DNA from: Helicobacter labetoulli
GTDB taxonomy: Bacteria > Campylobacterota > Campylobacteria > Campylobacterales > Helicobacteraceae
DNA: 64,000 nucleotides
NCBI RefSeq assembly: GCF_003670275.1
Contig: NZ_QXJF01000008.1
Span: 61,984-125,983, forward strand
Direction: 5' to 3'
Below the pieces are notes generated by a model, which saw only the letters and a program-made list of their open reading frames with translations, made no database searches and was not told the DNA's origin. Shown in pieces: positions 1-64,000 of the stretch. The first letter of the stretch is position 1. Each line of letters opens with the position of its first letter. The position numbers were made by a program, and so were the translations under genes.

Positions 1-903
1 GGATTTTGCACCTTCTATCTTTATGCCATAGCCTCGTCTGTCATTGATAGTGATCATATCGCTATTAGCCCCACCTATGCCTATGTTTAAATCGCTATCA
101 AGCAGTCCTTCAAAGTCTGCATTGTCCTTAATCGCAGCAATTAGAGCTTCTTTTAAAGCCTGTGCATTATCTTGTGTTTTAGATTCAGTAGCAGTTTTTG
201 GAAGTTTGATAGATAGGGTTTTATCAATGCCTTTTTTATCTTTAAGAGTAATGTTCAAATCCCCATCATTAAGCTCAAAAGCACCACTTGGGACAACAGA
301 GCCTGTGGCAGTTGAGCCAAAATACACTCTTGAGGCTTCGCCTGTATCTTTGGAATTTATCATAAGTTGATAAGGGTTTGAACCGCCTGTTTTCATCACA
401 ATCCCCATAACTTCGCCTTTTGTGGTGTCTGTGATGAGCTGTGCAACTTCAGCTAATCCCATACCTGCTTTAATTTCAATCTTGTAGTCTTGCCCTTTGT
501 GATGAAACTTGAGTGTAGAATCTTTTTGACTAAATGCAGATTCTCTACTCTCATATTTTGAGCCTATCTCATTAATGTCTGAAGTCGCCACAGAATCTAT
601 GTCAATCTTAATATCTTGGGTTGGCACACCAGAAGATATAGTAGCTTTGAGTGCATCGCCGATGACATTGCTTGAGCGTCCCAAATAGGTTGAATAATCA
701 GCAAGTTTGCTTGTGCTAGATTTTAAATCCCGCAAAGTAGAGGTGATGGCAACAAGCTCGGTTTGTTTTTCTACATTTTGTTCTATTTTTTTATCAATAG
801 GATCAATATGTGTGCTTTCATCAGCTTTTCGTAATTTATCAATCACATCGTGATTTAAGACCTTACTTCCAAGCCCAAGAGAGCTTAAACTACCAAGTGC
901 CAT
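1..903 (-). CDS. fliD: Flagellar filament cap protein FliD (partial, C-terminus outside window)
   Basis: FliD caps the growing flagellar filament and guides flagellin polymerisation at the cell surface. The first 301 codons are visible; the gene runs off the left edge. The N-terminus (MALGSLSSLGLGSKVLN) is the typical Helicobacter FliD start, followed by the conserved stretch containing LADYSTYLGRSSNV and GEVMGIVMKTGG. The ATG at 903 has a strong AAAGGAGG ribosome site five bases upstream. flaG lies 57 bp upstream on the same strand, as in H. pylori, so the two are probably co-transcribed from the sigma-28-type promoter before flaG. No frameshift is seen in the visible part. Confidence 0.95.
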   Translation of the reverse strand, partial: MALGSLSSLGLGSKVLNHDVIDKLRKADESTHIDPIDKKIEQNVEKQTELVAITSTLRDLKSSTSKLADYSTYLGRSSNVIGDALKATISSGVPTQDIKIDIDSVATSDINEIGSKYESRESAFSQKDSTLKFHHKGQDYKIEIKAGMGLAEVAQLITDTTKGEVMGIVMKTGGSNPYQLMINSKDTGEASRVYFGSTATGSVVPSGAFELNDGDLNITLKDKKGIDKTLSIKLPKTATESKTQDNAQALKEALIAAIKDNADFEGLLDSDLNIGIGGANSDMITINDRRGYGIKIEGAKS

Positions 904-960
904 ACAACCTCCTTTCGCAAATTTAGATTCTAGAATCTTAAGCTTATTTAACCTCTCTTT

Positions 961-1353
961 TTAACCCTGCTTGTCAAAAATCACACCAATAACTTCGCGC
1001 ATTCTTTTCATAAGTTCAATAGCTTCTTTTGATGGAATTTCCCTTATGATCTTATCGCCATTAAATTCTTTGACCGTTACCATAAGTCCCGGAATATTCT
1101 CATTATACGAGAAGTTCAAATCTGTGCCGATTTTTTTCATCTCATCATTGAGCTTCTTGCTCAGTTCGCGTAGCTCACTTTCAAGTTGCTTTTTGTTTTC
1201 CTTATCGTGGTGCTGCGCTGTTTCTTGCTGCAAACGCACTTCAGTTGGGCGGGTATCTTCCGTGACTGCCCGACCACTCGCATTTACCATATTCACAAGC
1301 CGATTTTTAACAGCATCATTATTGTTGCCAATACTATTAACACTATTAATCAT
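961..1353 (-). CDS. flaG: Flagellar protein FlaG
   Basis: FlaG is a small flagellar protein that influences filament length in related bacteria. At 130 residues it has the usual size. It shows a variable charged N-terminal half, a coiled-coil-like middle (residues 45-75), then the conserved FlaG core with LNFSYNENIPGLMVTV and a C-terminal IREIPSKEAIELM segment. The ATG is preceded by AAGGAGG. It lies upstream of fliD on the same strand, and a TAAA-N15-GCCGATAT promoter sits 38 bp before the start codon, consistent with late (FliA-dependent) flagellar expression. Confidence 0.93.
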   Translation of the reverse strand: MINSVNSIGNNNDAVKNRLVNMVNASGRAVTEDTRPTEVRLQQETAQHHDKENKKQLESELRELSKKLNDEMKKIGTDLNFSYNENIPGLMVTVKEFNGDKIIREIPSKEAIELMKRMREVIGVIFDKQG

Positions 1354-1390
1354 AGCTTCCTCCTTGAAGTTCTAAAATAAAGCAAAAGAC

Positions 1391-1417
1391 ATATCGGCTA
1401 AAAAAAATTTTTTTTTA
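1391..1417 (-). promoter_or_regulatory. Probable sigma-28 (FliA) promoter of flaG-fliD
   Basis: On the minus strand the sequence reads TAAA (1417-1414), exactly 15 bases, then GCCGATAT (1398-1391). This matches the flagellar sigma-28 consensus TAAA-N15-GCCGATAA except in the last base. The -35 element overlaps the stop codon of the upstream envC-like gene. The spacer is almost entirely an A run followed by a T run, so slippage could alter its length. Confidence 0.75.
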
Positions 1418-2629
1418 ATTGAGTTTGATAAAATCTGCTGGATTAATATGTTTATCTTTTTGAGTGATTTCAAAGCTTAAACGCTCATTGACCTTGCCTA
1501 TAATTGCACCTTTTTTAACGCTTGAACCTACTTTGATGTTAGATTCTATTTTGTCTAAATATGCATAAATGGTGTGAATGGCATTGCTATGCTCAATAAT
1601 GATGACTTTTTTTAGCCCCGGAGCGTCTTTGGCATATACAACCTTACCATCAAGCACACTTTTGACACTTGCATTAGCACTTCTAGGATTAAACATAATG
1701 GCGGCATTAAAGATTTTAAACTTATACACAGGATCAAAATAAGGTCCAAACTTTTTCTCAATCGTGTAGTTTTCAAGTGGCGGAATAGTTTTGCTCCCTT
1801 TGTATGCAATTGTTGGCACATCGCGGTATGAAGTGCCAAATTGTTTTGGGGCTTTTATACTATCTGGCTTCTTTTGGTTGTCAATAAAGGCTTGTTGGTT
1901 TTTGCTCTGTGATTTTTGCTCTTTTACAATATTGAGACGAGAGAGAATCTCATCAAGGCTTTTTCGCTCTTTGACAATGGCTTTAAGCTGCTCATCATAG
2001 CTTTTAAGTTCAGTTTGCATTTTGCTCAAAGTGGCTTTTTGCTGCTCTTTGGCAGATTGCAGGTTGTCTTTTTTGTTTGTTTGAATCTTGATTGAGCTTT
2101 GAAGTTGTGAGATTGTATTTGTGATTTTTTCAATCTCATTATTTAAAATGCTTTGCCTAGCATTGAGTGTTTTGATAGAATCTTTTGTATTTTTATGCAA
2201 GATTCTATAAACTTCATATTCTACCACACCATCAACAGAATCAATACTTCCTTCACGCTCCATAATCATACTAAATGCAATGTTTTGTGTAAGCAATTTA
2301 ATCATTTGAGATTCAATCTCACGCTTTTGTTCAAGCAACATATTTTGTTGGCGTTGTGAATTTTTAAGCGTTTTTTCTTGACTTTGGGATTTACCTTGAT
2401 TTTGGCTTATATCTTGTGAGAGTGTTTCTATTTGTTTGCCTAGCCTTGTAAGCTCGGCATTTTTAGCATTAATTGCCTTGCCTAACTCATCAAGCTTTTT
2501 GCTTATGGCTCGCTCTTGATTTTGTGCGTTAGCAAGTTTATCTTTATTTGTTGCAATATCTTTGTCAATATTTGCCAAAGATAGGCTAACAATAGCACAT
2601 AATGCAAGAGAGGCAAAGCCTTGTTTCAT
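1415..2629 (-). CDS. EnvC-like periplasmic murein hydrolase activator (degenerate M23 domain)
   Basis: Probable periplasmic activator of cell-wall amidases at division, working with FtsEX. A signal peptide (residues 1-19, cut near SLA) is followed by a long coiled coil (20-250), then a C-terminal LytM/M23-like domain (about 290-404). The domain lacks the zinc motifs of active M23 peptidases: no HxxxD, and LSFEITQ stands where HLHF is expected. It is therefore more likely an activator than an enzyme. The start overlaps the ftsX stop codon by one base, giving the order ftsE-ftsX-envC-like and likely translational coupling. H. pylori has an equivalent gene between ftsX and flaG. Confidence 0.85.
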   Translation of the reverse strand: MKQGFASLALCAIVSLSLANIDKDIATNKDKLANAQNQERAISKKLDELGKAINAKNAELTRLGKQIETLSQDISQNQGKSQSQEKTLKNSQRQQNMLLEQKREIESQMIKLLTQNIAFSMIMEREGSIDSVDGVVEYEVYRILHKNTKDSIKTLNARQSILNNEIEKITNTISQLQSSIKIQTNKKDNLQSAKEQQKATLSKMQTELKSYDEQLKAIVKERKSLDEILSRLNIVKEQKSQSKNQQAFIDNQKKPDSIKAPKQFGTSYRDVPTIAYKGSKTIPPLENYTIEKKFGPYFDPVYKFKIFNAAIMFNPRSANASVKSVLDGKVVYAKDAPGLKKVIIIEHSNAIHTIYAYLDKIESNIKVGSSVKKGAIIGKVNERLSFEITQKDKHINPADFIKLN

Positions 2630-3438
2630 TAGAGGTCTTTTTGCTTAATGATAACAAACACAACTGATACGATAGATACAAGTATAGATGTGAAAAGCAA
2701 AATGATAAAATCACTTCCCATACGGAAAATATCGCTTGTTACTTCAAGTGTGCTAAGCACCCCTTGCATTTTGCTGCTATTAATGAGATATGTCATACCC
2801 GCGATAATAGCAATCGTTGAGATAAATGAATCTATCAATGCAAGGCGGAATAAAATACCATTTTTCATCCACGCTGGAGCACCCAAAAATGCCATAATCT
2901 CCATTCTATCGCTATGCTCAAATTTCCATATTTCAATTTGTTTGACCATAAGAATATAACTCAAAATTGCAATGAGTGAAGCAAATACAACAATGGAGCT
3001 TTTGATGATAAGGAGCAATTTATAGACTTGTGAATGACTTTTACTAAAAGATTCTACTTTTGTTACACCATTAAGCTTTGAGAGTGTGGCATTTATCTTT
3101 TGCAAACGCTCTTCATCTGGGAATACGGAAAGTTTCAATGAATAGAAAAAAGGCAATTCTCTTTGCAATGTCTCTAAACTCTCTCGGCTAAGGTCCTTTT
3201 TTAGCTCATTCATCATATAATCAGGCGTAATCGCCTTAAGCTCCTTTGCCTCACGGATAAAGTTTTCTACCTTATCAAGTGTGAGAGCATTTTTTGATGC
3301 GATGACAATGGAATAATTATCCGAGAGTTTGTTTTCGTGCTTTGCCACCGCACGATTAACAAGTATAATGCTCTCCAAACTAAAAAGCAATGCAAGGAGA
3401 GGAACAATAAGTGCCAAGTGTCTTTTAAGCAAATTCAT
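2629..3438 (-). CDS. ftsX: Cell division protein FtsX
   Basis: Membrane subunit of the FtsEX complex, which signals through EnvC-type proteins to periplasmic amidases. A first membrane segment (about residues 8-26) is followed by a periplasmic domain with a PFFYSLKLSVFP-type segment, then three C-terminal membrane helices. The ATG at 3438 is chosen because AAGGAG lies just upstream; a TTG 18 bases further up is also in frame but has no comparable ribosome site. The gene overlaps the ftsE end by 14 bp and the envC-like start by 1 bp, so all three form one operon. At 269 residues it is normal for the family in this group. Confidence 0.9.
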   Translation of the reverse strand: MNLLKRHLALIVPLLALLFSLESIILVNRAVAKHENKLSDNYSIVIASKNALTLDKVENFIREAKELKAITPDYMMNELKKDLSRESLETLQRELPFFYSLKLSVFPDEERLQKINATLSKLNGVTKVESFSKSHSQVYKLLLIIKSSIVVFASLIAILSYILMVKQIEIWKFEHSDRMEIMAFLGAPAWMKNGILFRLALIDSFISTIAIIAGMTYLINSSKMQGVLSTLEVTSDIFRMGSDFIILLFTSILVSIVSVVFVIIKQKDL

Positions 3439-4093
3439 ATACCACTCCTTCTTCAATATGTAGTCTTCTATAAGGGATATTGAGCCTATCTGGCATTCTG
3501 TGTGTTACGACAACAACGGTGATTCCAAGCTGTTCATTTACACCTTTAAGTAGATTCCAAATAAGCTCACTTGAGTAGTCATCAAGGTTACCTGTTGGCT
3601 CATCGGCTAGGATTATGGTTGGGTTATGGGCTAAAGCTCTTGCCATTGCTACGCGTTGTTGCTCCCCACCGCTTAACTCTAAAGGAAACTTATTTGCCTT
3701 GTGGGATAGCTTAATATGCACCAAAAGCTTTTCTACTTGAGATTTACACACTTCTTTTTTATATCCATTAATCACCATAGGCAACATTACATTGCGTTCT
3801 ATATTCCACTCTTTAATAAGTTTATAATCTTGAAAAACAATGCCAATATTTCTACGAAGATGATTGATGCGGTTTTTTGATGCTTTTTGCATACTCACAC
3901 CAAAAATATTCAAATGCCCACTCTTCACACCTAAATGTCCAAAAAATGAGCTTAAAATCGTGCTTTTACCACTTCCTGAAGCCCCGGTAATAAATACAAA
4001 CTCTTTAGCATTGATATTAAAGGTTGCATCTTTGATGACAAGCTCGTCATTGTAGCCTAGATTCAGATTTTTTGCTTCTATGATTGGGCTCAA
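3425..4093 (-). CDS. ftsE: Cell division ATP-binding protein FtsE
   Basis: ABC ATPase that drives FtsX. Walker [10 protein letters not shown] (about residues 39-47), the signature LSGGEQQR (about 141-148) and Walker [13 protein letters not shown] (about 160-171) are all intact, followed by the switch histidine in VVVTHR. It starts with TTG, which overlaps the trmB stop as TTGA; a GGAGTGAAG ribosome site lies upstream. At 222 residues it is a standard FtsE. The order trmB-ftsE-ftsX-envC-like matches H. pylori. Confidence 0.94.
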
Positions 4094-5358
4094 ACTTCAC
4101 TCCTTACTTTAGTAGAATCTGCTAAGTTTAAAAACTCTATTAAATGTTTATGTGCTAGATATGCTGCCTTTGTTGGGATAGGATCACCACTGATATAATG
4201 TGTCGTATAAGTTGCACAAAAAGAGATTTGCAAAAACTTGCTTTGTGGCTGATTGAAGTCTCCAAAACACAATGTCAACACATACACACCTCCAGCACAA
4301 TACACATTGTCAATATGTAAGAACCAATCCTTAGCGATTTTCTTGTATGGAAAATCCGTGTAATTATCCAAATTTTTTCTTAGAATCTTATCAAAATTAA
4401 AGTTTTTTTCTGCATTTTGTGCGTTTTTTGCTGATTTCATATGAGAATCTTGACTTTCGCTTGAGGTTTTAAAAATTTTTAAATCAAAAATATCTTTGTT
4501 TTGTCGTTCCCACCTTGCTTCGTATTTGCTGACAATGGCATTTTTATGATTTTTTTGCACTTGCAAATTAATATGCTTATAAGAAAGGGCGAGATTCAGT
4601 GCATCGCGGAAGTATATCTCATCATCGCTCCTTAAATGCAATACCCCATTATCATCTAGCACACGCAAAGATTCTTGTAAGAAAGCTTTGCAAAATACAC
4701 GCCTATGGGGCTTTTTGTTCCAAGGAACAGGAAAATGCACATAAATGCCCTCCGCAATACAAGAAGGCAAAATCTCAAGTAAGATTCTCGCATCAGTGTG
4801 GATAATATAGAGATTTTTAAGCCCTAAAAGCTCAATCTGCCTTAGAATCTGCTCAATAGAGGGGCTATGAATCTCAATGCCAATACAAATAAGATGTGGA
4901 TTGCTCTTAGCTAAGTGTAAGAGATGTCGCCCCGAGCCAAAGCCCACTTCAATAAGGCATTTTTGAGAAAAATCTAAAAAATACTTTACGGATTTAAAAA
5001 ATGGCGATTGTAGATTCTGCCTTGGGGAATTGTTGTTGAGATTGTGCGTGATGAGATGTTGATTGCTTTGTTGTTCCATAAGCGTTTTGATTGCATTTTT
5101 GATAATACCCGTTGGCTGGGCTTTGCTACTTTTTTCACATTTGATAATGCTGTTATTTTTGCTTGGTCGCTCTACTTTACGCAAAAAGAATTCATCGGGC
5201 AAAGATTCATTATGTGAGGTGTCATTTTGCCAAAACCGCACTAAAATAAGGCTTTGATGGGAATCTGCCCTGCATTGAGCCTCATAGGCAAACTCATACT
5301 CCCCACTTTTAAAAGGCAGGTTTGGCAGAGTGATGGTTGGAGAGAGAAAATGCGGCAC
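4090..5358 (-). CDS. trmB: tRNA (guanine-N7-)-methyltransferase TrmB
   Basis: SAM-dependent enzyme making 7-methylguanosine at position 46 of tRNAs. At 422 residues it is the long epsilonproteobacterial form, with about 130 extra N-terminal residues before the methyltransferase fold. The SAM motif EVGFGSGRHLLHLAK and the family signature HFPVPWNKKPHRR (tRNA-binding/catalytic region) are clear. A second added region separates the core from the C-terminal strand. The annotated start is GTG. It lies 9 bp after the FN3 lipoprotein gene and overlaps ftsE by 4 bp. Confidence 0.9.
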   Translation of the reverse strand: MPHFLSPTITLPNLPFKSGEYEFAYEAQCRADSHQSLILVRFWQNDTSHNESLPDEFFLRKVERPSKNNSIIKCEKSSKAQPTGIIKNAIKTLMEQQSNQHLITHNLNNNSPRQNLQSPFFKSVKYFLDFSQKCLIEVGFGSGRHLLHLAKSNPHLICIGIEIHSPSIEQILRQIELLGLKNLYIIHTDARILLEILPSCIAEGIYVHFPVPWNKKPHRRVFCKAFLQESLRVLDDNGVLHLRSDDEIYFRDALNLALSYKHINLQVQKNHKNAIVSKYEARWERQNKDIFDLKIFKTSSESQDSHMKSAKNAQNAEKNFNFDKILRKNLDNYTDFPYKKIAKDWFLHIDNVYCAGGVYVLTLCFGDFNQPQSKFLQISFCATYTTHYISGDPIPTKAAYLAHKHLIEFLNLADSTKVRSEV

Positions 5359-5367
5359 ATATAATCC

Positions 5368-6624
5368 TTACTCAAGTATCAGTTCAATTTCTTGGCTAGG
5401 CTTAGATTCTATCCCGTGTTTATCCACACTCACTACGCTATAACTATATTTTTTACCTTTTTGCATTTCTTTATCAATAAAGCCATTGTTGTGAATGTCA
5501 ATAAACTTCGCACTTTGTGTCCATAACGCACCCTCTTTGCGATAGACAATATAACTCACAATGCGATCATCACTTGGTGTTTGCCAAGAAAGTGTTGCCT
5601 TGCCTTCTACCATTTTGCCTTCAAATTGTGTAGGTGTGCTAGGTGATGGGAGAGAAGAGCCTTTGGCAGGGTTGCTGCTCATTCTTCCTTCCAAGCCATT
5701 GTCTCCTAAAAGCACAACCTGATAATAGTAAGTTATACCATCATCTTTAGCTTGAAGTTTATGCGTGTAGTTTGTTTGGTTTGTGGTGGCTATGCTTTTG
5801 TAATCTTTGTCATTTGATGAGACAAGAATCTTGTAGTATTTTTTACTCACCCCTGCTGAATCTGGTGCGTCTTCCCAAGTGATATGAATGCTACGAGGTA
5901 AATCATTTGAAGCTTGTATGTTTTCAATCGGTGTGGGTTGTGGAATCGTGCTAACACTAATGCCTTGAGTGGGCTTAGATTCTACACCTTCGTGGTTTTT
6001 TGCGATAATGCGATAAGTGTAAGTCTCCCCATCTTTTAAATCTTCATCAAAATATTCCACGCTTAAGCGATGAGGGATTGTTTTAATTGTTTTAAACTCT
6101 CCGGCTTTATTGAGGCGTTGGATAAGATAAGAATCTACGCTAGGATTTGGGTGGGGCGACCATATAAGCTTAATGCTTCTTGGCTGATTATTGATAGCAA
6201 AGACACTCTCCACCGGGTCTATAAAGGAGGTTTGAATGTGTATAGGCTCACTTTTTGGCGAGATTGTGTCATTCTCCCCAAGGACAGCAAAGGCATAGAT
6301 ATATTTTGTTTGAGGTGAAAGATTGATATCATAAAAATGTGTTGCAAAGCGATTTTTGATTGTAGCAATTTGTTGCAAACCTTTGCCTTCACCAGATTCA
6401 GATCGGTAAATGACATAGCCTTTGACCTTTTCATTATTGATGAGTTTCCACTCAAAGCCCACAGATGAGACATCAATGAGCGTATTGACAGAATCTAATC
6501 GTGGGAGCGAAGAATCTTCTTGTAAATTTGCATTAAAAAATGAAAAGCATGCACTAAGAAAAACACTCAAAAGCACGGGTAATGCTATCAACCTCAAGTA
6601 GTTCCATAACATTCTTGCAACCAT
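5368..6624 (-). CDS. Fibronectin type III repeat lipoprotein
   Basis: Probable outer-membrane or periplasmic lipoprotein with a structural or binding role; function unknown. An N-terminal signal with lipobox LSAC (Cys at about 26) is followed by four fibronectin type III-like repeats, recognisable by recurring WxxP...V.SYxVYR/L and TYxYxVxAxNxxGxES motifs. AAGGAG lies eight bases before the ATG. The start lies 71 bp inside the end of the upstream pseudouridine synthase gene in another frame, so the two are coupled. A similar FN3 protein sits at this place in H. pylori. Confidence 0.8.
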   Translation of the reverse strand: MVARMLWNYLRLIALPVLLSVFLSACFSFFNANLQEDSSLPRLDSVNTLIDVSSVGFEWKLINNEKVKGYVIYRSESGEGKGLQQIATIKNRFATHFYDINLSPQTKYIYAFAVLGENDTISPKSEPIHIQTSFIDPVESVFAINNQPRSIKLIWSPHPNPSVDSYLIQRLNKAGEFKTIKTIPHRLSVEYFDEDLKDGETYTYRIIAKNHEGVESKPTQGISVSTIPQPTPIENIQASNDLPRSIHITWEDAPDSAGVSKKYYKILVSSNDKDYKSIATTNQTNYTHKLQAKDDGITYYYQVVLLGDNGLEGRMSSNPAKGSSLPSPSTPTQFEGKMVEGKATLSWQTPSDDRIVSYIVYRKEGALWTQSAKFIDIHNNGFIDKEMQKGKKYSYSVVSVDKHGIESKPSQEIELILE

Positions 6625-7639
6625 TTGGCAACTCCTTTGTGAAGTGATTTTGTATAAATTCTAGCATATCTAATAAAATGGGGGCTTTAAAAGTGTAGTT
6701 TTGCCCATTTTTAGGGTGGGTAAGGTAGAGAATGTAAGCGTGAAGCAAGATTCTACCTTCATAAAATACGCTCTTTGCACTTGGCTTATAACCATAGAGT
6801 GTATCGCCTAAGATATGGCGTGAAAGGCTCTCAAGATGTGTGCGGATTTGATGAGTTCTGCCGGTATGGAGCTTTATGGCAATCAGCTCAAGTGTGCCAT
6901 CATTTGAGGTGGCGAGTTTGACAAAAGAGCTTTTAGAATCTCGCACACCTTGTGGTGGATTCTCATTTTCGTCAATATGAATCTTACTCATTTTCAAGCG
7001 GTTTGTGGGACATCGCCCCATAAAGCATTGCACTTGGAGATTCTGCTTTAAGGGTGTATCAATGATGGCTAGGTAGTATCGCCCCATTTGACGAGATTTT
7101 AGCTGATTTGGAAGAATCTCGTAGGCAAGAAGTGATTTAGCAATGCAAAGCACACCGCTTGTTTGCTTATCAAGGCGGTGGATAATCCCATATCGTTCCT
7201 CTCCACTAAGTGTATGCAGTATGTGGGAGTGGAGTTTGAGCCATTGGGTTAGGGTTGGGTCTTTTACACTTGGGGCATCGTGAATAACGAGATTTGGCGG
7301 TTTATTAAGGATAAGAATATCATCATCTTCATGCAAAATATCAATGCTAAGATTTTTGTAGAGATTTTGCAAAGATAGGCTCATATTTTGAGCGTTAGAA
7401 TCTAGGCTATGAGGCTTTGGGAGATTAATATGAATCTTATCATTTGGCTTTAATAAAGTGCCATTTTTGATACAAGGCAGTCCATTGAGCGTGATATTGT
7501 TGGCTTGGATAAGGAGCTGAATCTGATTTTTGCTCATCTGCAATTGTGAGGAGAGAAAAGAATCAAGTCGCAATTTACCATTATTGCTATTATTTAAGTC
7601 AAGTTCTGTTACAATGAGTTCTCGCATTTGTTCCGCCAT
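6554..7639 (-). CDS. RluA/RluD-family 23S rRNA pseudouridine synthase
   Basis: Converts uridine to pseudouridine in RNA, by family most likely in 23S rRNA. It has an N-terminal S4 RNA-binding domain (about residues 18-75), then the catalytic domain with HRLDKQTSGVLCIAK, whose Asp is the catalytic nucleophile, and the GRTHQIRTHL motif. At 361 residues it is slightly longer than usual because the C-terminus runs into the next gene. It is divergent from rodA with only 34 bp between starts. The exact target uridine cannot be read from the sequence. Confidence 0.88.
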   Translation of the reverse strand: MAEQMRELIVTELDLNNSNNGKLRLDSFLSSQLQMSKNQIQLLIQANNITLNGLPCIKNGTLLKPNDKIHINLPKPHSLDSNAQNMSLSLQNLYKNLSIDILHEDDDILILNKPPNLVIHDAPSVKDPTLTQWLKLHSHILHTLSGEERYGIIHRLDKQTSGVLCIAKSLLAYEILPNQLKSRQMGRYYLAIIDTPLKQNLQVQCFMGRCPTNRLKMSKIHIDENENPPQGVRDSKSSFVKLATSNDGTLELIAIKLHTGRTHQIRTHLESLSRHILGDTLYGYKPSAKSVFYEGRILLHAYILYLTHPKNGQNYTFKAPILLDMLEFIQNHFTKELPNGCKNVMELLEVDSITRAFECFS

Positions 7640-7673
7640 ATTTTAAAGTTGATTTGGATTTTAGGAGTTTTTT

Positions 7674-8816
7674 GTGATTGATAGACGGATTCTAGCACAT
7701 TTTGAATATATTTTATTACTTTTGATTCTGCCTTTGGTTGGGCTATCATTATTTTTGATTAATGAGCTAGATTCTATGCTTTTTTCTAAGCAAATCAAGT
7801 ATATTACCTTAAGCTGTGGGCTTGTATTTTTTCTCTTTTTTGTGCCTTTTAGAAAGCTAAAAAGTTTTATCGTAGTGTCCTATGTGATTTGTCTTGTTTT
7901 GCTGATTTTGGTGCATTTTATCGGCACACAGAAGCTTGGCGCACAACGCTGGGTGGATATTCCTTTTACGAGTTTTTCAATCCAGCCAAGTGAGATTATG
8001 AAGATTTTTTTAATGTTGCTTTTAGCCTCATATATTGCAACGAATCCTCCGCCAAAAGATGGCTATGGTGTGAAGCAGTTTTGTATTATTAGCTCTTTTA
8101 TTCTTATTCCTTTTGTGATTATTCTCAAAGAGCCGGATTTGGGGACGGCTATGGTGATTTTACTAACCGGATTTGGCACACTTTTTCTCATTGGTGTGAA
8201 TAAAAAGATTTGGATAAGTTTAGGGCTTGTTGTTGTCTTTTTAGCACCTGTTGCCTATGTCGTAGATCCTTTGAAAGACTATCAAAAAAAGCGTATTATG
8301 GACTTTGTGTCTGATAAATATCCATATCAAGTAAATCAAGCTCTTATCGCCATTGGTGCAAGTGGGATTGTGGGGAAGTCAAAAGAGGAGGCGACACAAT
8401 CTCAACTTAAATTTTTGCCCTATGCAAATACGGATTTTATCTTTGCGTATTTTGTGGAGCGGTTTGGATTACTTGGGGCTTTTGGGCTTTTGGCATTGTT
8501 TTTTTGCTTGATCGTGTATGTGCTAAGTCTTGGATTTGTGTATGAGAGAGATTATTTCCTGCGTGCAGTAACAGGCTATATCGCTATTTTGATTTTCTTG
8601 TATGTGGGGATTAATGTGTGTATGGTGATAGGATTAGCCCCTGTGGTTGGGATTCCCCTGCCGTTAATGAGCTATGGAGGCACGAGCTTTGTTACATTTA
8701 TGACGCTTTTTGCGATTCTTGAAAACATTCTTGCCTTTAAGTTTATTTTTGAGTATAATTCCAGCCCTAACGCTCAGGGACCTTTAGCTCAGCTGGTCAG
8801 AGCACTCGGCTCATAA
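7674..8816 (+). CDS. rodA: Peptidoglycan glycosyltransferase RodA (SEDS family)
   Basis: SEDS-family lipid II polymerase of the elongasome. It has about ten membrane segments, the GAQRWVDIPFTSFSIQPSE motif, KEPDLGTAMV, and the C-terminal GIPLPLMSYGGTS motif that identify RodA/FtsW proteins. The initiator is GTG. The last 13 codons read through the first half of the downstream tRNA gene, giving a tail GPLAQLVRALGS, and the TAA stop uses the anticodon-loop bases. The tail is therefore fixed by tRNA sequence. The position next to the pseudouridine synthase matches H. pylori. Confidence 0.93.
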   Translation: MIDRRILAHFEYILLLLILPLVGLSLFLINELDSMLFSKQIKYITLSCGLVFFLFFVPFRKLKSFIVVSYVICLVLLILVHFIGTQKLGAQRWVDIPFTSFSIQPSEIMKIFLMLLLASYIATNPPPKDGYGVKQFCIISSFILIPFVIILKEPDLGTAMVILLTGFGTLFLIGVNKKIWISLGLVVVFLAPVAYVVDPLKDYQKKRIMDFVSDKYPYQVNQALIAIGASGIVGKSKEEATQSQLKFLPYANTDFIFAYFVERFGLLGAFGLLALFFCLIVYVLSLGFVYERDYFLRAVTGYIAILIFLYVGINVCMVIGLAPVVGIPLPLMSYGGTSFVTFMTLFAILENILAFKFIFEYNSSPNAQGPLAQLVRALGS

Positions 8817-8854
8817 CCGATTGGTCGCAGGTTCGAATCCTGCAAGGTCCACCA
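8778..8854 (+). tRNA. tRNA with CAU anticodon (tRNA-Ile2 favoured over elongator tRNA-Met)
   Basis: A 77-nt cloverleaf with encoded CCA: acceptor stem GGACCTT/AAGGTCC, D arm GCTC...GAGC, anticodon loop CTCATAA with CAT at 8812-8814, and T arm with GGTTCGAATCC. A CAU anticodon can be tRNA-Met or the lysidine-modified tRNA-Ile2. C4-G69 and C5-G68 in the acceptor stem are the pairs TilS uses for Ile2 in E. coli, which favours Ile2; this is inference. The base pair at 27-43 is mismatched. The 5' half overlaps the end of rodA, and a glycosylation island begins 95 bp downstream. Confidence 0.93.
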
Positions 8855-8948
8855 CTGCTACTTTATTCTCTTGTAAATAAATACTGCAAAATTGTGAGCT
8901 AAAATCATTTCAATTTACATTTAGTTTGTTAGACAAATCAGGGACAGA

Positions 8949-9839
8949 TTGGGATATTTTGGTTGGAAGATTCCTATAAATCGGCTAGTATTTTATGGAT
9001 TCACAACTTTTAAGCAAACAATTAAATGGGGGGGGGCAGAACAAGAATCTACTAATCCCACATCTTTTACATCACACACTTTACACGCATTTCATACACT
9101 TTCAATCATCATTCCCTGCTTTAATGAAAAATCCACCATTTTAGACATTTTGCAAGTGGTGCAAAATGTGCAAATTCCCTATCATAAAGAAATTATCATT
9201 GTTGATGATTATAGTAGCGATGGCACAAGGGAGATTCTCGCCACCTTAGAATCTAAAAAATCTGCAGATTCTAGCTTAGAATCTAGCCTAGAATCCACTT
9301 CCCCTAACTGCTCTTTTAAGATTCTTTACCACGAGAAAAATCAAGGCAAGGGCGCAGCACTTCGCACAGGAATTACACACGCAAGCGGTGATATTGTGCT
9401 TATCCAAGATGCAGATTTAGAATACGACCCTAATGAATACCCAAAACTTCTAGCCCCTTTTGAAAAAGGTGTGGCTGATGTGGTGTTTGGCTCAAGATTT
9501 GTAAGTGGGGAATCTCATCGTGTGCTTTACTTTTGGCATAGAATGGCTAATGGGCTTTTGACACTCCTATCAAATATGATGACAAATCTTAACCTCACAG
9601 ATATGGAAACTTGCTACAAGGTTTTTAAACGCGAGATTATACAAAGCATCACCATAGAAGAAAATAGGTTTGGCTTTGAGCCTGAAATCACAGCAAAAAT
9701 CGCCAAAATTAAAGGCATTAGAATCTATGAAGTGGGCATAAGCTATTATGGCAGGACTTATGAAGAGGGCAAAAAGATTGGGGTTAGAGATGGCTTCCGT
9801 GCATTATGGGCGATAGTGAAGTATAGATTTAAAGGTTAA
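8949..9839 (+). CDS. Family 2 glycosyltransferase with phase-variable G9 tract
   Basis: Probable polyprenyl-phosphate sugar transferase (dolichol-phosphate-mannose-synthase-like), acting at the inner membrane. The GT2 domain starts at about residue 51 with [13 protein letters not shown], followed by [12 protein letters not shown] and [12 protein letters not shown] (DxD-type metal site), then GSRFVSG and [14 protein letters not shown]. The domain has no start codon of its own. In the present G9 state only a weak TTG at 8949 reads through the tract into the domain. With 10 (or 7) Gs the ATG at 8995 would be in frame, and with 8 (or 11) the ATG at 9026. Expression is thus probably switched by slippage. 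It heads a four-gene island with GtrA. Confidence 0.85.
9028..9036 (+). repeat. G9 homopolymer tract (candidate phase-variation switch)
   Basis: Nine consecutive Gs lie between the possible start codons and the GT2 domain of the glycosyltransferase gene. Poly-G/C tracts of this length are a known slippage switch in Helicobacter and Campylobacter surface genes. Each tract length selects a different upstream start codon. Confidence 0.8.
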
Positions 9840-9844
9840 AAAGT

Positions 9845-11674
9845 ATGGAATGGATTATAGTAAATCTTAAAATTACATTTGTGCTTTTGGGGTGGATTCT
9901 AGCTACTTATGGTTTTGGGTTGGCATTTTTTGCTTTACTTGTAAAGTTTTATAATACCTTTATAGTGCCTAGCACTTATGCAAATGTCATACCTAATCCT
10001 CCGCTTAGAAAAACATACATACATTACCATAAAAATTTACCATTTGGCTTGGCAATACCCATTATTGGGTTGCTTGGTGTCATTTGTGTGAGTGTCTTGG
10101 TAGGGTGGATTCATATCTTTATGCCTATTAGTCCTATCATTTCCGTTATGGGGCTTGTGCTGGGCGTGTGTTTTGTATTCTTTTTTATGACACGAGGATT
10201 ATTCAAGGATATGTGCAACAAAACCTACATCTTTGCTTTTATTGTTGCATTTTTATTTGTGATGTGGGCTGGATGCTTAAGTGAAAGTGCTTATGATACG
10301 GGGCTGTATCACATACAAGCTACAAAATGGGTGCAAGAATCTCCGCTTATTTTTGGTCTTGCTAATATTCATACGCGTTTTGGATTCAACAATATTCTTT
10401 ATAATTTTTCAGCCATAAGCGAAGTTTCACATATTGTTGGTATTCGTAGTTTTATCACTAATGAAATAATGACATTTTTCACGCTTATGGCTTCCCTTAT
10501 GGTGTGTTTTAGTTTGCGTTTTGATAGTATTTATCGCTGCTTTGTTGCATTAGGCTGTGTATGGCTTCTTGCTGTATTTCTCAATCTGCAAGGATTGTAT
10601 GCTGAGGGATACTTAGGACTTGTAGGATTTTGTATTGTAGCTTATCTCATTTATATGCTAGAATCTAGCCCATCGCATATACAAGATTCTCTTTTTGCTT
10701 TTTTTCTTCTTTTTGTTTTGGCATTTTTTAGCGTATATATTAAAATATCTGCTATTATGCTTATCCCTTGTGTTCTTGTGCTATTTTTTCAATATTTTAA
10801 GCTTTCAAAACATTCTTTTAAGATTCTTGTATTTTTGCTTATTATTCCTTTCTTGCTTGGCATTATATGGGGTATTAAGGGGATTTGTTTATCGGGTGCA
10901 GTAGCTTATCCTGCTGGTTTATTTTATTTTGAATCTTTACCTTGGGCTGTGGATAATACAATAAGAAGTGGAGAGGTTACAACTATCCATAATTGGGCAA
11001 AAGTTGGAGGCGCATCAAACCCAAAAGAGCTACTTGAAAGTGGAAAATGGATGGGGTATTGGTTTTCTCAATACATTATGCCCCTATCGTATAGAATAGG
11101 GCTAATCTTATCCATCATTGCAATCTGCATTGGTGCGGTTTTAGCATTCACCAAAAAAAGTGTTTTTAAAGTTTATACACCACTTCTTGTATGCTTATTT
11201 TTGGGCATTCTTTTTTGGTTTTTCTCAGCTCCAGACCCGCGTTTTGGTTGGCAATATTTTGTGCCATTTTTTGGGATTTTACTTGCTATGGGGCTATATC
11301 ACATATCGCACAAGATTGTTTTAAAATCCCAAAATGCTCTTTTTTATTGTGCTTTATTGGGTATTGGTGCGGTATATGCTTTGGGTTCAAATAATGAGCC
11401 ATTCAATTTAAAAACAATCAGCGGTTTTAAGGATACAAGCAAGATTCCATCTATCCCATTGCAAAAATATACAAATCATAATAATCTAAGCCTTTTTATC
11501 CCATTTGAGGGCGAAGATAGGGTGTATGATGCCCCACTCCCTGCCTCCACTTCTCAACGACCCAATCTTGCCAAAGGCACATTTTTAGGACGAGATATGT
11601 ATTATATACAACCTCCGCACACAAAACAAAAAGCTCAAGATTCAAGCTTATCACAACCAAAGGATAAAAAATGA
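9845..11674 (+). CDS. Polytopic membrane protein of the glycosylation island
   Basis: I do not assign a function. The 609-residue protein has roughly 12-14 hydrophobic segments spread along its length and a soluble C-terminal tail of about 80 residues. Its size and topology resemble GT-C glycosyltransferases or large integral membrane proteins in polysaccharide loci, but no DxD/ExD catalytic loop could be fixed. It begins 5 bp after the glycosyltransferase and overlaps the methyltransferase start as ATGA, so it belongs to the same transcription unit. A role in transfer or assembly of the sugar made by its neighbours is inference from context. Confidence 0.75.
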   Translation: MEWIIVNLKITFVLLGWILATYGFGLAFFALLVKFYNTFIVPSTYANVIPNPPLRKTYIHYHKNLPFGLAIPIIGLLGVICVSVLVGWIHIFMPISPIISVMGLVLGVCFVFFFMTRGLFKDMCNKTYIFAFIVAFLFVMWAGCLSESAYDTGLYHIQATKWVQESPLIFGLANIHTRFGFNNILYNFSAISEVSHIVGIRSFITNEIMTFFTLMASLMVCFSLRFDSIYRCFVALGCVWLLAVFLNLQGLYAEGYLGLVGFCIVAYLIYMLESSPSHIQDSLFAFFLLFVLAFFSVYIKISAIMLIPCVLVLFFQYFKLSKHSFKILVFLLIIPFLLGIIWGIKGICLSGAVAYPAGLFYFESLPWAVDNTIRSGEVTTIHNWAKVGGASNPKELLESGKWMGYWFSQYIMPLSYRIGLILSIIAICIGAVLAFTKKSVFKVYTPLLVCLFLGILFWFFSAPDPRFGWQYFVPFFGILLAMGLYHISHKIVLKSQNALFYCALLGIGAVYALGSNNEPFNLKTISGFKDTSKIPSIPLQKYTNHNNLSLFIPFEGEDRVYDAPLPASTSQRPNLAKGTFLGRDMYYIQPPHTKQKAQDSSLSQPKDKK

Positions 11675-12304
11675 AAGAAGCATTGCTAGAATCCACACTG
11701 CGTAAAATGCGGCTATCCCGTGTCCTACCGACAATCAAAAGCTTTAAAAATCCAAATGTCTTAGATATTGGTTGCGGCTGGGAAGCAAGACTTTTAAAGG
11801 AAATTGAACCACATATTGCTAAAGGCATAGGCATTGACTTCAAAGCCCCAACAATACACACAGATAAGATTCAAACTTTTGCCTATTATTTTGAATCTAA
11901 AGATTCTCAAAGCGTAGATTTTAACGGGGGGGGGCAATGCTATTTTTCCGCAAAATTCAAAATGTCATCTCCCATTTGAAAATGAGAGTTTTGAAGTGAT
12001 AACAATGCTAGCTGTTTTGGAACACTTGAATTATCCGTTAGAAATGCTCAAGCAAATCGCTCGTGTGCTAAAGCCAAATGGTGTTTTAATCCTTACCGTG
12101 CCAAGCCACTTAGCCAAACCTGTATTAGAATTTCTCGCTTACAAGCTAAAAATTGTCAGTGAAGCAGAGATAAGAGACCACAAAGCTTACTATGACAAGA
12201 AAGATTTGCAAAATCTCATCGCCCAAGTCCCTAGCTTACATCTCAACACACACAAATATTTTCAGTTTGGTATGAATAATTTTGCCATTGTGAGTAAAGC
12301 CTAG
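11671..12304 (+). pseudogene. Phase-variable SAM methyltransferase, out of frame at G9
   Basis: Class I SAM-dependent methyltransferase gene of the glycosylation island. The first half carries the SAM motif VLDIGCGWEARLL. After the G9 tract the frame fails and ends at 11979. The second half continues in another frame with CHLPFENESFEVITMLAVLEHL and RVLKPNGVLILTVPSH, which are the expected downstream motifs. Reading 8 or 11 Gs joins both halves into one protein of about 210 residues, so this is probably a reversible OFF state rather than decay. The start overlaps the previous gene by 4 bp. Its likely substrate is the island's glycan or lipid, by context only. Confidence 0.82.
11926..11934 (+). 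repeat. G9 homopolymer tract inside the methyltransferase gene
   Basis: Nine Gs fall exactly where the two halves of the methyltransferase change frame. Removal of one G or addition of two restores the frame (codons N-G-G-G-N-A-I-F-P across the tract). Confidence 0.85.
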
Positions 12305-12307
12305 CCT

Positions 12308-12763
12308 ATGCCCTCACATAATTCACAAAAGCAAGATTCTATAAATCCGCATAATACTAACTCTGCTTTCACAAGAGCATTTTACACATCATTTTTCACA
12401 AAACTTTACAAATACATACTTGTTGGCGGCTCTGCTGCCCTTATTAATTGGCTCATCTTTTATATCACTATAAAGTTTGGTTTGTGGTATATCACAGCTG
12501 GATTTATAAGCTTTATATTGGCGACTTTGTGGAATTTCCTCTTTGCAAGAATATTCATATTCAAGCACTCCACTCATCATCTTTTTAAAGAGAGTGTATT
12601 GATTTATCTTGTAAGCTTTTGTGGCTTATTGATTGATATGGGTGTATTATTTGTATGTGTGGAGATTCTAAACTTTCATACAATGCTTGGCAAAATTATC
12701 GCCACAGGCATTGCTTTTATTTTTAATTTTTCTGTGCGTTTTTTTGGAATCTACAAGGAATAA
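12308..12763 (+). CDS. GtrA family membrane protein
   Basis: GtrA-family proteins are four-helix membrane proteins thought to move polyprenyl-phosphate-linked sugars across the inner membrane. The 151-residue protein has a polar N-terminus of about 30 residues and four membrane segments, with the family pattern YKYILVGGSAALINWLIF in helix 1 and a WNFLFARIFIF segment after helix 2. It starts 3 bp after the methyltransferase. Paired with an upstream GT2 enzyme, it suggests a bactoprenol-linked glycosylation system whose output can be phase-varied. Confidence 0.85.
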   Translation: MPSHNSQKQDSINPHNTNSAFTRAFYTSFFTKLYKYILVGGSAALINWLIFYITIKFGLWYITAGFISFILATLWNFLFARIFIFKHSTHHLFKESVLIYLVSFCGLLIDMGVLFVCVEILNFHTMLGKIIATGIAFIFNFSVRFFGIYKE

Positions 12764-12789
12764 GCATATTTGCTTAAAAACTACCAAGC

Positions 12790-12893
12790 CTAAAATGTAT
12801 AGCTTACCTCAACCAAATATGCTTTTGAAATATCTATAAACACAAACATCGGCTGATTTTTCTCTTCTAAACCTATCAAAGAAAGCCTAATCA
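12790..12893 (-). pseudogene. Possible C-terminal remnant of an outer membrane beta-barrel gene
   Basis: An open minus-strand stretch of about 33 codons just after the EamA gene stop ends in YLVEVSYTF then a stop. A terminal Phe with alternating hydrophobic residues is typical of the last strand of Helicobacter outer-membrane proteins. The preceding residues also alternate as in a beta-hairpin. There is no start codon or upstream body, so it would be a leftover of a lost gene. The evidence is only this short pattern. Confidence 0.35.
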
Positions 12894-13766
12894 ATCTCTA
12901 AATCTTTTTAGGATTCTATAATGCCACCAAAGAGATAGAGCAATCAGCAAAGAGCCAAGCAAAAATTGTCCCAAATTCTCTATACTTTGTCCCCACACAA
13001 GAGTATTTGCCACAATAGCCAAGGGGATAAGCACATTATTCATAATCGCTAAAATACCACTATCCACACTACACGCCCCCTTATTCCACCAAAAATACCC
13101 AAGCCCTGAAGCAATCACACCAAGATAGAATAAGATAAGCCATTGATGAGCTTCACTTGGTAGCATATTTACATCGCCAAAACACGCATAGCTCACAAGC
13201 CCCACACTTAATGCCCCAATATAAAAATACCCAAAAACCTGCTCTTGCTTTGGCATAGTAAATCGCTCCATTGTATATTTATACGCACTCTGCCCAATAC
13301 CAAAGCACATATTTGCCCCCTGAATCCACAAAAACCCTACAACAAAATCATCACTCACATCACCATATTTAATGATATACGCACCAATCACAGCTAGAGC
13401 GATACTTGGCAAATATCGCCAACGCATATGACGCTTACATATATCATAAAACACACTCACATAAAAAGGCGTAAAAATCGTAAATAACGCTACCTCGTGA
13501 ATCTGCAAATACTTAAATGACTGATAATAGCAAATATACATTATGCCTATTTGCACTCCACCTATACCAATAAGTGAGAGCTTAAGCTTATGGGGCACAC
13601 TTGCAAAGCGAATAAAGGGTAAAAACACAAGCAACGCAAGGGCAAATCTCGCCACAATCACAAAGTAGCTATCCACCGGATTTGCTACATTTCTCCCCAC
13701 AAGATAATGCCCAATCAAAGGAAAAGAAAATGCCCAAATCACGCTCACAATTACCAAATACCGCAT
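12891..13766 (-). CDS. EamA family (drug/metabolite superfamily) transporter
   Basis: Inner-membrane transporter of the DMT superfamily with ten predicted helices formed by two EamA repeats; the substrate is unknown, and family members export amino acids or metabolites. The N-terminus MRYLVIVSVIWAFSFPLIG and a conserved second-repeat segment around LFYLGVIASGLGYFWWNKG support the family. The ATG at 13766 is chosen for its AAGGGAG ribosome site; the open frame extends six codons further up without an equally good start. The gene is divergent from the sodium symporter gene. At 291 residues it is the usual length. Confidence 0.87.
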   Translation of the reverse strand: MRYLVIVSVIWAFSFPLIGHYLVGRNVANPVDSYFVIVARFALALLVFLPFIRFASVPHKLKLSLIGIGGVQIGIMYICYYQSFKYLQIHEVALFTIFTPFYVSVFYDICKRHMRWRYLPSIALAVIGAYIIKYGDVSDDFVVGFLWIQGANMCFGIGQSAYKYTMERFTMPKQEQVFGYFYIGALSVGLVSYACFGDVNMLPSEAHQWLILFYLGVIASGLGYFWWNKGACSVDSGILAIMNNVLIPLAIVANTLVWGQSIENLGQFLLGSLLIALSLWWHYRILKRFRD

Positions 13767-13920
13767 TTTGCTCCCTTTTATCAAAATAGAATATAGAATT
13801 CTAGCTTAATTTAGTAATATTTAATAAAAACTCAAGTAACATTAGCCCCTTTTCAAATTATATTAATGACGCGTTGTGCGGTATGCTGTAATTTGTGCAA
13901 TTTATACTTTTAAAAGGTTT

Positions 13921-15318
13921 ATGATGAATAATTTTAGTAAAATCGGCTTTATCCTTGCCGCGCTTGGTAGCTCCATAGGGCTAGGGCATATTTGGCGTTT
14001 TCCATATATTGCTGGGACAAATGGTGGCGGTGCATTTGTGCTATTGTATTTGTTTTTGGCTCTTACCATCGGCATTGCTATGCTTGTAGGTGAAATGCTT
14101 ATAGGAAACAAAGGGCAGGCAAATGCATTTAAGAGCTATGAGAATCTTGACCCAAACCCTAGCAAAAAATGGCGATACGCTGGGCTAACGCTCATTGGTG
14201 GACCCATTATCCTTTCATTTTATGCCATTGTTCTAGGCTGGGTGTTTTACTATCTCTTTATGGTAAGTTTTAATCTCCCTAGTGATATGGAAAGTTCAGG
14301 GGCGATTTTTAATGCACTCTACACAGATGGCTTTGTTCCACAAACGCTTGGGCTGTTTTTTGTGATGGGCTTGACGGGCTGGATTATCTCTCGTGGGGTG
14401 AAAAAAGGCATTGAGCTTTTAAATCTTATCCTTACGCCTTTACTTTTTATTATTTTCTTTGGGCTGCTTATATATGCGATGAGTATGGATTCTTTTGGCA
14501 AGGCGGTGGAGTTTATGCTAAGTTTTGATATGCAAGAGGCAAAAAAAGCTCTTAGCCTTGATGTGTTTGTTGATTCCTTAGGGCAGGTGTTTTTCTCGTT
14601 ATCTCTTGGAGTTGGGATTATCATCACTTACGCGGCAAGTTCAGATTCTAATCAAAACCTTCTAAAAAGCTCACTTTGGATTGTGTTATCCGGCATTGCT
14701 ATTGCGATTATGGCGGGGCTTATGATTTTTACCTTTGTGTTTGAGTATGAAGGCGTTGTCAATAAGGGGGCTGGGCTTATCTTTGTAACCCTGCCTGTGA
14801 TGTTCTCTCATCTTGGAATCTTGGGCAATATTATCGCATTTTTATTCCTTATTGCCTTTAGTTTTGCTGGGATCACTTCTACTATCTCACTGCTTGAACC
14901 TGCTGTAATGTATATGAGTGAGACTTATGGCTGGAGCAGGGCGAAGGCGACTTGGAGCATTACACTTGCTATCATCGCTCTTGGAATGATGATTGTCTGC
15001 TCTATTTGCACACCTGCGGCGGATTATTTGGCTGTTGGCGGAAAGTCGCTTATGGATATTATTGAGTTTCTTTCAGCAAACTTTCTTATGTCTATCGGTG
15101 GGCTTTTGGCGGTGATTTTTATCGGTTGGGTCGTGCCAAAAGAAAAAATAGAATCTTACACTGCCCACTTCTTTGGGAATTTTGGCTTTAATGTGTGGTA
15201 TTACCTTATGCGTTATATCACGCCACTTATTACTATCATCATTCTTTTAGCAAAAATCGCAGAATTTTTTATGGGCGAAGATGCGGTAAAATCTGTCATT
15301 GAGAGTATGGGGCTTTAG
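13921..15318 (+). CDS. Sodium-dependent transporter, NSS/SNF family
   Basis: Neurotransmitter:sodium symporter-type carrier, probably for an amino acid. The signature GSSIGLGHIWRFPYI at residues 14-28 forms the sodium and substrate site in LeuT-like proteins and is intact. About eleven to twelve helices follow, with GAGLIFVTLP and FAGITSTISLLEP in the second half. The ATG at 13921 follows AAAAGG and places the signature at the normal distance from the N-terminus; an in-frame ATG upstream would add 15 residues. Two NSS genes lie near pldA in H. pylori; only one is seen here. Confidence 0.92.
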   Translation: MMNNFSKIGFILAALGSSIGLGHIWRFPYIAGTNGGGAFVLLYLFLALTIGIAMLVGEMLIGNKGQANAFKSYENLDPNPSKKWRYAGLTLIGGPIILSFYAIVLGWVFYYLFMVSFNLPSDMESSGAIFNALYTDGFVPQTLGLFFVMGLTGWIISRGVKKGIELLNLILTPLLFIIFFGLLIYAMSMDSFGKAVEFMLSFDMQEAKKALSLDVFVDSLGQVFFSLSLGVGIIITYAASSDSNQNLLKSSLWIVLSGIAIAIMAGLMIFTFVFEYEGVVNKGAGLIFVTLPVMFSHLGILGNIIAFLFLIAFSFAGITSTISLLEPAVMYMSETYGWSRAKATWSITLAIIALGMMIVCSICTPAADYLAVGGKSLMDIIEFLSANFLMSIGGLLAVIFIGWVVPKEKIESYTAHFFGNFGFNVWYYLMRYITPLITIIILLAKIAEFFMGEDAVKSVIESMGL

Positions 15319-15357
15319 GACTTAAGATTCCAAAAATGCTTAGATTCCTATTCTGCT

Positions 15358-15735
15358 ATGGCGACTTCAAAAGAGTATAAGGACTATGTGCTGGAGCGTT
15401 TATGCGAGTATATGACGGATTTGAGCAAAGATTCTAAGGGCGGAGTAGAATCTTACACTGTTAGTGCAAGAAAAATGTTTGGGGAATATTGCGTCTATAT
15501 ACAAGATTCTAAATCTATGCAAAAGCCCAAAGCACTTTTCCTGCTTTGCGATGAGTGTGTATTTGTAAAACAATATAAGCTTTTAGAATCTCTTTTAGCC
15601 CACTCTCAAAAAGCAAAGCCATATCCGGGTGCAAAGGAATGGTATATGATTGATATAGATTCTAAAGAATTATTGCAAGAGATTATCACAACACTTGCTC
15701 CGATTTTATGTGCTAAAGATTCTAAAAATACTTAA
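15358..15735 (+). CDS. TfoX/Sxy N-terminal domain protein
   Basis: Small protein with a TfoX_N fold. The diagnostic segment SARKMFGEYCVYI (about residues 36-48) is followed by ALFLLCDECVFVK and a KPYPGAKEWYMID segment, the conserved order in this family. In gammaproteobacteria Sxy/TfoX activates competence genes, but stand-alone N-terminal domain proteins like this one (125 residues, no C-terminal domain) have no established role. It lies 39 bp after the NSS transporter gene on the same strand and converges with metF. Confidence 0.85.
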   Translation: MATSKEYKDYVLERLCEYMTDLSKDSKGGVESYTVSARKMFGEYCVYIQDSKSMQKPKALFLLCDECVFVKQYKLLESLLAHSQKAKPYPGAKEWYMIDIDSKELLQEIITTLAPILCAKDSKNT

Positions 15736-15772
15736 GGCAAATATAGAATCTAGCACAATCTATCACACACTT

Positions 15773-16672
15773 TTACACAAACTCCCTTAGCAAACTTGGT
15801 TTATTTGCACTCATAAAGTGGAATTTATTATGCAAGGTTTGCAATTTGCTAAAAAGCTCCCTTGAAAGCTCTAAGCCCACTTTATACTCTTCTTCCTTGC
15901 CTTTCAAACTTGCTTGTTCTAGCTGCTCCACCCATTCATTTGGGATATACACGCCCGGTAGTTTATCACGCAAGAATAACGCCATTTTGTAGCCTAACAC
16001 AGGGAAAAATCCTAGAATCATCACGCAGTTTTGCCCTAGCTCTTTATTAATATCTTGCAAACTCTCAAGTAAAAACCTTGCGGCTTCAAGTGAGAATACA
16101 GGCTGCGTGAAAAGCCCTTGCACCGCTGAATTACTAAGCTTTTTTAGCATTTTCTTTTTTAAAGATTCTGTGTTGTTAGCATAGGAGTTAATGACAGAAA
16201 AATTATAGATATGCTTCACGCTATCCCCCAAAGCCTTGCCATTTGCCGCTATGCCTTGATTTAACCCATCTATGATCCTGCCTAGCTTTAAAGAGCTTTC
16301 TTCAAACACACCTTTAGCCCCAGCACAATCGCCATTTTTCACACCATCGCCACTAAGGCTTAAAAATGCACGGAGTCCAAACTCATTTGCCCCCAAAATA
16401 TCGCCACACAAGGCAATAGAGTTTCTATCTCGCATTGAAAGCGTGCAAATTAGAGGCTTTTGCAGGGCATTTTGCAATTTGATTGAGCTTAGGATTGATG
16501 AGGGTTTAAGCCGTGCAAGTGGAGAATCTGTGCAAACAAAGCAATCCGCTAAGTTTAAAGATTCTAACTCATCTATCACGCTTTGAGCGATTGTAGCACT
16601 TAGTCTTGGTGAGACTTCTACGCTTAGAAATGCTTGGCTGCTTTGGAGTTTAGTGATGAGTGCTTCTAACAT
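15773..16672 (-). CDS. metF: Methylenetetrahydrofolate reductase MetF
   Basis: Reduces 5,10-methylene-THF to 5-methyl-THF, the methyl donor for methionine synthesis by MetE. The 299-residue TIM-barrel protein starts with FLSVEVSPR (the family's FEFFPP region, here diverged), has a central RAFLSLSGDG segment (flavin site) and a late GLFTQPVFSLEAA motif. It is divergent from canonical E. coli MetF, but the position beside metE on the same strand supports the call. Between the two genes lies a 740-bp palindromic repeat array, and a G10 tract lies about 115 bp upstream of its start codon. Confidence 0.82.
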   Translation of the reverse strand: MLEALITKLQSSQAFLSVEVSPRLSATIAQSVIDELESLNLADCFVCTDSPLARLKPSSILSSIKLQNALQKPLICTLSMRDRNSIALCGDILGANEFGLRAFLSLSGDGVKNGDCAGAKGVFEESSLKLGRIIDGLNQGIAANGKALGDSVKHIYNFSVINSYANNTESLKKKMLKKLSNSAVQGLFTQPVFSLEAARFLLESLQDINKELGQNCVMILGFFPVLGYKMALFLRDKLPGVYIPNEWVEQLEQASLKGKEEEYKVGLELSRELFSKLQTLHNKFHFMSANKPSLLREFV

Positions 16673-16783
16673 TTTCTATCCTTTTATGTGAAGATTCGCC
16701 CTTGTGCTAACATTTGTAAGATTTTGTATTTTTTAAAACAAAAGAGCTTTGAATCTTGGATTCTATTTCTTTTTTTTTATAAT

Positions 16784-16793
16784 GGGGGGGGGG
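16784..16793 (+). repeat. G10 homopolymer tract upstream of metF
   Basis: Ten Gs on the plus strand (C10 in the metF direction), preceded by a T9 run. On the minus strand the C tract is followed directly by ATTATAA, a -10-like box, so tract length could alter promoter spacing for metF. No promoter is proven. Confidence 0.6.
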
Positions 16794-16863
16794 CTTATAT
16801 TGCCTTTTCTTTCTTTTCCGCAAAAAGAAAAAAGGTTTATCCCCCTTCCGTCCCCCTTAGCCC

Positions 16864-16896
16864 AAAAAAGAATAAAGCGACCGCTTTTTCTTTTTT
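16864..16896 (-). repeat. Hairpin module of the metE-metF palindromic array
   Basis: An A-rich arm and its T-rich complement (AAAAAAGAA...TTCTTTTTT with one bulged base, plus AAAGC/GCTTT) enclose a 4-base loop GACC. The equivalent place in the alaS array (29330-29353) has a different stem sequence that also pairs perfectly, so pairing rather than sequence is kept. Confidence 0.65.
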
Positions 16897-16913
16897 GCAA
16901 TCAAGGAGGAAAC

Positions 16914-16997
16914 CTCGCTTATCCCTCTCTTGCTTCGCTTTGGCGGTGGCACTACTGCCACCTTGAATCCAAAGCTCCGCACCACGAGAGGGGCGAG
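16914..16997 (-). repeat. 84-bp palindromic element, intergenic copy
   Basis: Ends CTCGC-TTAT-CCCTCTC and GAGAGGG-GCGAG pair with each other; the interior includes GGCACTACTGCC and a conserved CTCCGCACCACGAG. The same 84-bp unit, with a paired C:G to T:A change in its arms, lies inside alaS at 29370-29453. The unit length is a multiple of three. Confidence 0.7.
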
Positions 16998-17023
16998 AGT
17001 AGGACTTAACGCTTTGCGTGTAA

Positions 17024-17089
17024 CATTGATTTTTATGGTGGCAAAGTCGTGCTTTACCACTTTGAGCGTTGCGGAATCCGCTTGAGATT
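17024..17089 (-). repeat. Hairpin-containing module shared with alaS (about 66 bp), intergenic copy
   Basis: Contains GTGGCAAAG-TCGTG-CTTTACCAC, a nearly perfect 9-bp stem with a 5-base loop, inside a 66-bp stretch that matches 30531-30597 in alaS closely from CATTGATT to CTTGAGATT. Confidence 0.65.
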
Positions 17090-17165
17090 TTAAGCTTGTA
17101 GAAACTTAAAAATGTGGGCTTTGAGTATCTACGATTCTAGTATTTGCGGTATTGCTAGTGGGGCT

Positions 17166-17226
17166 TTTTGTGGATTTTAGGGGAGAGCTAGACAAAGAGT
17201 CTGCGGTTTCCCTAAAATCCACAAAA
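17166..17226. repeat. 17-bp perfect inverted repeat in the metE-metF array
   Basis: TTTTGTGGATTTTAGGG (17166-17182) and its exact reverse complement (17210-17226) enclose 27 bases. It would form a very stable hairpin in the metE-metF transcript and may act as a terminator or processing site. No second copy was found in the window. Confidence 0.75.
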
Positions 17227-17251
17227 TCGCTACTATGATTACCCAAAGACG

Positions 17252-17297
17252 AATTGCAAAAACCTTGGCATTCTAATTGCAAAAACCTTGGCATTCT
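17252..17297. repeat. 23-bp tandem duplication at the end of the 123-bp element
   Basis: Two exact 23-bp units, each running from AATTGC to GGCATTCT, are directly adjacent. The second unit contains the outer end (GGCATTC) of the 123-bp palindrome, so the duplication involves the element boundary. Confidence 0.8.
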
Positions 17298-17412
17298 AAG
17301 ATTGTGCTGCTAGTTTGGTAGTTGTCAAAAAAATCGCGATTGAGCTTACTAAAGGTAAGTGATTGAGCGATTTTTGCAGACTCCGCCAAAATAGCAGTGC
17401 AAGCTGAATGCC
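17290..17412 (-). repeat. 123-bp palindromic element, copy A, abutting the metE stop codon
   Basis: Terminal inverted repeat GGCATTC/GAATGCC, then further pairing arms (CTGCTA, TTTGG, AAAAATCGC with their complements) and an innermost CTTAC/GTAAG hairpin. It is the same length as copies B (29502-29624) and C (30630-30752) inside alaS and differs from B at only about five positions. It begins immediately after the TAG of metE. The codon phase used by the alaS copies is open through this non-coding copy too. Confidence 0.85.
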
Positions 17413-19668
17413 CTAGCCCCGCACTATCTTTACTGCCTCTACTATGTTCTTAAGGCTTGGCTTCACCTCTTCCCACTTCCTAGTCTTTAGCCCACAATCT
17501 GGATTTATCCATAACTGCTCTTTTGGCAACACTTCAAGCAGGGCTTTAATCTGTGCTACTAGCTCTTCAACACTTGGGATTCTAGGGCTATGTATGTCAT
17601 ACACTCCCGGCCCCACTTCATTTGTATAGCCAACTTTCTTAAAGACTTTAAGTAGCTCATTGCCACTTCGTGCAGTCTCAATGCTAATCACATCAGCATC
17701 AAGGGCTTCAATGGTTTTGATAATGTCATTAAACTCACTATAACACATATGCGTGTGAATCTGCGTCTTTGGCGTAGCAATCGCCACAGAAGTTTTAAAG
17801 CAAGATAACGCCCAAGTCTCATACTCTTTGATATTTTCAGCTCTCAAAGGATAGCCCTCTTTAAATGCTGCTTCATCAACTTGAATAACCTTAATCCCCG
17901 CCTTTTGCAAGTCATCAATCTCATCAGCAATACACAAGGCTAACTGCTCACAGACTTCCTTTCTACTCAAGTCATCACGCACAAAGCTCCAATTTAAAAT
18001 CGTTACAGGACCTGTTAGCATTCCCTTCATTACTTTTTGTGTCAAACTCTGTGCGTAGGTAATCCACTCAATCGTCATAGCCTTAGGTCGCTCTACATCG
18101 CCATAAATGATAGGGGGCTTCACACAACGGCTACCATAGCTTTGCACCCACGCATTTACGCTAAACACAAAGCCGCTTAACTGCTCTCCAAAATACTCCA
18201 CCATATCATTTCGCTCCGGCTCCCCATGCACCAACACATCAAGCCCGATAGAATCTTGAAACTCCACGCAATCCTTGATATATGCCTTTATGCCTTTTTC
18301 ATACTCTGCCTTGTTTATCTCACCCTTTTTATAGCCTAGACGCAATGCCCTTATCTCACTTGTTTGTGGAAAAGAGCCGATAGTTGTAGTTGGCAAAAGC
18401 GGGAAGTTAAACGCTTCTTTTTGAATCTTAATGCGTTCTTTAAAAGGTAGGCTTCGCTCTTTCACATTATAAGATTCTACCCTTTGGCGTATGTTTTTAT
18501 TATGCGTTTTGCTAGAATTTTTGCGGGATTGATTTATAGCTTTATTTTGGTCTAAAAAGCTTTGTGTAGCAGAATCTAGCTGCCCTCTATACGCCTTTTG
18601 TATCGCACAAATCTCTGCAATTTTCTCTCTAGCAAAACTTAGCCAAGACAAAATCTCTTTTTCAATCTTGCTCTCTCCTTCTTTGCTAAAAGGCAGGTGT
18701 AAAAGCGAGCAAGAAGAGCTAACTACAACCCTATCTTTTGGCACGATAGAGCTAATAGATTCTAAAAGTTCAAGCTTAGATTCAATATCTGCTACCCAAA
18801 TATTTCGCCCATCAACAACCCCAGCATAGAGAATCTTATCACTCTGTGCGAGTATCTCTAAACTCTCTTTATTTTTCTCTCCATAGATAAAATCAAGCCC
18901 TAGCCCTGCAACTTTTGACTTCACAAGTATTTTTGTAAGCTCATTGCTATGCTCAAAAAATGTGCTTACAATAGCCTGTATGCCGCGTTCAGCGATGGTA
19001 TTATAAATACTTAGCACTTCAGATTCTATATCAATGCCACTAAAAATATCCTTGTTTAGCCCACGCACAAAAAGCGGCTCACTAAACTCAATGACGACTT
19101 TAGAATCTAGCTTTGCTATCTCACTTATGATATCCAAATATGCTGCTTTTAGCTTATTAAAAATTGTAGAGCCATTGCCATTTATAATTTTACTTAGCCC
19201 AAAGAATGTAAAAAGCCCGATGAGTGAGATTTTAGGACTATAGCCTAGTGCTTTTGCTTCATTATAATAGGCTTTAATATTACTTATATCTGCTTTGTAG
19301 CTATCATTTTCACTTAGCTCTGGCACGACATAGTGATAGTTTGTATTAAACCACTTTGTCATCTCACAGGCTACACCGCTTTTATGCCCTCTTGCCATTG
19401 CAAAATAGCCCTCTAACCCATTTAGATTCTTAAATCGCTCTGGCTTTGCATTGAGTGCGTAGGCTAAATCTAGCACATTATCATACAAACTAAAATCATT
19501 TACACATACAAAATCTAAGTCCTTTTGCTCTGCCCAGTGCTTCTCTCGCAATGCCTTTGAGAGAGATTCTAACTCGCTTTGTGTGCTTTTACCACTCCAA
19601 AAGCTCTCCAACGCCTTTTTTAACTCTCTATTTTGTCCAACTCGTGGAAATCCTAAAATACTACTCAT
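17413..19668 (-). CDS. metE: Cobalamin-independent methionine synthase MetE
   Basis: Transfers the methyl group from 5-methyl-THF (polyglutamate) to homocysteine without B12. The 751-residue protein has the two-barrel MetE layout: an N-terminal domain from ILGFPRVGQNRELKKALESFW, and a C-terminal catalytic domain with TTTIGSFPQT, MLTGPVTILNWSF, QVDEAAFKEG, HTHMCYSEF (zinc His and Cys) and NPDCGLKTR (zinc Cys). AAGGAG precedes the ATG. The stop codon directly abuts a 123-bp palindromic element. Upstream is a promoter region with a duplicated 25-bp sequence. With metF downstream it makes a methionine module interrupted by the array. Confidence 0.95.
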   Translation of the reverse strand: MSSILGFPRVGQNRELKKALESFWSGKSTQSELESLSKALREKHWAEQKDLDFVCVNDFSLYDNVLDLAYALNAKPERFKNLNGLEGYFAMARGHKSGVACEMTKWFNTNYHYVVPELSENDSYKADISNIKAYYNEAKALGYSPKISLIGLFTFFGLSKIINGNGSTIFNKLKAAYLDIISEIAKLDSKVVIEFSEPLFVRGLNKDIFSGIDIESEVLSIYNTIAERGIQAIVSTFFEHSNELTKILVKSKVAGLGLDFIYGEKNKESLEILAQSDKILYAGVVDGRNIWVADIESKLELLESISSIVPKDRVVVSSSCSLLHLPFSKEGESKIEKEILSWLSFAREKIAEICAIQKAYRGQLDSATQSFLDQNKAINQSRKNSSKTHNKNIRQRVESYNVKERSLPFKERIKIQKEAFNFPLLPTTTIGSFPQTSEIRALRLGYKKGEINKAEYEKGIKAYIKDCVEFQDSIGLDVLVHGEPERNDMVEYFGEQLSGFVFSVNAWVQSYGSRCVKPPIIYGDVERPKAMTIEWITYAQSLTQKVMKGMLTGPVTILNWSFVRDDLSRKEVCEQLALCIADEIDDLQKAGIKVIQVDEAAFKEGYPLRAENIKEYETWALSCFKTSVAIATPKTQIHTHMCYSEFNDIIKTIEALDADVISIETARSGNELLKVFKKVGYTNEVGPGVYDIHSPRIPSVEELVAQIKALLEVLPKEQLWINPDCGLKTRKWEEVKPSLKNIVEAVKIVRG

Positions 19669-19722
19669 AGCAGTCTCCTTAAAGTTTAATTTTTTACACC
19701 GCTATTTTTGCATAAAATTTTT

Positions 19723-19858
19723 AAATACAATATGTAATTTTAATTTTTTGTAGAATATTTTGCATAGATTCAGAATCTTATCTTGTGAATCGCCCTAGCT
19801 CAAGGCTTTTTCACCATATATACAAAAAGTAACAAATACAATATGTAATTTTAATTTT
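19723..19858. promoter_or_regulatory. 25-bp exact direct repeat in the metE upstream region
   Basis: The same 25-base AT-rich sequence occurs at 19723-19747 and 19834-19858, 111 bp apart, in the region before metE. It includes TACA-N3-TGTA dyad symmetry. Two copies of a dyad before a biosynthetic gene could be operator sites, or the result of a promoter duplication. The second copy sits just past the 3' end of pldA. Confidence 0.5.
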
Positions 19859-19882
19859 ATGAGAATAAGAAATGTTTGCAGT

Positions 19883-20863
19883 CTAATTCCACAAGCGGAA
19901 TCCTAATCCTAAGCGATTGGAAGGTGTGTTGTATTCAAAGAGATTATCGCCATAGCCATAGACATACTGACAATAAATACCCATATTATTAGAAATACGG
20001 AAAGTATAGCCAAGCTCTACATAAGGATAATATCGCAATGCCACAGACGGACGCATATACAATTCCAAAAGATGCTTATTTGTTTTGTAATACAAATGTA
20101 AGTCATTGTATCCACGATACAGGGGCAAATCGCGATTATCGTGGATAAAGCCCTCAAAATTTGTCCCAATATACGCCCACGCTCCAAGCCTTATACCAAA
20201 AGTGCCTTTGTTTGCAGTATCGTATTCCCACAACACACGGAGCAAAAGGCGATCTTGTGTGCGAGAACGCAACGCCCTTTCGCCATTAGAAGTGTGATTG
20301 TAACCAAATGATATATCCTTAATCGCCCCACCCAAAAAGGCGATGGAAGCCTCATAGCTATAAAACAGCTCGGGCTGATAGTCAATATCGCGGAATGGGC
20401 GAGAATCTTCCTTGTTGTAGTTTTGAAACCACGCGGTTTGTGTATAGGCAAAATACAAACTCCCATAGGGTGAAAAATGCCCTTTTATCACAGGCATTTT
20501 AAAGCTAAATTGAAACTTCGTCTCTGTATCCTTATTCCCTATTGCAGGATCACTAAAACTATGATAAAAAGGCAAAATATATATAGATTTATGACTATAA
20601 AGCGCAAGATAATGACTTGCGAGGCTAGAATCTTTAGTGAGTTTAGTATCTGCATTTGATATATTTTGAGATTCTGCCTTATCATCTTGTTGTTTCTGTG
20701 TATCTTGTGAAAAAAGCTCCAAAGGCTCATTTGCTAAGTTTTCACCCTCTATCTTGTGTGCTTGTGTGGTTGTTTGATTAGCCACTTGAGCATCATCTGC
20801 CAACAAAGCACAACAACCCATAACAACACAAAACATAACCTGCGCAATTATATTTTCTCTCAT
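19883..20863 (-). CDS. pldA: Outer membrane phospholipase A (PldA/OMPLA)
   Basis: Hydrolyses outer-membrane phospholipids; in H. pylori PldA is linked to acid and haemolysis phenotypes. A signal peptide (about residues 1-21) and a polar linker precede a twelve-strand barrel. The catalytic motif YNHTSNGE (His and Ser) is intact, with a downstream segment around RDLPLYRGYNDLHL in the calcium-site region. At 326 residues it is normal for Helicobacter. H. pylori pldA has a phase-variable C tract; no such tract is present here. It lies upstream of metE on the same strand. Confidence 0.93.
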   Translation of the reverse strand: MRENIIAQVMFCVVMGCCALLADDAQVANQTTTQAHKIEGENLANEPLELFSQDTQKQQDDKAESQNISNADTKLTKDSSLASHYLALYSHKSIYILPFYHSFSDPAIGNKDTETKFQFSFKMPVIKGHFSPYGSLYFAYTQTAWFQNYNKEDSRPFRDIDYQPELFYSYEASIAFLGGAIKDISFGYNHTSNGERALRSRTQDRLLLRVLWEYDTANKGTFGIRLGAWAYIGTNFEGFIHDNRDLPLYRGYNDLHLYYKTNKHLLELYMRPSVALRYYPYVELGYTFRISNNMGIYCQYVYGYGDNLFEYNTPSNRLGLGFRLWN

Positions 20864-20972
20864 TTCCCTGCCTAAAATCCCAAAGTCTAAAGTTTTACCT
20901 AAAATGTAAAGTGTATGAATAATTTTATAGTAGAATGTGCAAAATTTAGTTTAATCTTAGTAAGGAGTCTTT

Positions 20973-22769
20973 ATGTGCGGTATTGTAGGCTATATGGGCA
21001 GAGATGAAAAAAAGCAGATTCTACTCAATGGCTTAAAAGAGTTAGAGTATCGTGGATATGATAGTGCGGGGATAGCCGTGCTTAGTGAAGATGAGCTGCA
21101 AACCTTTAAAGCTGTGGGGAAGCTAGAAAATCTAGAATCTAAATGCAAAAACTTTAGCTTTCAGGGCTTTGGTGTGAGTATTGGACATACGCGTTGGGCG
21201 ACACACGGCAAACCCACTGAAGCAAACGCCCACCCACACATCGCTGATTTTAGCAATGTCGTGCATAATGGGATTATTGAAAACTATCAAGAGCTAAAAT
21301 CTATGCTTGAAAGCAAAGGGCATAGCTTTATCTCCCAAACTGATACTGAAGTCATCGTGCATTTATTTGAAGAAAAGCTCAAAAACACACAAGATTGCTA
21401 CACTGCTTTTACATCTACCATAGCCGAGCTTAGAGGGGCTTTTGCCATTTTGCTTATTACAAAACTCGCTCCAGATTCTATCTTTTATGCCAAAAATGGC
21501 TCTCCACTCATCATTGGCAAAAGTGCCACACAAGAAGATGAAATTTACTTTGCAAGTTCTGATGCACCACTCATTGGCTTTGTGGATAGCGTGGTGTATC
21601 TCAATGATGGTGATATGGGGGTAATGAAGCTTGGCTCTTTTTCACAGCTAAAAGATTCTAAAAAACTTGATAGCACTAAAGGTTATGCTCAAAAAGAGGG
21701 CTTCCGCTATTTTATGGAAAAAGAAATTTATGAGCAACACAAAGTCCTGCTAGAAACAATGATGGGGCGTGTGAGCGAGGGAGACATCACACTAAGCGAA
21801 ATAGAATCTAGCTTTTTTGATGATATACAAAGCATTAGCATTTGTGCCTGTGGGACAAGCTATCACGCAGGGCTAAGTGCAAAATATCTCTTTGAACGAC
21901 TAGCTAAAATTAAAACAAATGTGCTAATTGCAAGTGAGTTCCGCTACGCTCAACCTGTTATGGATAAAAATGAGCTTTTTATTGTCATCTCCCAAAGTGG
22001 CGAGACTGCCGACACACTTGAAGCACTCAAACTTGCCAAGAAAAATGGCTTAAAAAGTCTAGCTATTTGCAATGTGGATAATAGCTCTATCGTGCGTGAA
22101 TCTGATGTATCTTTACTCACTCGTGCAGGGATTGAAAAGGGCGTGGCTAGCACAAAAGCCTTTGCTACGCAAATGATGCTGCTGTGGATTCTAAGTGTGC
22201 ATATAGGCAAACTACGCGGACATATCAAGCAAGATGAGCTAAAAACCCATATCGCACAAATGGTAGAATCTGCTAAGGCTACAAAGGTAGATTCTGCGAT
22301 GCACGAGCATATCAAACGCCTTTCAAAGCGGTATTTGCACGGACACGGCTTTTTCTTTATTGGGCGAGATATTTTCTATCCTTTGGCGTTGGAGGGGGCA
22401 TTGAAACTTAAAGAGATTAGCTATCTTCACGCGGAGGGCTACCCAAGTGGTGAAATGAAGCACGGACCAATCGCACTAGCTGATGCGGAGCTTTTTACCC
22501 TAGCACTTATGCCTACACATTTGCTTTTTGATAAGATTAAAAGCAATGTAGAGGAGCTAAGTGCGCGAGATGCGACTATTTGTGCGGTAAGCACAGAGCA
22601 GATTCAAGGTGTTGATGATATGCTACTTGTCCCGCCTTGTCAAAGCTATATGGAGGAGTTTTTCTCTATGATGGTGGTGCTGCAAATCTTTGCCCTTGAG
22701 GTTGCCATTCGGCTAGGTAATGATGTGGATATGCCAAGGAATCTAGCAAAAAGTGTAACGGTGGAATAA
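20973..22769 (+). CDS. glmS: Glutamine-fructose-6-phosphate aminotransferase (isomerizing) GlmS
   Basis: Makes glucosamine-6-phosphate for peptidoglycan and LPS. The N-terminus MCGIVGYMG exposes the catalytic Cys after Met removal. The glutaminase domain has GHTRWATHG and the HPH loop. Two SIS isomerase domains follow with CGTSYHAGL and ISQSGETADT, and the C-terminus ends LAKSVTVE as in all GlmS proteins. Length 598 is standard. AAGGAG lies before the ATG. It is divergent from pldA and convergent with the NfeD gene. No glmS ribozyme-like structure was recognised in the 110-bp leader region. Confidence 0.96.
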   Translation: MCGIVGYMGRDEKKQILLNGLKELEYRGYDSAGIAVLSEDELQTFKAVGKLENLESKCKNFSFQGFGVSIGHTRWATHGKPTEANAHPHIADFSNVVHNGIIENYQELKSMLESKGHSFISQTDTEVIVHLFEEKLKNTQDCYTAFTSTIAELRGAFAILLITKLAPDSIFYAKNGSPLIIGKSATQEDEIYFASSDAPLIGFVDSVVYLNDGDMGVMKLGSFSQLKDSKKLDSTKGYAQKEGFRYFMEKEIYEQHKVLLETMMGRVSEGDITLSEIESSFFDDIQSISICACGTSYHAGLSAKYLFERLAKIKTNVLIASEFRYAQPVMDKNELFIVISQSGETADTLEALKLAKKNGLKSLAICNVDNSSIVRESDVSLLTRAGIEKGVASTKAFATQMMLLWILSVHIGKLRGHIKQDELKTHIAQMVESAKATKVDSAMHEHIKRLSKRYLHGHGFFFIGRDIFYPLALEGALKLKEISYLHAEGYPSGEMKHGPIALADAELFTLALMPTHLLFDKIKSNVEELSARDATICAVSTEQIQGVDDMLLVPPCQSYMEEFFSMMVVLQIFALEVAIRLGNDVDMPRNLAKSVTVE

Positions 22770-22772
22770 AAC

Positions 22773-23243
22773 TCAAACCTTGATGATCGCCTTATTATCT
22801 CTAATCTCTAACACCTGCACCCTATCGCCCTCTTTTAGTGGCGTATTAGATTCTAATGTGCCAGATTCTAATCCATTAGAATCTAATGCAAGGGCTTTTT
22901 CATACGCCCATAATGTGCCTTTGAAATACACCATTCCTTGCTGAATCTCCCCCACACCACCATTTTGCAGAGAATCTTCATAGACTTGCGAGCCTTTAAA
23001 CCACGATTTTATGGGCTTTCTTAGCAAAACAAGGCAGAGTAGAGAAAAAAGACAGATACTTGATGCCTGCCACGCATACACGCTCTCCACACTTCCACCT
23101 ATGATGTTGCCAAAGCCTATGAATGCTTCAATCCCAGCTGTGATACATAGCCCTAAACCGATGAAAAGCAAGAAAAATGAGCCAAAAAATATCTCCGCCA
23201 CGATACAGCCAAGCCCCAACCCCAAAAGCATAAGTGCCGACAT
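22773..23243 (-). CDS. NfeD family membrane protein
   Basis: Small membrane protein with three helices (residues 1-75) and a C-terminal OB-fold domain (about 95-156) with the pattern GMVYFKGTLWAY and a final GDRVQVLEIRDNKAIIKV-type strand. NfeD proteins pair with SPFH/stomatin proteins in membrane microdomains; the stomatin gene is the next one upstream on the same strand. It converges with glmS with only 3 bp between stops. Confidence 0.88.
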   Translation of the reverse strand: MSALMLLGLGLGCIVAEIFFGSFFLLFIGLGLCITAGIEAFIGFGNIIGGSVESVYAWQASSICLFSLLCLVLLRKPIKSWFKGSQVYEDSLQNGGVGEIQQGMVYFKGTLWAYEKALALDSNGLESGTLESNTPLKEGDRVQVLEIRDNKAIIKV

Positions 23244-23347
23244 CTTACTTCCTTATATTTGCATTGTTTTTAGAAAACTCCCATAAGGGATTTGGATTCT
23301 AAGATTTGACACTCACAAGCAAACCCTAGAATCCACAAACCTAGTTT

Positions 23348-24250
23348 CTACGCCTTTTTGCCCTTGCCTAGAAACTCACTTATCACACTAAGCCCACCGA
23401 TAAACTCACTCGTCTCATAGGGGATAATCACTTTGTCTTTACTTGGATTCTTACTTAGCTCCGTGAAAGCCACAATCCGCTCTTTTGTCAGCAGAAACTC
23501 CGCTGCCTGTGCGTTTTTAGCCATTTGATTAGCGATAAGCTCCATTGCATCACTCTGCCCTTGTGCTAGCGCGATTTGCTCATATTTTTTGGCATCTGCC
23601 ATTCGTTCAATAGCTTCAGCTTGTAGCACCTTTTCTTGCTTTAGGGCTTCAGCGTTGCGGATTAGGGCTTCTTTCTCCGCTTGTGCTTTTAGCTCAATGG
23701 CACGCTTCTCTCTTTCAGCCTTCATCTGCAGATTCATCGCATTTTCTATATCTTTTGGCACGGAGATTTCACTTATCTCCACACGCATAATCTTAACCCC
23801 CCAGTTATTTGCCGCATCGCCCAAAGCCACTTGCAAGGCGGCATTAAGCCTATCGCGAGACGAGAGAGAGTCATCTAAATTTATCCGCCCTATCTCACCG
23901 CGAAGTGTCGTGGTAGCAAGGTTTGCGATGGCTTGTTTATAGTCATTGACACTATATACCGCGGATTTTGCATCAAAGACTTTCAAAAACACAATCCCAT
24001 CAATGTTAATATTGACATTATCTTTGGTAATCACCTGCTGCCGCCCAATGTCTATCATCTGCTCCCTAGCACTCACCACCGCACTTAGCCTATCAATTAT
24101 AGGAATGATAAAGTGAAACCCGCCATCAAGCACCCTATAGAATCTCCCCAGCCGTTCCACAATGGCAATATCTGTTTGTGAGATAATCTTTATCCCAAAA
24201 GCTAGCACCACCACACATAGCACAAGCACCACACCAGCAAAAATAAGCAT
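23348..24250 (-). CDS. SPFH/stomatin-like membrane protein
   Basis: Single N-terminal membrane helix (about residues 3-24) followed by the SPFH band-7 domain (QTDIAIVERLGRFYRVLDGG to about residue 190), a charged coiled-coil (AEREKRAIELKAQAEKEALI) and a short C-terminal segment. Proteins of this type oligomerise in the inner membrane and regulate membrane proteases or organise microdomains. It precedes the NfeD gene by 104 bp, the usual pairing. At 300 residues it is normal for the QmcA/stomatin group. Confidence 0.9.
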   Translation of the reverse strand: MLIFAGVVLVLCVVVLAFGIKIISQTDIAIVERLGRFYRVLDGGFHFIIPIIDRLSAVVSAREQMIDIGRQQVITKDNVNINIDGIVFLKVFDAKSAVYSVNDYKQAIANLATTTLRGEIGRINLDDSLSSRDRLNAALQVALGDAANNWGVKIMRVEISEISVPKDIENAMNLQMKAEREKRAIELKAQAEKEALIRNAEALKQEKVLQAEAIERMADAKKYEQIALAQGQSDAMELIANQMAKNAQAAEFLLTKERIVAFTELSKNPSKDKVIIPYETSEFIGGLSVISEFLGKGKKA

Positions 24251-24333
24251 TCTACACTCCTCTTATCACATTATGTTGGCGACATTATAGGTTAGATTCT
24301 TAAACTAGATTTGTTTTGTGATTTCATTCGCTT

Positions 24334-24370
24334 AAAAAACCCTAATCATTTTGAACTAAAGGGATTTTTT
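24334..24370. terminator. Bidirectional terminator-like hairpin
   Basis: AAAAAACCCT and AGGGATTTTTT form a short stem flanked by A and T runs, so it could work in either direction. It lies between the restriction-modification operon and the stomatin gene. A second inverted repeat (TAAGCCTT/AAGGCTTA, 24385-24423) is just beside it. Confidence 0.45.
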
Positions 24371-24426
24371 ACTTTCATAGATTCTAAGCCTTGATAATTT
24401 GACAGATCTATACAAAAGGCTTAAAT

Positions 24427-24541
24427 CTATTGGTTTTCTATCACCTTTTCATACGCTCTTTTTTGCTTCTCTTGCCACAGCACTACGCTTTTTATACATT
24501 CTTTTTCAATGGCTTTGATGAAGGATTCTATAAAATCCCTA
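24427..24541 (-). pseudogene. Short open remnant after the restriction gene
   Basis: About 37 codons remain open directly after the nuclease stop in a different frame, with charged, helical content (RDFIESFIKAIEKECIK, VLWQEKQKRAYEKV), and end in TAG. There is no start codon or ribosome site. It may be the tail of a lost or frameshifted gene at the edge of the inserted restriction system. The rest of the roughly 290-bp gap down to the stomatin gene holds two inverted repeats and no other gene. Confidence 0.3.
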
Positions 24542-26266
24542 AGCTTTATAAATCAAATCAAGGCTAATCGTTCCTTGCAGTTTATTTTCAGCATTTAAAA
24601 GAGGTTTAAATAAGTGTATTAAATCAAGATTAATAATAGCTACATTCCATAGTATATTTGTGTGTTTATCGCAAGAGTAAATCTCAAAAGCAAAGATATA
24701 ATCAACGCTAAAAAGTGGCGATACAAAATCTTGCTTAAACTTTGAGCCAAGTCCTAAATATAAAGAATCTCTGTCTATGTAAGAAGTATGGATTTTGTGA
24801 AACAATTCCTGCAATGAATCAAAATGATTGTCTTTAATATCCAAAAGTTTTTTCTCATCTTGTTTTAAATCGTTTTTCTTTTCTTTATTTTCTTGTAGCA
24901 AAACAAAACATTTTTTAGAATCTTTATGGGCAATTATATCTACATAAATTCTTTTTGTTTTTCTGCCACTTCCTATCAATATAGCTTTATCGCCCTGTGA
25001 TCCCGGGTAACTCACGCTGAGAATTTTAGCTCCAATTTTATGCAATAAAACCACACTGGCAAAAGTTATAATATCTTCTTTTGCATTTTGCATCGTGAGT
25101 GGATATAAAGCCGATACATTATTCACACTATTTCTTAGATTAAATAGATATTCTTTTGCAATATTTGCATTCCAAGATACTTCACATATTATATTGTTAT
25201 AAGTATCGCATAGTCTTAAACTGCTAGAGTTTATAAAAATAGATTTATAAGTAATGCTATTGTAATTTTCTAAAAAATCTTTGAAGTCGCTATCCTCTAT
25301 TTCAAAGTGATTTGAATCTATCTTTTTGCATAAAACATTAATATTTGTAGCCGTTTTAAAAACTTCTAACGCAATATCCGCATTAAAATATTTCCCAATT
25401 AATTTTTGAAGCTTATCTTGTATAGGGGTAGATAAACCATCAAAAAGAGAATCGTAACTTTCCTTGCCACTTTGCCTTTCTCTTTTTATGATAATTTTAG
25501 TAATGATATTTTCACTTTCAAAAAGAGCATTAACAAAAAATAAAATTCCCCTATCAGGATCCATTGCGTGTCCAAAACGATTGATTTTTATAATAAGCTT
25601 TTTATCTTCTTTTTGAAATCTTGTAGAATTTGAAAAAGAAGCTTTTAGCTCCACTAAATGTTTTTCATCAAAATACTGCATATTTTCACTAAGTAGCTCA
25701 TCGTAAAAATTTAAAGCAGTGGAATTTAAATATTTTGATAAGATATTTTTAAGTATATTTTCTATGTGAATATTGTAAGAAATACAAGAGTTGCGTTTAG
25801 GGTTGGTAAGTAACAAATCGTTCTTGCTATCCCATTCTATGAAATATACAAGAGCGTTGATTTTTAGCGTGAGATTTTGTTCTCTTATAAGTGTAATCTT
25901 ATCTCCACCGCCGTGATTATTAGACAAGCCTTTTGAATGTGGGCTAATCTTTAATACAGGTATTTTAAAAAGGCTAGAATAAAAATATACATCACTTCTT
26001 TGCATTTTGTGATCGTCTGTTGGCACAGCAGTTGAGTATTCCACCAACAAAATAGAGGTTTCTTGATTGTGTGAAACAATAGTGATGATAATATCAAAGT
26101 CTTTGAGCTTAGTAATTTTTTGTAAAATAGAATCCTTTGCTGTAATATTACCCCTAGCCTTTGTTGGATAAATGTTTTTAATATGAAAACTAGAATCTAT
26201 ATTGTGCAAATACTCCTTGAAATCCAACCCCTGCTCCAAACATTCTGCATAAATGCGTATTTCCAT
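24539..26266 (-). CDS. Probable type II restriction endonuclease
   Basis: Assigned by context and weak motifs. The 575-residue protein has no membrane segment or signal peptide and begins 2 bp after a DNA methyltransferase in a three-gene operon with two methyltransferases. Near the N-terminus, DIIITIV...ILLVEYS (about residues 58-78) is followed by TDDHKMQR, which resembles a PD-(D/E)xK-type nuclease core with a diverged last position. AMDPDRGILFFVNAL near residue 235 resembles a conserved stretch I associate with other restriction enzymes. The recognition sequence cannot be read. Two partner methyltransferases suggest an asymmetric site, as in type IIS systems. Confidence 0.65.
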   Translation of the reverse strand: MEIRIYAECLEQGLDFKEYLHNIDSSFHIKNIYPTKARGNITAKDSILQKITKLKDFDIIITIVSHNQETSILLVEYSTAVPTDDHKMQRSDVYFYSSLFKIPVLKISPHSKGLSNNHGGGDKITLIREQNLTLKINALVYFIEWDSKNDLLLTNPKRNSCISYNIHIENILKNILSKYLNSTALNFYDELLSENMQYFDEKHLVELKASFSNSTRFQKEDKKLIIKINRFGHAMDPDRGILFFVNALFESENIITKIIIKRERQSGKESYDSLFDGLSTPIQDKLQKLIGKYFNADIALEVFKTATNINVLCKKIDSNHFEIEDSDFKDFLENYNSITYKSIFINSSSLRLCDTYNNIICEVSWNANIAKEYLFNLRNSVNNVSALYPLTMQNAKEDIITFASVVLLHKIGAKILSVSYPGSQGDKAILIGSGRKTKRIYVDIIAHKDSKKCFVLLQENKEKKNDLKQDEKKLLDIKDNHFDSLQELFHKIHTSYIDRDSLYLGLGSKFKQDFVSPLFSVDYIFAFEIYSCDKHTNILWNVAIINLDLIHLFKPLLNAENKLQGTISLDLIYKA

Positions 26267-26268
26267 AT

Positions 26269-27348
26269 TTAAGCCTTTTGAAAAATTAAAATATGCTCTT
26301 TTTTATTTTTAGTGCGAAAGGCACTTGAAAAAGAGCGACTTGTTTTATCTAGCTCACTATAAGAATGCTCAATAAGCCTCCATTGAAAAGCTTCACACAA
26401 TGATACCAACTCATCTTTTGCGTGATAAATTTTCCCAGCAATTTTTCCATCACCCATAATAATCACAACAAAACCTTGTTGCTTTAAAACCTTGTTACAT
26501 TCAGAAAAAATTTCAAATAAATCCTTATTAAATTTCTCTTTTGGTAATTTTAGACTTGAATATTCTCTTCTCGAACCTATCTCATTATCCATAGAAAATT
26601 TCACATTAAAATCAAGCCATAACATTCTGTGCTTATGATAAAGATAGTAATCATAGGTATTTGGATAAGGTGGAGAAGTAAAAATAAGTGATGTCTCGCT
26701 ATTAAATTTCTTAGTAAGTGTTTTGGAATTATGTAAAAACACAGCACAATGATTATTGTTTAAGTTTAAATTTTCATAAAGTGCGATAGATTGATGTAGT
26801 TTTTCGTTAAATTTATCAAAAATGAAAGATTTGTTTATATGTGGCTTTTTAACCGCTGCATATCTCGTATCAGAGTCTTGATTTGAAGCAATATTGATAA
26901 TTGATGAAAAAACCATATATAAGAATATTTTGTAGCTATGGTTGTTTTCCACAAAATTATTTATTTGTTCTTTTATGCTTGATAGAGATTCTATACTTTG
27001 TCGTTCAAACCAATGCGAAATATTGTCGTAATTATGTAGCACATTGGCAATATATGAAGAGTCGGGCTGAAATTTCTTAAGACATTTTAAATCATTGTCA
27101 TTTAAATATAAAATTTTAGATTGAGATAAAATATAAGCGATATAGTTTATATCAAACCCTATCCCCTTTCTTTTTAAAACCCTTGAAGCTAAAAGAGTTG
27201 TGCCACTTCCACAAAATGGATCAAGCACTACATCATTTTGATTTGAATAGTTTGAAATGTAATGCAATGCCACATCAATAATAAACTTTGCTGGATAAGG
27301 GTGGATTCTATCAAGTTTTCTCAAAAGATTTATATCGCTTTTACACAT
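26269..27348 (-). CDS. DNA methyltransferase 1 of the restriction-modification operon
   Basis: Site-specific DNA amino-methyltransferase (N4-cytosine or N6-adenine). HPYPAKFI (motif X region, about residue 16) precedes the SAM motif VLDPFCGSGTTLLA (about 41-54), and the catalytic motif TSPPYPNTYDYY lies near residue 223. SPPY is typical of N4-cytosine enzymes but occurs in others. About 170 residues separate motifs I and IV, which may hold target recognition. The start overlaps the preceding methyltransferase stop by one base and the nuclease start follows 2 bp after the stop: a tightly coupled operon. At 359 residues it appears complete. Confidence 0.85.
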   Translation of the reverse strand: MCKSDINLLRKLDRIHPYPAKFIIDVALHYISNYSNQNDVVLDPFCGSGTTLLASRVLKRKGIGFDINYIAYILSQSKILYLNDNDLKCLKKFQPDSSYIANVLHNYDNISHWFERQSIESLSSIKEQINNFVENNHSYKIFLYMVFSSIINIASNQDSDTRYAAVKKPHINKSFIFDKFNEKLHQSIALYENLNLNNNHCAVFLHNSKTLTKKFNSETSLIFTSPPYPNTYDYYLYHKHRMLWLDFNVKFSMDNEIGSRREYSSLKLPKEKFNKDLFEIFSECNKVLKQQGFVVIIMGDGKIAGKIYHAKDELVSLCEAFQWRLIEHSYSELDKTSRSFSSAFRTKNKKEHILIFQKA

Positions 27349-28187
27349 TAAGGCTTCCTAAGCACAACGATAAAAGAATGATTTTGATTAACATAAAATA
27401 CACTAGGATAACCAAGCAACACCAGCCTACGCCTCTCATTTTGGTCCCAAATAATCAAATCGTGATATTTAAACCCAGCCTTTATTCCAGCATTAGCGAT
27501 ATTTGAATGTAAATCAACATAGGGAATTTTATTTTTTGTATCTCTATAATCCTTAACCACCCATACATTATAACCATTGCTTTTAGTCTTTATATAAAGC
27601 TTTTGCATAAGCTTTGAAACCGCATCCATATAGCTATCAAAATCCATATTGCCAAAGTCGTGCGTATCGCTTGAATATATTTTTGTAGTTGCATTATTGT
27701 CTATTACAAATGCTGATTTTTTGTGCCTTTTTGCCCTATCATCTACCACCTTATGAATTAAATCTGCATAGGGAGGTGAGGTTATGGTTAGTTGCAATGA
27801 ATTGCTTTCCAGCTCATCTACAAACTCTAAACAATCCCCCTGCTTTATGTTGTATTTATTTTTATCAAAAAGACTAGAGTCTTGTCTAAGAGATGTTAAG
27901 GCAATTTCATAAAATTCCCTATTAAGCTCAAAACCTATAAAATCTCGCTCTAGGCTTAAAGCACTTCTTGCACTCGTGCCTGTGCCTAAAAATGGGTCGA
28001 GCACCATATCGCCTTTTGTGGAGTATAGCGATATTACCCTATCGCTTAATTTTTGTGGAAAGGTTGCCCCGTGTTTTAAAGCATTTTTAGATCTTGGCGA
28101 TGAAAGATCATTCCATACGCTACGAGAATTTTTAGCCCACTCTTGTGTGCTTAAACCATTAAACGCATTTTTGCTTTTTTTATCCAT
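27348..28187 (-). CDS. DNA methyltransferase 2 of the restriction-modification operon
   Basis: Second DNA amino-methyltransferase, 279 residues. Motif X region [14 protein letters not shown] (about 39-52), SAM motif [15 protein letters not shown] (about 60-74) and catalytic [10 protein letters not shown] (about 134-143) appear in the order X-I-IV. It is not a close copy of methyltransferase 1, so the pair probably modifies different strands of one asymmetric site. Its start lies 8 bp inside the end of alaS, which places the whole system downstream of an essential housekeeping gene and probably under its transcription. Confidence 0.87.
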
Positions 28188-31100
28188 TTAGCTTCTCTCT
28201 CGCAATCCTTTTTGCCAAATCTAGCGCTTCTTTTATTGCATTAGGATTTGTGATTTTGCCTCCAGCGGTGGCAAAGTCATCTCTACCCCCACCATTGCCC
28301 CCTAGAATCTGTGCGACTTGCTTTACCCACGCTCCAGCTTTGAGTTTAGATTCTACGCCCTTTACTCCAGCGGTTAGGGCGATCTTGCCACTAGATTCTG
28401 TTACAAGTAAAATCGCTACTTTTTCATTCTCATTTTTTGCCCTATCTATGATGTCTTTTGCCTCTTTTGCTTCCACTAAATCTAGCTTTAACACGATGAG
28501 TTTCACCCCATTGACTTCCTCATAATCTAGGCTTTTGACACTCTGCTTTGCCTTGTTTGCACTCTCTCTTGCCTCTTTCAAAGCGTTTTGCAACTTTACC
28601 ACACCTTGCAAGACATCTTGGGCTTTTAGCTGCTCTTTTAGGCTTTTTATAGATTCTAATGCTTCTTTGCCATAGTTATATGCGGCTTTGCCACACACCG
28701 CTTCAATGCGTCTAACACCGCTACTCACGCTACTTTCACGCACGATATAAAAGCTCCCAATCTCTGCGGTATTATGAGCGTGAATCCCCCCGCACAGCTC
28801 AATAGAATCCCCAAAGCTTATCACACGCACACTCTCCCCATACTTCTCGCCAAAAAGTGCCATAGCCCCCTTTGCCTTTGCTTCTTCAATCCCCATAGTC
28901 TCGCACACTTGTGGAGAAGACTGCGCGATTTTGTCATTCACTAGGGCTTGTATTTGCTCTAGCTCATTTGTGCTTAACGCCTTTGGGTGAGAGAAGTCAA
29001 ACCGCAAACGATTTGCTTCTACAAGACTTCCAGCTTGTGCGATATGAGATCCTAGAATCTGCCTTAGAGCATAATGGAGTAAGTGCGTAGCGGAGTGATG
29101 CTTAATGATTTCAAAGCGAGTAGAATCTACTTGTGCTTTTACCAAATCCCCTGCTTTTAATGGGCTTAGGGCGTGGATTTTAGAGAGATTTAAGCCGAAG
29201 TATTTTTGGGTGTCAAGGACTTGTGCTATCTGCGTTGTCTCTTCTTGCAATTCAGCTTTTTCACTATTTTCTTTTCGCAAAAAGGGGTTTATCCCCTCCC
29301 GTTCGCAGTCGTGCTGCTCACCCCTTAACCCGAAAAAGCCGCCGCTTTTTCGGCAATCAAGGGGAGAGCCTCGCTTATCTCTCTCTAGCTCCGCCTTGAT
29401 GGAGGCACTACTGCCGCCTTTCTCCCAAAGCTCCGCACCACGAGAGAGGCGAGATTCTGTCATAGTGGAATCGACTTGGGATTCTGTATTGCTAGAATCT
29501 TGGCATTCTAAGATTGTGCTGCTAGTTTGGGGGTTGTCAAGAAAATCGCGATTGAGCTTACTAGAGGTAAGTGATTGAGCGATTTTTGCAGACTCCGCCA
29601 AAATAGCAGTGCAAACTGAATGCCCCAATAAAAACCCTTTGTCTCCTACCGGTCCGCCAGATTCTGGATAAAATGGCGTAGCTTCCAACATTACATAGCC
29701 CTCTTGCCCTGCCTGTAAAGCTTCCACTCTTTTAAAGTTAGAATCTAAAAGGGCTAGAATCTTAGATTCCACACTCACGCACTCATAGCCTACAAACTCA
29801 TTCTCTCCAAACTCGCTTAAAAGTGTGTTAAAATCACCATCTTTTACACTATCGCCGCTGCCTTTCCAATGTGCTTTGCTCCGCTTCTTTTGCTCCTGCA
29901 TACATCTTTCAAAACTCTGTAAATCTATGCTTAAGTTAAGCTCCCTTAGCATATCTTGTGTTAAATCAAGCGGAAAACCATAAGTGTCATAAAGCGTAAA
30001 AGCAATGCTACCATTAAAGTTTTTTTCATTCTTTTGCTGCATAGAAATTAGCTCCGCTTGAAACAACGCCATCCCCGATTCTATCGTCTCAAAAAATCTC
30101 TCTTCTTCTGCCTTGCATTGCTCTTGCAGCGCGTTTTTACGCTCTTTTAAATAGTTATAATGTCCCCCCATAGTATCACACACAGCACCCACCACTTCAT
30201 ATAAAAACGCCTTTCTTAAGCCTAGCAAGTAGCCGTGTCTCACCGCCCTGCGTAAGATTCTACGCAAAACATAGCCCCTACCTTCTTTGTCAAAATTTAC
30301 TCCTTGGGCGAGCAGAAAGGCTACGCTTCTAGCGTGATCAGCAATCACCCTAAAACTCGCCTGCGTTGCTTGTATGTCATTGCTGTTTAAAGTTTTATTT
30401 TCTTTTTCACAAGGGGGAGGGGCTTGAATTTGCAAGTGTGGATTATTGCTCCGCAAAAATGCGAAGTCGCTCCCTCCCCCTTGTGTATCCCCCACCCCTA
30501 CAACGCTTTTAAGGTTGTGCTTCGCACTTTCATTGATTGTATTTGTGGCAAAGTCGTGCTTTGCCACTTTGGCGGTTGTGGAATCTGCTTGAGATTCTGC
30601 AATGCTAGAATCCATATCGCTAGAATCTTGGCATTCTAAGGATTGAGATGATAAATCGTGACTTTGCGAAGTGGAAGCAAGAAGCTTACTAGGCGTAAGT
30701 GCCGCAGATTCCGCTGAAGCAATCCGCGATTTATCGCTCAATACTGAATGCCCCAAAATCTCATCATCTCTATAATACTTCTTCCCCGTTACCCTCTCAA
30801 TACACTCCATCAAAGGCTTAAACAGCGAAGTATCAAAGTTATTAATCTTTCCTTCTTTCAGTGCTATTACTCGCTCTAGCCCCATACCTGTATCAATGCT
30901 AGGCTTAGGCAATGGTGTCAAACTCCCATCAGCACTTCTTTCATACTGCATAAACACAAGATTCCATATCTCTAAAAATCTATCCCCCTCACCGCCGAAA
31001 TAGTCCTCTTCTCCATTAAAAAACTCCGCTCCTTGATCCACATATATCTCACTGCAAGGTCCGCAAGGTCCTGTATCGCCCATTTGCCAGAAGTTATCCT

Positions 31101-31557
31101 TATCACCCATTCTTTTAATGCGACTAGATTCTATATGCTCCTGCCATAATTCATACGCTTCATCATCGCTTTCGTGAATCGTTACATATAAAAGGCTCTT
31201 ATCAAAACCTAAAATTTCTGTTACAAACTCCCACGCATACGCAATAGCTTCTTTTTTAAAATACGCCCCAAAGCTAAAGTTACCAAGCATTTCAAAAAGC
31301 GTGTGATGTCGTGCTGTATAGCCGACATTTTCTAAGTCGTTGTGCTTCCCACCTGCACGGATACAAAGCTGTGAGCTTGTAGCGATATTGGGACTTGGGA
31401 TTGGAATCTTACCTGTAAAAATATCCTTAAACTGCACCATTCCCGCATTGGTAAAAAGCAAACTCGCATCATCTGGCACTAAAGGCATAGAATCATAGAC
31501 TTTATGCCCCTTGCTTTTAAAAAACTCCAAATACAATGCTCTAATATCTTTCATCAC
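28180..31557 (-). CDS. alaS: Alanyl-tRNA synthetase with two large in-frame repeat insertions
   Basis: Charges tRNA-Ala. The catalytic domain ([41 protein letters not shown]), editing domain ([23 protein letters not shown]) and C-Ala region ([17 protein letters not shown]) are all intact. The protein is 1125 residues against a usual 850-880. The excess is two insertions, about residues 268-388 and 645-779, both low-complexity, Ser-rich and encoded by palindromic repeats also found beside metE. Removing them leaves about 870 residues and joins the family sequence (YYRDDEI to [16 protein letters not shown], and [10 protein letters not shown] to [10 protein letters not shown]). The frame is open throughout, so the enzyme is presumably functional. 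Confidence 0.93.
29330..29353 (-). repeat. Hairpin module in alaS (insertion 2)
   Basis: CCGAAAAAGC, loop CGCC, GCTTTTTCGG: a perfect 10-bp stem. The counterpart in the intergenic array (16864-16896) keeps the stem with different bases. It encodes part of the Gly/Arg-rich stretch of the second AlaS insertion (about residues 735-743). Confidence 0.7.
29370..29453 (-). repeat. 84-bp palindromic element inside alaS
   Basis: Arms CTCGC-TTAT-CTCTCTC and GAGAGAG-GCGAG pair; length equals the intergenic copy at 16914-16997. One arm position has changed from C:G to T:A on both sides relative to that copy, preserving pairing. It contributes 28 codons in frame (about AlaS residues 702-730). Confidence 0.75.
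29502..29624 (-). repeat. 123-bp palindromic element, copy B, in frame inside alaS
   Basis: Same terminal GGCATTC/GAATGCC and same length as copies A and C. About 96% identical to copy A by eye. It encodes 41 residues of AlaS (about 645-686), beginning HSVCTAIL and ending TILEC, in the same codon phase as copy C. Confidence 0.88.
30408..30485 (-). repeat. 78-bp palindrome inside alaS (insertion 1)
   Basis: CACAAGGGGGAGGGGC at one end pairs with GCTCCCTCCCCCTTGTG at the other, enclosing about 45 bases that contain the smaller CGC-AAAAAT-GCG hairpin. The length is 26 codons. No second full copy was found in the window. Confidence 0.65.
30531..30597 (-). repeat. Hairpin-containing module inside alaS (insertion 1)
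   Basis: Carries a perfect GTGGCAAAG-TCGTG-CTTTGCCAC hairpin and matches the 66-bp intergenic module at 17024-17089 over its whole length, with scattered differences. Confidence 0.7.
30630..30752 (-). repeat. 123-bp palindromic element, copy C, in frame inside alaS
   Basis: Same length, ends and innermost CTTAC/GTAAG hairpin as copies A and B, but the arms differ in sequence: here ATTGAG/CTCAAT and GATAAATCG/CGATTTATC pair. The palindromic architecture is kept while the bases diverge. It encodes 41 AlaS residues (about 269-310) from HSVLSDK to QSLEC. Confidence 0.85.
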
Positions 31558-31566
31558 TTTGCTCCT

Positions 31567-32145
31567 TTAGAATCTATAACGCACATTTAGGCTTACTGTT
31601 GGGTTGCCTTGCATATCAGTATCAATATTTGGCGTAATCAGTGTATTTTTTGGCATATATTCCTTTGTAAAGACCCACGCAAAACCCCAAGCAAGAAACG
31701 CTCCAACACTCACTTGTAACACAGAATGCTTTTTTGCCTCCACTCTTGAAACTGCTGTGAGTGCCGCTAGAATCCCAACGGGAATGGCTGGCTTCCACCC
31801 ATAGCGGTAATACACATACCCCGCCGCGCTAAATGCGCTGCTTGCGTGTCCGCTTGGCATACCTTTATAAATATCACAACAAGGGCGTTTAGCAAACTCA
31901 ACCTTATAACCATTCTCGTGCATTGTTTGAAAAATCTCTTTAATACCCTCAGTGGCAAGTTGTGTGCTAAGTGTGCCAAGTGCAAGTTGCCCAGCACCCT
32001 CATAATCTTCCATTGCTATGGAGACAATCATTACATACAAAGGCAAAAACCTAAACGCATCGCCAAATTGTTCAAACTCATTCTCTCGTGCGTGAGATAC
32101 GCTTAAGATTCCAAATATACATAGCACCATACAAAGCCGCTTCAT
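31567..32145 (-). CDS. PAP2 family phosphatase-like protein
   Basis: Signal peptide (about 1-19) then a small hydrophobic PAP2 domain with PSGHASSAF (motif 2) and SRVEAKKHSVLQ (motif 3). PAP2 enzymes remove phosphate from lipids such as lipid A or undecaprenyl pyrophosphate. Motif 3 normally reads SRx5Hx3D; here the final Asp is Gln, and the motif 1 Lys spacing before KRP is also off by one. Activity is therefore uncertain. At 192 residues it is short but in range. It lies upstream of alaS on the same strand with 9 bp between. Confidence 0.78.
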   Translation of the reverse strand: MKRLCMVLCIFGILSVSHARENEFEQFGDAFRFLPLYVMIVSIAMEDYEGAGQLALGTLSTQLATEGIKEIFQTMHENGYKVEFAKRPCCDIYKGMPSGHASSAFSAAGYVYYRYGWKPAIPVGILAALTAVSRVEAKKHSVLQVSVGAFLAWGFAWVFTKEYMPKNTLITPNIDTDMQGNPTVSLNVRYRF

Positions 32146-32154
32146 TCCTATCCT

Positions 32155-32212
32155 TCATAAGCAAAAAATAAAAAGCGTTATTATAGGATTCTATCCTTAA
32201 AATTGCTTATGA
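32155..32212. repeat. Inverted repeat between pdxA and the PAP2 gene
   Basis: TCATAAGCAA and its exact complement TTGCTTATGA enclose 38 bases that contain a smaller AGGAT-TCT-ATCCT hairpin. It fills the gap between two same-strand genes and could be a terminator or processing site. Confidence 0.45.
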
Positions 32213-32222
32213 TAACACTCTC

Positions 32223-33146
32223 TTATAGCCCATCTACCGCATATTTCACGGCATTAATATAGCTTAAATTGTGAATCTCTACTTCCCTTTTATACGCTAC
32301 ATCAAAACCCACGCCGTGATCAACAGAAGTGCGGAGAATGGGGAGATTAAGGCTTACATTAATACTTTGTTCAAAATACAAGGCTTTAAGTGGAGCTAAC
32401 CCCACATCGTGATACATACTTACAAAATATCTAAATCTTTTGCGATTAAGCGGAGAAAAAGCACTATCAGGTGGATAAGCTCCAAAAAATAGCTCCTTAC
32501 CCAAAGCTAGATTTGCTTCACATACCGCTTGAGTAATATATTTATCCTCACTTCCCATAAGCCCATCATCGCCACAATGTGGATTTAGCCCAAGCACACA
32601 GCAAGGTTCATTTAGCCTAACCGCTCTAGCAAAACACACTAAAAATGCCCTCACAGAATCTTGGCTTATAGCTTGACTGACTTGACTAAGCGGTATATGA
32701 TCAGTATATAGGGCTACAAACATCTCTTCACAGCCTAGCATCATAATAGAATCTGCTCCAAAATATTGTGATAACACTTGCGTATGCCCGATGGATTTTA
32801 CCCCCGCTTCTTGCCACGCTTTTTTGTGTATAGGCAAGGTTACAAGGGCTTGTATTACGCCAGATTCTGTCATTTGAATGGCTTGCATAAAACTTTTATA
32901 GCTATATAGCCCACTCCCTTTACTCACTACACCGGGCTTTATATCAATATTACACAACTCAAAGTCCGCCACACATTGCATATCTTTTGGCACACACAAA
33001 CCTAGAATCTTTGCCGCAGATTCTACAATCTCTAAATGTGTAACATACACAGGCTCACATATTTGAGATATAATATTATGCGATTTCAGGGCAATCTCAA
33101 GCCCTATGCCATTTATATCGCCTATGCTGATAGCTATCTTTGGCAC
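32223..33146 (-). CDS. pdxA: 4-hydroxythreonine-4-phosphate dehydrogenase PdxA
   Basis: Acts in the DXP-dependent pyridoxal phosphate pathway, feeding PdxJ. Recognisable features are the N-terminal ISIGDINGIGLEI segment, the metal-binding His in GHTQVL and the second in MYHDVGLAPLKAL, and GLNPHCGDDGLMGSE. At 307 residues it is standard for epsilonproteobacteria. It overlaps pdxJ by 13 bp, so the two partner enzymes are translationally coupled. Confidence 0.95.
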   Translation of the reverse strand: MPKIAISIGDINGIGLEIALKSHNIISQICEPVYVTHLEIVESAAKILGLCVPKDMQCVADFELCNIDIKPGVVSKGSGLYSYKSFMQAIQMTESGVIQALVTLPIHKKAWQEAGVKSIGHTQVLSQYFGADSIMMLGCEEMFVALYTDHIPLSQVSQAISQDSVRAFLVCFARAVRLNEPCCVLGLNPHCGDDGLMGSEDKYITQAVCEANLALGKELFFGAYPPDSAFSPLNRKRFRYFVSMYHDVGLAPLKALYFEQSINVSLNLPILRTSVDHGVGFDVAYKREVEIHNLSYINAVKYAVDGL

Positions 33147-33931
33147 ATTGCCCTTCTCATATCTATAATTGCACGATCCAGCCCCACAAACACAGCCCTA
33201 GCTATAATGCTATGCCCTATGTTTAGCTCACTCACATAAGGAATCTGTGCTATTGCAGCGACATTTTGGTAATTTAACCCGTGTCCTGCAAAGCACTCTA
33301 ATGCTCTTGTATCCATACTAGATGTGGCAAGTTTGGCACATTGAGCGATAGATTCTAAACTTTTTTGTATTTGTGCTTCAAGCTCTTGTGGGGGCAAGTC
33401 AAGCTCTGTAATTCTATGATGTGTGCGGGAAAGATTTGTATTTTTCATTAAATGCAAGTTTGCATACCGCCCCGTGTGTAGCTCCACAGCCTGTGCGCCA
33501 AGCTCACGCGCTAGAAAAATAGATTCTTTTTTAGGGTCAATAAACAACGCCGTGGCAATGCCTTGAGCTTCAAAAGTCTTTAGCACCTCACGAATGCTAT
33601 CATAATGAGATTCTAAATCTAAGCCCCCTTCAGTGGTTACCTCCTCTCGCTTTTCAGGCACAAGCGTAATGCGTTGTGGGGCAATCGCACATAAATAATC
33701 AATCACCTTTTCATCAAGGGCAGATTCTATATTGACAGGCAAAGGGCTAGATTCTACAATGCGTTTGACATCGCTATCGTGGATATGCCGCCTATCCTCA
33801 CGCAAATGCAAAGTGATTTGGTCTGCTCCAGCATTTTTAGCGATAAAAACTGCCTCCAACGGATCAGGCTCATAAATCGCCCTTGCCTCACGCAAAGTCG
33901 CTATGTGATCAATATTCACCCCAAGTCGCAT
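33134..33931 (-). CDS. pdxJ: Pyridoxine 5'-phosphate synthase PdxJ
   Basis: Condenses 1-deoxyxylulose-5-phosphate with aminoacetone phosphate to form pyridoxine phosphate. The N-terminus MRLGVNIDHIATLREAR is the family signature and fixes the start at 33931, with AAGGAG upstream; a longer in-frame extension would run into the ilvH stop region and is unlikely. GADQITLHLREDRRHI and VELHTGRYA are conserved phosphate and active-site segments. About 265 residues. It lies 10 bp after ilvH and overlaps pdxA. Confidence 0.95.
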   Translation of the reverse strand: MRLGVNIDHIATLREARAIYEPDPLEAVFIAKNAGADQITLHLREDRRHIHDSDVKRIVESSPLPVNIESALDEKVIDYLCAIAPQRITLVPEKREEVTTEGGLDLESHYDSIREVLKTFEAQGIATALFIDPKKESIFLARELGAQAVELHTGRYANLHLMKNTNLSRTHHRITELDLPPQELEAQIQKSLESIAQCAKLATSSMDTRALECFAGHGLNYQNVAAIAQIPYVSELNIGHSIIARAVFVGLDRAIIDMRRAMCQR

Positions 33932-33941
33932 AACACTCTCC

Positions 33942-34418
33942 TTATCGTTCCATTGCGATAACACCACTTCGCACAATCTCTTTTGGATTAAAAATCTTAA
34001 TAGCTAAAATAAACTGCTCAATGGCAGAGGGCTTATCTGTGGCAATGACGATGACATATTTTTCATTAGCATTGACAATTTTTCCATTATAGGCTTTACA
34101 TAGCACTTCAATATCAGCTAGTCCCTCACTGATTGGAATCTTCACAAGCACCGCTTCTTTCTCAAGCAAATCATCACTTGAAATCACACTCACCACAGGG
34201 ATAAGCTTATGAAGCTGCTTGATAATCTGCTCAATAACCACTTCTGATCCTTGCGTTACAATCGTAATGCGTGAGAGGTTACTATTTGGAATAGGAGCGG
34301 TGGTAAGCGATTCTATATTATACCCACGCGCTGAAAAAAGCCCAGAGATTCTAGCCAAAACGCTATGTTCATTAATCACATTCACACAAATACTTTTTCT
34401 TAAAACCTTTGCTTCCAT
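33942..34418 (-). CDS. ilvH: Acetolactate synthase small (regulatory) subunit
   Basis: Regulatory partner of the acetolactate synthase large subunit, giving valine feedback control. An N-terminal ACT domain (NEHSVLARISGLFSARGYN) and a C-terminal regulatory domain are present in 158 residues. It is 10 bp after the large-subunit gene and just before pdxJA, so branched-chain amino acid and vitamin B6 genes share an operon here. H. pylori lacks this pathway, which argues against that species. Confidence 0.95.
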   Translation of the reverse strand: MEAKVLRKSICVNVINEHSVLARISGLFSARGYNIESLTTAPIPNSNLSRITIVTQGSEVVIEQIIKQLHKLIPVVSVISSDDLLEKEAVLVKIPISEGLADIEVLCKAYNGKIVNANEKYVIVIATDKPSAIEQFILAIKIFNPKEIVRSGVIAMER

Positions 34419-34428
34419 ACATTCGCCT

Positions 34429-36138
34429 TTAGTCTTGTTTTGGATTCTTTTGCGTATTTGGGAGTATCATCTCATAAATCGCCCCACCGCTTGGCACCAT
34501 AGGCAGCACATCTTCATACCTATCTACAATCACTTCAATAAACGCTACTTTTTTAGAATCTAAGGCTTTTTGCAAGGCTAAATCAAACTCACTTTTTTTC
34601 TCCACTCTAAAGCCCACACCACCAAAAGATTCTATAAGCTTTATAAAATCGGGCTGCAAAGTCAAATCTGTATGCGAAAATCTATGCTCATAAAAAAAAC
34701 TCTGCCACTGCCGCACCATACCCAAATAATTATTATTCAAAATCACACTCACAAGCGGAATCCCATATGCCACGCAAGTCATCAGCTCTTGGATATTCAT
34801 TAGAATTGAACCATCACCAGTGATATTAATAAGTGTCTTATCTTCACGCGCGAGTTTTGCCCCCATAGCCGCAGGTAGCCCATAGCCCATCGTTCCAAGC
34901 CCACCACTACTTAAAAACTGACGCGGAAAGCTAAAGGGGTAAAATTGTGCCGCCCACATTTGATGCTGCCCCACATCTGTGGTGATAATCGCACTCTCTC
35001 CTAGAATCTCACCTAGCCTTTGAATCACCCATTGCGGCTTAATACAATCAAGGCTATCTTCAAAACTTAGCGGATGCTGCCTTGCATACTCTCGCAAATG
35101 CTCTTTCCACTCTAGAATCTTAGCACTCTCATAGCCACTTAGCTCACTTAGCATATCACTCACAACACTCTTTAAATCCCCAACAATGGGATAATCCACG
35201 CCTACAACCTTACCAATAGAGCTAGGATCTACATCAATATGGGCGATTTTTGCCTGTGTGGCAAATGCACTTAATTTACCCGTTACCCTATCATCAAATC
35301 TAGCTCCCAAGCACACAAGCAAATCACACTCGCTCACTGCCATATTTGCCGCGTAGCTCCCGTGCATTCCTAGCATTCCTAGCAAATTATCATCATCATA
35401 TCGTAGCACCCCGCGTCCCAAAAGCGTCTCCGTGCAAGGGATACCCGTGCAATGCACCAAGTCTCTAATCACTTCACCTGCACTTGAGAGAATAGCTCCT
35501 CCGCCAATGTAAAACAAAGGCTTTGAAGCTTGATTGATGGCTTCACAAAGTTTTTTAATTTGGCGAGGATTCCCTTTTAGCGTGGGCTTATAGCTCTGCA
35601 ATGCAATAGAATCTGGATAAGAAAACTCACCCTGTGTGCCTGTAATATCTTTTGGAATATCTACAAGCACCGGTCCGGGTCGCCCACTCCGTGCGATATA
35701 AAAAGCTTCCTTTAAGATTCTAGGCAATTCTGCTAAATTCCTTACCAAAAAATTATGCTTCGTGCAAGGGCGAGAAATCCCCACCGCATCAATCTCTTGA
35801 AACGCATCTGTGCCAATTTGTGTGATGGACACTTGCCCACTAATCACAACAATGGGAATAGAATCTGTGTAAGCTGTGGCAATACCTGTAACTGCATTTG
35901 TAAAGCCCGGACCTGAAGTGATAACAGCCACACCTACATCACCACTTGCCCTTGCATAGCCATCAGCAGCGTGAATTGCACCCTGCTCGTGCCGTGCGAG
36001 AATGTGGGAAAAATAATTTTGTTTATAAATCTCATCATAGATGTGTAAAACTGCTCCACCCGGATAACCAAAAACAACCTTCACACCTTCTAAGTGCAAG
36101 GCTTCAATCACCATTTTCGCACCTGTCATCGTTTTCAT
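34429..36138 (-). CDS. ilvB: Acetolactate synthase large (catalytic) subunit
   Basis: TPP enzyme making acetolactate or acetohydroxybutyrate for valine, leucine and isoleucine. The N-terminus VFGYPGGAVLHIYD with the catalytic Glu in ARHEQGAIHAADGYAR is intact, as is the TPP motif GDGSILMNIQEL...NNNYLGMVRQW. At 569 residues it is full-length. The 208 bp between it and the divergent MFS gene holds AT-rich sequence suited to promoters; I could not identify an attenuator or leader peptide. Confidence 0.95.
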   Translation of the reverse strand: MKTMTGAKMVIEALHLEGVKVVFGYPGGAVLHIYDEIYKQNYFSHILARHEQGAIHAADGYARASGDVGVAVITSGPGFTNAVTGIATAYTDSIPIVVISGQVSITQIGTDAFQEIDAVGISRPCTKHNFLVRNLAELPRILKEAFYIARSGRPGPVLVDIPKDITGTQGEFSYPDSIALQSYKPTLKGNPRQIKKLCEAINQASKPLFYIGGGAILSSAGEVIRDLVHCTGIPCTETLLGRGVLRYDDDNLLGMLGMHGSYAANMAVSECDLLVCLGARFDDRVTGKLSAFATQAKIAHIDVDPSSIGKVVGVDYPIVGDLKSVVSDMLSELSGYESAKILEWKEHLREYARQHPLSFEDSLDCIKPQWVIQRLGEILGESAIITTDVGQHQMWAAQFYPFSFPRQFLSSGGLGTMGYGLPAAMGAKLAREDKTLINITGDGSILMNIQELMTCVAYGIPLVSVILNNNYLGMVRQWQSFFYEHRFSHTDLTLQPDFIKLIESFGGVGFRVEKKSEFDLALQKALDSKKVAFIEVIVDRYEDVLPMVPSGGAIYEMILPNTQKNPKQD

Positions 36139-36346
36139 AACTTATCCCTTCCATAATATTTGCTTGAAAAATGTGTAAGAAAAAGCTAAATCATACCAAT
36201 TTTGCTTAATAATGCAATAAAATTTTCTAAACTTTGAGAGTTTTTCAAGGATTTATACTTATTTTATACAATGCCACGCACAACATCTCGCAAACATAAA
36301 CCAAGCATAAAACTAGAATCTAAATCTATATGGAGCAAATCTTTTA

Positions 36347-37507
36347 ATGAATGTGCGTCAAAAAATCTTTTTTGTCAATCTTTTGCCAATTATTCTAATC
36401 AGCCTCAACCTCCGCACACCAATTACTGCCATAGGACCTGTTGTTGATAGTGTTAAAGAATATTATCATTTAAGTGCGGCATTGACTGGCTTATTGACTT
36501 CTTTGCCACTTTTAGCTTTTGGGATTGTTTCATTTTTTGTGTCATATTTTCAACCCACAAGGGCTTTGTTTATAGGGCTTATGTGTATTTTTGTAGGCGA
36601 AATTTTACGATGTGTGGGGGAGAGTGCGGAGCTTTTTATTGGCACGGCAATTATGGGAGGCGGTATTGCCGTTGCAAATGTCTTGCTTCCTAGCCTTGTA
36701 AAAGCAAAATTTCCACGCAATATTCCAAAAATTATGGGGATTTATAGCCTTGTGCTTAATCTCTCTGCTGCACTTGGCATTGCCCTTATTTTGCCCCTTA
36801 TGATGTTTTTACCCGTGCCAATCGCACTTGGAATCTGGGCAATTTTAGCTTTCATTGCTCTAGTGAGTTATATCCCACAAATGAAAAATCGCAGAATCTC
36901 ACGCCCAAAGCTTAAAACAGATTCTAAAGGCTCACTTTTTAGCAATATCAATGCGTGGAAAATTACCATTTTTATGGGCTTAACAAGCACCATCTCTTAT
37001 GGTTTTTTTGCGTGGTATCCTAGCTTTCTTATTTCTTTTGGCTACTCACAGAGCTTTGCCTCGCAGATGATGATTCTCTCCCATTGTGTCATTATTCCTG
37101 CGGCTTTTTTTATTCCACTCTTGCTAGGCTCACTCCCAAATAAACGCAGAGTTTTGCTTATGGGATTTACTTGTGGGCTATATGTGGTGAGCTATGCTCT
37201 TTTACTTTACTCACAGCAAATGTGGGTTGTTATCTTTATCTCAATCATCATTGGAATCCCCATAGGCGGTGTGTTTGGCATTGCCCTACTTTTTATTTCA
37301 ATCAAAAGCTCAAATGTGCAAACCGCCACTAAACTTTCCGCAATGGCTCAAGGCGTGGGCTATCTTTTAGCTTCACTCTCACCTGTGGCAATAGTCAGAA
37401 TCTATGATATGTTTCATCACTTCACCTATGCCCTTGTAGGCTTAATGATATTAGCCATATTGCTTAATATCATTGGACTTTTAGCGTATAAATCAAGTCA
37501 AATTTAG
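36347..37507 (+). CDS. MFS transporter, CynX/NimT-like
   Basis: Twelve-helix major facilitator transporter of 386 residues. The N-terminal LISLNLRTPITAIGPVVD segment is characteristic of the CynX/NimT/YeaN group (cyanate- or nitroimidazole-related names; substrates mostly unknown). The gene stands alone between ilvB (divergent) and a lipoprotein gene. Confidence 0.87.
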   Translation: MNVRQKIFFVNLLPIILISLNLRTPITAIGPVVDSVKEYYHLSAALTGLLTSLPLLAFGIVSFFVSYFQPTRALFIGLMCIFVGEILRCVGESAELFIGTAIMGGGIAVANVLLPSLVKAKFPRNIPKIMGIYSLVLNLSAALGIALILPLMMFLPVPIALGIWAILAFIALVSYIPQMKNRRISRPKLKTDSKGSLFSNINAWKITIFMGLTSTISYGFFAWYPSFLISFGYSQSFASQMMILSHCVIIPAAFFIPLLLGSLPNKRRVLLMGFTCGLYVVSYALLLYSQQMWVVIFISIIIGIPIGGVFGIALLFISIKSSNVQTATKLSAMAQGVGYLLASLSPVAIVRIYDMFHHFTYALVGLMILAILLNIIGLLAYKSSQI

Positions 37508-37571
37508 CTTAAATTTAGCAATTTTAATTAGAATGCAAAGCTTAATTCTCATTTTAGCAAGGAGCTTTACG

Positions 37572-37976
37572 ATGAATACACTCAAAAAATTGGTGATGGC
37601 TTTAGCTTTTGGTGCGGTAGCACTTCTATTTGTCGCTTGTGGAAGCAGCGATCCTAAAGATGTCGCGGTGGCGTTTATTAAAAATGTATATAAGGGCGAG
37701 GGTGAAAACTTGCTCAAATATGTCTATTTGTCCGAAAAAGATGAAAATACAGCTGGTGTTAAAGAAATGGCAGAGGGCAAACTCAAGGCAGCTGCTGGGC
37801 AGGCTGCACAAAAAGCAGAAGATGCAGGTGGGCTAAAAAGTGTAGAGGTGGTATCTGAAGAGATTAAGGAAAATACAGCAACAATTAATTTGCGTGTAAA
37901 TTTTGGCAATGGCAATGAAGATTCAGAGCGTGTGAGACTTATCAAAGATAAAGATGAGTGGAAAGTTAAACTCTAA
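37572..37976 (+). CDS. DUF4878-type lipoprotein
   Basis: Small periplasmic lipoprotein. Signal peptide with lipobox LFVAC (Cys at about 23) then a single domain with SSDPKDVAVAFIKNVYKGE, the start of the DUF4878/NTF2-like lipoprotein family, and a C-terminal RLIKDKDEWKVKL strand. The ATG at 37572 is preceded by AAGGAG. About 134 residues. Function unknown. Its end overlaps the next gene by 23 bp. Confidence 0.85.
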   Translation: MNTLKKLVMALAFGAVALLFVACGSSDPKDVAVAFIKNVYKGEGENLLKYVYLSEKDENTAGVKEMAEGKLKAAAGQAAQKAEDAGGLKSVEVVSEEIKENTATINLRVNFGNGNEDSERVRLIKDKDEWKVKL

Positions 37977-38580
37977 ATTCCTACTTTTAGGGGGCATTGG
38001 TAGCTTGTGCCTTTGCCTCTATTTCATTTATTTATTCTATCCGCGTATCAATCCCCCATTCACACTTTCCCAAAGACTGCTTAATAATATCCCAAAACTT
38101 GAGATAGGCGATATTATTTTACGCAAAGGCGTGGGTATGGAGAGCTTTGTCATAGAAAAACTAAGCCATCATCGCTATACGCATATTGGCTTAGTCATCT
38201 CCACACAGCCCATTATTATTCTCCACGCAAGTGCCGATGATAATCCAAAAAAGCCTAACCGCGTTATTCTTAGCTCATTTGATGAGTTTCTTTCCAAAGC
38301 TCAAAGTATTGCTATCAAACGCTATGTCTTAAGCAAACAAATACGAGAAAAAATACTCCTTGAAGCTCCGTTGTGGCTTGATAGAGAGTTTATATTAAGC
38401 ACAGATTCTAATGCGTTATACTGCACAACACTTTTAGAATCTATTCTTTCACCACATATCACTTTAAACGCACAATATAAGGAGATTGACTTCCCTGCAT
38501 TTCAAGGCAAATATCTTTTTCCAAAGGCATTTTACGAAGATTCAGAATCTGTGCTTGTTTATGAAAGCAAAACATACTAA
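37954..38580 (+). CDS. YiiX-like permuted papain-fold (NlpC/P60) hydrolase
   Basis: Putative cysteine hydrolase of the circularly permuted NlpC/P60 group. An N-terminal membrane segment (about 12-30) anchors a domain with LEIGDIILRKG, the His in RYTHIGLVIS, and the Cys in ALYCTTLLES, giving the permuted His-then-Cys order expected for YiiX/YebB proteins. The substrate is unknown; peptidoglycan or lipid amides are possible. It starts 23 bp inside the lipoprotein gene in another frame. Confidence 0.78.
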   Translation: MSGKLNSKFLLLGGIGSLCLCLYFIYLFYPRINPPFTLSQRLLNNIPKLEIGDIILRKGVGMESFVIEKLSHHRYTHIGLVISTQPIIILHASADDNPKKPNRVILSSFDEFLSKAQSIAIKRYVLSKQIREKILLEAPLWLDREFILSTDSNALYCTTLLESILSPHITLNAQYKEIDFPAFQGKYLFPKAFYEDSESVLVYESKTY

Positions 38581-38692
38581 ATTTTGTTACTTTTTGTGAT
38601 TAATTTTTGTAAATCTCCGTTTTTTTTGTCAAAGAATTAGATTTTTTTCAAATAGAATCTAGCCTTAATTTCGCTGGGGAGTTAGAATATCA

Positions 38693-39346
38693 ATGAAAAA
38701 AGTTTTTGTCATAATTCTTTTAAGTTTATCATTGGCTTCAAACATACTTGCACAAGAAAAAAGTGGCTTATTTCTTGGGGCTACAGGAGGACTTGGCTTT
38801 ATAACAGGCGTATTTTTTGATACAGCTGGTAATGACACATCGTGGGATAGTGTGCTAATGAAAGAGACAACCTACTCAACCGCACTTGGCGTAAAAGGCG
38901 GATATCAGTATTGGTTTTCTCCACGCGTTGGTGTTAGGACATATTTGCAATATGATTTCAATTCTGGTCGCACTTGGCACATCAACAACGATAAATTATT
39001 TATCCATTTTCAACACTTAACCGGCAATATGGATTTAATGCTTAATGTATTCAATACAGAATCTTTTTCACTAGGCATATTTGGTGGATTTGGGCTAGGC
39101 TATACTATCAGCACTTGGAATAATGCAAGTTTTCTTAACTTCCTTCAAAACAAATATGACTATTTTGGCTTGGCATTTATTACAAATGTAGGCGTTTCAA
39201 CGACTTTTACACAACAGCACAAAGTTGAACTTGGCTTAAGACTCCCCCGACTGCCTGTATTTTATCAAAGCCTTGAGTCGCAAAACAGAAGCGGCTTTGG
39301 ATTCACGGCAGCAAGTGTGAATCTAAGCTATTCTTATGTGTTCTAG
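38693..39346 (+). CDS. Outer membrane beta-barrel protein
   Basis: Signal peptide (residues 1-20, cut after ILA) followed by about eight amphipathic strands and a terminal SYVF, the usual C-terminal Phe of outer-membrane barrels. The repeated aromatic-Gly pattern (LFLGATGGLGFITGVFFD, LGIFGGFGLGY) is like small Helicobacter outer membrane proteins. At 217 residues it would form a small barrel. The paralogue group cannot be fixed. It converges with glcD with 3 bp between. Confidence 0.82.
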   Translation: MKKVFVIILLSLSLASNILAQEKSGLFLGATGGLGFITGVFFDTAGNDTSWDSVLMKETTYSTALGVKGGYQYWFSPRVGVRTYLQYDFNSGRTWHINNDKLFIHFQHLTGNMDLMLNVFNTESFSLGIFGGFGLGYTISTWNNASFLNFLQNKYDYFGLAFITNVGVSTTFTQQHKVELGLRLPRLPVFYQSLESQNRSGFGFTAASVNLSYSYVF

Positions 39347-39349
39347 CCA

Positions 39350-40744
39350 TTACTTCATATCTAAGCCCATTTTGCCCGGATTAAGAATATTATTTGGGTC
39401 AAATGCTTTTTTGATATTTGCAAACAAATTCATCTCCGCTTCACTAAAAGCCAAACGCATAAAAGGTGCTTTTGACAAGCCTATGCCGTGTTCCCCACTA
39501 AGAGTGCCTTCAAGCTCAATGGCAATTTTAAAAATCTCCTCTATACACGCATAGCCCCTTTGCATAGACTCAGCATCATTTGGATCGCTCACCATTACAT
39601 TCACATGCACATTGCCATCGCCCGTATGCCCAAAACAAGGAATCTTAAAGCCATATTCCTTATTCAACTCACCAATGCGTCTAAGCAGCTCTGGCAGGGC
39701 TGAACGAGGCACGGTGATGTCTTCATTAAGCTTCTTTTTGCCATAGATTGTGATACTTTGACTGACATTGCGTCTTGCAAACCACAAATCAGCCGCTTCA
39801 TTATCATCTTTGGCGATTTTAAACTCCACACAACCATTTGCCTTAAAACACTCCTCTAGCACCCCAAGCTGAAAGTCTAACTGCTCTTGCAAATCTCCAT
39901 CAACTTGCGTGATGAGAATAGCCCCTGCTTGAGTTGGCAGCCCTTTATGAAACCGCTCCTCAACCGCACAAATACTCAAATTATCCAAAAATTCCATCGC
40001 CACAGGCGTAATACCACTTGCCATACTCTTATACACTGCATTCATCGCCGATTCTATATCAGCAAACACGCCCATAGCCGAGCGCGTGAGCTTTGGCTTG
40101 GCAATGAGCTTAAGCGTAATCTCCGTAATGACAGCGAGTGTGCCTTCACTTGCGATTAAGATTCCAGCGACATTGAATCCTGCTACATCTTTTATCGTCT
40201 TTTTTCCCGCACGAATCACATCGCCATTAGGCAAAACCGCACGCAACGCCATTACATAGTCCTTTGTGATTCCATATTTTGCCGCTCGCATACCACCGGC
40301 ATTTTCACTGACATTGCCTCCAAGTGTGCTGTATTCCTGACTTGCAGGATCTGGTGGATAGAATAAGCCTCGTGCTTCCACAGCTTCTTGAAATGCCTTA
40401 TTGACTACACCGGGCTGCACTCTAGCGATAAGATTTTTTTCATCAATTTCTAGGATTTTATTAAAATGTCGCTCTAATGCTAAGATTATTCCGCCCTTGA
40501 CCGGCAATGCCCCACCGGTAAAGCCACTCCCCGCACCTCTAGGAATGACAGGTATGCTTTGATCATTGCAATAGGCTAAAACCGCACTGACATCTTGCTC
40601 GTTTCTAGGAAACACCACAGCATCAGGCTCGTAACGCTCCCTTGTCGCATCATAACAATACGCCACCAAATGTGCCTTATCATCATAGCAATTCTCTTCT
40701 CCTACCATTTGCTTGATTGCTTGAATATGTCGCTTATGTAGCAT
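39350..40744 (-). CDS. glcD: FAD-linked oxidase, glycolate/lactate oxidase subunit GlcD-like
   Basis: Flavoprotein oxidising glycolate or D-lactate. The FAD-binding PCMH domain has VIPRGAGSGFTGGALP and TLGGNVSENAGGMRA. The C-terminal FAD oxidase domain has GHTGDGNVHVNVMV and GTLSGEHGIGLSKAP, all family signatures. Length 464. No glcE or glcF partner is adjacent; in H. pylori the same gene stands beside the pgbA gene as it does here. The electron acceptor is unknown. Confidence 0.9.
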   Translation of the reverse strand: MLHKRHIQAIKQMVGEENCYDDKAHLVAYCYDATRERYEPDAVVFPRNEQDVSAVLAYCNDQSIPVIPRGAGSGFTGGALPVKGGIILALERHFNKILEIDEKNLIARVQPGVVNKAFQEAVEARGLFYPPDPASQEYSTLGGNVSENAGGMRAAKYGITKDYVMALRAVLPNGDVIRAGKKTIKDVAGFNVAGILIASEGTLAVITEITLKLIAKPKLTRSAMGVFADIESAMNAVYKSMASGITPVAMEFLDNLSICAVEERFHKGLPTQAGAILITQVDGDLQEQLDFQLGVLEECFKANGCVEFKIAKDDNEAADLWFARRNVSQSITIYGKKKLNEDITVPRSALPELLRRIGELNKEYGFKIPCFGHTGDGNVHVNVMVSDPNDAESMQRGYACIEEIFKIAIELEGTLSGEHGIGLSKAPFMRLAFSEAEMNLFANIKKAFDPNNILNPGKMGLDMK

Positions 40745-40747
40745 TAA

Positions 40748-41497
40748 TTACTCCTTATTTGTGGCATTAAAAGCTTGAATACTTGGGCTTAAAAGCTCAT
40801 CATAATAGCTAAAATATTGACGCGATTTTTTTGAACGCATTTTACTTGCAAGCGAACCGGTATCAATATTAGCAATGCGTGAGAAAAATGGAGCGTGTGT
40901 CTTTTCTAGCTGTGGCTTATTAAAAGGCTGCACTTCAAGCAAAGCAAAACTTTGACAATCAAGCACATTAAGCCCATTTGTTGCTAAAATATACACAAGC
41001 CCTATACTATAAGCATTGCAAAATTGACGCAAATGCTTTGGCTTTGGATCATTGATACCATCTTTTGCTAAAAATGCCGCAAACAAATCAATATGTGCAA
41101 AATGCGTTGGATTCATAGAGAGAATCTTAGTATAGCTCTCTTGATCTGGAGCAATAACAATGGCTTTATTATAAAATCCGCCAAAGATCACCCTATCATC
41201 TTTTGTCGGTGTAGCTTGTGGTGTGGGGAGATATTTTTGTGCGATGTTTGTAAAAGGAGCAAATCTCGCATACGCATAACCATCATTAATACGCTCAATA
41301 ACCGCACTTGCAATGATGACATTATAATCCCCATTTTGTGCTAAAACTACCCCACTCTGCCCCACTTTTAGCCCATCTGCCTTAAAGGTAAGCATTTTGC
41401 CATTAACTTCAGCAATGTCTTTTGATACAGGCTCAAGATTTAGAGCAAAGCCCACGCTCACCATACACACAATGCCAAACCACAACCGCCACAACAT
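40748..41497 (-). CDS. PgbA-like protein N-terminal domain (plasminogen-binding protein homologue)
   Basis: Exported protein: signal peptide (about 1-18), then a domain with NLEPVSKDIAEVNGKMLTF and VIFGGFYNKAIVIAPDQESY, resembling the N-terminal domain of H. pylori PgbA, a surface plasminogen-binding protein. At about 250 residues it is much shorter than PgbA and lacks the lysine-rich C-terminal tail held responsible for binding, so plasminogen binding should not be assumed. Its place between glcD and the NUDIX gene matches H. pylori. Confidence 0.75.
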   Translation of the reverse strand: MLWRLWFGIVCMVSVGFALNLEPVSKDIAEVNGKMLTFKADGLKVGQSGVVLAQNGDYNVIIASAVIERINDGYAYARFAPFTNIAQKYLPTPQATPTKDDRVIFGGFYNKAIVIAPDQESYTKILSMNPTHFAHIDLFAAFLAKDGINDPKPKHLRQFCNAYSIGLVYILATNGLNVLDCQSFALLEVQPFNKPQLEKTHAPFFSRIANIDTGSLASKMRSKKSRQYFSYYDELLSPSIQAFNATNKE

Positions 41498-41508
41498 AAG
41501 ATTCTCCT

Positions 41509-42135
41509 TTATACTATCTCTTTTTTATTGCTTAAAAACCACATCACACCAAAGGCTAAACCGGGCGTTTTAATCTTGCTTTCATCATACAAAAACTGCT
41601 CTAAACAATCTAGCCCAACAAACACAGATTCAATCACCTCTCCATCAACTCCCCCACCTGTGCCAATCCTATCGCTTTCATCAATCTCAGCATAAAAAAG
41701 GCTTTGCTTTGCTCCACTATGTCCCACCGCTGTGGAAAAAGAAGTGATATACTCCAATGACTTTACCTTATATCCACACTCTTCTTGCGCTTCTTCTTTA
41801 GCAATTTGCTCTACACTCTTACCCTCTTTATCCACAAGTCCCGCACATAGCTCATAGGTGTAACCTACCTCATTTTGTCCAAACTTTGAATCTGCTTGGC
41901 TAGATTCTAAATATGCTTCACCAAAATGCCGCACAAATACGGGCGGACGAAATTGCCTCACAAAAAGCAAACTTTGCTTTTGTGTGTGGTAAAGTAAAAC
42001 AGACACAGAATCCAAACTATGGATAAAATCCCAACTGCGTTTTACTCCATTCTCCATATAGAGCATACGGCGAGGCTTTACATACGCTGAATCCACACAT
42101 TCACAAAAGCTTATATCTGTGATAATAGACTTCAT
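41509..42135 (-). CDS. NUDIX hydrolase (ADP-ribose pyrophosphatase-like)
   Basis: Hydrolyses nucleoside diphosphates linked to another moiety, by family probably ADP-ribose or a sugar nucleotide. The Nudix box is visible as GLVDKEGKSVEQIAKEEAQEE (about residues 97-117) with the catalytic glutamates intact. Length 208. It sits between the pgbA-like gene and the M23 peptidase gene, as in H. pylori. Confidence 0.88.
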   Translation of the reverse strand: MKSIITDISFCECVDSAYVKPRRMLYMENGVKRSWDFIHSLDSVSVLLYHTQKQSLLFVRQFRPPVFVRHFGEAYLESSQADSKFGQNEVGYTYELCAGLVDKEGKSVEQIAKEEAQEECGYKVKSLEYITSFSTAVGHSGAKQSLFYAEIDESDRIGTGGGVDGEVIESVFVGLDCLEQFLYDESKIKTPGLAFGVMWFLSNKKEIV

Positions 42136-42139
42136 TTGG

Positions 42140-43393
42140 TTATTTTCCTTGTGAATCTATGGGTATATTCTGCTGCGTAGATTCAAGCTCTGTTGTCTCC
42201 CGTATAGAATCCTCAGAATCTTCAGCCTCTTTATTAGAATCTAAATTAAAACCTTCATTTGCAATAATGCTATTATTTCCATCTTCCAATGCCTCCTGTA
42301 AAAGAGGTATAAAATGCTCACTTACAGCGATAAACTTCTCTTTTTCCTTGCCTTGTAGCTCTTTGCTTACAGCTTTCACACTTGAGAGTGGGTTAATAGG
42401 CACATTATTGCGATATAGCCCAAAATGTAAATGTGGTCCCGTGCTTAAACCCGTTGAACCAACGCGTCCTATGAGCTGCCCACGCTTGACTTTTTTGCCA
42501 CTTTTCATACCCGCAGCAAAAGAATTCATATGTGCATAAAGTGTTTTGAGGTTATTCTCGTGGCGAATCTCAATAAGATTCCCATACCCACCTCTTTTAC
42601 CAGCAAAAATCACAACCCCATCAGCGGCTGCCACAATAGGCGTGCCTTTTGGTGCGGCATAATCCACAGCATAGTGCGGACGCACGGTGCCTAAAATGGG
42701 GTGCTTTCTACCAAGTGAAAATCTTGAGCTAATCCTTGCTCCTGCTACAGGCGTTTGTAGTAAGAAGCCTTGAATCTCTTTACCCTCTTTATTATAATAG
42801 CGTCCATTGTTGAATCTAAAGATGTAATGAGGCTTTTTATTTATCTCCACAACCGCAGCTTTGATATTTGCATTTTTAAGTGGCTTACCCAAACGATATT
42901 TGCGTTCATAAATCACTGCTAATCTATCATCTTTGAGAATAGAGCGAAAATTTACACTATTTTTATATGCGTTTAAAAACTCACTTACAAGCCCATTATC
43001 GTGTGTCATCTCAAGCAAATCTTGGTAGGGGGATTTTTGAATAGAGAGGCTAACCATCTGCTCTTGCTCAAAATAGATCATAGGTGTAAAATCAAGCCTA
43101 AACTCCCCATCTCGCTTAAAAATGTGAATCTGCATACCATCACCAATAGGGATAAGTGCCTGTAATAGTTCCTCATTATCATCTAAAAGTGTGTAGTAGG
43201 TAACACCTGCATATACTTCGCTGGTAAGCTCTCTGTCTTTGGGCGGGAGATTATAATACACACTTGTTGGGATATTATATTTTTGAAAAAAAGCAAAAAA
43301 TGTATATCCGCTTTCCCAAATTTGACTATGTGCAGTTGCCCCAAAGCTTAGGCTACCCCACAAACTTACCATTACAATTATTTTTCTCACCAT
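42140..43393 (-). CDS. M23 peptidoglycan peptidase, Csd3/HdpA-like
   Basis: Periplasmic zinc peptidase that trims peptidoglycan stems and crosslinks; the H. pylori homologue Csd3/HdpA is a DD-carboxypeptidase/endopeptidase needed for helical shape. A signal peptide (about 1-19) is followed by regulatory domains and the LytM domain with zinc motifs HYAVD and HLHF near residues 245 and 325, both complete. An added acidic C-terminal tail of about 60 residues is rich in Glu/Asp/Asn. Synteny with the NUDIX gene supports the assignment. Confidence 0.88.
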   Translation of the reverse strand: MVRKIIVMVSLWGSLSFGATAHSQIWESGYTFFAFFQKYNIPTSVYYNLPPKDRELTSEVYAGVTYYTLLDDNEELLQALIPIGDGMQIHIFKRDGEFRLDFTPMIYFEQEQMVSLSIQKSPYQDLLEMTHDNGLVSEFLNAYKNSVNFRSILKDDRLAVIYERKYRLGKPLKNANIKAAVVEINKKPHYIFRFNNGRYYNKEGKEIQGFLLQTPVAGARISSRFSLGRKHPILGTVRPHYAVDYAAPKGTPIVAAADGVVIFAGKRGGYGNLIEIRHENNLKTLYAHMNSFAAGMKSGKKVKRGQLIGRVGSTGLSTGPHLHFGLYRNNVPINPLSSVKAVSKELQGKEKEKFIAVSEHFIPLLQEALEDGNNSIIANEGFNLDSNKEAEDSEDSIRETTELESTQQNIPIDSQGK

Positions 43394-43549
43394 AGAATGC
43401 CTTAGATAATCTAGATAATATTGTTGCTCTTTTTAAAATGCTAGATTCTAGTATAAAAATTTTAATAAAAAATGCTAGAATACGATTTTGTGTTTTTGGC
43501 ATTCTTTTTGCTGTCTTTGTGGCACAGAGTATTTTTTAAGGAGCAGAAT

Positions 43550-43741
43550 ATGAACATAGGCTTGAAAAATTGGCTATTTCCCACTATTAGCTTTGTTGCA
43601 TTTTTATATGTGATGTTGCTTCTTGGGATTTGGACATATCGTGTTGATGCTAACAAGCCCTTATTTAGCTCTGATGGAAGCTCTAAGGGTGTAACTACAC
43701 TCAAAGACTTTAAGCAAGAAATGCAAGGATATGTAAAATAG
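43550..43741 (+). CDS. Small membrane protein upstream of flgM
   Basis: A 63-residue protein with one membrane helix (about residues 10-28), then a short polar C-terminal part. The ATG at 43550 has AAGGAG eight bases upstream; a longer in-frame reading has no ribosome site. Function unknown. Its stop overlaps the region where the flgM sigma-28-type promoter begins. Confidence 0.7.
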   Translation: MNIGLKNWLFPTISFVAFLYVMLLLGIWTYRVDANKPLFSSDGSSKGVTTLKDFKQEMQGYVK

Positions 43742-43742
43742 C

Positions 43743-43769
43743 TAAAGTTTTTTACATATTAGCCGATTT
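43743..43769 (+). promoter_or_regulatory. Probable sigma-28 (FliA) promoter of flgM-flgN-flgK
   Basis: TAAA at 43743-43746, exactly 15 bases, then GCCGATTT at 43762-43769, 31 bp before the flgM ATG. It matches the flagellar sigma-28 pattern, and FlgM is the anti-sigma factor of that same sigma, implying a feedback loop. Confidence 0.75.
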
Positions 43770-43799
43770 GGCATTAATCACATCAAAAAGGGGTGTCTT

Positions 43800-44012
43800 A
43801 TGGTAAATGGTATCAATACAAGCATAAAAGCAACAACAGCTCTTAATAGGGACATACTTTCAAAGCAAAACGAAAACAATGAAGTGAAAGAAAAAGAGCA
43901 AGTGCAATTTTCTCGTGCTGAACAAATTAAAGAGCAAATCAAAAATGGCGAATACAAGATTGATTTGCAACAAACTTCCGAAAAAATGGCATCAAATTTG
44001 CTTAATCTTTAA
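43800..44012 (+). CDS. flgM: Anti-sigma-28 factor FlgM
   Basis: Binds FliA (sigma-28) until hook completion. The 70-residue protein has a disordered N-terminus and a C-terminal sigma-binding region with SRAEQIKEQIKNGEYKID, the conserved FlgM segment. It lies upstream of the flgN-like and flgK genes, as in H. pylori. Confidence 0.9.
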   Translation: MVNGINTSIKATTALNRDILSKQNENNEVKEKEQVQFSRAEQIKEQIKNGEYKIDLQQTSEKMASNLLNL

Positions 44013-44079
44013 AAACTCTTCCATTGTGGCTTACCTGCTTTTTAAAGTGAGTAAGGCAATGGAGTTTTAAGGATGGGCT

Positions 44080-44505
44080 ATGCTACACACTTATATCAAT
44101 GGTGCAATTGCAGATTTGGAAGCACTCATAGAACTCACGCAGCTTGATAACGCTGATATTCAAGTGGCAAATCACGAGGCAATTTTTGCTAGAGTTGAGC
44201 AAAAAGATTCTCTTGTGAAAGAATTTGAAAATAAAAAATCACTCTTACAGCAAGAAATGCTTCTACTTTGTGAGAAAAACCCCCATAAATCACTTCAAGA
44301 CCTTTTAAGCGAGGAAGTAAGTATTTTGCTTGATACAATGCGTGCGAAACTTGAAGAACTCAAAGTGCTTAATGCCAACTATGCACGCAGTGTGTTTGCT
44401 GTGGCAGAATTTTACAATTCCCTTATTCAAAGGGTTATCCCTCACGAAAACAATGGCTATGGACACAACCGCCCACAAAGCCATATTCTTAAGATTCAGG
44501 CATAG
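44080..44505 (+). CDS. FlgN-like flagellar export chaperone
   Basis: Probable cytoplasmic chaperone of the hook-filament junction proteins. The 141-residue protein is all-helical, with heptad patterns across residues 15-120 (LEALIELTQLDNADIQV; AKLEELKVLNANYA). The direct position before flgK (8 bp) and after flgM is the classic flgM-flgN-flgK order. The sequence itself is too variable for a firm family call. Confidence 0.75.
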   Translation: MLHTYINGAIADLEALIELTQLDNADIQVANHEAIFARVEQKDSLVKEFENKKSLLQQEMLLLCEKNPHKSLQDLLSEEVSILLDTMRAKLEELKVLNANYARSVFAVAEFYNSLIQRVIPHENNGYGHNRPQSHILKIQA

Positions 44506-44513
44506 GCTAGACT

Positions 44514-46334
44514 ATGGGCGGCATTCTCTCCTCTCTTAACACCTCCTACACAGGCTTACAAGCTCATCAGCTTATGGTTGATGTAACGGGCAATAATATC
44601 TCAAATGCAAGTGATGAATTTTATAGTCGCCAACGCGTGCTTGTCCGCCCAGAAAAACCTTTGTATTTTCAAGATTACAATCTTGGAAGAGGTGTGAGTG
44701 TAGAGACGATTCAGAGAATCCACGATGAATTTGTGTTTAACCGCTACCGCAAAGCCGCAGAAGAAGCACAATATTATGATACACATTTTACGACATTGCG
44801 TGAGGCTTCAGCCTTTTTTCCAGAAGTTGATGGTGTGGGAATCTACAATGATTTGGAGGAGTATTTTAACTCGTGGAAAGATTTGGCTAAAAACTCCACA
44901 GACCCAGCACAAAAGCAAGTCCTAGCCAAAAATTCTCAAGTGCTTAGCACAAATATTAAAGATACTCGCTCACGCCTTGTGCGATTGCAGCAAAAGGCAA
45001 GTGAAGAGCTTGAAGTAACAATCAATGAAGTCAATCGTATCGCCAAAGAAATTGCCCACATTAATGGCAAACTCAAAGAAATGGAAGACCAAAGAGAGCT
45101 TAAACAAGCCAATGAATTACGCGATAGACGCGATGAGCTAGAATACAATCTCCAAACGCTTGTTGGAGCAAATGTCTTTAAAAATCATCTAGATTCTAAT
45201 GCCTCCATACACCCCAAACTTGCGGATTTTGATGATGAGTATGTGCTTAATATCGGCTTTGGATTTAATATTGTTGATGGAGCGATGTATCACCCCATTG
45301 TGTTGAAAAAAGATGATAACCACCTCAATTTAAACCGCGTGTATTTTCAAGGTGATGACTTTAAAACCGTTGAAATCACAGATAAAATCGTGCAAGGCAA
45401 AGCCGGCTCACTCATTAGCCTATATAATTCAGGGGCAGATGGCACAAGAGTAGGTAAGATTCAAGATTATATCAATCACCTTGATATTTTCGCAAAAGGC
45501 TTTATTGAAGCGACAAATAGCATTTATTCACAAAGTGCGGCGACACAAATTCGCAGTGATAAACTTGATGTATGGAGCTTAAATGCCCTTGTGGATAGTA
45601 ACTATAACATCAAAGAGGGAAGTTTTGATGTTGTCGTATATAGCACACAAGGTGAAGAGATTGCACGCAAAACCATCACAATTGATAGAATCACCACAAT
45701 GCACGATGTAGTCAAAGCCATTAATGAAAACACCGATGACAACAAAGATAATAATGCCCTAAATGATGTTGATGACTATTTTCGTGCGTATTATGATAAT
45801 GGCACAAAGGAGTTTAATATCCTATCAAAAAACCCTTCACAAGGCTTGTATGTGGCGATTCAAGATAATGGGAGTAATTTTACAGGAGCATTTGGGCTAA
45901 ACAAATTCTTTGATGGACAAGATGCACACGATATTGCCTTAAATCAAGAATATGTTAAAGACGCTACACTCATACGCCCTTGGCTTACCCCTGTAAATGG
46001 AAACTTTGATGTGGCAAATATGATGCAACAACTTCAATATGATGATGTGGATTTTTATGTCAATAAGTATGAAAAAAAGCAAATGAGAATCCCGGAATAT
46101 TTTCAGTTCCTAGCTGGACGCGTGGCAAACCAAACAGAAGCGGCTCAACGCACAAAAGAGACAAAAGATTCTGTTTTATCAGCTGTGAAAAAGGAGCATT
46201 TAGCTATCTCACAGGTAAGCCTTGATGAAGAGATGGTCAATCTCATCAAGTTTCAAGGTGGTTATGCGGCAAACGCTAAAGTCATCACAACTATTGATCG
46301 TATGATAGAAACTTTGCTTGGCATTAAGCAATAA
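44514..46334 (+). CDS. flgK: Flagellar hook-associated protein 1 FlgK
   Basis: Junction protein between hook and filament. The N-terminal flagellar rod/hook motif SSLNTSYTGLQAHQLMVDV is followed by NNISNASDEFYSRQ, a long central variable region, and the C-terminal LDEEMVNLIKFQGGYAANAKVI coiled region shared by axial proteins. Length 606 matches Helicobacter FlgK. Probably transcribed with flgM and the chaperone gene. Confidence 0.96.
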   Translation: MGGILSSLNTSYTGLQAHQLMVDVTGNNISNASDEFYSRQRVLVRPEKPLYFQDYNLGRGVSVETIQRIHDEFVFNRYRKAAEEAQYYDTHFTTLREASAFFPEVDGVGIYNDLEEYFNSWKDLAKNSTDPAQKQVLAKNSQVLSTNIKDTRSRLVRLQQKASEELEVTINEVNRIAKEIAHINGKLKEMEDQRELKQANELRDRRDELEYNLQTLVGANVFKNHLDSNASIHPKLADFDDEYVLNIGFGFNIVDGAMYHPIVLKKDDNHLNLNRVYFQGDDFKTVEITDKIVQGKAGSLISLYNSGADGTRVGKIQDYINHLDIFAKGFIEATNSIYSQSAATQIRSDKLDVWSLNALVDSNYNIKEGSFDVVVYSTQGEEIARKTITIDRITTMHDVVKAINENTDDNKDNNALNDVDDYFRAYYDNGTKEFNILSKNPSQGLYVAIQDNGSNFTGAFGLNKFFDGQDAHDIALNQEYVKDATLIRPWLTPVNGNFDVANMMQQLQYDDVDFYVNKYEKKQMRIPEYFQFLAGRVANQTEAAQRTKETKDSVLSAVKKEHLAISQVSLDEEMVNLIKFQGGYAANAKVITTIDRMIETLLGIKQ

Positions 46335-46352
46335 GCATAATAAAGCTTAGTT

Positions 46353-47123
46353 ATGCAAACTTCATCATCTTCTCTATTTACACTCTTGGGCAAAAGTCTC
46401 AATGACTTTTTTTCCGCTAAGATTCTAACACTCACCCTTTTCCCAGCACTCTTTGGCATTATGCTTTGGGGCGGTGTGCTTTATATTTTTGGCAATGAGA
46501 TTTACACCTATCTTTCACAAATGCTTTTAGCTTTTGTGCCAGATTGGCTTAATACACAAGGGATTCTAGGAAGTATAGTCCGCTTTAGCATATCCTTTGC
46601 CCTTTATACTCTGTTTGGAATCTTTTTTCTTATCGCCATTTTGCTTACCAATATGCTTTTCTCCGTTTTTTACACACCCTTTATCGTAGAATATGTACGA
46701 CAAAAGAGCTATCCACATATACCAAAAGCAGGGTTTGGCTCATTACTTAGCTCATTAGGTGTATTTATAAAAAATTTTTTGCTTTCTGCTTTTTTAGCCC
46801 TTTTTTCACTTCTATTCTATCTCGTGCCTTTTATTGGCTCATTGCTTGGCTCTTTTGCGTTATTTATTGTGTGGTATTTGTTTTTTAAAAATATGACTTT
46901 TTATGATGTGGGTGGCTCTAGTATGGACAAGCCTAGGTTTCAATTTGTCAGTCAAACGCGTCTTTTTGCAAATCACACTTATGCCCTGCTTGCTTATTGC
47001 TTTAATTTTATCCCTTTGTTAAATTTTTTCCTTATGCCCTTGCAGATTCTGCTTATCACGCATTATTTTTTCACAAGGCTAAGTGAAAATCTCACAGATT
47101 CATCAAATTTACAATCTTTATAA
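46353..47123 (+). CDS. EI24 domain (CysZ-like) membrane protein
   Basis: A 256-residue membrane protein with four to five helices and the EI24/CysZ pattern: long re-entrant hydrophobic pairs, a YTPFIVEYVRQKSYP segment and a C-terminal helix pair. CysZ is a sulfate channel in other bacteria, but epsilonproteobacterial relatives have no proven role. Its last 61 bp overlap, tail to tail, the end of the gene on the other strand. Confidence 0.8.
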   Translation: MQTSSSSLFTLLGKSLNDFFSAKILTLTLFPALFGIMLWGGVLYIFGNEIYTYLSQMLLAFVPDWLNTQGILGSIVRFSISFALYTLFGIFFLIAILLTNMLFSVFYTPFIVEYVRQKSYPHIPKAGFGSLLSSLGVFIKNFLLSAFLALFSLLFYLVPFIGSLLGSFALFIVWYLFFKNMTFYDVGGSSMDKPRFQFVSQTRLFANHTYALLAYCFNFIPLLNFFLMPLQILLITHYFFTRLSENLTDSSNLQSL

Positions 47124-47509
47124 TATCTCACAACACCACAAGTGGCAAAAAGCTCCATAGTTTCTATACTGCTTTCACTCCCCATATACATATCTATATC
47201 CACATTACTAAACACATCGCTAATCCGCCTAAGCAGTGGATACACACATAATGGCGGGGCAAAAAGCACAAGATTTTGCACCCTTAGAATCTCTTTAGTT
47301 TGTATCCGCTCCTGTATCAAAGTCCCATACGCCTTGCACTTTTCTAAACGCTCTAATGCTCTATCCAACGCATTTTGTGTTGAATCTATACGCGTATCTA
47401 GCCCACATTCTCCATAGCCTATAATCACATAATGGTTAAGCCCTTGCCTAGCTAGAATCTCACCTATGATTCTAACACTATGATTACCGCTCTCACAAAC
47501 TCTCTTCAT
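47063..47509 (-). CDS. Conserved protein of unknown function downstream of the ftsH-like gene
   Basis: A 148-residue soluble protein. I recognise no family. It starts 17 bp inside the end of the ftsH-like gene and is the last gene of the aroB-mscS-mtaB-ftsH-like operon; H. pylori has an unknown gene at the same place. Visible features are an N-terminal GNHSVRIIGEILARQGLNHY segment and hydrophobic strands VLFAPPLCVYPLL and MELFATCGVVRY, suggesting an alpha/beta fold. Its 3' end overlaps the EI24 gene by 61 bp on the opposite strand. Confidence 0.7.
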   Translation of the reverse strand: MKRVCESGNHSVRIIGEILARQGLNHYVIIGYGECGLDTRIDSTQNALDRALERLEKCKAYGTLIQERIQTKEILRVQNLVLFAPPLCVYPLLRRISDVFSNVDIDMYMGSESSIETMELFATCGVVRYYKDCKFDESVRFSLSLVKK

Positions 47510-49175
47510 AAATGGCTTTAATTTCCTCTTTGCTCAAACGCTCCTTTGCCAAAAGCTCCTTTGCCACTTTTTCAAGCAGCGGCTTGGCATTTGTAAGAAA
47601 CTCTTGCATCTCCTTTTGGGCAGTATCTAAAATATACGCCACATCACTCACATCGCCCAAAAGTCGCTCCGCCATACCATATTCTACGCACATCTGCGTA
47701 GCAATCTCCTTTGCCTTAGCAAGATCATCTTTAGCATTGCTAAAACTTTGCTGATAAATGAGCTTTGTAGCGATATTCCCAGACATTGCGACTTTAATCT
47801 TCCCCATAAGCTCTTGTTTGCTAATCAATTCCTTATCTGTCTGCTTAAAGCTTTCTCCCACAAGCCCAATCTTATCAAAATCAATCTCTAGCCAATACGC
47901 ACTGAGTGCCTTTGCCCCTTGATAAATCGCTAGAATCTCCTTTTCTTGCTCACTCAAGCTCAAAGCCTTTTTCTTCCCTACAAGCACCTTATCTTTTGTG
48001 GCTAAAATATCCTCTTGTGTAATCTCTTTTCTTTTATGTCGTAACGCATTTAATGCACTCTCATTGACTAATGCTGCTAAGGCTGCACCACTAAAACCTA
48101 CGCACAAACGCGCAATGTGATGAATATCTACATTGTGCGACTTACCACGCAAATATAGCTCTAAAATATGCTTTCTCTCCTCCAGATTTGGCAGCTCCAC
48201 ATAAATGCGTCTATCAAATCGCCCACTTCTTAATAATGCCTCATCAAGCACTTCAATCTTATTTGTCGCAGCAATCACAATCACGCCACTAGAATCTTCA
48301 AATCCATCCATTTCCGTTAAAAGCTGATTGAGTGTCGCTTCACGCTCATCGCTTCTTGTATTGCCCCTTGCCTTGCCCACCGCGTCAATCTCATCAATAA
48401 AAACAATACTTGGTGCATTTGCCTTTGCTTTCATAAAAAGCTCTCTTACCCGTTTTGCACCCATTCCTGCATAAATCTGCACAAAGCTAGAACCACTTTG
48501 ATAAAAAAATGGCACACTTGCTTCCCCAGCTACGGCTTTTGCAATCATTGTTTTACCCACGCCCGGTGGTCCTACAAGCAGCACCCCTTTAGGTAAAGCT
48601 ATGCCCAAATCCTGATAAAATTTAGGCTTTTTAAGATAATCAATGATCTCTAGCAGCTCCTCTTTAACCTCGCTAATCCCAGCAACATCTTTAAATCTAA
48701 CCCCAGAATCTAAGGGTGTATATGTCTGCACACCTTGAGATATATGCGTTTCTAGGGGTGATTCATTCTCACGCAAAAACTCTGCTTTTTTTTGTTGGGG
48801 AACTTTTGGCTTTTTAAATAATAATCGCAATGCTTGTAAAAGCACAGCCAAGCCCAAAATCAGCACAATCACGATGCCAAACCCACCTAGAATCTCACTA
48901 AAAAAATACTGATTTTTCACAATCACAGGCTTATCTAACGCCCATATTTTAGAATCTAAGCCCTGCCCATAGGCTTTGTATTGCTTATTTTCAAGTGTAA
49001 AATAAATGTATTGACTATCATAGATAATATCACTCACGCCTTGCTTTACAAGCAAATGCTCTGCTTCTTTAGCACTCACTAGCTCTACATTATCTTTTAA
49101 TATAAGCACCAAGCCCAAAACCACAACAAGCACAAACCCCACAATGCCTATAATCAAACTTTTAGATTTTGCCAT
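47493..49175 (-). CDS. FtsH-like AAA ATPase lacking the metalloprotease motif
   Basis: Membrane-anchored AAA ATPase of FtsH type. Two membrane helices (about 5-24 and 92-118) precede the AAA domain with Walker A GPPGVGKT, Walker B IVFIDEIDAVG and a complete second region of homology. Where FtsH has the zinc site HEAGH, this protein reads YQGAK (in LAIYQGAKALSAYW), so it should have no peptidase activity. At 560 residues it is shorter than FtsH. It is probably an ATPase/chaperone paralogue; the position between mtaB and an unknown gene matches H. pylori. Confidence 0.85.
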   Translation of the reverse strand: MAKSKSLIIGIVGFVLVVVLGLVLILKDNVELVSAKEAEHLLVKQGVSDIIYDSQYIYFTLENKQYKAYGQGLDSKIWALDKPVIVKNQYFFSEILGGFGIVIVLILGLAVLLQALRLLFKKPKVPQQKKAEFLRENESPLETHISQGVQTYTPLDSGVRFKDVAGISEVKEELLEIIDYLKKPKFYQDLGIALPKGVLLVGPPGVGKTMIAKAVAGEASVPFFYQSGSSFVQIYAGMGAKRVRELFMKAKANAPSIVFIDEIDAVGKARGNTRSDEREATLNQLLTEMDGFEDSSGVIVIAATNKIEVLDEALLRSGRFDRRIYVELPNLEERKHILELYLRGKSHNVDIHHIARLCVGFSGAALAALVNESALNALRHKRKEITQEDILATKDKVLVGKKKALSLSEQEKEILAIYQGAKALSAYWLEIDFDKIGLVGESFKQTDKELISKQELMGKIKVAMSGNIATKLIYQQSFSNAKDDLAKAKEIATQMCVEYGMAERLLGDVSDVAYILDTAQKEMQEFLTNAKPLLEKVAKELLAKERLSKEEIKAIYEESL

Positions 49176-50430
49176 TATTCTGCTCCATTACTACATCATA
49201 GTCTTTAAAAGTGAGCCATTGTCCTTCAATATTATCTTTTTCACTCTCAAATCTCATACGATTAAAAAATTCATCTAATCCTGTATAGACAAAGCCTTGA
49301 GAAGATTCTATTCTGCTTTCACATAGCACATTCAGTGGAATCTTGTGAGCTTTTCTAAATTCAAAATTATTCTGTGCCACGATGTCTTTAAGCGTATGCA
49401 GTCTTTGCTTACTCACATTGCCTTTAATGTCATTTTTCATCTCGCTAGATTTCGTGCCATCGCGTTTGCTATATACAAAAGGGTGTAGATGTGTGAGCGG
49501 AAAGCGTTTAAAATTATTTAACGCCTCTTCCCACACAGATTCGCTCTCTCCGGGGTGTCCTACGATAAAATCACTTCCCAAACAAAAGCCCTTCTTAGCA
49601 AAGTAATTAAAAAGCTCCAAATCACTCTCCACACGATTATGCCTATTCATAATCTTTAACATTGCATCACTTGTATGCTGCAAAGCGATATGCAAATGCT
49701 TCTCCATAACAGGTAACTCTAGCACCTCTTTAAACTCACCATCAATTTGACTTGGCTCAAGGCTGCCTATACGCAAACGCTTCAAAACCCCCAAAGCATA
49801 AATCTCTCTTATAAGGCACGATAAATTATAGCCCAAATCCTTGCCATAGCTCCCTACATTTGTGCCTGTTAGCACCACTTCGCCAATGCCAGATTCAGCT
49901 AAAGAACGGATTTGTCTTAGAATCTTCTCTTTTGGATACGACCTTGCCTTACCTCGCACACTAGGGATAATGCAATAACTACACGCGAAATCACAACCCT
50001 CTTGAATCTTTAAAAACGCCCTTGACTTCCCTGCAAACTCGGTTACAATCGTGCTATCAATATGCTCTGGGCTATCTTCTTTATGAAAAAATCGCTCCTT
50101 GCTTTGAAGCAACTCATCAATATTTTCCTTAAAACTATGTGCAAACACCCCATAAGCAAGATTGCGTGAGAATACTTCCTGCCCCCTTGTGCCAACGCCA
50201 CAGCCTGTAAAATATACCTTTTTATTTAAATCTCGCATTTTATGCAAATAGCCACGCACACCAGCATCTGTCCCATTTGTTACCGTGCAGGAATTTACAA
50301 TCACAATATCCGCTTCACTCTCGCACTCCACGCATTCAAACTGCTCTAAATTACTTTTCATCACCTGCGTATCAAAGAGATTTGTGCGGCAGCCAAAGGT
50401 TTTAAAATATACTTTTTTTAATGCACTCAT
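49162..50430 (-). CDS. mtaB: tRNA methylthiotransferase MtaB
   Basis: Radical SAM enzyme that methylthiolates t6A37 in tRNAs reading ANN codons. The N-terminal UPF0004 domain has three cluster cysteines in FGCRTN, NSCTVTN and TGCGVGT; the radical SAM motif is CDFACSYCIIP; a C-terminal TRAM-like region follows. The N-terminal KTFGCRTN with Arg favours MtaB over MiaB. Length 422. It overlaps the ftsH-like gene by 14 bp. Confidence 0.9.
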   Translation of the reverse strand: MSALKKVYFKTFGCRTNLFDTQVMKSNLEQFECVECESEADIVIVNSCTVTNGTDAGVRGYLHKMRDLNKKVYFTGCGVGTRGQEVFSRNLAYGVFAHSFKENIDELLQSKERFFHKEDSPEHIDSTIVTEFAGKSRAFLKIQEGCDFACSYCIIPSVRGKARSYPKEKILRQIRSLAESGIGEVVLTGTNVGSYGKDLGYNLSCLIREIYALGVLKRLRIGSLEPSQIDGEFKEVLELPVMEKHLHIALQHTSDAMLKIMNRHNRVESDLELFNYFAKKGFCLGSDFIVGHPGESESVWEEALNNFKRFPLTHLHPFVYSKRDGTKSSEMKNDIKGNVSKQRLHTLKDIVAQNNFEFRKAHKIPLNVLCESRIESSQGFVYTGLDEFFNRMRFESEKDNIEGQWLTFKDYDVVMEQNNGKI

Positions 50431-50477
50431 AACACTCCTTTAATGTCTCCCTAGAATCTACATTTGCCGCTTAGAAT

Positions 50478-52115
50478 CTACACATTCTCTTTAGAATCCG
50501 CCACCGCCCCACCAAGCAGGGCAAGATTCTCCACATTTGCTTCATCAATCTTTTTATCCTTATTGCCAATGCCATCATTTGCCGAAGTAACAACCTTGCT
50601 TGTGGGGTAAGCAATATGTATATCATCTTCTTTTAATATCTGCTCCATTATCTCACCTGAAATGGTGCTACGCAACGCTAAAGTCGCATAGGCATTTGTT
50701 TGATACCACATAGAGATTCTAAGCCCATTTGGCTCAATCATACAATAGCTTCTTACTTCCAAGTTTGGATTTCTCAAAGAATACTTATCACGCATACGAT
50801 GCACCTGTTGTCGCACCATTTCTGTATAGCCTTTAGCGTATTTTTTGCCTGTATCCGTGGCGATTTTAAGGGCTTTTTTGTAATTGCTATCAAAAGTGAT
50901 ACTAAAGTCTATCCCGTCCCACACGGTTTTTAAGCCTCCGTGCGTATAGTTGGCAAACATCGTTGTAAAAATATAATTATTTGGGATAAAGATAATGCGT
51001 CCAGCACGGCGATTTTCCATATAGCTTGTAAGCGTTACATCTTCAAAAATAGTAATTCTAAGCATTGAAATATCAAGCACATCGCCCACATACACGCTTC
51101 CCTCTTTACACACACGCACCCTATCGCCCACATGCACGCTTCCACCTAAGATAATCACAAACCACCCCAGCACACTCATAAACAAATCTTTCATAGCAAT
51201 AGCTAAACCCGCAGATGCAAACCCCACAATCGCCACGAGATAGCTGACATTCTCCATATAAGCAAAAAGCAAAATCAGCACAATAATGGTGATATTTAAA
51301 AAGTTTATAACCTTACTTGCTGTGTAGATTCTATCGGTATCAAGAATATATTTGCGTAAAGTGAGCTTTAATAAAAAAGCTAAAAGTATCGTAATCAGCA
51401 CGGCTATGCCAATATATATCGTCTTTAAAAATTGTGCTTTGATTTGATGTTTAAGCTTTAAAATTGTGCTTTGGGATTCTTGATTATACAAATCCATAGA
51501 AGTAGCTAGAATCCTTTGTGCGCCCTCTAGCTCCTCTAGCATTGTTTGAATCCGCACAATCTTATTTGCCACCTCAATAGATTTATCCACAAAGGAAAGT
51601 TGATTTAAGATTCTATATTTTTCTTTCACCTGCTCCAAAAGGGCTTCTAAACTCTCTTGATTAGCCATAAGGGCATTTTTCTGCTCATCAATTTGTTTGA
51701 TAAAAGAATAGCCCGATAGGATTAAAAAAGGATTTGTAATTTGTGGAATCTCTTCCATATTTTTGGCTTCTAGCAGTGAGCCATAAGGGTGTTTAGCATA
51801 TTCTTTGAGTAAGTCCTGCTGCCTTTGCAATGTCTCAAGGCGATGCGTTAAAGAACGCGGAGGATTTGTATAATGAGATTCTAGCTCTTTTTGTAATGTG
51901 GTAATCTCATTTGTAATCTCATTATAATTTTCCAAGCTCACATAATGCTTTAGCCACACATTCTCACTGCTTTCAAACTTCGTATCAATAGCTTCTAGCT
52001 CTTTTTGTAATTGCGTGATTCCAAAATCCTGCTCTTGCTTTGGTGTTTTCTCCGCTAGTAGCACCGCACAACAGCACAACAGCCACAGCACAAATAACAC
52101 AAAGACTTTTTTCAT
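50478..52115 (-). CDS. MscS-family mechanosensitive channel
   Basis: Large MscS-like channel. A signal peptide (about 1-21) is followed by a periplasmic coiled coil (30-210), membrane helices, and the pore helix with SYLVAIVGFASAGLAIAMKD, which carries the Gly/Ala-rich packing of MscS. The beta domain (LGGSVHVGDRV) and cytoplasmic cage follow. Length 545. Probably protects against hypo-osmotic shock. It overlaps aroB by 4 bp. Confidence 0.9.
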   Translation of the reverse strand: MKKVFVLFVLWLLCCCAVLLAEKTPKQEQDFGITQLQKELEAIDTKFESSENVWLKHYVSLENYNEITNEITTLQKELESHYTNPPRSLTHRLETLQRQQDLLKEYAKHPYGSLLEAKNMEEIPQITNPFLILSGYSFIKQIDEQKNALMANQESLEALLEQVKEKYRILNQLSFVDKSIEVANKIVRIQTMLEELEGAQRILATSMDLYNQESQSTILKLKHQIKAQFLKTIYIGIAVLITILLAFLLKLTLRKYILDTDRIYTASKVINFLNITIIVLILLFAYMENVSYLVAIVGFASAGLAIAMKDLFMSVLGWFVIILGGSVHVGDRVRVCKEGSVYVGDVLDISMLRITIFEDVTLTSYMENRRAGRIIFIPNNYIFTTMFANYTHGGLKTVWDGIDFSITFDSNYKKALKIATDTGKKYAKGYTEMVRQQVHRMRDKYSLRNPNLEVRSYCMIEPNGLRISMWYQTNAYATLALRSTISGEIMEQILKEDDIHIAYPTSKVVTSANDGIGNKDKKIDEANVENLALLGGAVADSKENV

Positions 52116-53158
52116 TTTTCAAACTCACCTAGAATCTTAAGCACTTTTTGCCTTGGCACATCTTCGCACAATGTTACATCTCCAAGCCCCTTTGGCAAAA
52201 TAAACATTATCTTAGAATCCGCACTCTTTTTATCCAGATAAAACTTTTCATAAAAGCCTAGCGTATCGCTCACTTGAAAGAATGTCGGTAGATTATATTG
52301 CTCAAGCAAAGTTTTTATCGCTTCTGCTTCATCAGCTTGCAAGAATCCTAACTCACAAGCGAGCATATTTGCCATACACATACCAATGCTTACCGCCTCG
52401 CCGTGTAAATATCGCTTATAATCCGTAAGATTTTCAATCGCGTGTCCAAAAGTATGCCCATAGTTTAACGCCGCTCTAATGCCCCTTTCTTTTTCATCGC
52501 TACTCACTACCCTTGCTTTCATACTCACCGCTTGAGTGATAGCATACACAAGACTTTGAGTATCTTGCAGGCTTAAAGTGCGATTCTGCAAATACGCAAA
52601 AAACTCCCTATCAAAGCACACTGCCATTTTTATAATCTCTGCCACTCCAGCCCTAAACTCTCTTAAAGATAAAGTCTGTAAAAAATGTGGATCAATATAC
52701 ACTGCCTTTGGCTGATGAAATAGCCCTATAAGATTCTTGCCAAACTCATTATTAATGCCTGTTTTCCCGCCCACAGAAGCATCAACTTGAGAAAGCAAAG
52801 TCGTAGGAATCTGTATAAAGTCAATACCCCTTTGGTAGATTCCACTCACAAAGCCCACCATATCACCTATGACACCCCCACCTAGTGCAATCATCAATGA
52901 CTTTCTATCAAGCCTATGAGAAAACGCACATTCAAGGATATATTCCACACTTTGCATATTTTTATACTGCTCCCCATCAGGCACAATACACACATACACT
53001 TCTTTAGATTCAAGGCGTTCTAATACCAAAGGAAGATACAACCCTGCAACTTTTGGATTTGAGACTATTAGCACCTTGTGGGCGTGAGTAATCTTAGGCA
53101 GTTTGCCTATGTGGATAGGATAGGTAGAATGTGGCGTTTGTATCTGCAATGTAGTCAT
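52112..53158 (-). CDS. aroB: 3-dehydroquinate synthase AroB
   Basis: Second enzyme of the shikimate pathway. ALGGGVIGDMVGF (NAD site), QIPTTLLSQVDASVGGKTGIN, and the zinc ligands in LNYGHTFGHAIE are all present. Length 348. It overlaps the upstream TrkA-like gene by one base and mscS by four, placing it in a run of coupled genes. Confidence 0.96.
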   Translation of the reverse strand: MTTLQIQTPHSTYPIHIGKLPKITHAHKVLIVSNPKVAGLYLPLVLERLESKEVYVCIVPDGEQYKNMQSVEYILECAFSHRLDRKSLMIALGGGVIGDMVGFVSGIYQRGIDFIQIPTTLLSQVDASVGGKTGINNEFGKNLIGLFHQPKAVYIDPHFLQTLSLREFRAGVAEIIKMAVCFDREFFAYLQNRTLSLQDTQSLVYAITQAVSMKARVVSSDEKERGIRAALNYGHTFGHAIENLTDYKRYLHGEAVSIGMCMANMLACELGFLQADEAEAIKTLLEQYNLPTFFQVSDTLGFYEKFYLDKKSADSKIMFILPKGLGDVTLCEDVPRQKVLKILGEFEK

Positions 53159-54657
53159 TATGAGCCTTGCTTTTGTGGAAGTGGGATAAAAATTTGAGGA
53201 TTCTTATGATTCATAGAGGCGATTTTATGCACATCAGTTGAAGTAAAGGCAAAGGTCTTTGTTTTTGCAATGTTTCGTTCAAAAGGCACAAAGCATAAAT
53301 AAGGCGTAAAGCTATCTTGGATATAAGAGATAGGATTTTTAGAATCTGTTTGTATAGTATTGAGTTTGCGTTCATAGATTCTAGAAAGCTCCTCGTAGCT
53401 TTGCATAATCTCATTATGATATGAGCCATCTGTGTCATAATCATACACATCAACTTCTAAATTTAGCTGCTTTGATATATCAAACACCACAGAGGCAACA
53501 TTTTCCGTGTTTGCCATATTTTCACTTAGCACCACAAAGCTTTTTTTGCACTCATCTATATGTTCCCAGCCTGTTTTCATCACCGGAATAGAAAGTCCAA
53601 ATAATGCCCTGCGGTTTCTGCGTGAAGCAAAAATATCTTGATTGACAATAACTAGCCCAAAGCGTTTTTGTGAATCTTTAGCGATTTTCTCCCTAAAATT
53701 CGCATTTGTATAATCCACCCTCACCTCAACGCTCTTAGATTCTAACGCCTTGATTTTATCAAGCAAATCAAAATTACTTGGCTTCAAAATATGTATAAAA
53801 AGCTTATTATTTTTGAGCTTCTCATTTAAAAAAAGTGCATTTTGCACATCATTGTAGATTCTATGCTCATTTGATAAAGACATATCCACATACAAAAATA
53901 TATCGCGTCCAAATGGAGCAGGAAACTGCCCAATATCGCTTTTAATCTGCATATACACATCATTAAGCATTTTTGGATCACCCACGATAAGCAAACTATC
54001 ATTTGGCTGAATCACCACAGAATGTGAGCTTAAAAGTAGCTCACCGCGTCTATACACGCCCACTATCCGCCACTTTTTCTGCTGAATTGAGCCAATATGC
54101 CGATAGGCAAAAATACTACCCGAAGGCACGCCCACTTCCATAATCTCGCCCTGCCCCAAACCAAAGCTACGCGGGATAAGCGGGACATTTGGCAAACGCT
54201 CAATAAACTTATTAGCAATAATCTGCCTTTCATTAAGCACAATCAAATTCTTATCATCTTTCATTTTCTGCGTATGTTTTTCTAAAGCAAGGGAAGTAAC
54301 AATTCTTGCCTTTTTATTAAGCTCACGCAATAAATCATAAGCAGCAATAATCTCCCTTTCATCATCAAGCACAAGAAAAATATTATAAATCTCCTCATTG
54401 AAGATTTGCGAGATTCTAAACGCAGAGGTGTAATCAAAAGTATGAAACTCAAATGAGCTTGGGATTTTCTCCGGGATAAAGCACATATCTTTTGATACGA
54501 CAATATAATAATCATTGCTAAAGTATTTGTCTAAAATACTATCAAGAAAAATCTTTGCTATATCACCTTGTGCGATAATGAGAGTTTTTTTCACACCTAC
54601 CCTTTTGCTTTGGAATCTTAAAATCTTACTTTGATTAAAGCCTAACATTATAACCAA
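53158..54657 (-). CDS. TrkA-related NAD-binding/C-domain protein
   Basis: A 499-residue soluble protein with an N-terminal Rossmann-like segment (KKTLIIAQGDIAKIFLDS), a TrkA_C-like domain around VGVPSGSIFAYRHI and a further Rossmann-like half. The layout resembles potassium-transport regulatory proteins, but no Trk/Ktr membrane partner is nearby. H. pylori has a homologue next to aroB. Role unknown. Confidence 0.72.
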   Translation of the reverse strand: MVIMLGFNQSKILRFQSKRVGVKKTLIIAQGDIAKIFLDSILDKYFSNDYYIVVSKDMCFIPEKIPSSFEFHTFDYTSAFRISQIFNEEIYNIFLVLDDEREIIAAYDLLRELNKKARIVTSLALEKHTQKMKDDKNLIVLNERQIIANKFIERLPNVPLIPRSFGLGQGEIMEVGVPSGSIFAYRHIGSIQQKKWRIVGVYRRGELLLSSHSVVIQPNDSLLIVGDPKMLNDVYMQIKSDIGQFPAPFGRDIFLYVDMSLSNEHRIYNDVQNALFLNEKLKNNKLFIHILKPSNFDLLDKIKALESKSVEVRVDYTNANFREKIAKDSQKRFGLVIVNQDIFASRRNRRALFGLSIPVMKTGWEHIDECKKSFVVLSENMANTENVASVVFDISKQLNLEVDVYDYDTDGSYHNEIMQSYEELSRIYERKLNTIQTDSKNPISYIQDSFTPYLCFVPFERNIAKTKTFAFTSTDVHKIASMNHKNPQIFIPLPQKQGS

Positions 54658-54677
54658 GAAGTGATAACCAAAGCTTT

Positions 54678-55367
54678 TTAAAATCGGCTTGGCTTTTTTA
54701 TGCCTTTCAAGCGGAGTTTAGCATAAAAGCGACTAAGGGCAAGTTTTTCTTTTTTGCCTATTTTATAATGAATATGCTCCAAATATGCCAAAATATCCCT
54801 TGAAGCGATGTGAGATTCTGCTGCTCTTTGTTGCAATATATAATGTGGAATCTTTATGCGTTTGTTGATAAAGCTTTGAGCCATTTGCGTGTAAAACTTC
54901 GCATTTTTATTAAAACACAACCGCCCAAAGCTAAATCCCAAATGATGAGCTTCCCACCACTTCTGCCCTAAATCTGTATAGCTTTTGTCATTATGGCTTA
55001 GCTTATAGGCTAATGCCCTATCACCAATGAGAATTTCCCCCCTCACATCAAGCACTTTGGCTAAGGCATTTGATGAAGCCGATTGATGGTCATCTTTTTG
55101 CCCTTTATGTATAGCTATGACACTCCACACCTCACCTCTAGCGATAATCCCCGCATTTGTTGCCCTACCCAAACGCATAGATTCATACCCAGCAATAGAT
55201 GAGATAAACCCCGCATCAATTCTTTTTCTCAAAAAATCCTTATTCAATCTCGCAGGATAGGACTTCCTAAGCCCCAAAAAAGTCTTAAAATAACAAGGCG
55301 TGGGGTATTTTTTAATAAACACATCAAAAGGCAAAAGATTCAAATAAGAAATCTTACCAAACCTCAC
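54678..55367 (-). CDS. mqnA: Chorismate dehydratase MqnA (futalosine menaquinone pathway)
   Basis: First step of the futalosine route to menaquinone used by Helicobacter and Campylobacter. The N-terminal FGKISYLNLLPFDVF and the periplasmic-binding-like fold with GDRALAYKLSHND fit MqnA. Length 229 is short but typical for this group. It lies downstream of the DUF493 gene with a 9-bp gap. Confidence 0.87.
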   Translation of the reverse strand: MRFGKISYLNLLPFDVFIKKYPTPCYFKTFLGLRKSYPARLNKDFLRKRIDAGFISSIAGYESMRLGRATNAGIIARGEVWSVIAIHKGQKDDHQSASSNALAKVLDVRGEILIGDRALAYKLSHNDKSYTDLGQKWWEAHHLGFSFGRLCFNKNAKFYTQMAQSFINKRIKIPHYILQQRAAESHIASRDILAYLEHIHYKIGKKEKLALSRFYAKLRLKGIKKPSRF

Positions 55368-55376
55368 TCTATCCCC

Positions 55377-55634
55377 TTATAGCACCATTTTGACTTCTTG
55401 GCTTTGCTGCAAAGTGGCAAAAATATCATTGCGTTCTTTTTCACTTAGCACTTCTACTTCCACATACAAGCTGACATAATGCCCCTGTGCGGAGTTCTTG
55501 CCAAACTTTACCTCATATTCACGCGGCATAATCTCAAAAATAAGCTCCCGTAGCTTTTTCTCATCTTTCCCTATAATGCGATACTCCCACTTACACGGAT
55601 AGGTAATATTTGGCTTTTGTAAATCAAGATTCAT
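55377..55634 (-). CDS. DUF493 (YbeD-like) protein
   Basis: An 85-residue protein with the YbeD/DUF493 ferredoxin-like fold: ITYPCKWEYRIIGKDEKKL, then a final VEVEVLSEKERNDIFATL segment. The same gene precedes a YbgC thioesterase in H. pylori. Function unknown. Confidence 0.85.
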   Translation of the reverse strand: MNLDLQKPNITYPCKWEYRIIGKDEKKLRELIFEIMPREYEVKFGKNSAQGHYVSLYVEVEVLSEKERNDIFATLQQSQEVKMVL

Positions 55635-55651
55635 TCTTACTCCCCTTAAGC

Positions 55652-56056
55652 TTAAACAAGCACTTCACGCATTTGCTGTGGAATCTTAGTAATCTTCCCA
55701 TTTTTCACATCAACAAAAGCAAGTGTAATCTCACCCTTAAACACAAGCTCATCGCATTGCCTATGTTCCAACGCATTGTAGATTCTATAAATATCTTGCT
55801 GCATTATCACAGAGGCATTTTTCATCTCTTTTAGCTCACTTCTTACCTCTAGCAAATCCCCAAGCCTCGCACTAGAGCAAAAATCCGCCTTCAAACTCTT
55901 TAGCACAAAGCCACTTTCCCCCACAAATGGCTTTAACCCTTGAGAAAAAAATAGCTCACTCCTTGCCCGCTCGCAATATTTTATATAGTTTGTATGATAG
56001 ACAATCTGCCCACAATCCGTATCTTCAAAGTAGATTCTTACCTGATAGTTCTGCAT
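55652..56056 (-). CDS. ybgC: YbgC-family acyl-CoA thioesterase
   Basis: Hot-dog fold thioesterase, 134 residues. The motif YFEDTDCGQIVYHTNYIKY contains the catalytic Asp region of the YbgC/4HBT family. H. pylori YbgC hydrolyses long-chain acyl-CoA. It lies 17 bp upstream of the DUF493 gene. The 111 bp upstream is AT-rich and separates it from the autotransporter remnant. Confidence 0.92.
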   Translation of the reverse strand: MQNYQVRIYFEDTDCGQIVYHTNYIKYCERARSELFFSQGLKPFVGESGFVLKSLKADFCSSARLGDLLEVRSELKEMKNASVIMQQDIYRIYNALEHRQCDELVFKGEITLAFVDVKNGKITKIPQQMREVLV

Positions 56057-56167
56057 TCCCTATCCTTTATTCATCTAAGCTTTTTTCAATCCGCATTTTA
56101 AACGCCATTTTTAAATATCTATATTACAAACGCTATATTTTAATTTTCACAATGCCCCAAAATCCCT

Positions 56168-56690
56168 AAAATTTATACTCAAGCCTTATATCGCCCTTGC
56201 CACCAAATCCGCCTTGTATATCACTCATACCCGTAAGCCCATATTGCAACGGCAAAGCCTTTATCAAACTGCTTTGTCCCCACAAAGCCAAGCTGAAAGG
56301 TTAAAGCTGTGGGATTAATCTCATAGCCGATAAAGTTTTGGGCATTACTCAAGCTTACAAAGATTTGATTTGCCCAGCTATATACATTTTGCTTTGCCAA
56401 AAGTGAAAAAGTATAAGAAGCATTCTTACCTACAAGAGCATATTCCACCCCCGCACCCAAGCCCACATTAAAGGCATTAAATGCCTGTTGTGCGTAGTTT
56501 GTCCCTATACTCGCCAATGCCATTATAGCCGATACTAAAAAGCCCCACCGGCTTTAGCACAGATTCAAAACTATCTGTCTCTTTGAGTAAAAAGCGGTAT
56601 TTATAATAACTATGAGAAAGCAGCCCTAGAGAATCTGCCTTTGCCTTTTCACTCCCCAAAACCCCTTGCACACTCCTAATTAATATAATT
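56168..56690 (-). pseudogene. Remnant of an autotransporter beta-barrel domain
   Basis: A C-terminal autotransporter fragment broken by at least two frameshifts. Pieces align by eye with the barrel of the intact autotransporter downstream: SYYKYRFLL, LKPVGLFSIGYN, NVGLGAGVEYALVGKNASYTF, NAQNFIGYEI, and the terminal GKGDIRLEYKF. Frame changes occur near 56500 and near 56222. There is no passenger or signal peptide; the fragment stops at about 56690 where the truncated exonuclease sequence begins on the other strand. It is probably the leftover of a recombination event. Confidence 0.8.
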
Positions 56691-56706
56691 TTTTAACTCA
56701 TTATAG

Positions 56707-57409
56707 CTACTTATTGCTGCGCTAATTTGCGATGATTTTGGGCGGTTTGTAAAAGTGGGGAATTTTGGGCGCGATTCAAAGGATTCAAATGTAGATTCAA
56801 GTAGCAATTCAGGTGCCAATTCAAGCAAAGATTCGCCGTATTTAGCAAAAGATGAGCGCGAGATTTTAAGCGAATTTCTGCGCTATTTAAATAAAAATAA
56901 TCCCAAATTAGTCAGCTTCAATGGGCGCAATTTTGACTTGCCTGCGATTATGATTCGCGCTATGCGTTATAATCTCAGTGCTAAATCCTACTTTGAGACG
57001 GACAATGTAGCGCATAATAAAAACAAGTGGGAGAATTATCGGGCAAGGTATGAGTGAGAATTTTCACATTGACTTGCTAGATGCCCTGAGCGCGTTTGGC
57101 GCGGCGCGTGGGATTAAACTTGATGTCGTTTGCAAAATGGCGGGACTTGTGGGGAAATTTGATACAAGCGGCGATGATGTGTATAAACTTTTTTGCGCTA
57201 GGGAATTTAAAAAAATCGATGAATACTGCCAAAGCGATGTGCTAAATACATATTGGCTATACCTAAAATATCAGCTATTACAGGGCAAAATCGCACTTTT
57301 TGAATATGCGGACTTGCTAAATATATTTTTAGAAAAAATGCCAAAGGATAGGGATTATAGCGAAGTTTTTAGCAATGCACTAAAAGCGAATCTTGCGGAA
57401 TTAGGGTGA
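56707..57409 (+). pseudogene. Truncated, frameshifted PolB-like 3'-5' exonuclease gene
   Basis: Related to the predicted 3'-5' exonucleases of the DNA polymerase B type. The visible sequence starts mid-protein with ICDDFGRFVKVGNFG, then KLVSFNGRNFDLPAIMIRAM (an exonuclease motif), NYRARY, and after a one-base frameshift near 57052, NFHIDLLDALSAFG and YCQSDVLNTYWLYLK (the last catalytic Asp region). The N-terminal part with the first DxE motif is missing at the 56.7 kb junction. A Ser/Asp-rich insertion of about 25 residues follows the start of the fragment. Not expected to be active. Confidence 0.8.
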
Positions 57410-57462
57410 TTTTTTAATATTTTCTGCTACAATGCACCCAAAAATTTAAGGTAGGCAATTTT

Positions 57463-57693
57463 ATGAGCTTTATGAGCAAAAAAGTGCGAGTAGAAAAGAC
57501 GATTTACAAAATCCCACTATTTACGCTGATTGTGGCACTTTTTGGTATGTTTGCGTTTTTGTTTGTTAATAGCGACAATCTTTCAAATTTTAAGATTGCC
57601 GTGATTGATATCGGCATTGAGCTAGATTTTATAGTGATGGCGGGTATGGTTTGGCATTACATAATAAATATTGATAAATTGGAGGATTTATAA
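57463..57693 (+). CDS. Small two-helix membrane protein
   Basis: A 76-residue protein with two hydrophobic segments (about 18-35 and 45-66) separated by a short polar loop and a basic N-terminus. No family recognised. Its TAA is directly followed by the ATG of a second, smaller membrane protein. It lies in the compositionally distinct block between the exonuclease remnant and the autotransporter. Confidence 0.6.
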   Translation: MSFMSKKVRVEKTIYKIPLFTLIVALFGMFAFLFVNSDNLSNFKIAVIDIGIELDFIVMAGMVWHYIINIDKLEDL

Positions 57694-57783
57694 ATGGAAA
57701 CTTTTGTTTTGATATTTATAACTGTTATGTTTGCGGCGACTATGGGTATATTTATATGGTTTATGTTTAAAACGGCGGCGTAG
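57694..57783 (+). CDS. 29-residue single-helix membrane peptide
   Basis: ATG begins on the base after the previous stop codon, with GGAGG eight bases upstream inside the preceding gene. The 29 residues are nearly all one hydrophobic helix ending FKTAA. The coupling and good ribosome site suggest a real small gene, perhaps a partner of the 76-residue protein. No homologue recognised. Confidence 0.55.
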   Translation: METFVLIFITVMFAATMGIFIWFMFKTAA

Positions 57784-57848
57784 GGTTTTTAGGATTTGCA
57801 AAATGGTTGTGTTTATTTTGAGATTTACGATGATAGCAAGGTTGTAGT

Positions 57849-60800
57849 GTGTGTTGCCCCCCTCTCCTATTAGTTTGTTTGCGTAGATTCGCTTATAGTG
57901 TGCTATTTATCGCAGTTATTGCAAATGCGCAAAGTATCGATATAAGCAAGTTTTATTATAGGGATTATTTGGACTTTGGGCAAAACAAAGGCACATTTAG
58001 TGGCAATGGTAGCACCACGATAACGGGCAAAGACGGCACGGAATTTACAATCCCACAAACCCCAAACTTCTCCGCTTCAAGCAATAACGGCAATCTTGCG
58101 GCGGTAGGGCGTGGATTTGCAGTAACGGCTAATCATGTGGTAAATTTCACGCCTGAGTATGATAGTCGCGGCACTTACCGCACATTTGATTTAAGCACTT
58201 ATCAAATCGCTGATACAAGCGGTGGCACTGGTATTTCAAATCCGTATGGTAGAGACGAAAAATTTACTCGCTTTGACAAATATGTCGTTGAAGGGCAAGT
58301 GGATATGCTTGATTTTACAAACTCTATCGACAACCAAAACTCCGAGCAAGAAAAAATAAATTTAAACGCTTTTAACGGGCAACTCGACGCCTTAAAAAAC
58401 GAAAAAGGCGAACTTTATCTTTATCAAGCTGGTTCAGGTATCATCACTTTAAGAGGCAACACAAATACAAACATTAACCGAATAGAAAATGGCGAGACAA
58501 AGGGCGGCGGTTTTGGCACTTTGATAAAAGATAGCGCAAAATATGAAAGCCTAGTTTTGCCAAGTACATTTTGCAATAACGAAACGCAAAACTGCTCTGT
58601 GCGTGGGATTATGTTTAAATACGCATCAAATTTAGATTTTAACAACCGCATTACAAGCGGAGATAGTGGGAGTGGAATTTACGCTTATGATAACAAAAAT
58701 AAAAAATGGATTTTGCTGGGCGTGGTATCACAATCAACAGGAACGGAAACAAATGCGGGCAATGTAGCCAACATAGCTGCCGTTTCAAACAAGGATTTGC
58801 GAGATTATCAAAGCAAATTCGAGCAAACAATCAACTTAAAAATGACAGAACCAAATTTAAACAAATGGATGCTCAACAACACTACTTTGGAGTATGGTGC
58901 AAGGGGCGATACACCAAAAGACTCTCATACTTTACAAAACAACAAAGACATAATTTTCAGTGGCGGCGGCACGATTGAAGTGCAAGCCAACATTTACCGA
59001 AATACAAGCGGTTACGCTGGGGGCTTTGTCTTTACAGCGGATAGCTCCGCAACTAGCGCAAAGCCTACAACATACACTTTTACAAACGCAAACGGGAAAA
59101 CTTACTTATTCAAAGGTTCAGGGCTTGATATAGGCGAAAATGTCAAGGTTGAGTGGGCTTTACGAAATGATAAAAATGACGCCTTGCATAAAATAGGCAA
59201 GGGCGAACTCATCGTTAAAACCAACTACACACCAAATTCTGGCGAGAATTTAGGCACGCTGAAAATCGGCGAGGGCAAGGTTACGCTAGACACCGACAAA
59301 AAGGCTTTTGACAACATTTACATTACAAGCGGACGAGGCGAACTTGCGCTTACGCAAGGCAAGGCAACGGCACTTGGCGCGACAAACGGCACGACTTCAA
59401 CAAACGGCACGACTTCTTACACGCTATCGCAAAATAAAAATAGCGAAATGGGCTTTTATTTTGGCAAGGGCGGAGGCAAGTTTGATTTGGCGGGCAACTC
59501 GCTAGTGCTAAACACCATAGCCGCAAATGATAGTGGTGCAACTATCACTAGCGCGACAAAGGCAACGCTTGAGATTCAAGGCTATGGGTATAAAGAAAAT
59601 GGCGAAAAAGACAGCACCAAAAAAGCCAACACCATAATACACGCAAGTTTTGGCGACTCCAATTCGACAAATAGTGCGAATCAAGCAAATATCGACATTA
59701 TCCACAATAGTGATACCAAAAACGATAGCGCACATTTGATTTTTGACGGAAATATTAACACTAGCGGAAAATTAAGCGCAAATAAAACAAATATCGCATT
59801 GCAAGGACACGCCACTACACACGCTACGATTAGCGATAAAAGTATCATTGATAAAATCAAAACTGCCGAATCTGACACGAGTAAGGGAATGGAAAGTTAT
59901 ATGGATTTAAGTAAGCCATCAACCCTAAATCAACCCGATTGGGATAATCGCACTTTTAAATTGGGTGGCATTGACTTAAAAGGCGCAAATCTTACGCTAG
60001 GACGCAATGCGAGTTTAGAATCTAATATCACGCTAGATAATAGCTCCAAAGTCGAGTTTGGCGGTAGCGTAAAGCACTTCATCGACAACAAAGATGGCGC
60101 AAATATCAATGGTAGTGGCTTTGGATATTATCAAAAAGTGGAGGTTGGGGTTTTAAGCGCGGAAATGCAAAAAATCGCAAATGAGACTATACACTACAAA
60201 GGCAAAATTACCGCAAATGGCGGGAGCATTCAATCAAGTATTTTGGATTTTAATGCAAGTTTGGATTTGAAAAATAATGCGAAACTCACGGCGGATTATT
60301 TGACTTTAACAAGCACCGATTCGGTGAAACTTGAAAACGGCGCGACTGCGAGTGTAAAAACGCTAAAATTACAAAATTTAAGCGATAGCAACAATTTAAA
60401 CAATATTTTTACAAATAGCAACACCACAAATAGCGCGAAATTAAGCGTTACCGAAGCATTGTGGTTTGAAAATGTAGGCAATAATGTAAGCAATTTTGAT
60501 TTAAGCAAATTAGATTCGGCAAATGTGGTTATAGAACCAAATTACGACATTGTGGGCGTTAAATCCACCATTACAGGAAATACTAAAGATTTAAGCGCAA
60601 ATGTTTCGCTTTTTGAGGGCGCGAATCTAACGCTAAAAAACCTTACACTAAAAGATACAAAAGCAAATGAAGTAACGAATGGCACAACAAATGCGATTAA
60701 AAATGGCGTGTATTTGGGCAATAACACAACAGAATCTACATTTACAAAACTTTCGCTTACCGAATCGCTAAAATCGGAAAATTTAGATAAGGCAAAGATT

Positions 60801-63428
60801 CAGCTAGATGGCAAAAGCGAGATTATCGCACCAAAGATTGAATTTAGTGGCGTTAAAAATGGCATTTTAGCACTTGACAAAGATTCAAAACTCACAGGAA
60901 CAAATGGCAATGCAAATATCGAAGTTAGTGGCGAAAATTCTGCGCTAAAAATTGGAATGCTTGGCGATAAGAGTTTTGATATAAACGCACAAAGTGGTAG
61001 CACAGTCACGCTAGGTTTGCTTGAAAAAAGCGATTCGTCATTGCGAGATAGCGAAGCGAAAAATCCAAGTAGCAAAAATGTGGATTCTTCGCCTACGGCT
61101 CAGAATTACAGCGTGGTGGCGAATTTTAGTGGGAAAATCACCGCCAAAGATTCTAGTGTAGTTACCACCGCGTTAGAATCCATTACCGCAAGTGTGGATT
61201 TAAGCGGGAGTGCGAAACTTTGGGCGCAAAATATTGAGCTAGAAAATAACTACAATTCGATAGATTTAAAAGGTAATTCTACGCTTACCGCAGGGACGAT
61301 TACGGCAAAAAATTTGAGCAGTTTAACTCTAACGCAAGAAAATGACGCAGTGGCAAACATAAACGCATTTATCTTTGATGGCGGGACTATTACTAGCGGA
61401 CTAAATACGCTTATCGGTAATAATATTTCGCTGACAAACGGCGCAAATATCACGCTTACCGATAATACAAACGGCGTAACTTTGAGTAGTAAAAATATTT
61501 CGCTAACAAGCGATTCGACAAAAAAATCCACGCTAAAAGCAAGCAATCTTACTTTTAATGGCGGCAAGGATTCAAACAATTTTATCACGCTTGACAAGGA
61601 TTCAACACTAGAAATTGACAAATTGCAAGTCGATAGCGCGAATCTATCGCTAAATTTTGCTGATTCGGCAAAAAATACGGAAAGTTTGAAAAACATCACT
61701 TTAAGCAATAATGCAAATCTAAATATTGACAAATGGGATTTTAAAAATACCACGACATTCACAAGCGAAAATAGTGGTGGGCGTGTGATTTTTAAAAATG
61801 CGACTTATGATGCGCAAAATAATGGCACTCCAAAGACTATTAGCGCGGATTCCACGATAAGCGGTGCTTTGAGTTTATCAAATGTCGGCAAAGCGCAAAC
61901 CGCACAAACTAATCAAAAATTGCTAAGCACAACCGCCACAACCCCAAACATAAGCACAGATACACGCTTTGAATCGCTAAAATTTGAAAATAAAAATCTA
62001 TCGTTTGGAGAGGATTCCAAGATAAGCGTGAGTTTTGATTCGAGCGTAAAAAAGAGCGATGGTAGCATAAAAACGGATGGCACTTATTACAAACTTATAA
62101 GCACAGGCGATAGTGGGACAATCACAGACAATCGCACGGATAAGCGCATAGATTTTACGAATACGGATTTCTTTGTCGTTAGTAAATTTATCGGCAATAC
62201 GCTTTATGTAAAATTCCTAGCATCTGCGCCAGATTCCTTTGCCGAGCTAAACAAAAACATTTCCCACGAGCAAAGCCGATACAGCGAGATTTTGGAGGCT
62301 TTGATACAGGCAAATCCCAAAGATGATGCCATCGATACTGCCACACGCACCGATAATTACAGCGTCCTAGATAAACGGATTCAAACTATTGATAGCGATT
62401 TAAATGAAATAGCACAGGGCAACAAAACGCGTCAAACGCGCAATTTGCTCTTTTCAAATGACCAAACGATAAATACACGCATTTCGCAAGTCCGCCTAGC
62501 ACATAGTGGGCGCAATAAGCACTTGCGATTTGCGCAAAATGACACTATGTATCGCATTCAATCCCTAATGCAAGGCGCAGTTAGAAGCGATGCGATGCCT
62601 AGCTATGGTAGCAAACGAGAACGAGACTTGCCAAATAACGCGTGGCTAAATGTGGGCGGTGGATATTTCGGTGGGGATAGCAAAATGGGCTTTGGTGCGA
62701 CAAATATCGGCTATGATAGGCTTATTTATGCGGGTAGTAGCGATATTTTGCTTGGTGCAATGTTTGGCTTTGGTGGCTCAAATGCACACACAGGCGATAT
62801 GACAGATAGCGCGATGTTTTATAATACCGGGCTATATCTGCACTCACTATTTGATGCACGGGGCGGAAAGTTTGGCGGACACGAGATTCAAAGCAATATT
62901 AGTTTTAGCATTAACGATAATCACAAAACTTACAATGCTAAAAGCACGAAAAATACGGCATTTGGGACGCTTTTCGCACTCTATTATAAATACAACTTTA
63001 TTTTGGCGCAAAATGATACCATTAGCCACGCGCTAAAACCTGTGGCAGTTTTGGCGTTAGGCTACAATCGCAATGGCGCGTTTGAAATCGGTGAATACAA
63101 GCAGACAGCATATAGTAGCGTGAATTTTTCCTATGGGCTTGGCGTGGAATATAATGCCGTGATGAGTGAGAGCTTTTATAGCCTAGCACTCACGCTAAAA
63201 GATATGGCATATAGTGGCGGTGAGCGCGTATTTATGAGTTTAAGCGGAGCGCGAAACTTTATAGGATACAGCCTTGAATCCGCCCCACGATTTAGCGCGG
63301 AAATCAATCTCATAGGCTCGCACAAGCTAACAGACGCGCTATATTTGCAATATGGAATCGCAGGAATGCTAGATAGTGGCGCGAACTACGGCGCAAAAGG
63401 CGATATAAAGATTGGGTATAAATTTTGA
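57849..63428 (+). CDS. Large autotransporter with S6-like serine protease passenger
   Basis: Type Va secreted protein, 1859 residues. Signal peptide: the likely start is TTG at 57879 (RRFAYSVLFIAVIANA); the longer GTG start adds a Cys/Pro-rich stretch containing a C6 run. The passenger begins with a trypsin-like domain whose triad fits IgA protease/SPATE enzymes: His96 in VTANHVV, Asp136 five residues before RFDKYVVE, and Ser273 in ITSGDSGSG. A very long repetitive Ser/Thr/Asn/Lys-rich beta-helix follows (about 350-1500), then the barrel (about 1585-1859) ending GYKF. Codon use favours GCG and CGC, unlike genes left of 56 kb. It overlaps the tgt start by 4 bp. Confidence 0.88.
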   Translation: MCCPPLLLVCLRRFAYSVLFIAVIANAQSIDISKFYYRDYLDFGQNKGTFSGNGSTTITGKDGTEFTIPQTPNFSASSNNGNLAAVGRGFAVTANHVVNFTPEYDSRGTYRTFDLSTYQIADTSGGTGISNPYGRDEKFTRFDKYVVEGQVDMLDFTNSIDNQNSEQEKINLNAFNGQLDALKNEKGELYLYQAGSGIITLRGNTNTNINRIENGETKGGGFGTLIKDSAKYESLVLPSTFCNNETQNCSVRGIMFKYASNLDFNNRITSGDSGSGIYAYDNKNKKWILLGVVSQSTGTETNAGNVANIAAVSNKDLRDYQSKFEQTINLKMTEPNLNKWMLNNTTLEYGARGDTPKDSHTLQNNKDIIFSGGGTIEVQANIYRNTSGYAGGFVFTADSSATSAKPTTYTFTNANGKTYLFKGSGLDIGENVKVEWALRNDKNDALHKIGKGELIVKTNYTPNSGENLGTLKIGEGKVTLDTDKKAFDNIYITSGRGELALTQGKATALGATNGTTSTNGTTSYTLSQNKNSEMGFYFGKGGGKFDLAGNSLVLNTIAANDSGATITSATKATLEIQGYGYKENGEKDSTKKANTIIHASFGDSNSTNSANQANIDIIHNSDTKNDSAHLIFDGNINTSGKLSANKTNIALQGHATTHATISDKSIIDKIKTAESDTSKGMESYMDLSKPSTLNQPDWDNRTFKLGGIDLKGANLTLGRNASLESNITLDNSSKVEFGGSVKHFIDNKDGANINGSGFGYYQKVEVGVLSAEMQKIANETIHYKGKITANGGSIQSSILDFNASLDLKNNAKLTADYLTLTSTDSVKLENGATASVKTLKLQNLSDSNNLNNIFTNSNTTNSAKLSVTEALWFENVGNNVSNFDLSKLDSANVVIEPNYDIVGVKSTITGNTKDLSANVSLFEGANLTLKNLTLKDTKANEVTNGTTNAIKNGVYLGNNTTESTFTKLSLTESLKSENLDKAKIQLDGKSEIIAPKIEFSGVKNGILALDKDSKLTGTNGNANIEVSGENSALKIGMLGDKSFDINAQSGSTVTLGLLEKSDSSLRDSEAKNPSSKNVDSSPTAQNYSVVANFSGKITAKDSSVVTTALESITASVDLSGSAKLWAQNIELENNYNSIDLKGNSTLTAGTITAKNLSSLTLTQENDAVANINAFIFDGGTITSGLNTLIGNNISLTNGANITLTDNTNGVTLSSKNISLTSDSTKKSTLKASNLTFNGGKDSNNFITLDKDSTLEIDKLQVDSANLSLNFADSAKNTESLKNITLSNNANLNIDKWDFKNTTTFTSENSGGRVIFKNATYDAQNNGTPKTISADSTISGALSLSNVGKAQTAQTNQKLLSTTATTPNISTDTRFESLKFENKNLSFGEDSKISVSFDSSVKKSDGSIKTDGTYYKLISTGDSGTITDNRTDKRIDFTNTDFFVVSKFIGNTLYVKFLASAPDSFAELNKNISHEQSRYSEILEALIQANPKDDAIDTATRTDNYSVLDKRIQTIDSDLNEIAQGNKTRQTRNLLFSNDQTINTRISQVRLAHSGRNKHLRFAQNDTMYRIQSLMQGAVRSDAMPSYGSKRERDLPNNAWLNVGGGYFGGDSKMGFGATNIGYDRLIYAGSSDILLGAMFGFGGSNAHTGDMTDSAMFYNTGLYLHSLFDARGGKFGGHEIQSNISFSINDNHKTYNAKSTKNTAFGTLFALYYKYNFILAQNDTISHALKPVAVLALGYNRNGAFEIGEYKQTAYSSVNFSYGLGVEYNAVMSESFYSLALTLKDMAYSGGERVFMSLSGARNFIGYSLESAPRFSAEINLIGSHKLTDALYLQYGIAGMLDSGANYGAKGDIKIGYKF

Positions 63429-63944
63429 CTTTCACACTAAAATCTATCGATAATAAAGCTCGTGCAGGGAAAATGAATCTATCTCATAGCGAAGTTTTGA
63501 CGCCGACTTTTATGCCTGACACAAGCCTGTGTAAGGCACTAGATTTTAATGATTTAGAAAATCTTGGTGCGAAAATCATTTTAGCAAACACTTATCACTT
63601 GTATTTGCGTCCAAATGATGAAGTCGTGCGAACGCTAAGACGGACTACACGGATTTAGCGGATTTAATGGTAGCTTTTTAACCGATAGTGGCGGATTTCA
63701 AGCATTTAGCTTGGGTGGGAAGCCACGCGAGAATGGCATAGAATTTCGTAGCCATATCGATGGAAGCACCCATTTTTTCACGCCCAAAAAGGTGCTTGAC
63801 ATTCAATACAACCTAAATAGCGACATTATGATGATTTTAGATGATTTAATCCGCCTCCCTGCGGAGCAAAAACGCATTGCAGATTCTATTAAGCGCACGA
63901 TTGCTTGGGCGCACCAATCACTTTCTCATCTTGCAAAACATTGA
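63425..63944 (+). pseudogene. tgt: Truncated queuine tRNA-ribosyltransferase (tgt) gene
   Basis: Homologue of Tgt, which exchanges guanine for queuine precursor in tRNA. Recognisable segments: FTLKSIDNKARAGKMNL, KIILANTYHLYLRP, then after a frameshift near 63640, [19 protein letters not shown] and DIMMILDD with the active-site Asp regions. A short deletion (MPDTSLCKALDF where MPVGT...KALDF is expected), the frameshift, and loss of the C-terminal half after about 63940 show decay. The start TTG overlaps the autotransporter stop. A functional tgt is presumably elsewhere in the genome. Confidence 0.85.
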
Positions 63945-64000
63945 GCTGTGGGGTCTCTCTATCAATAATCCACACATAAGAGAGTTCGCCCAAACTTGCA
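63945..64000. other. Unassigned sequence after the tgt break point
   Basis: After about 63940 the sequence no longer reads as tgt. Both strands are open to the window edge (plus: ELWGLSINNPHIREF; minus: SLGELSYVWIIDRETP), and nothing allows a choice. It probably belongs to a gene continuing to the right. Confidence 0.3.

Follow-up and report, generated by a model that had tools for sequence, protein, structure and literature searches.

In Rickettsia, the palindromic elements (RPE) are outlined in the accounts cited here as hairpins of 105-146 bp that are present in many copies, both intergenically and in frame within conserved genes unrelated to one another (PMC2229807, PMC10969869); PMC2635572 is a further source on these elements. 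Wolbachia and Methanocaldococcus jannaschii are summarized as having coding palindromic repeats that lie in frame in housekeeping genes (PMC2996958), and ERIC, YPAL and the 107-bp Correia element are listed as small hairpin repeats fused in frame to ORFs (PMC2229807). Bacterial MITEs are characterized in the same overview as mainly intergenic, several of them with target duplications (PMC2229807). REP sequences are palindromic too and are reported within ORFs of several species; in the account cited they measure 20-40 bp and carry GTAG or CGTC tags, the GTAG-tagged ones being tied to RAYT transposases (PMC3733652). PARCEL repeats, among them H. hepaticus HH0050, are outlined as tandem short-domain arrays of palindromic coding sequence, many in membrane proteins (PMC2996958). 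In mitochondria of Magnusiomyces capitatus, palindromes are reported to interrupt coding genes and to be bypassed, not translated (PMC6649704).

The window analyzed in this work is a stretch of 64,000 nt of the Helicobacter labetoulli genome, and three palindromes in it (copies A, B, and C) are members of a dispersed family of imperfect palindromes of ∼123 bp. Measured against the outlines above, the family resembles RPE in being hairpin DNA of many copies that lies in frame within conserved genes and also between genes. The likeness is by description only, and the family differs from RPE in its phylum, in ATTC-type copies that are read in either orientation, in composite inserts, in subfamilies with covarying arms, and in AlaS sites that are variable between relatives whose cores are 96-98% identical. 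The Wolbachia and M. jannaschii repeats, as summarized, share the in-frame housekeeping-gene habit in other lineages. Unlike the mainly intergenic MITEs of that overview, 44 of 65 tabulated ATTC-type copies lie in ORFs of at least 200 aa; unlike REP sequences as outlined, the elements are 123 bp long and occur in a family in which 0 of 12 genomes had the Y1 transposase; and unlike the PARCEL arrays as outlined, they are dispersed single inserts in housekeeping enzymes, one to three spaced copies per ORF. The earlier note knew of no such family in Helicobacter, and we likewise recognized none in the open-licence literature, judged mostly at the level of abstracts. We think it very likely that these hairpins, in frame and predicted to be translated as disordered loops, have spread as a non-autonomous, MITE-like selfish element.

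The features of the window that carry the three copies are as follows.

17290-17412, + strand: copy A, a 123-bp palindrome in the metE/metF-like intergenic region, abutting the TAG stop codon of metE
28180-31557, - strand: alaS, 1125 aa with a GTG start, ∼240 aa longer than insert-free relatives (∼881-884 aa)
29487-29501, + strand: left tail of copy B, part of its ∼138-bp unit by flank comparison; the tail is common to dispersed copies
29502-29624, + strand: copy B, a 123-bp palindrome inside alaS (AlaS residues 645-686)
30615-30629, + strand: left tail of copy C, from sequence and flank comparison
30630-30752, + strand: copy C, a 123-bp palindrome of a different subfamily inside alaS (AlaS residues 269-310)

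The copies had been described as 123-bp palindromes with GGCATTC/GAATGCC ends and a CTTAC/GTAAG center, and all of this was found again in the sequence. Five of 123 positions separate copies A and B, as expected from the ∼96% identity first reported; copy C differs from B at 63 of 123 and, as had been recognized, has different arms in the same long fold. Folding energies on the + strand were -58.4 (B), -53.8 (A), and -53.5 kcal/mol (C), with z of -8.0, -7.3, and -7.4, respectively, and 0 of 200 dinucleotide shuffles were as good for each copy; the opposite-strand folds gave z of -4.6 to -7.7. Both alaS copies are stop-free and share a codon phase within the single 1125-aa ORF, and the non-coding copy A is open in that same phase over its full length (58-aa frame), so that the earlier reading of the frames was borne out. 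The neighbors of copy A were identified as metE and a metF-like gene. Promoter and terminator scanning around copy A gave hits at chance level only, and scanning the window for RNA families at gathering thresholds yielded one tRNA and nothing else. GANTC (GATTC/GAATC) motifs at short spacing make a Ser/Asp/Glu-coding tail at 29451-29499 and 30591-30629, and this tail adjoins many copies.

To define the unit, seven copies from this genome and two from a relative (G005) were compared with up to 500 bases of flank. On the right, similarity across unrelated genes mostly stops 1-4 nt past the palindrome (7 and 13 nt in two comparisons); on the left it mostly runs 14-26 nt past (3 and 11 nt in two comparisons). 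Alignment was incomplete for some subfamily pairs, additional blocks of similarity belong to other repeats, and one of the G005 genes and the C21 gene are orthologues. Because of the shared left tail and the sharp right edge, the dispersed unit is put at ∼138 bp. The earlier note had each alaS copy adding exactly 41 codons, and this did not hold: the inserts measure 131 and ∼129 residues, and each copy is joined to other repeats. Relative to 51 other AlaS sequences, the additional stretches span residues 266-396 and 649-773, the second element starting at 645. The composite inserts and their modules are these.

29239-29624, - strand: AlaS insert 2 (residues 645-773), copy B plus a Ser/Asp-rich tail and a module read SRGAELW...FLRKEN
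29239-29455, - strand: repeat module of insert 2, GC-rich and strongly folding (z -4.1)
30370-30762, - strand: AlaS insert 1 (residues 266-396), copy C plus a Ser/Asp-rich tail and a second palindromic module
30395-30600, - strand: second palindromic module in insert 1; its arms at 30408-30421 and 30472-30485 pair perfectly over 14 bp

Both modules are repeats in their own right. The query 30380-30640 from insert 1 gave 31 matches in the genome, some to the tail only, including a 97% copy at G000:C41:32385-32605, and the insert 2 module has an 85% counterpart within carB and, next to metE, a partial one at 80%. Nesting was found in cysK of the same genome (L195:3300-3485), where an ATTC-type copy comes after the left half of one of a second type, which starts GCGGAAG and finishes CAACGC.

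The possibility that the genome holds no further copies was refuted by searches of the genome and its relatives. The exact-end pattern occurs seven times in the genome (the backwards-read pattern 0 times); of 11 genomes from the genus, 4 have it, H. labetoulli among them. A covariance model, R1, was built from 15 aligned distinct copies and gave 37 matches in the genome at E ≤ 0.001, a figure to be read with the facts that R1 was built from copies it was tested on, that its E-values are rough, and that weak matches may be other hairpins. R1 matched 12 of 19 genomes of the family vs. 0 of 12 from other families of the order. In a wider search, 56 of 121 family genomes, from 9 of 13 genera, were positive; ∼29 candidates were scored per genome, so per-genome counts there are lower bounds, and since the copies share ancestry the counts are not independent. 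The outer ends are variable and mostly still complementary (GGC/GCC, GCG/CGC, GCA/TGC, GAA/TTC, CAA/TTG, GGG/CCC, and others). On a 47-kb contig of one relative (G008:C6; L300, L301) R1 has many matches; four measure 127 bp and fall outside long ORFs. A scan of AlaS from named genomes returned mainly distant AlaS; H. saguini (L070) was the one record there to bear a Helicobacter species name, and its AlaS carries a divergent copy close to site 1 (30.9 bits).

We examined 34 of the 37 matches in the genome (another is the antisense of an examined copy). Nineteen stop-to-stop ORFs of at least 250 aa hold 26 of these, with one to three spaced copies per ORF, and eight matches lie outside such ORFs. 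The host families are AlaS, CarB, CysK, phosphonopyruvate decarboxylase-like, carboxynorspermidine synthase-like, type ISP restriction-modification, N6_N4 DNA methylase (four ORFs), MBOAT, FAD/Fe-S dehydrogenase-like, Cys/Met PLP enzyme, carbamoyltransferase, and amine oxidase-like; for four host ORFs, all families scored below their cut-offs. Genes for DNA methylases and for type ISP restriction-modification turn up repeatedly as hosts (L192, L199, L144, L140). Since ORFs were taken stop to stop, a copy may sit before the real start, as is likely for the Cys/Met enzyme ORF (L200), in which the copy covers residues 38-74 and the Pfam match begins at 94. By sequence, the firmest in-frame cases are AlaS, CarB, and CysK, in which domains flank the copy on either side.

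Strain comparison of alaS and metE-metF revealed empty sites at both loci. Among 13 genomes, AlaS site 1 is filled only in H. labetoulli, site 2 in the relatives G005 and G001, and site 3 in all three of these genomes. The CysK open frame is insert-free in G001 (307 aa) and extends to 401 aa in H. labetoulli and 415 aa in G005, which carries the GCGGAAG-type copy whole; six other loci in the alignment, which covers 9 of 10, have short linkers. For CarB (alignment of 7 of 12 loci), H. labetoulli and G001 carry the same copy at the same place, G005 carries another repeat, and four have short linkers. The copy A site in metE-metF is filled in H. labetoulli and G005 and empty in G001. The empty-site junctions of cysK and metE-metF are too diverged for a target-site duplication to be read. 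Directly beside the empty site of G001 (L270 4335-4480) lies what appears to be another subfamily (ATTCTAGTAT...AGACGAATTG), and an element like it is also found in H. saguini AlaS (L070:5806-5929).

Database AlaS sequences gave the same picture of variable sites. Among the best 120 of 8000 matches, 111 could be parsed (nine were without an anchor), and site 1 was empty in 91 and filled in 19, with one unrelated longer linker; site 2 was empty in 78 and filled in 33, and site 3 was empty in 74 and filled in 37. The matches were ordered by their similarity to the query, and the site counts are accordingly not population frequencies. Within the same best 120 of 8000, 171 pairs differ by at least 25 residues at one site with the rest of AlaS at least 96% identical, pairs whose core lengths differ by more than 12 residues being skipped; the closest differing pairs are 98.1% (site 2) and 98.0% (site 3) identical. 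Among the matches listed, AlaS lengths were 1150, 993, 991, 961, and 882 aa in H. cinaedi, 1071 to 881 aa in H. bilis, 974 and 933 aa in H. canis, and 1074 aa in H. magdeburgensis, the nearest being an AlaS of H. cinaedi at 81%.

The same loci bear on the strongest alternative, that there is no present transposition and that old insertions are shuffled solely by homologous recombination between repeats together with natural transformation. Codons flanking occupied AlaS sites differ from those of empty alleles, and therefore lineages have exchanged whole AlaS segments, so that the strain differences there are partly imported alleles. Different subtypes with the same right flank occur at site 3, which suggests, from the sequences, copy-for-copy exchange. 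At site 2 the G005 and G001 copies are likewise of different subtypes (31 substitutions, 8 compensated pairs), and inserts are composite and nested. All this would suit shuffling; however, the sharp ends in unrelated genes and the empty cysK and metE-metF sites of G001 require past non-homologous entry, and we regard shuffling alone as unlikely.

The pairing of the family was compared with shuffled sequence and is far better, being kept partly by compensatory change. In the consensus hairpin of the 15 copies there are 30 pairs; the TA that follows ATTC is unpaired and invariant (15/15). Paired cells amount to 94.7% vs. 80.8% in shuffles, and 17 of 30 pairs have changed on both sides vs. a shuffle mean of 8.9. 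None of 500 shuffles was as high on four of five covariation measures; the fifth, further pair types, is weak (24 vs. 21.0, reached by 27 of 500 shuffles). Slid structures pair at 35-42%. The terminal inverted repeats measure 7 bp, pair in 14 or 15 of the 15 copies, and are imperfectly extended. When subfamilies are compared with each other, 5 to 19 pairs per comparison have changed on both sides and still pair, and 3 to 29 are broken, i.e., have no counterpart in the other fold. Two close same-site pairs of copies are separated by 2 and 3 substitutions, among which there is no compensated pair. These changes, together with the different subtypes at AlaS site 2, fit selection acting on the mobile source, decay after insertion, and subtype swaps, in a tiny sample.

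Covarying arms, and the position of copy A immediately after the metE stop codon, would also be expected of a useful regulatory RNA, an RNase III or terminator-like hairpin selected by the host. We consider this very improbable: the genome's own matches lie mostly in long ORFs (the 26 of 34 above) and in both orientations, their presence varies among relatives, and the substitutions in the two close pairs are uncompensated.

For the reading frame, 97 of 143 matches were tabulated (at least 40 bits, model positions 1-123 spanned, not antisense of another). Of the 65 ATTC-type copies, 44 are in ORFs of at least 200 aa and 21 elsewhere; the length is a multiple of three (3n) in 40 of 44 vs. 8 of 21, respectively (Fisher p 1.6e-5), a contrast that is overstated since a long open frame required over the copy favors 3n and an open phase. 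All 44 ORF copies are in phase 1, 28 of them running antisense to the ORF and 16 sense; this constancy is partly built in, as a closed-phase copy would be filed as outside ORFs. Among ATTC copies not 123 long, a subset chosen to lessen the effect of shared descent, 3n lengths were found in 7 of 11 in ORFs vs. 1 of 14 elsewhere (p 0.007). Two of the four non-3n ORF copies are adjacent in one gene and cancel (122 and 124 nt), one has a doubtful end, and one is unexplained. Thirteen of 17 GCGGAAG-type copies are in ORFs of at least 200 aa, 12 of the 13 being 3n and all sense, with 11 in one phase and 2 in another; the remaining 15 tabulated copies have unclear ends, and 9 of them are in ORFs (3 of 9 being 3n). 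The earlier assignment to protein-tolerated palindromic elements is thus supported by in-frame 3n copies in unrelated conserved genes in one phase, by copies outside genes, and by empty orthologues, and we make it with high confidence.

These lengths also bear on the idea that self-splicing of the RNA, or ribosomal bypass of the hairpin, takes the insert out before translation or in its course and leaves a protein of normal length. The bypassed elements of M. capitatus mitochondria are named byp. The mRNA hairpin is strong and the inserts sit in essential enzymes, as such removal would have it; yet it needs neither 3n lengths nor stop-free sequence, and the copies in ORFs are predominantly 3n, unlike those elsewhere. 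From this 3n pattern we argue for the opposite of byp-type bypass. The AlaS, CarB, and CysK frames run open right through their copies, and Rfam scanning of positions 28000-32000 at E ≤ 0.1 returned zero matches. Removal is hardly credible.

If translated, the inserts would be accommodated by AlaS as loops. Insert 1 aligns between residues 258 and 263 of Aquifex aeolicus AlaRS (1riq). An AlphaFold model of AlaS from 59 sequences reached a mean pLDDT of 74.2, with 775 of 1125 residues at 70 or above (a run with 26 close sequences gave a mean of 38.6 and was left unused). The model matches known alanyl-tRNA synthetases and its AlaRS core is intact; two long stretches, 278-387 and 648-768, have pLDDT of ∼25-30. 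The inserts are probably disordered loops in this model, low pLDDT alone being no proof of disorder.

In the preferred reading, a non-autonomous MITE-like element would be moved in trans by a putative enzyme; this transposase-in-trans step we judge evenly balanced. Selection would then remove insertions in other phases or in folded cores, and survivors would consequently sit in linkers, tolerated and translated as extra loops. The subfamily hairpins may be kept because mobility needs them, and inserted copies would decay. After insertion, alleles could pass between strains via ordinary homologous recombination, and copies at one site might be exchanged for another subtype through the shared ends. 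Tentatively, the family may still be mobile, a possibility that we rate as doubtful: the folded hairpin with its invariant unpaired TA would be the mobile form recognized by some enzyme, and the remodeling of essential-enzyme linkers would be continuing in at least nine genera. If so, differing loop combinations at three fixed AlaS sites in strains with 96-98% identical cores would follow.

Y1_Tnp (PF01797), the only mobilizing-enzyme family searched, was rejected as a RAYT/IS200-type candidate, being found in 0 of 12 family genomes, H. labetoulli included, and in 5 of 14 control genomes. With respect to carriage, copy B gave zero matches in 72,556 plasmid records. The pattern ATTCTAAGATT..AAGCTGAAT was found in 10 IMG/VR stretches, of which five (L260, L261, L262, L264, and L267) are matched by R1 at E ≤ 0.1, and the exact GGCATTC-subfamily pattern was found in 0 viral contigs. 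One phage contig, IMGVR_UViG_2811995190_000004 (L261, L267), has portal, head, and primase-like genes and five R1 matches.

Horizontal gain of Rickettsia palindromic elements, for which a like size class, hairpin form, and in-frame habit as outlined for RPE could be cited (PMC2229807), has next to no credibility against graded subfamilies over nine genera of one family, which suggest long residence there. The Helicobacter family works like the outlined Rickettsia system, the likeness drawn here being one of function.

Rickettsia and Wolbachia, the best-known hosts of coding palindromes, are hard to manipulate. The coding-palindrome lifestyle is now found in another phylum, with many copies and several subfamilies, and such elements arose or spread well beyond Rickettsiales. 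The inserts explain the oversized AlaS, CarB, and CysK of these genomes. Since empty and occupied alleles of one essential gene are present in close relatives, the entry, tolerance, and loss of such elements become directly testable.
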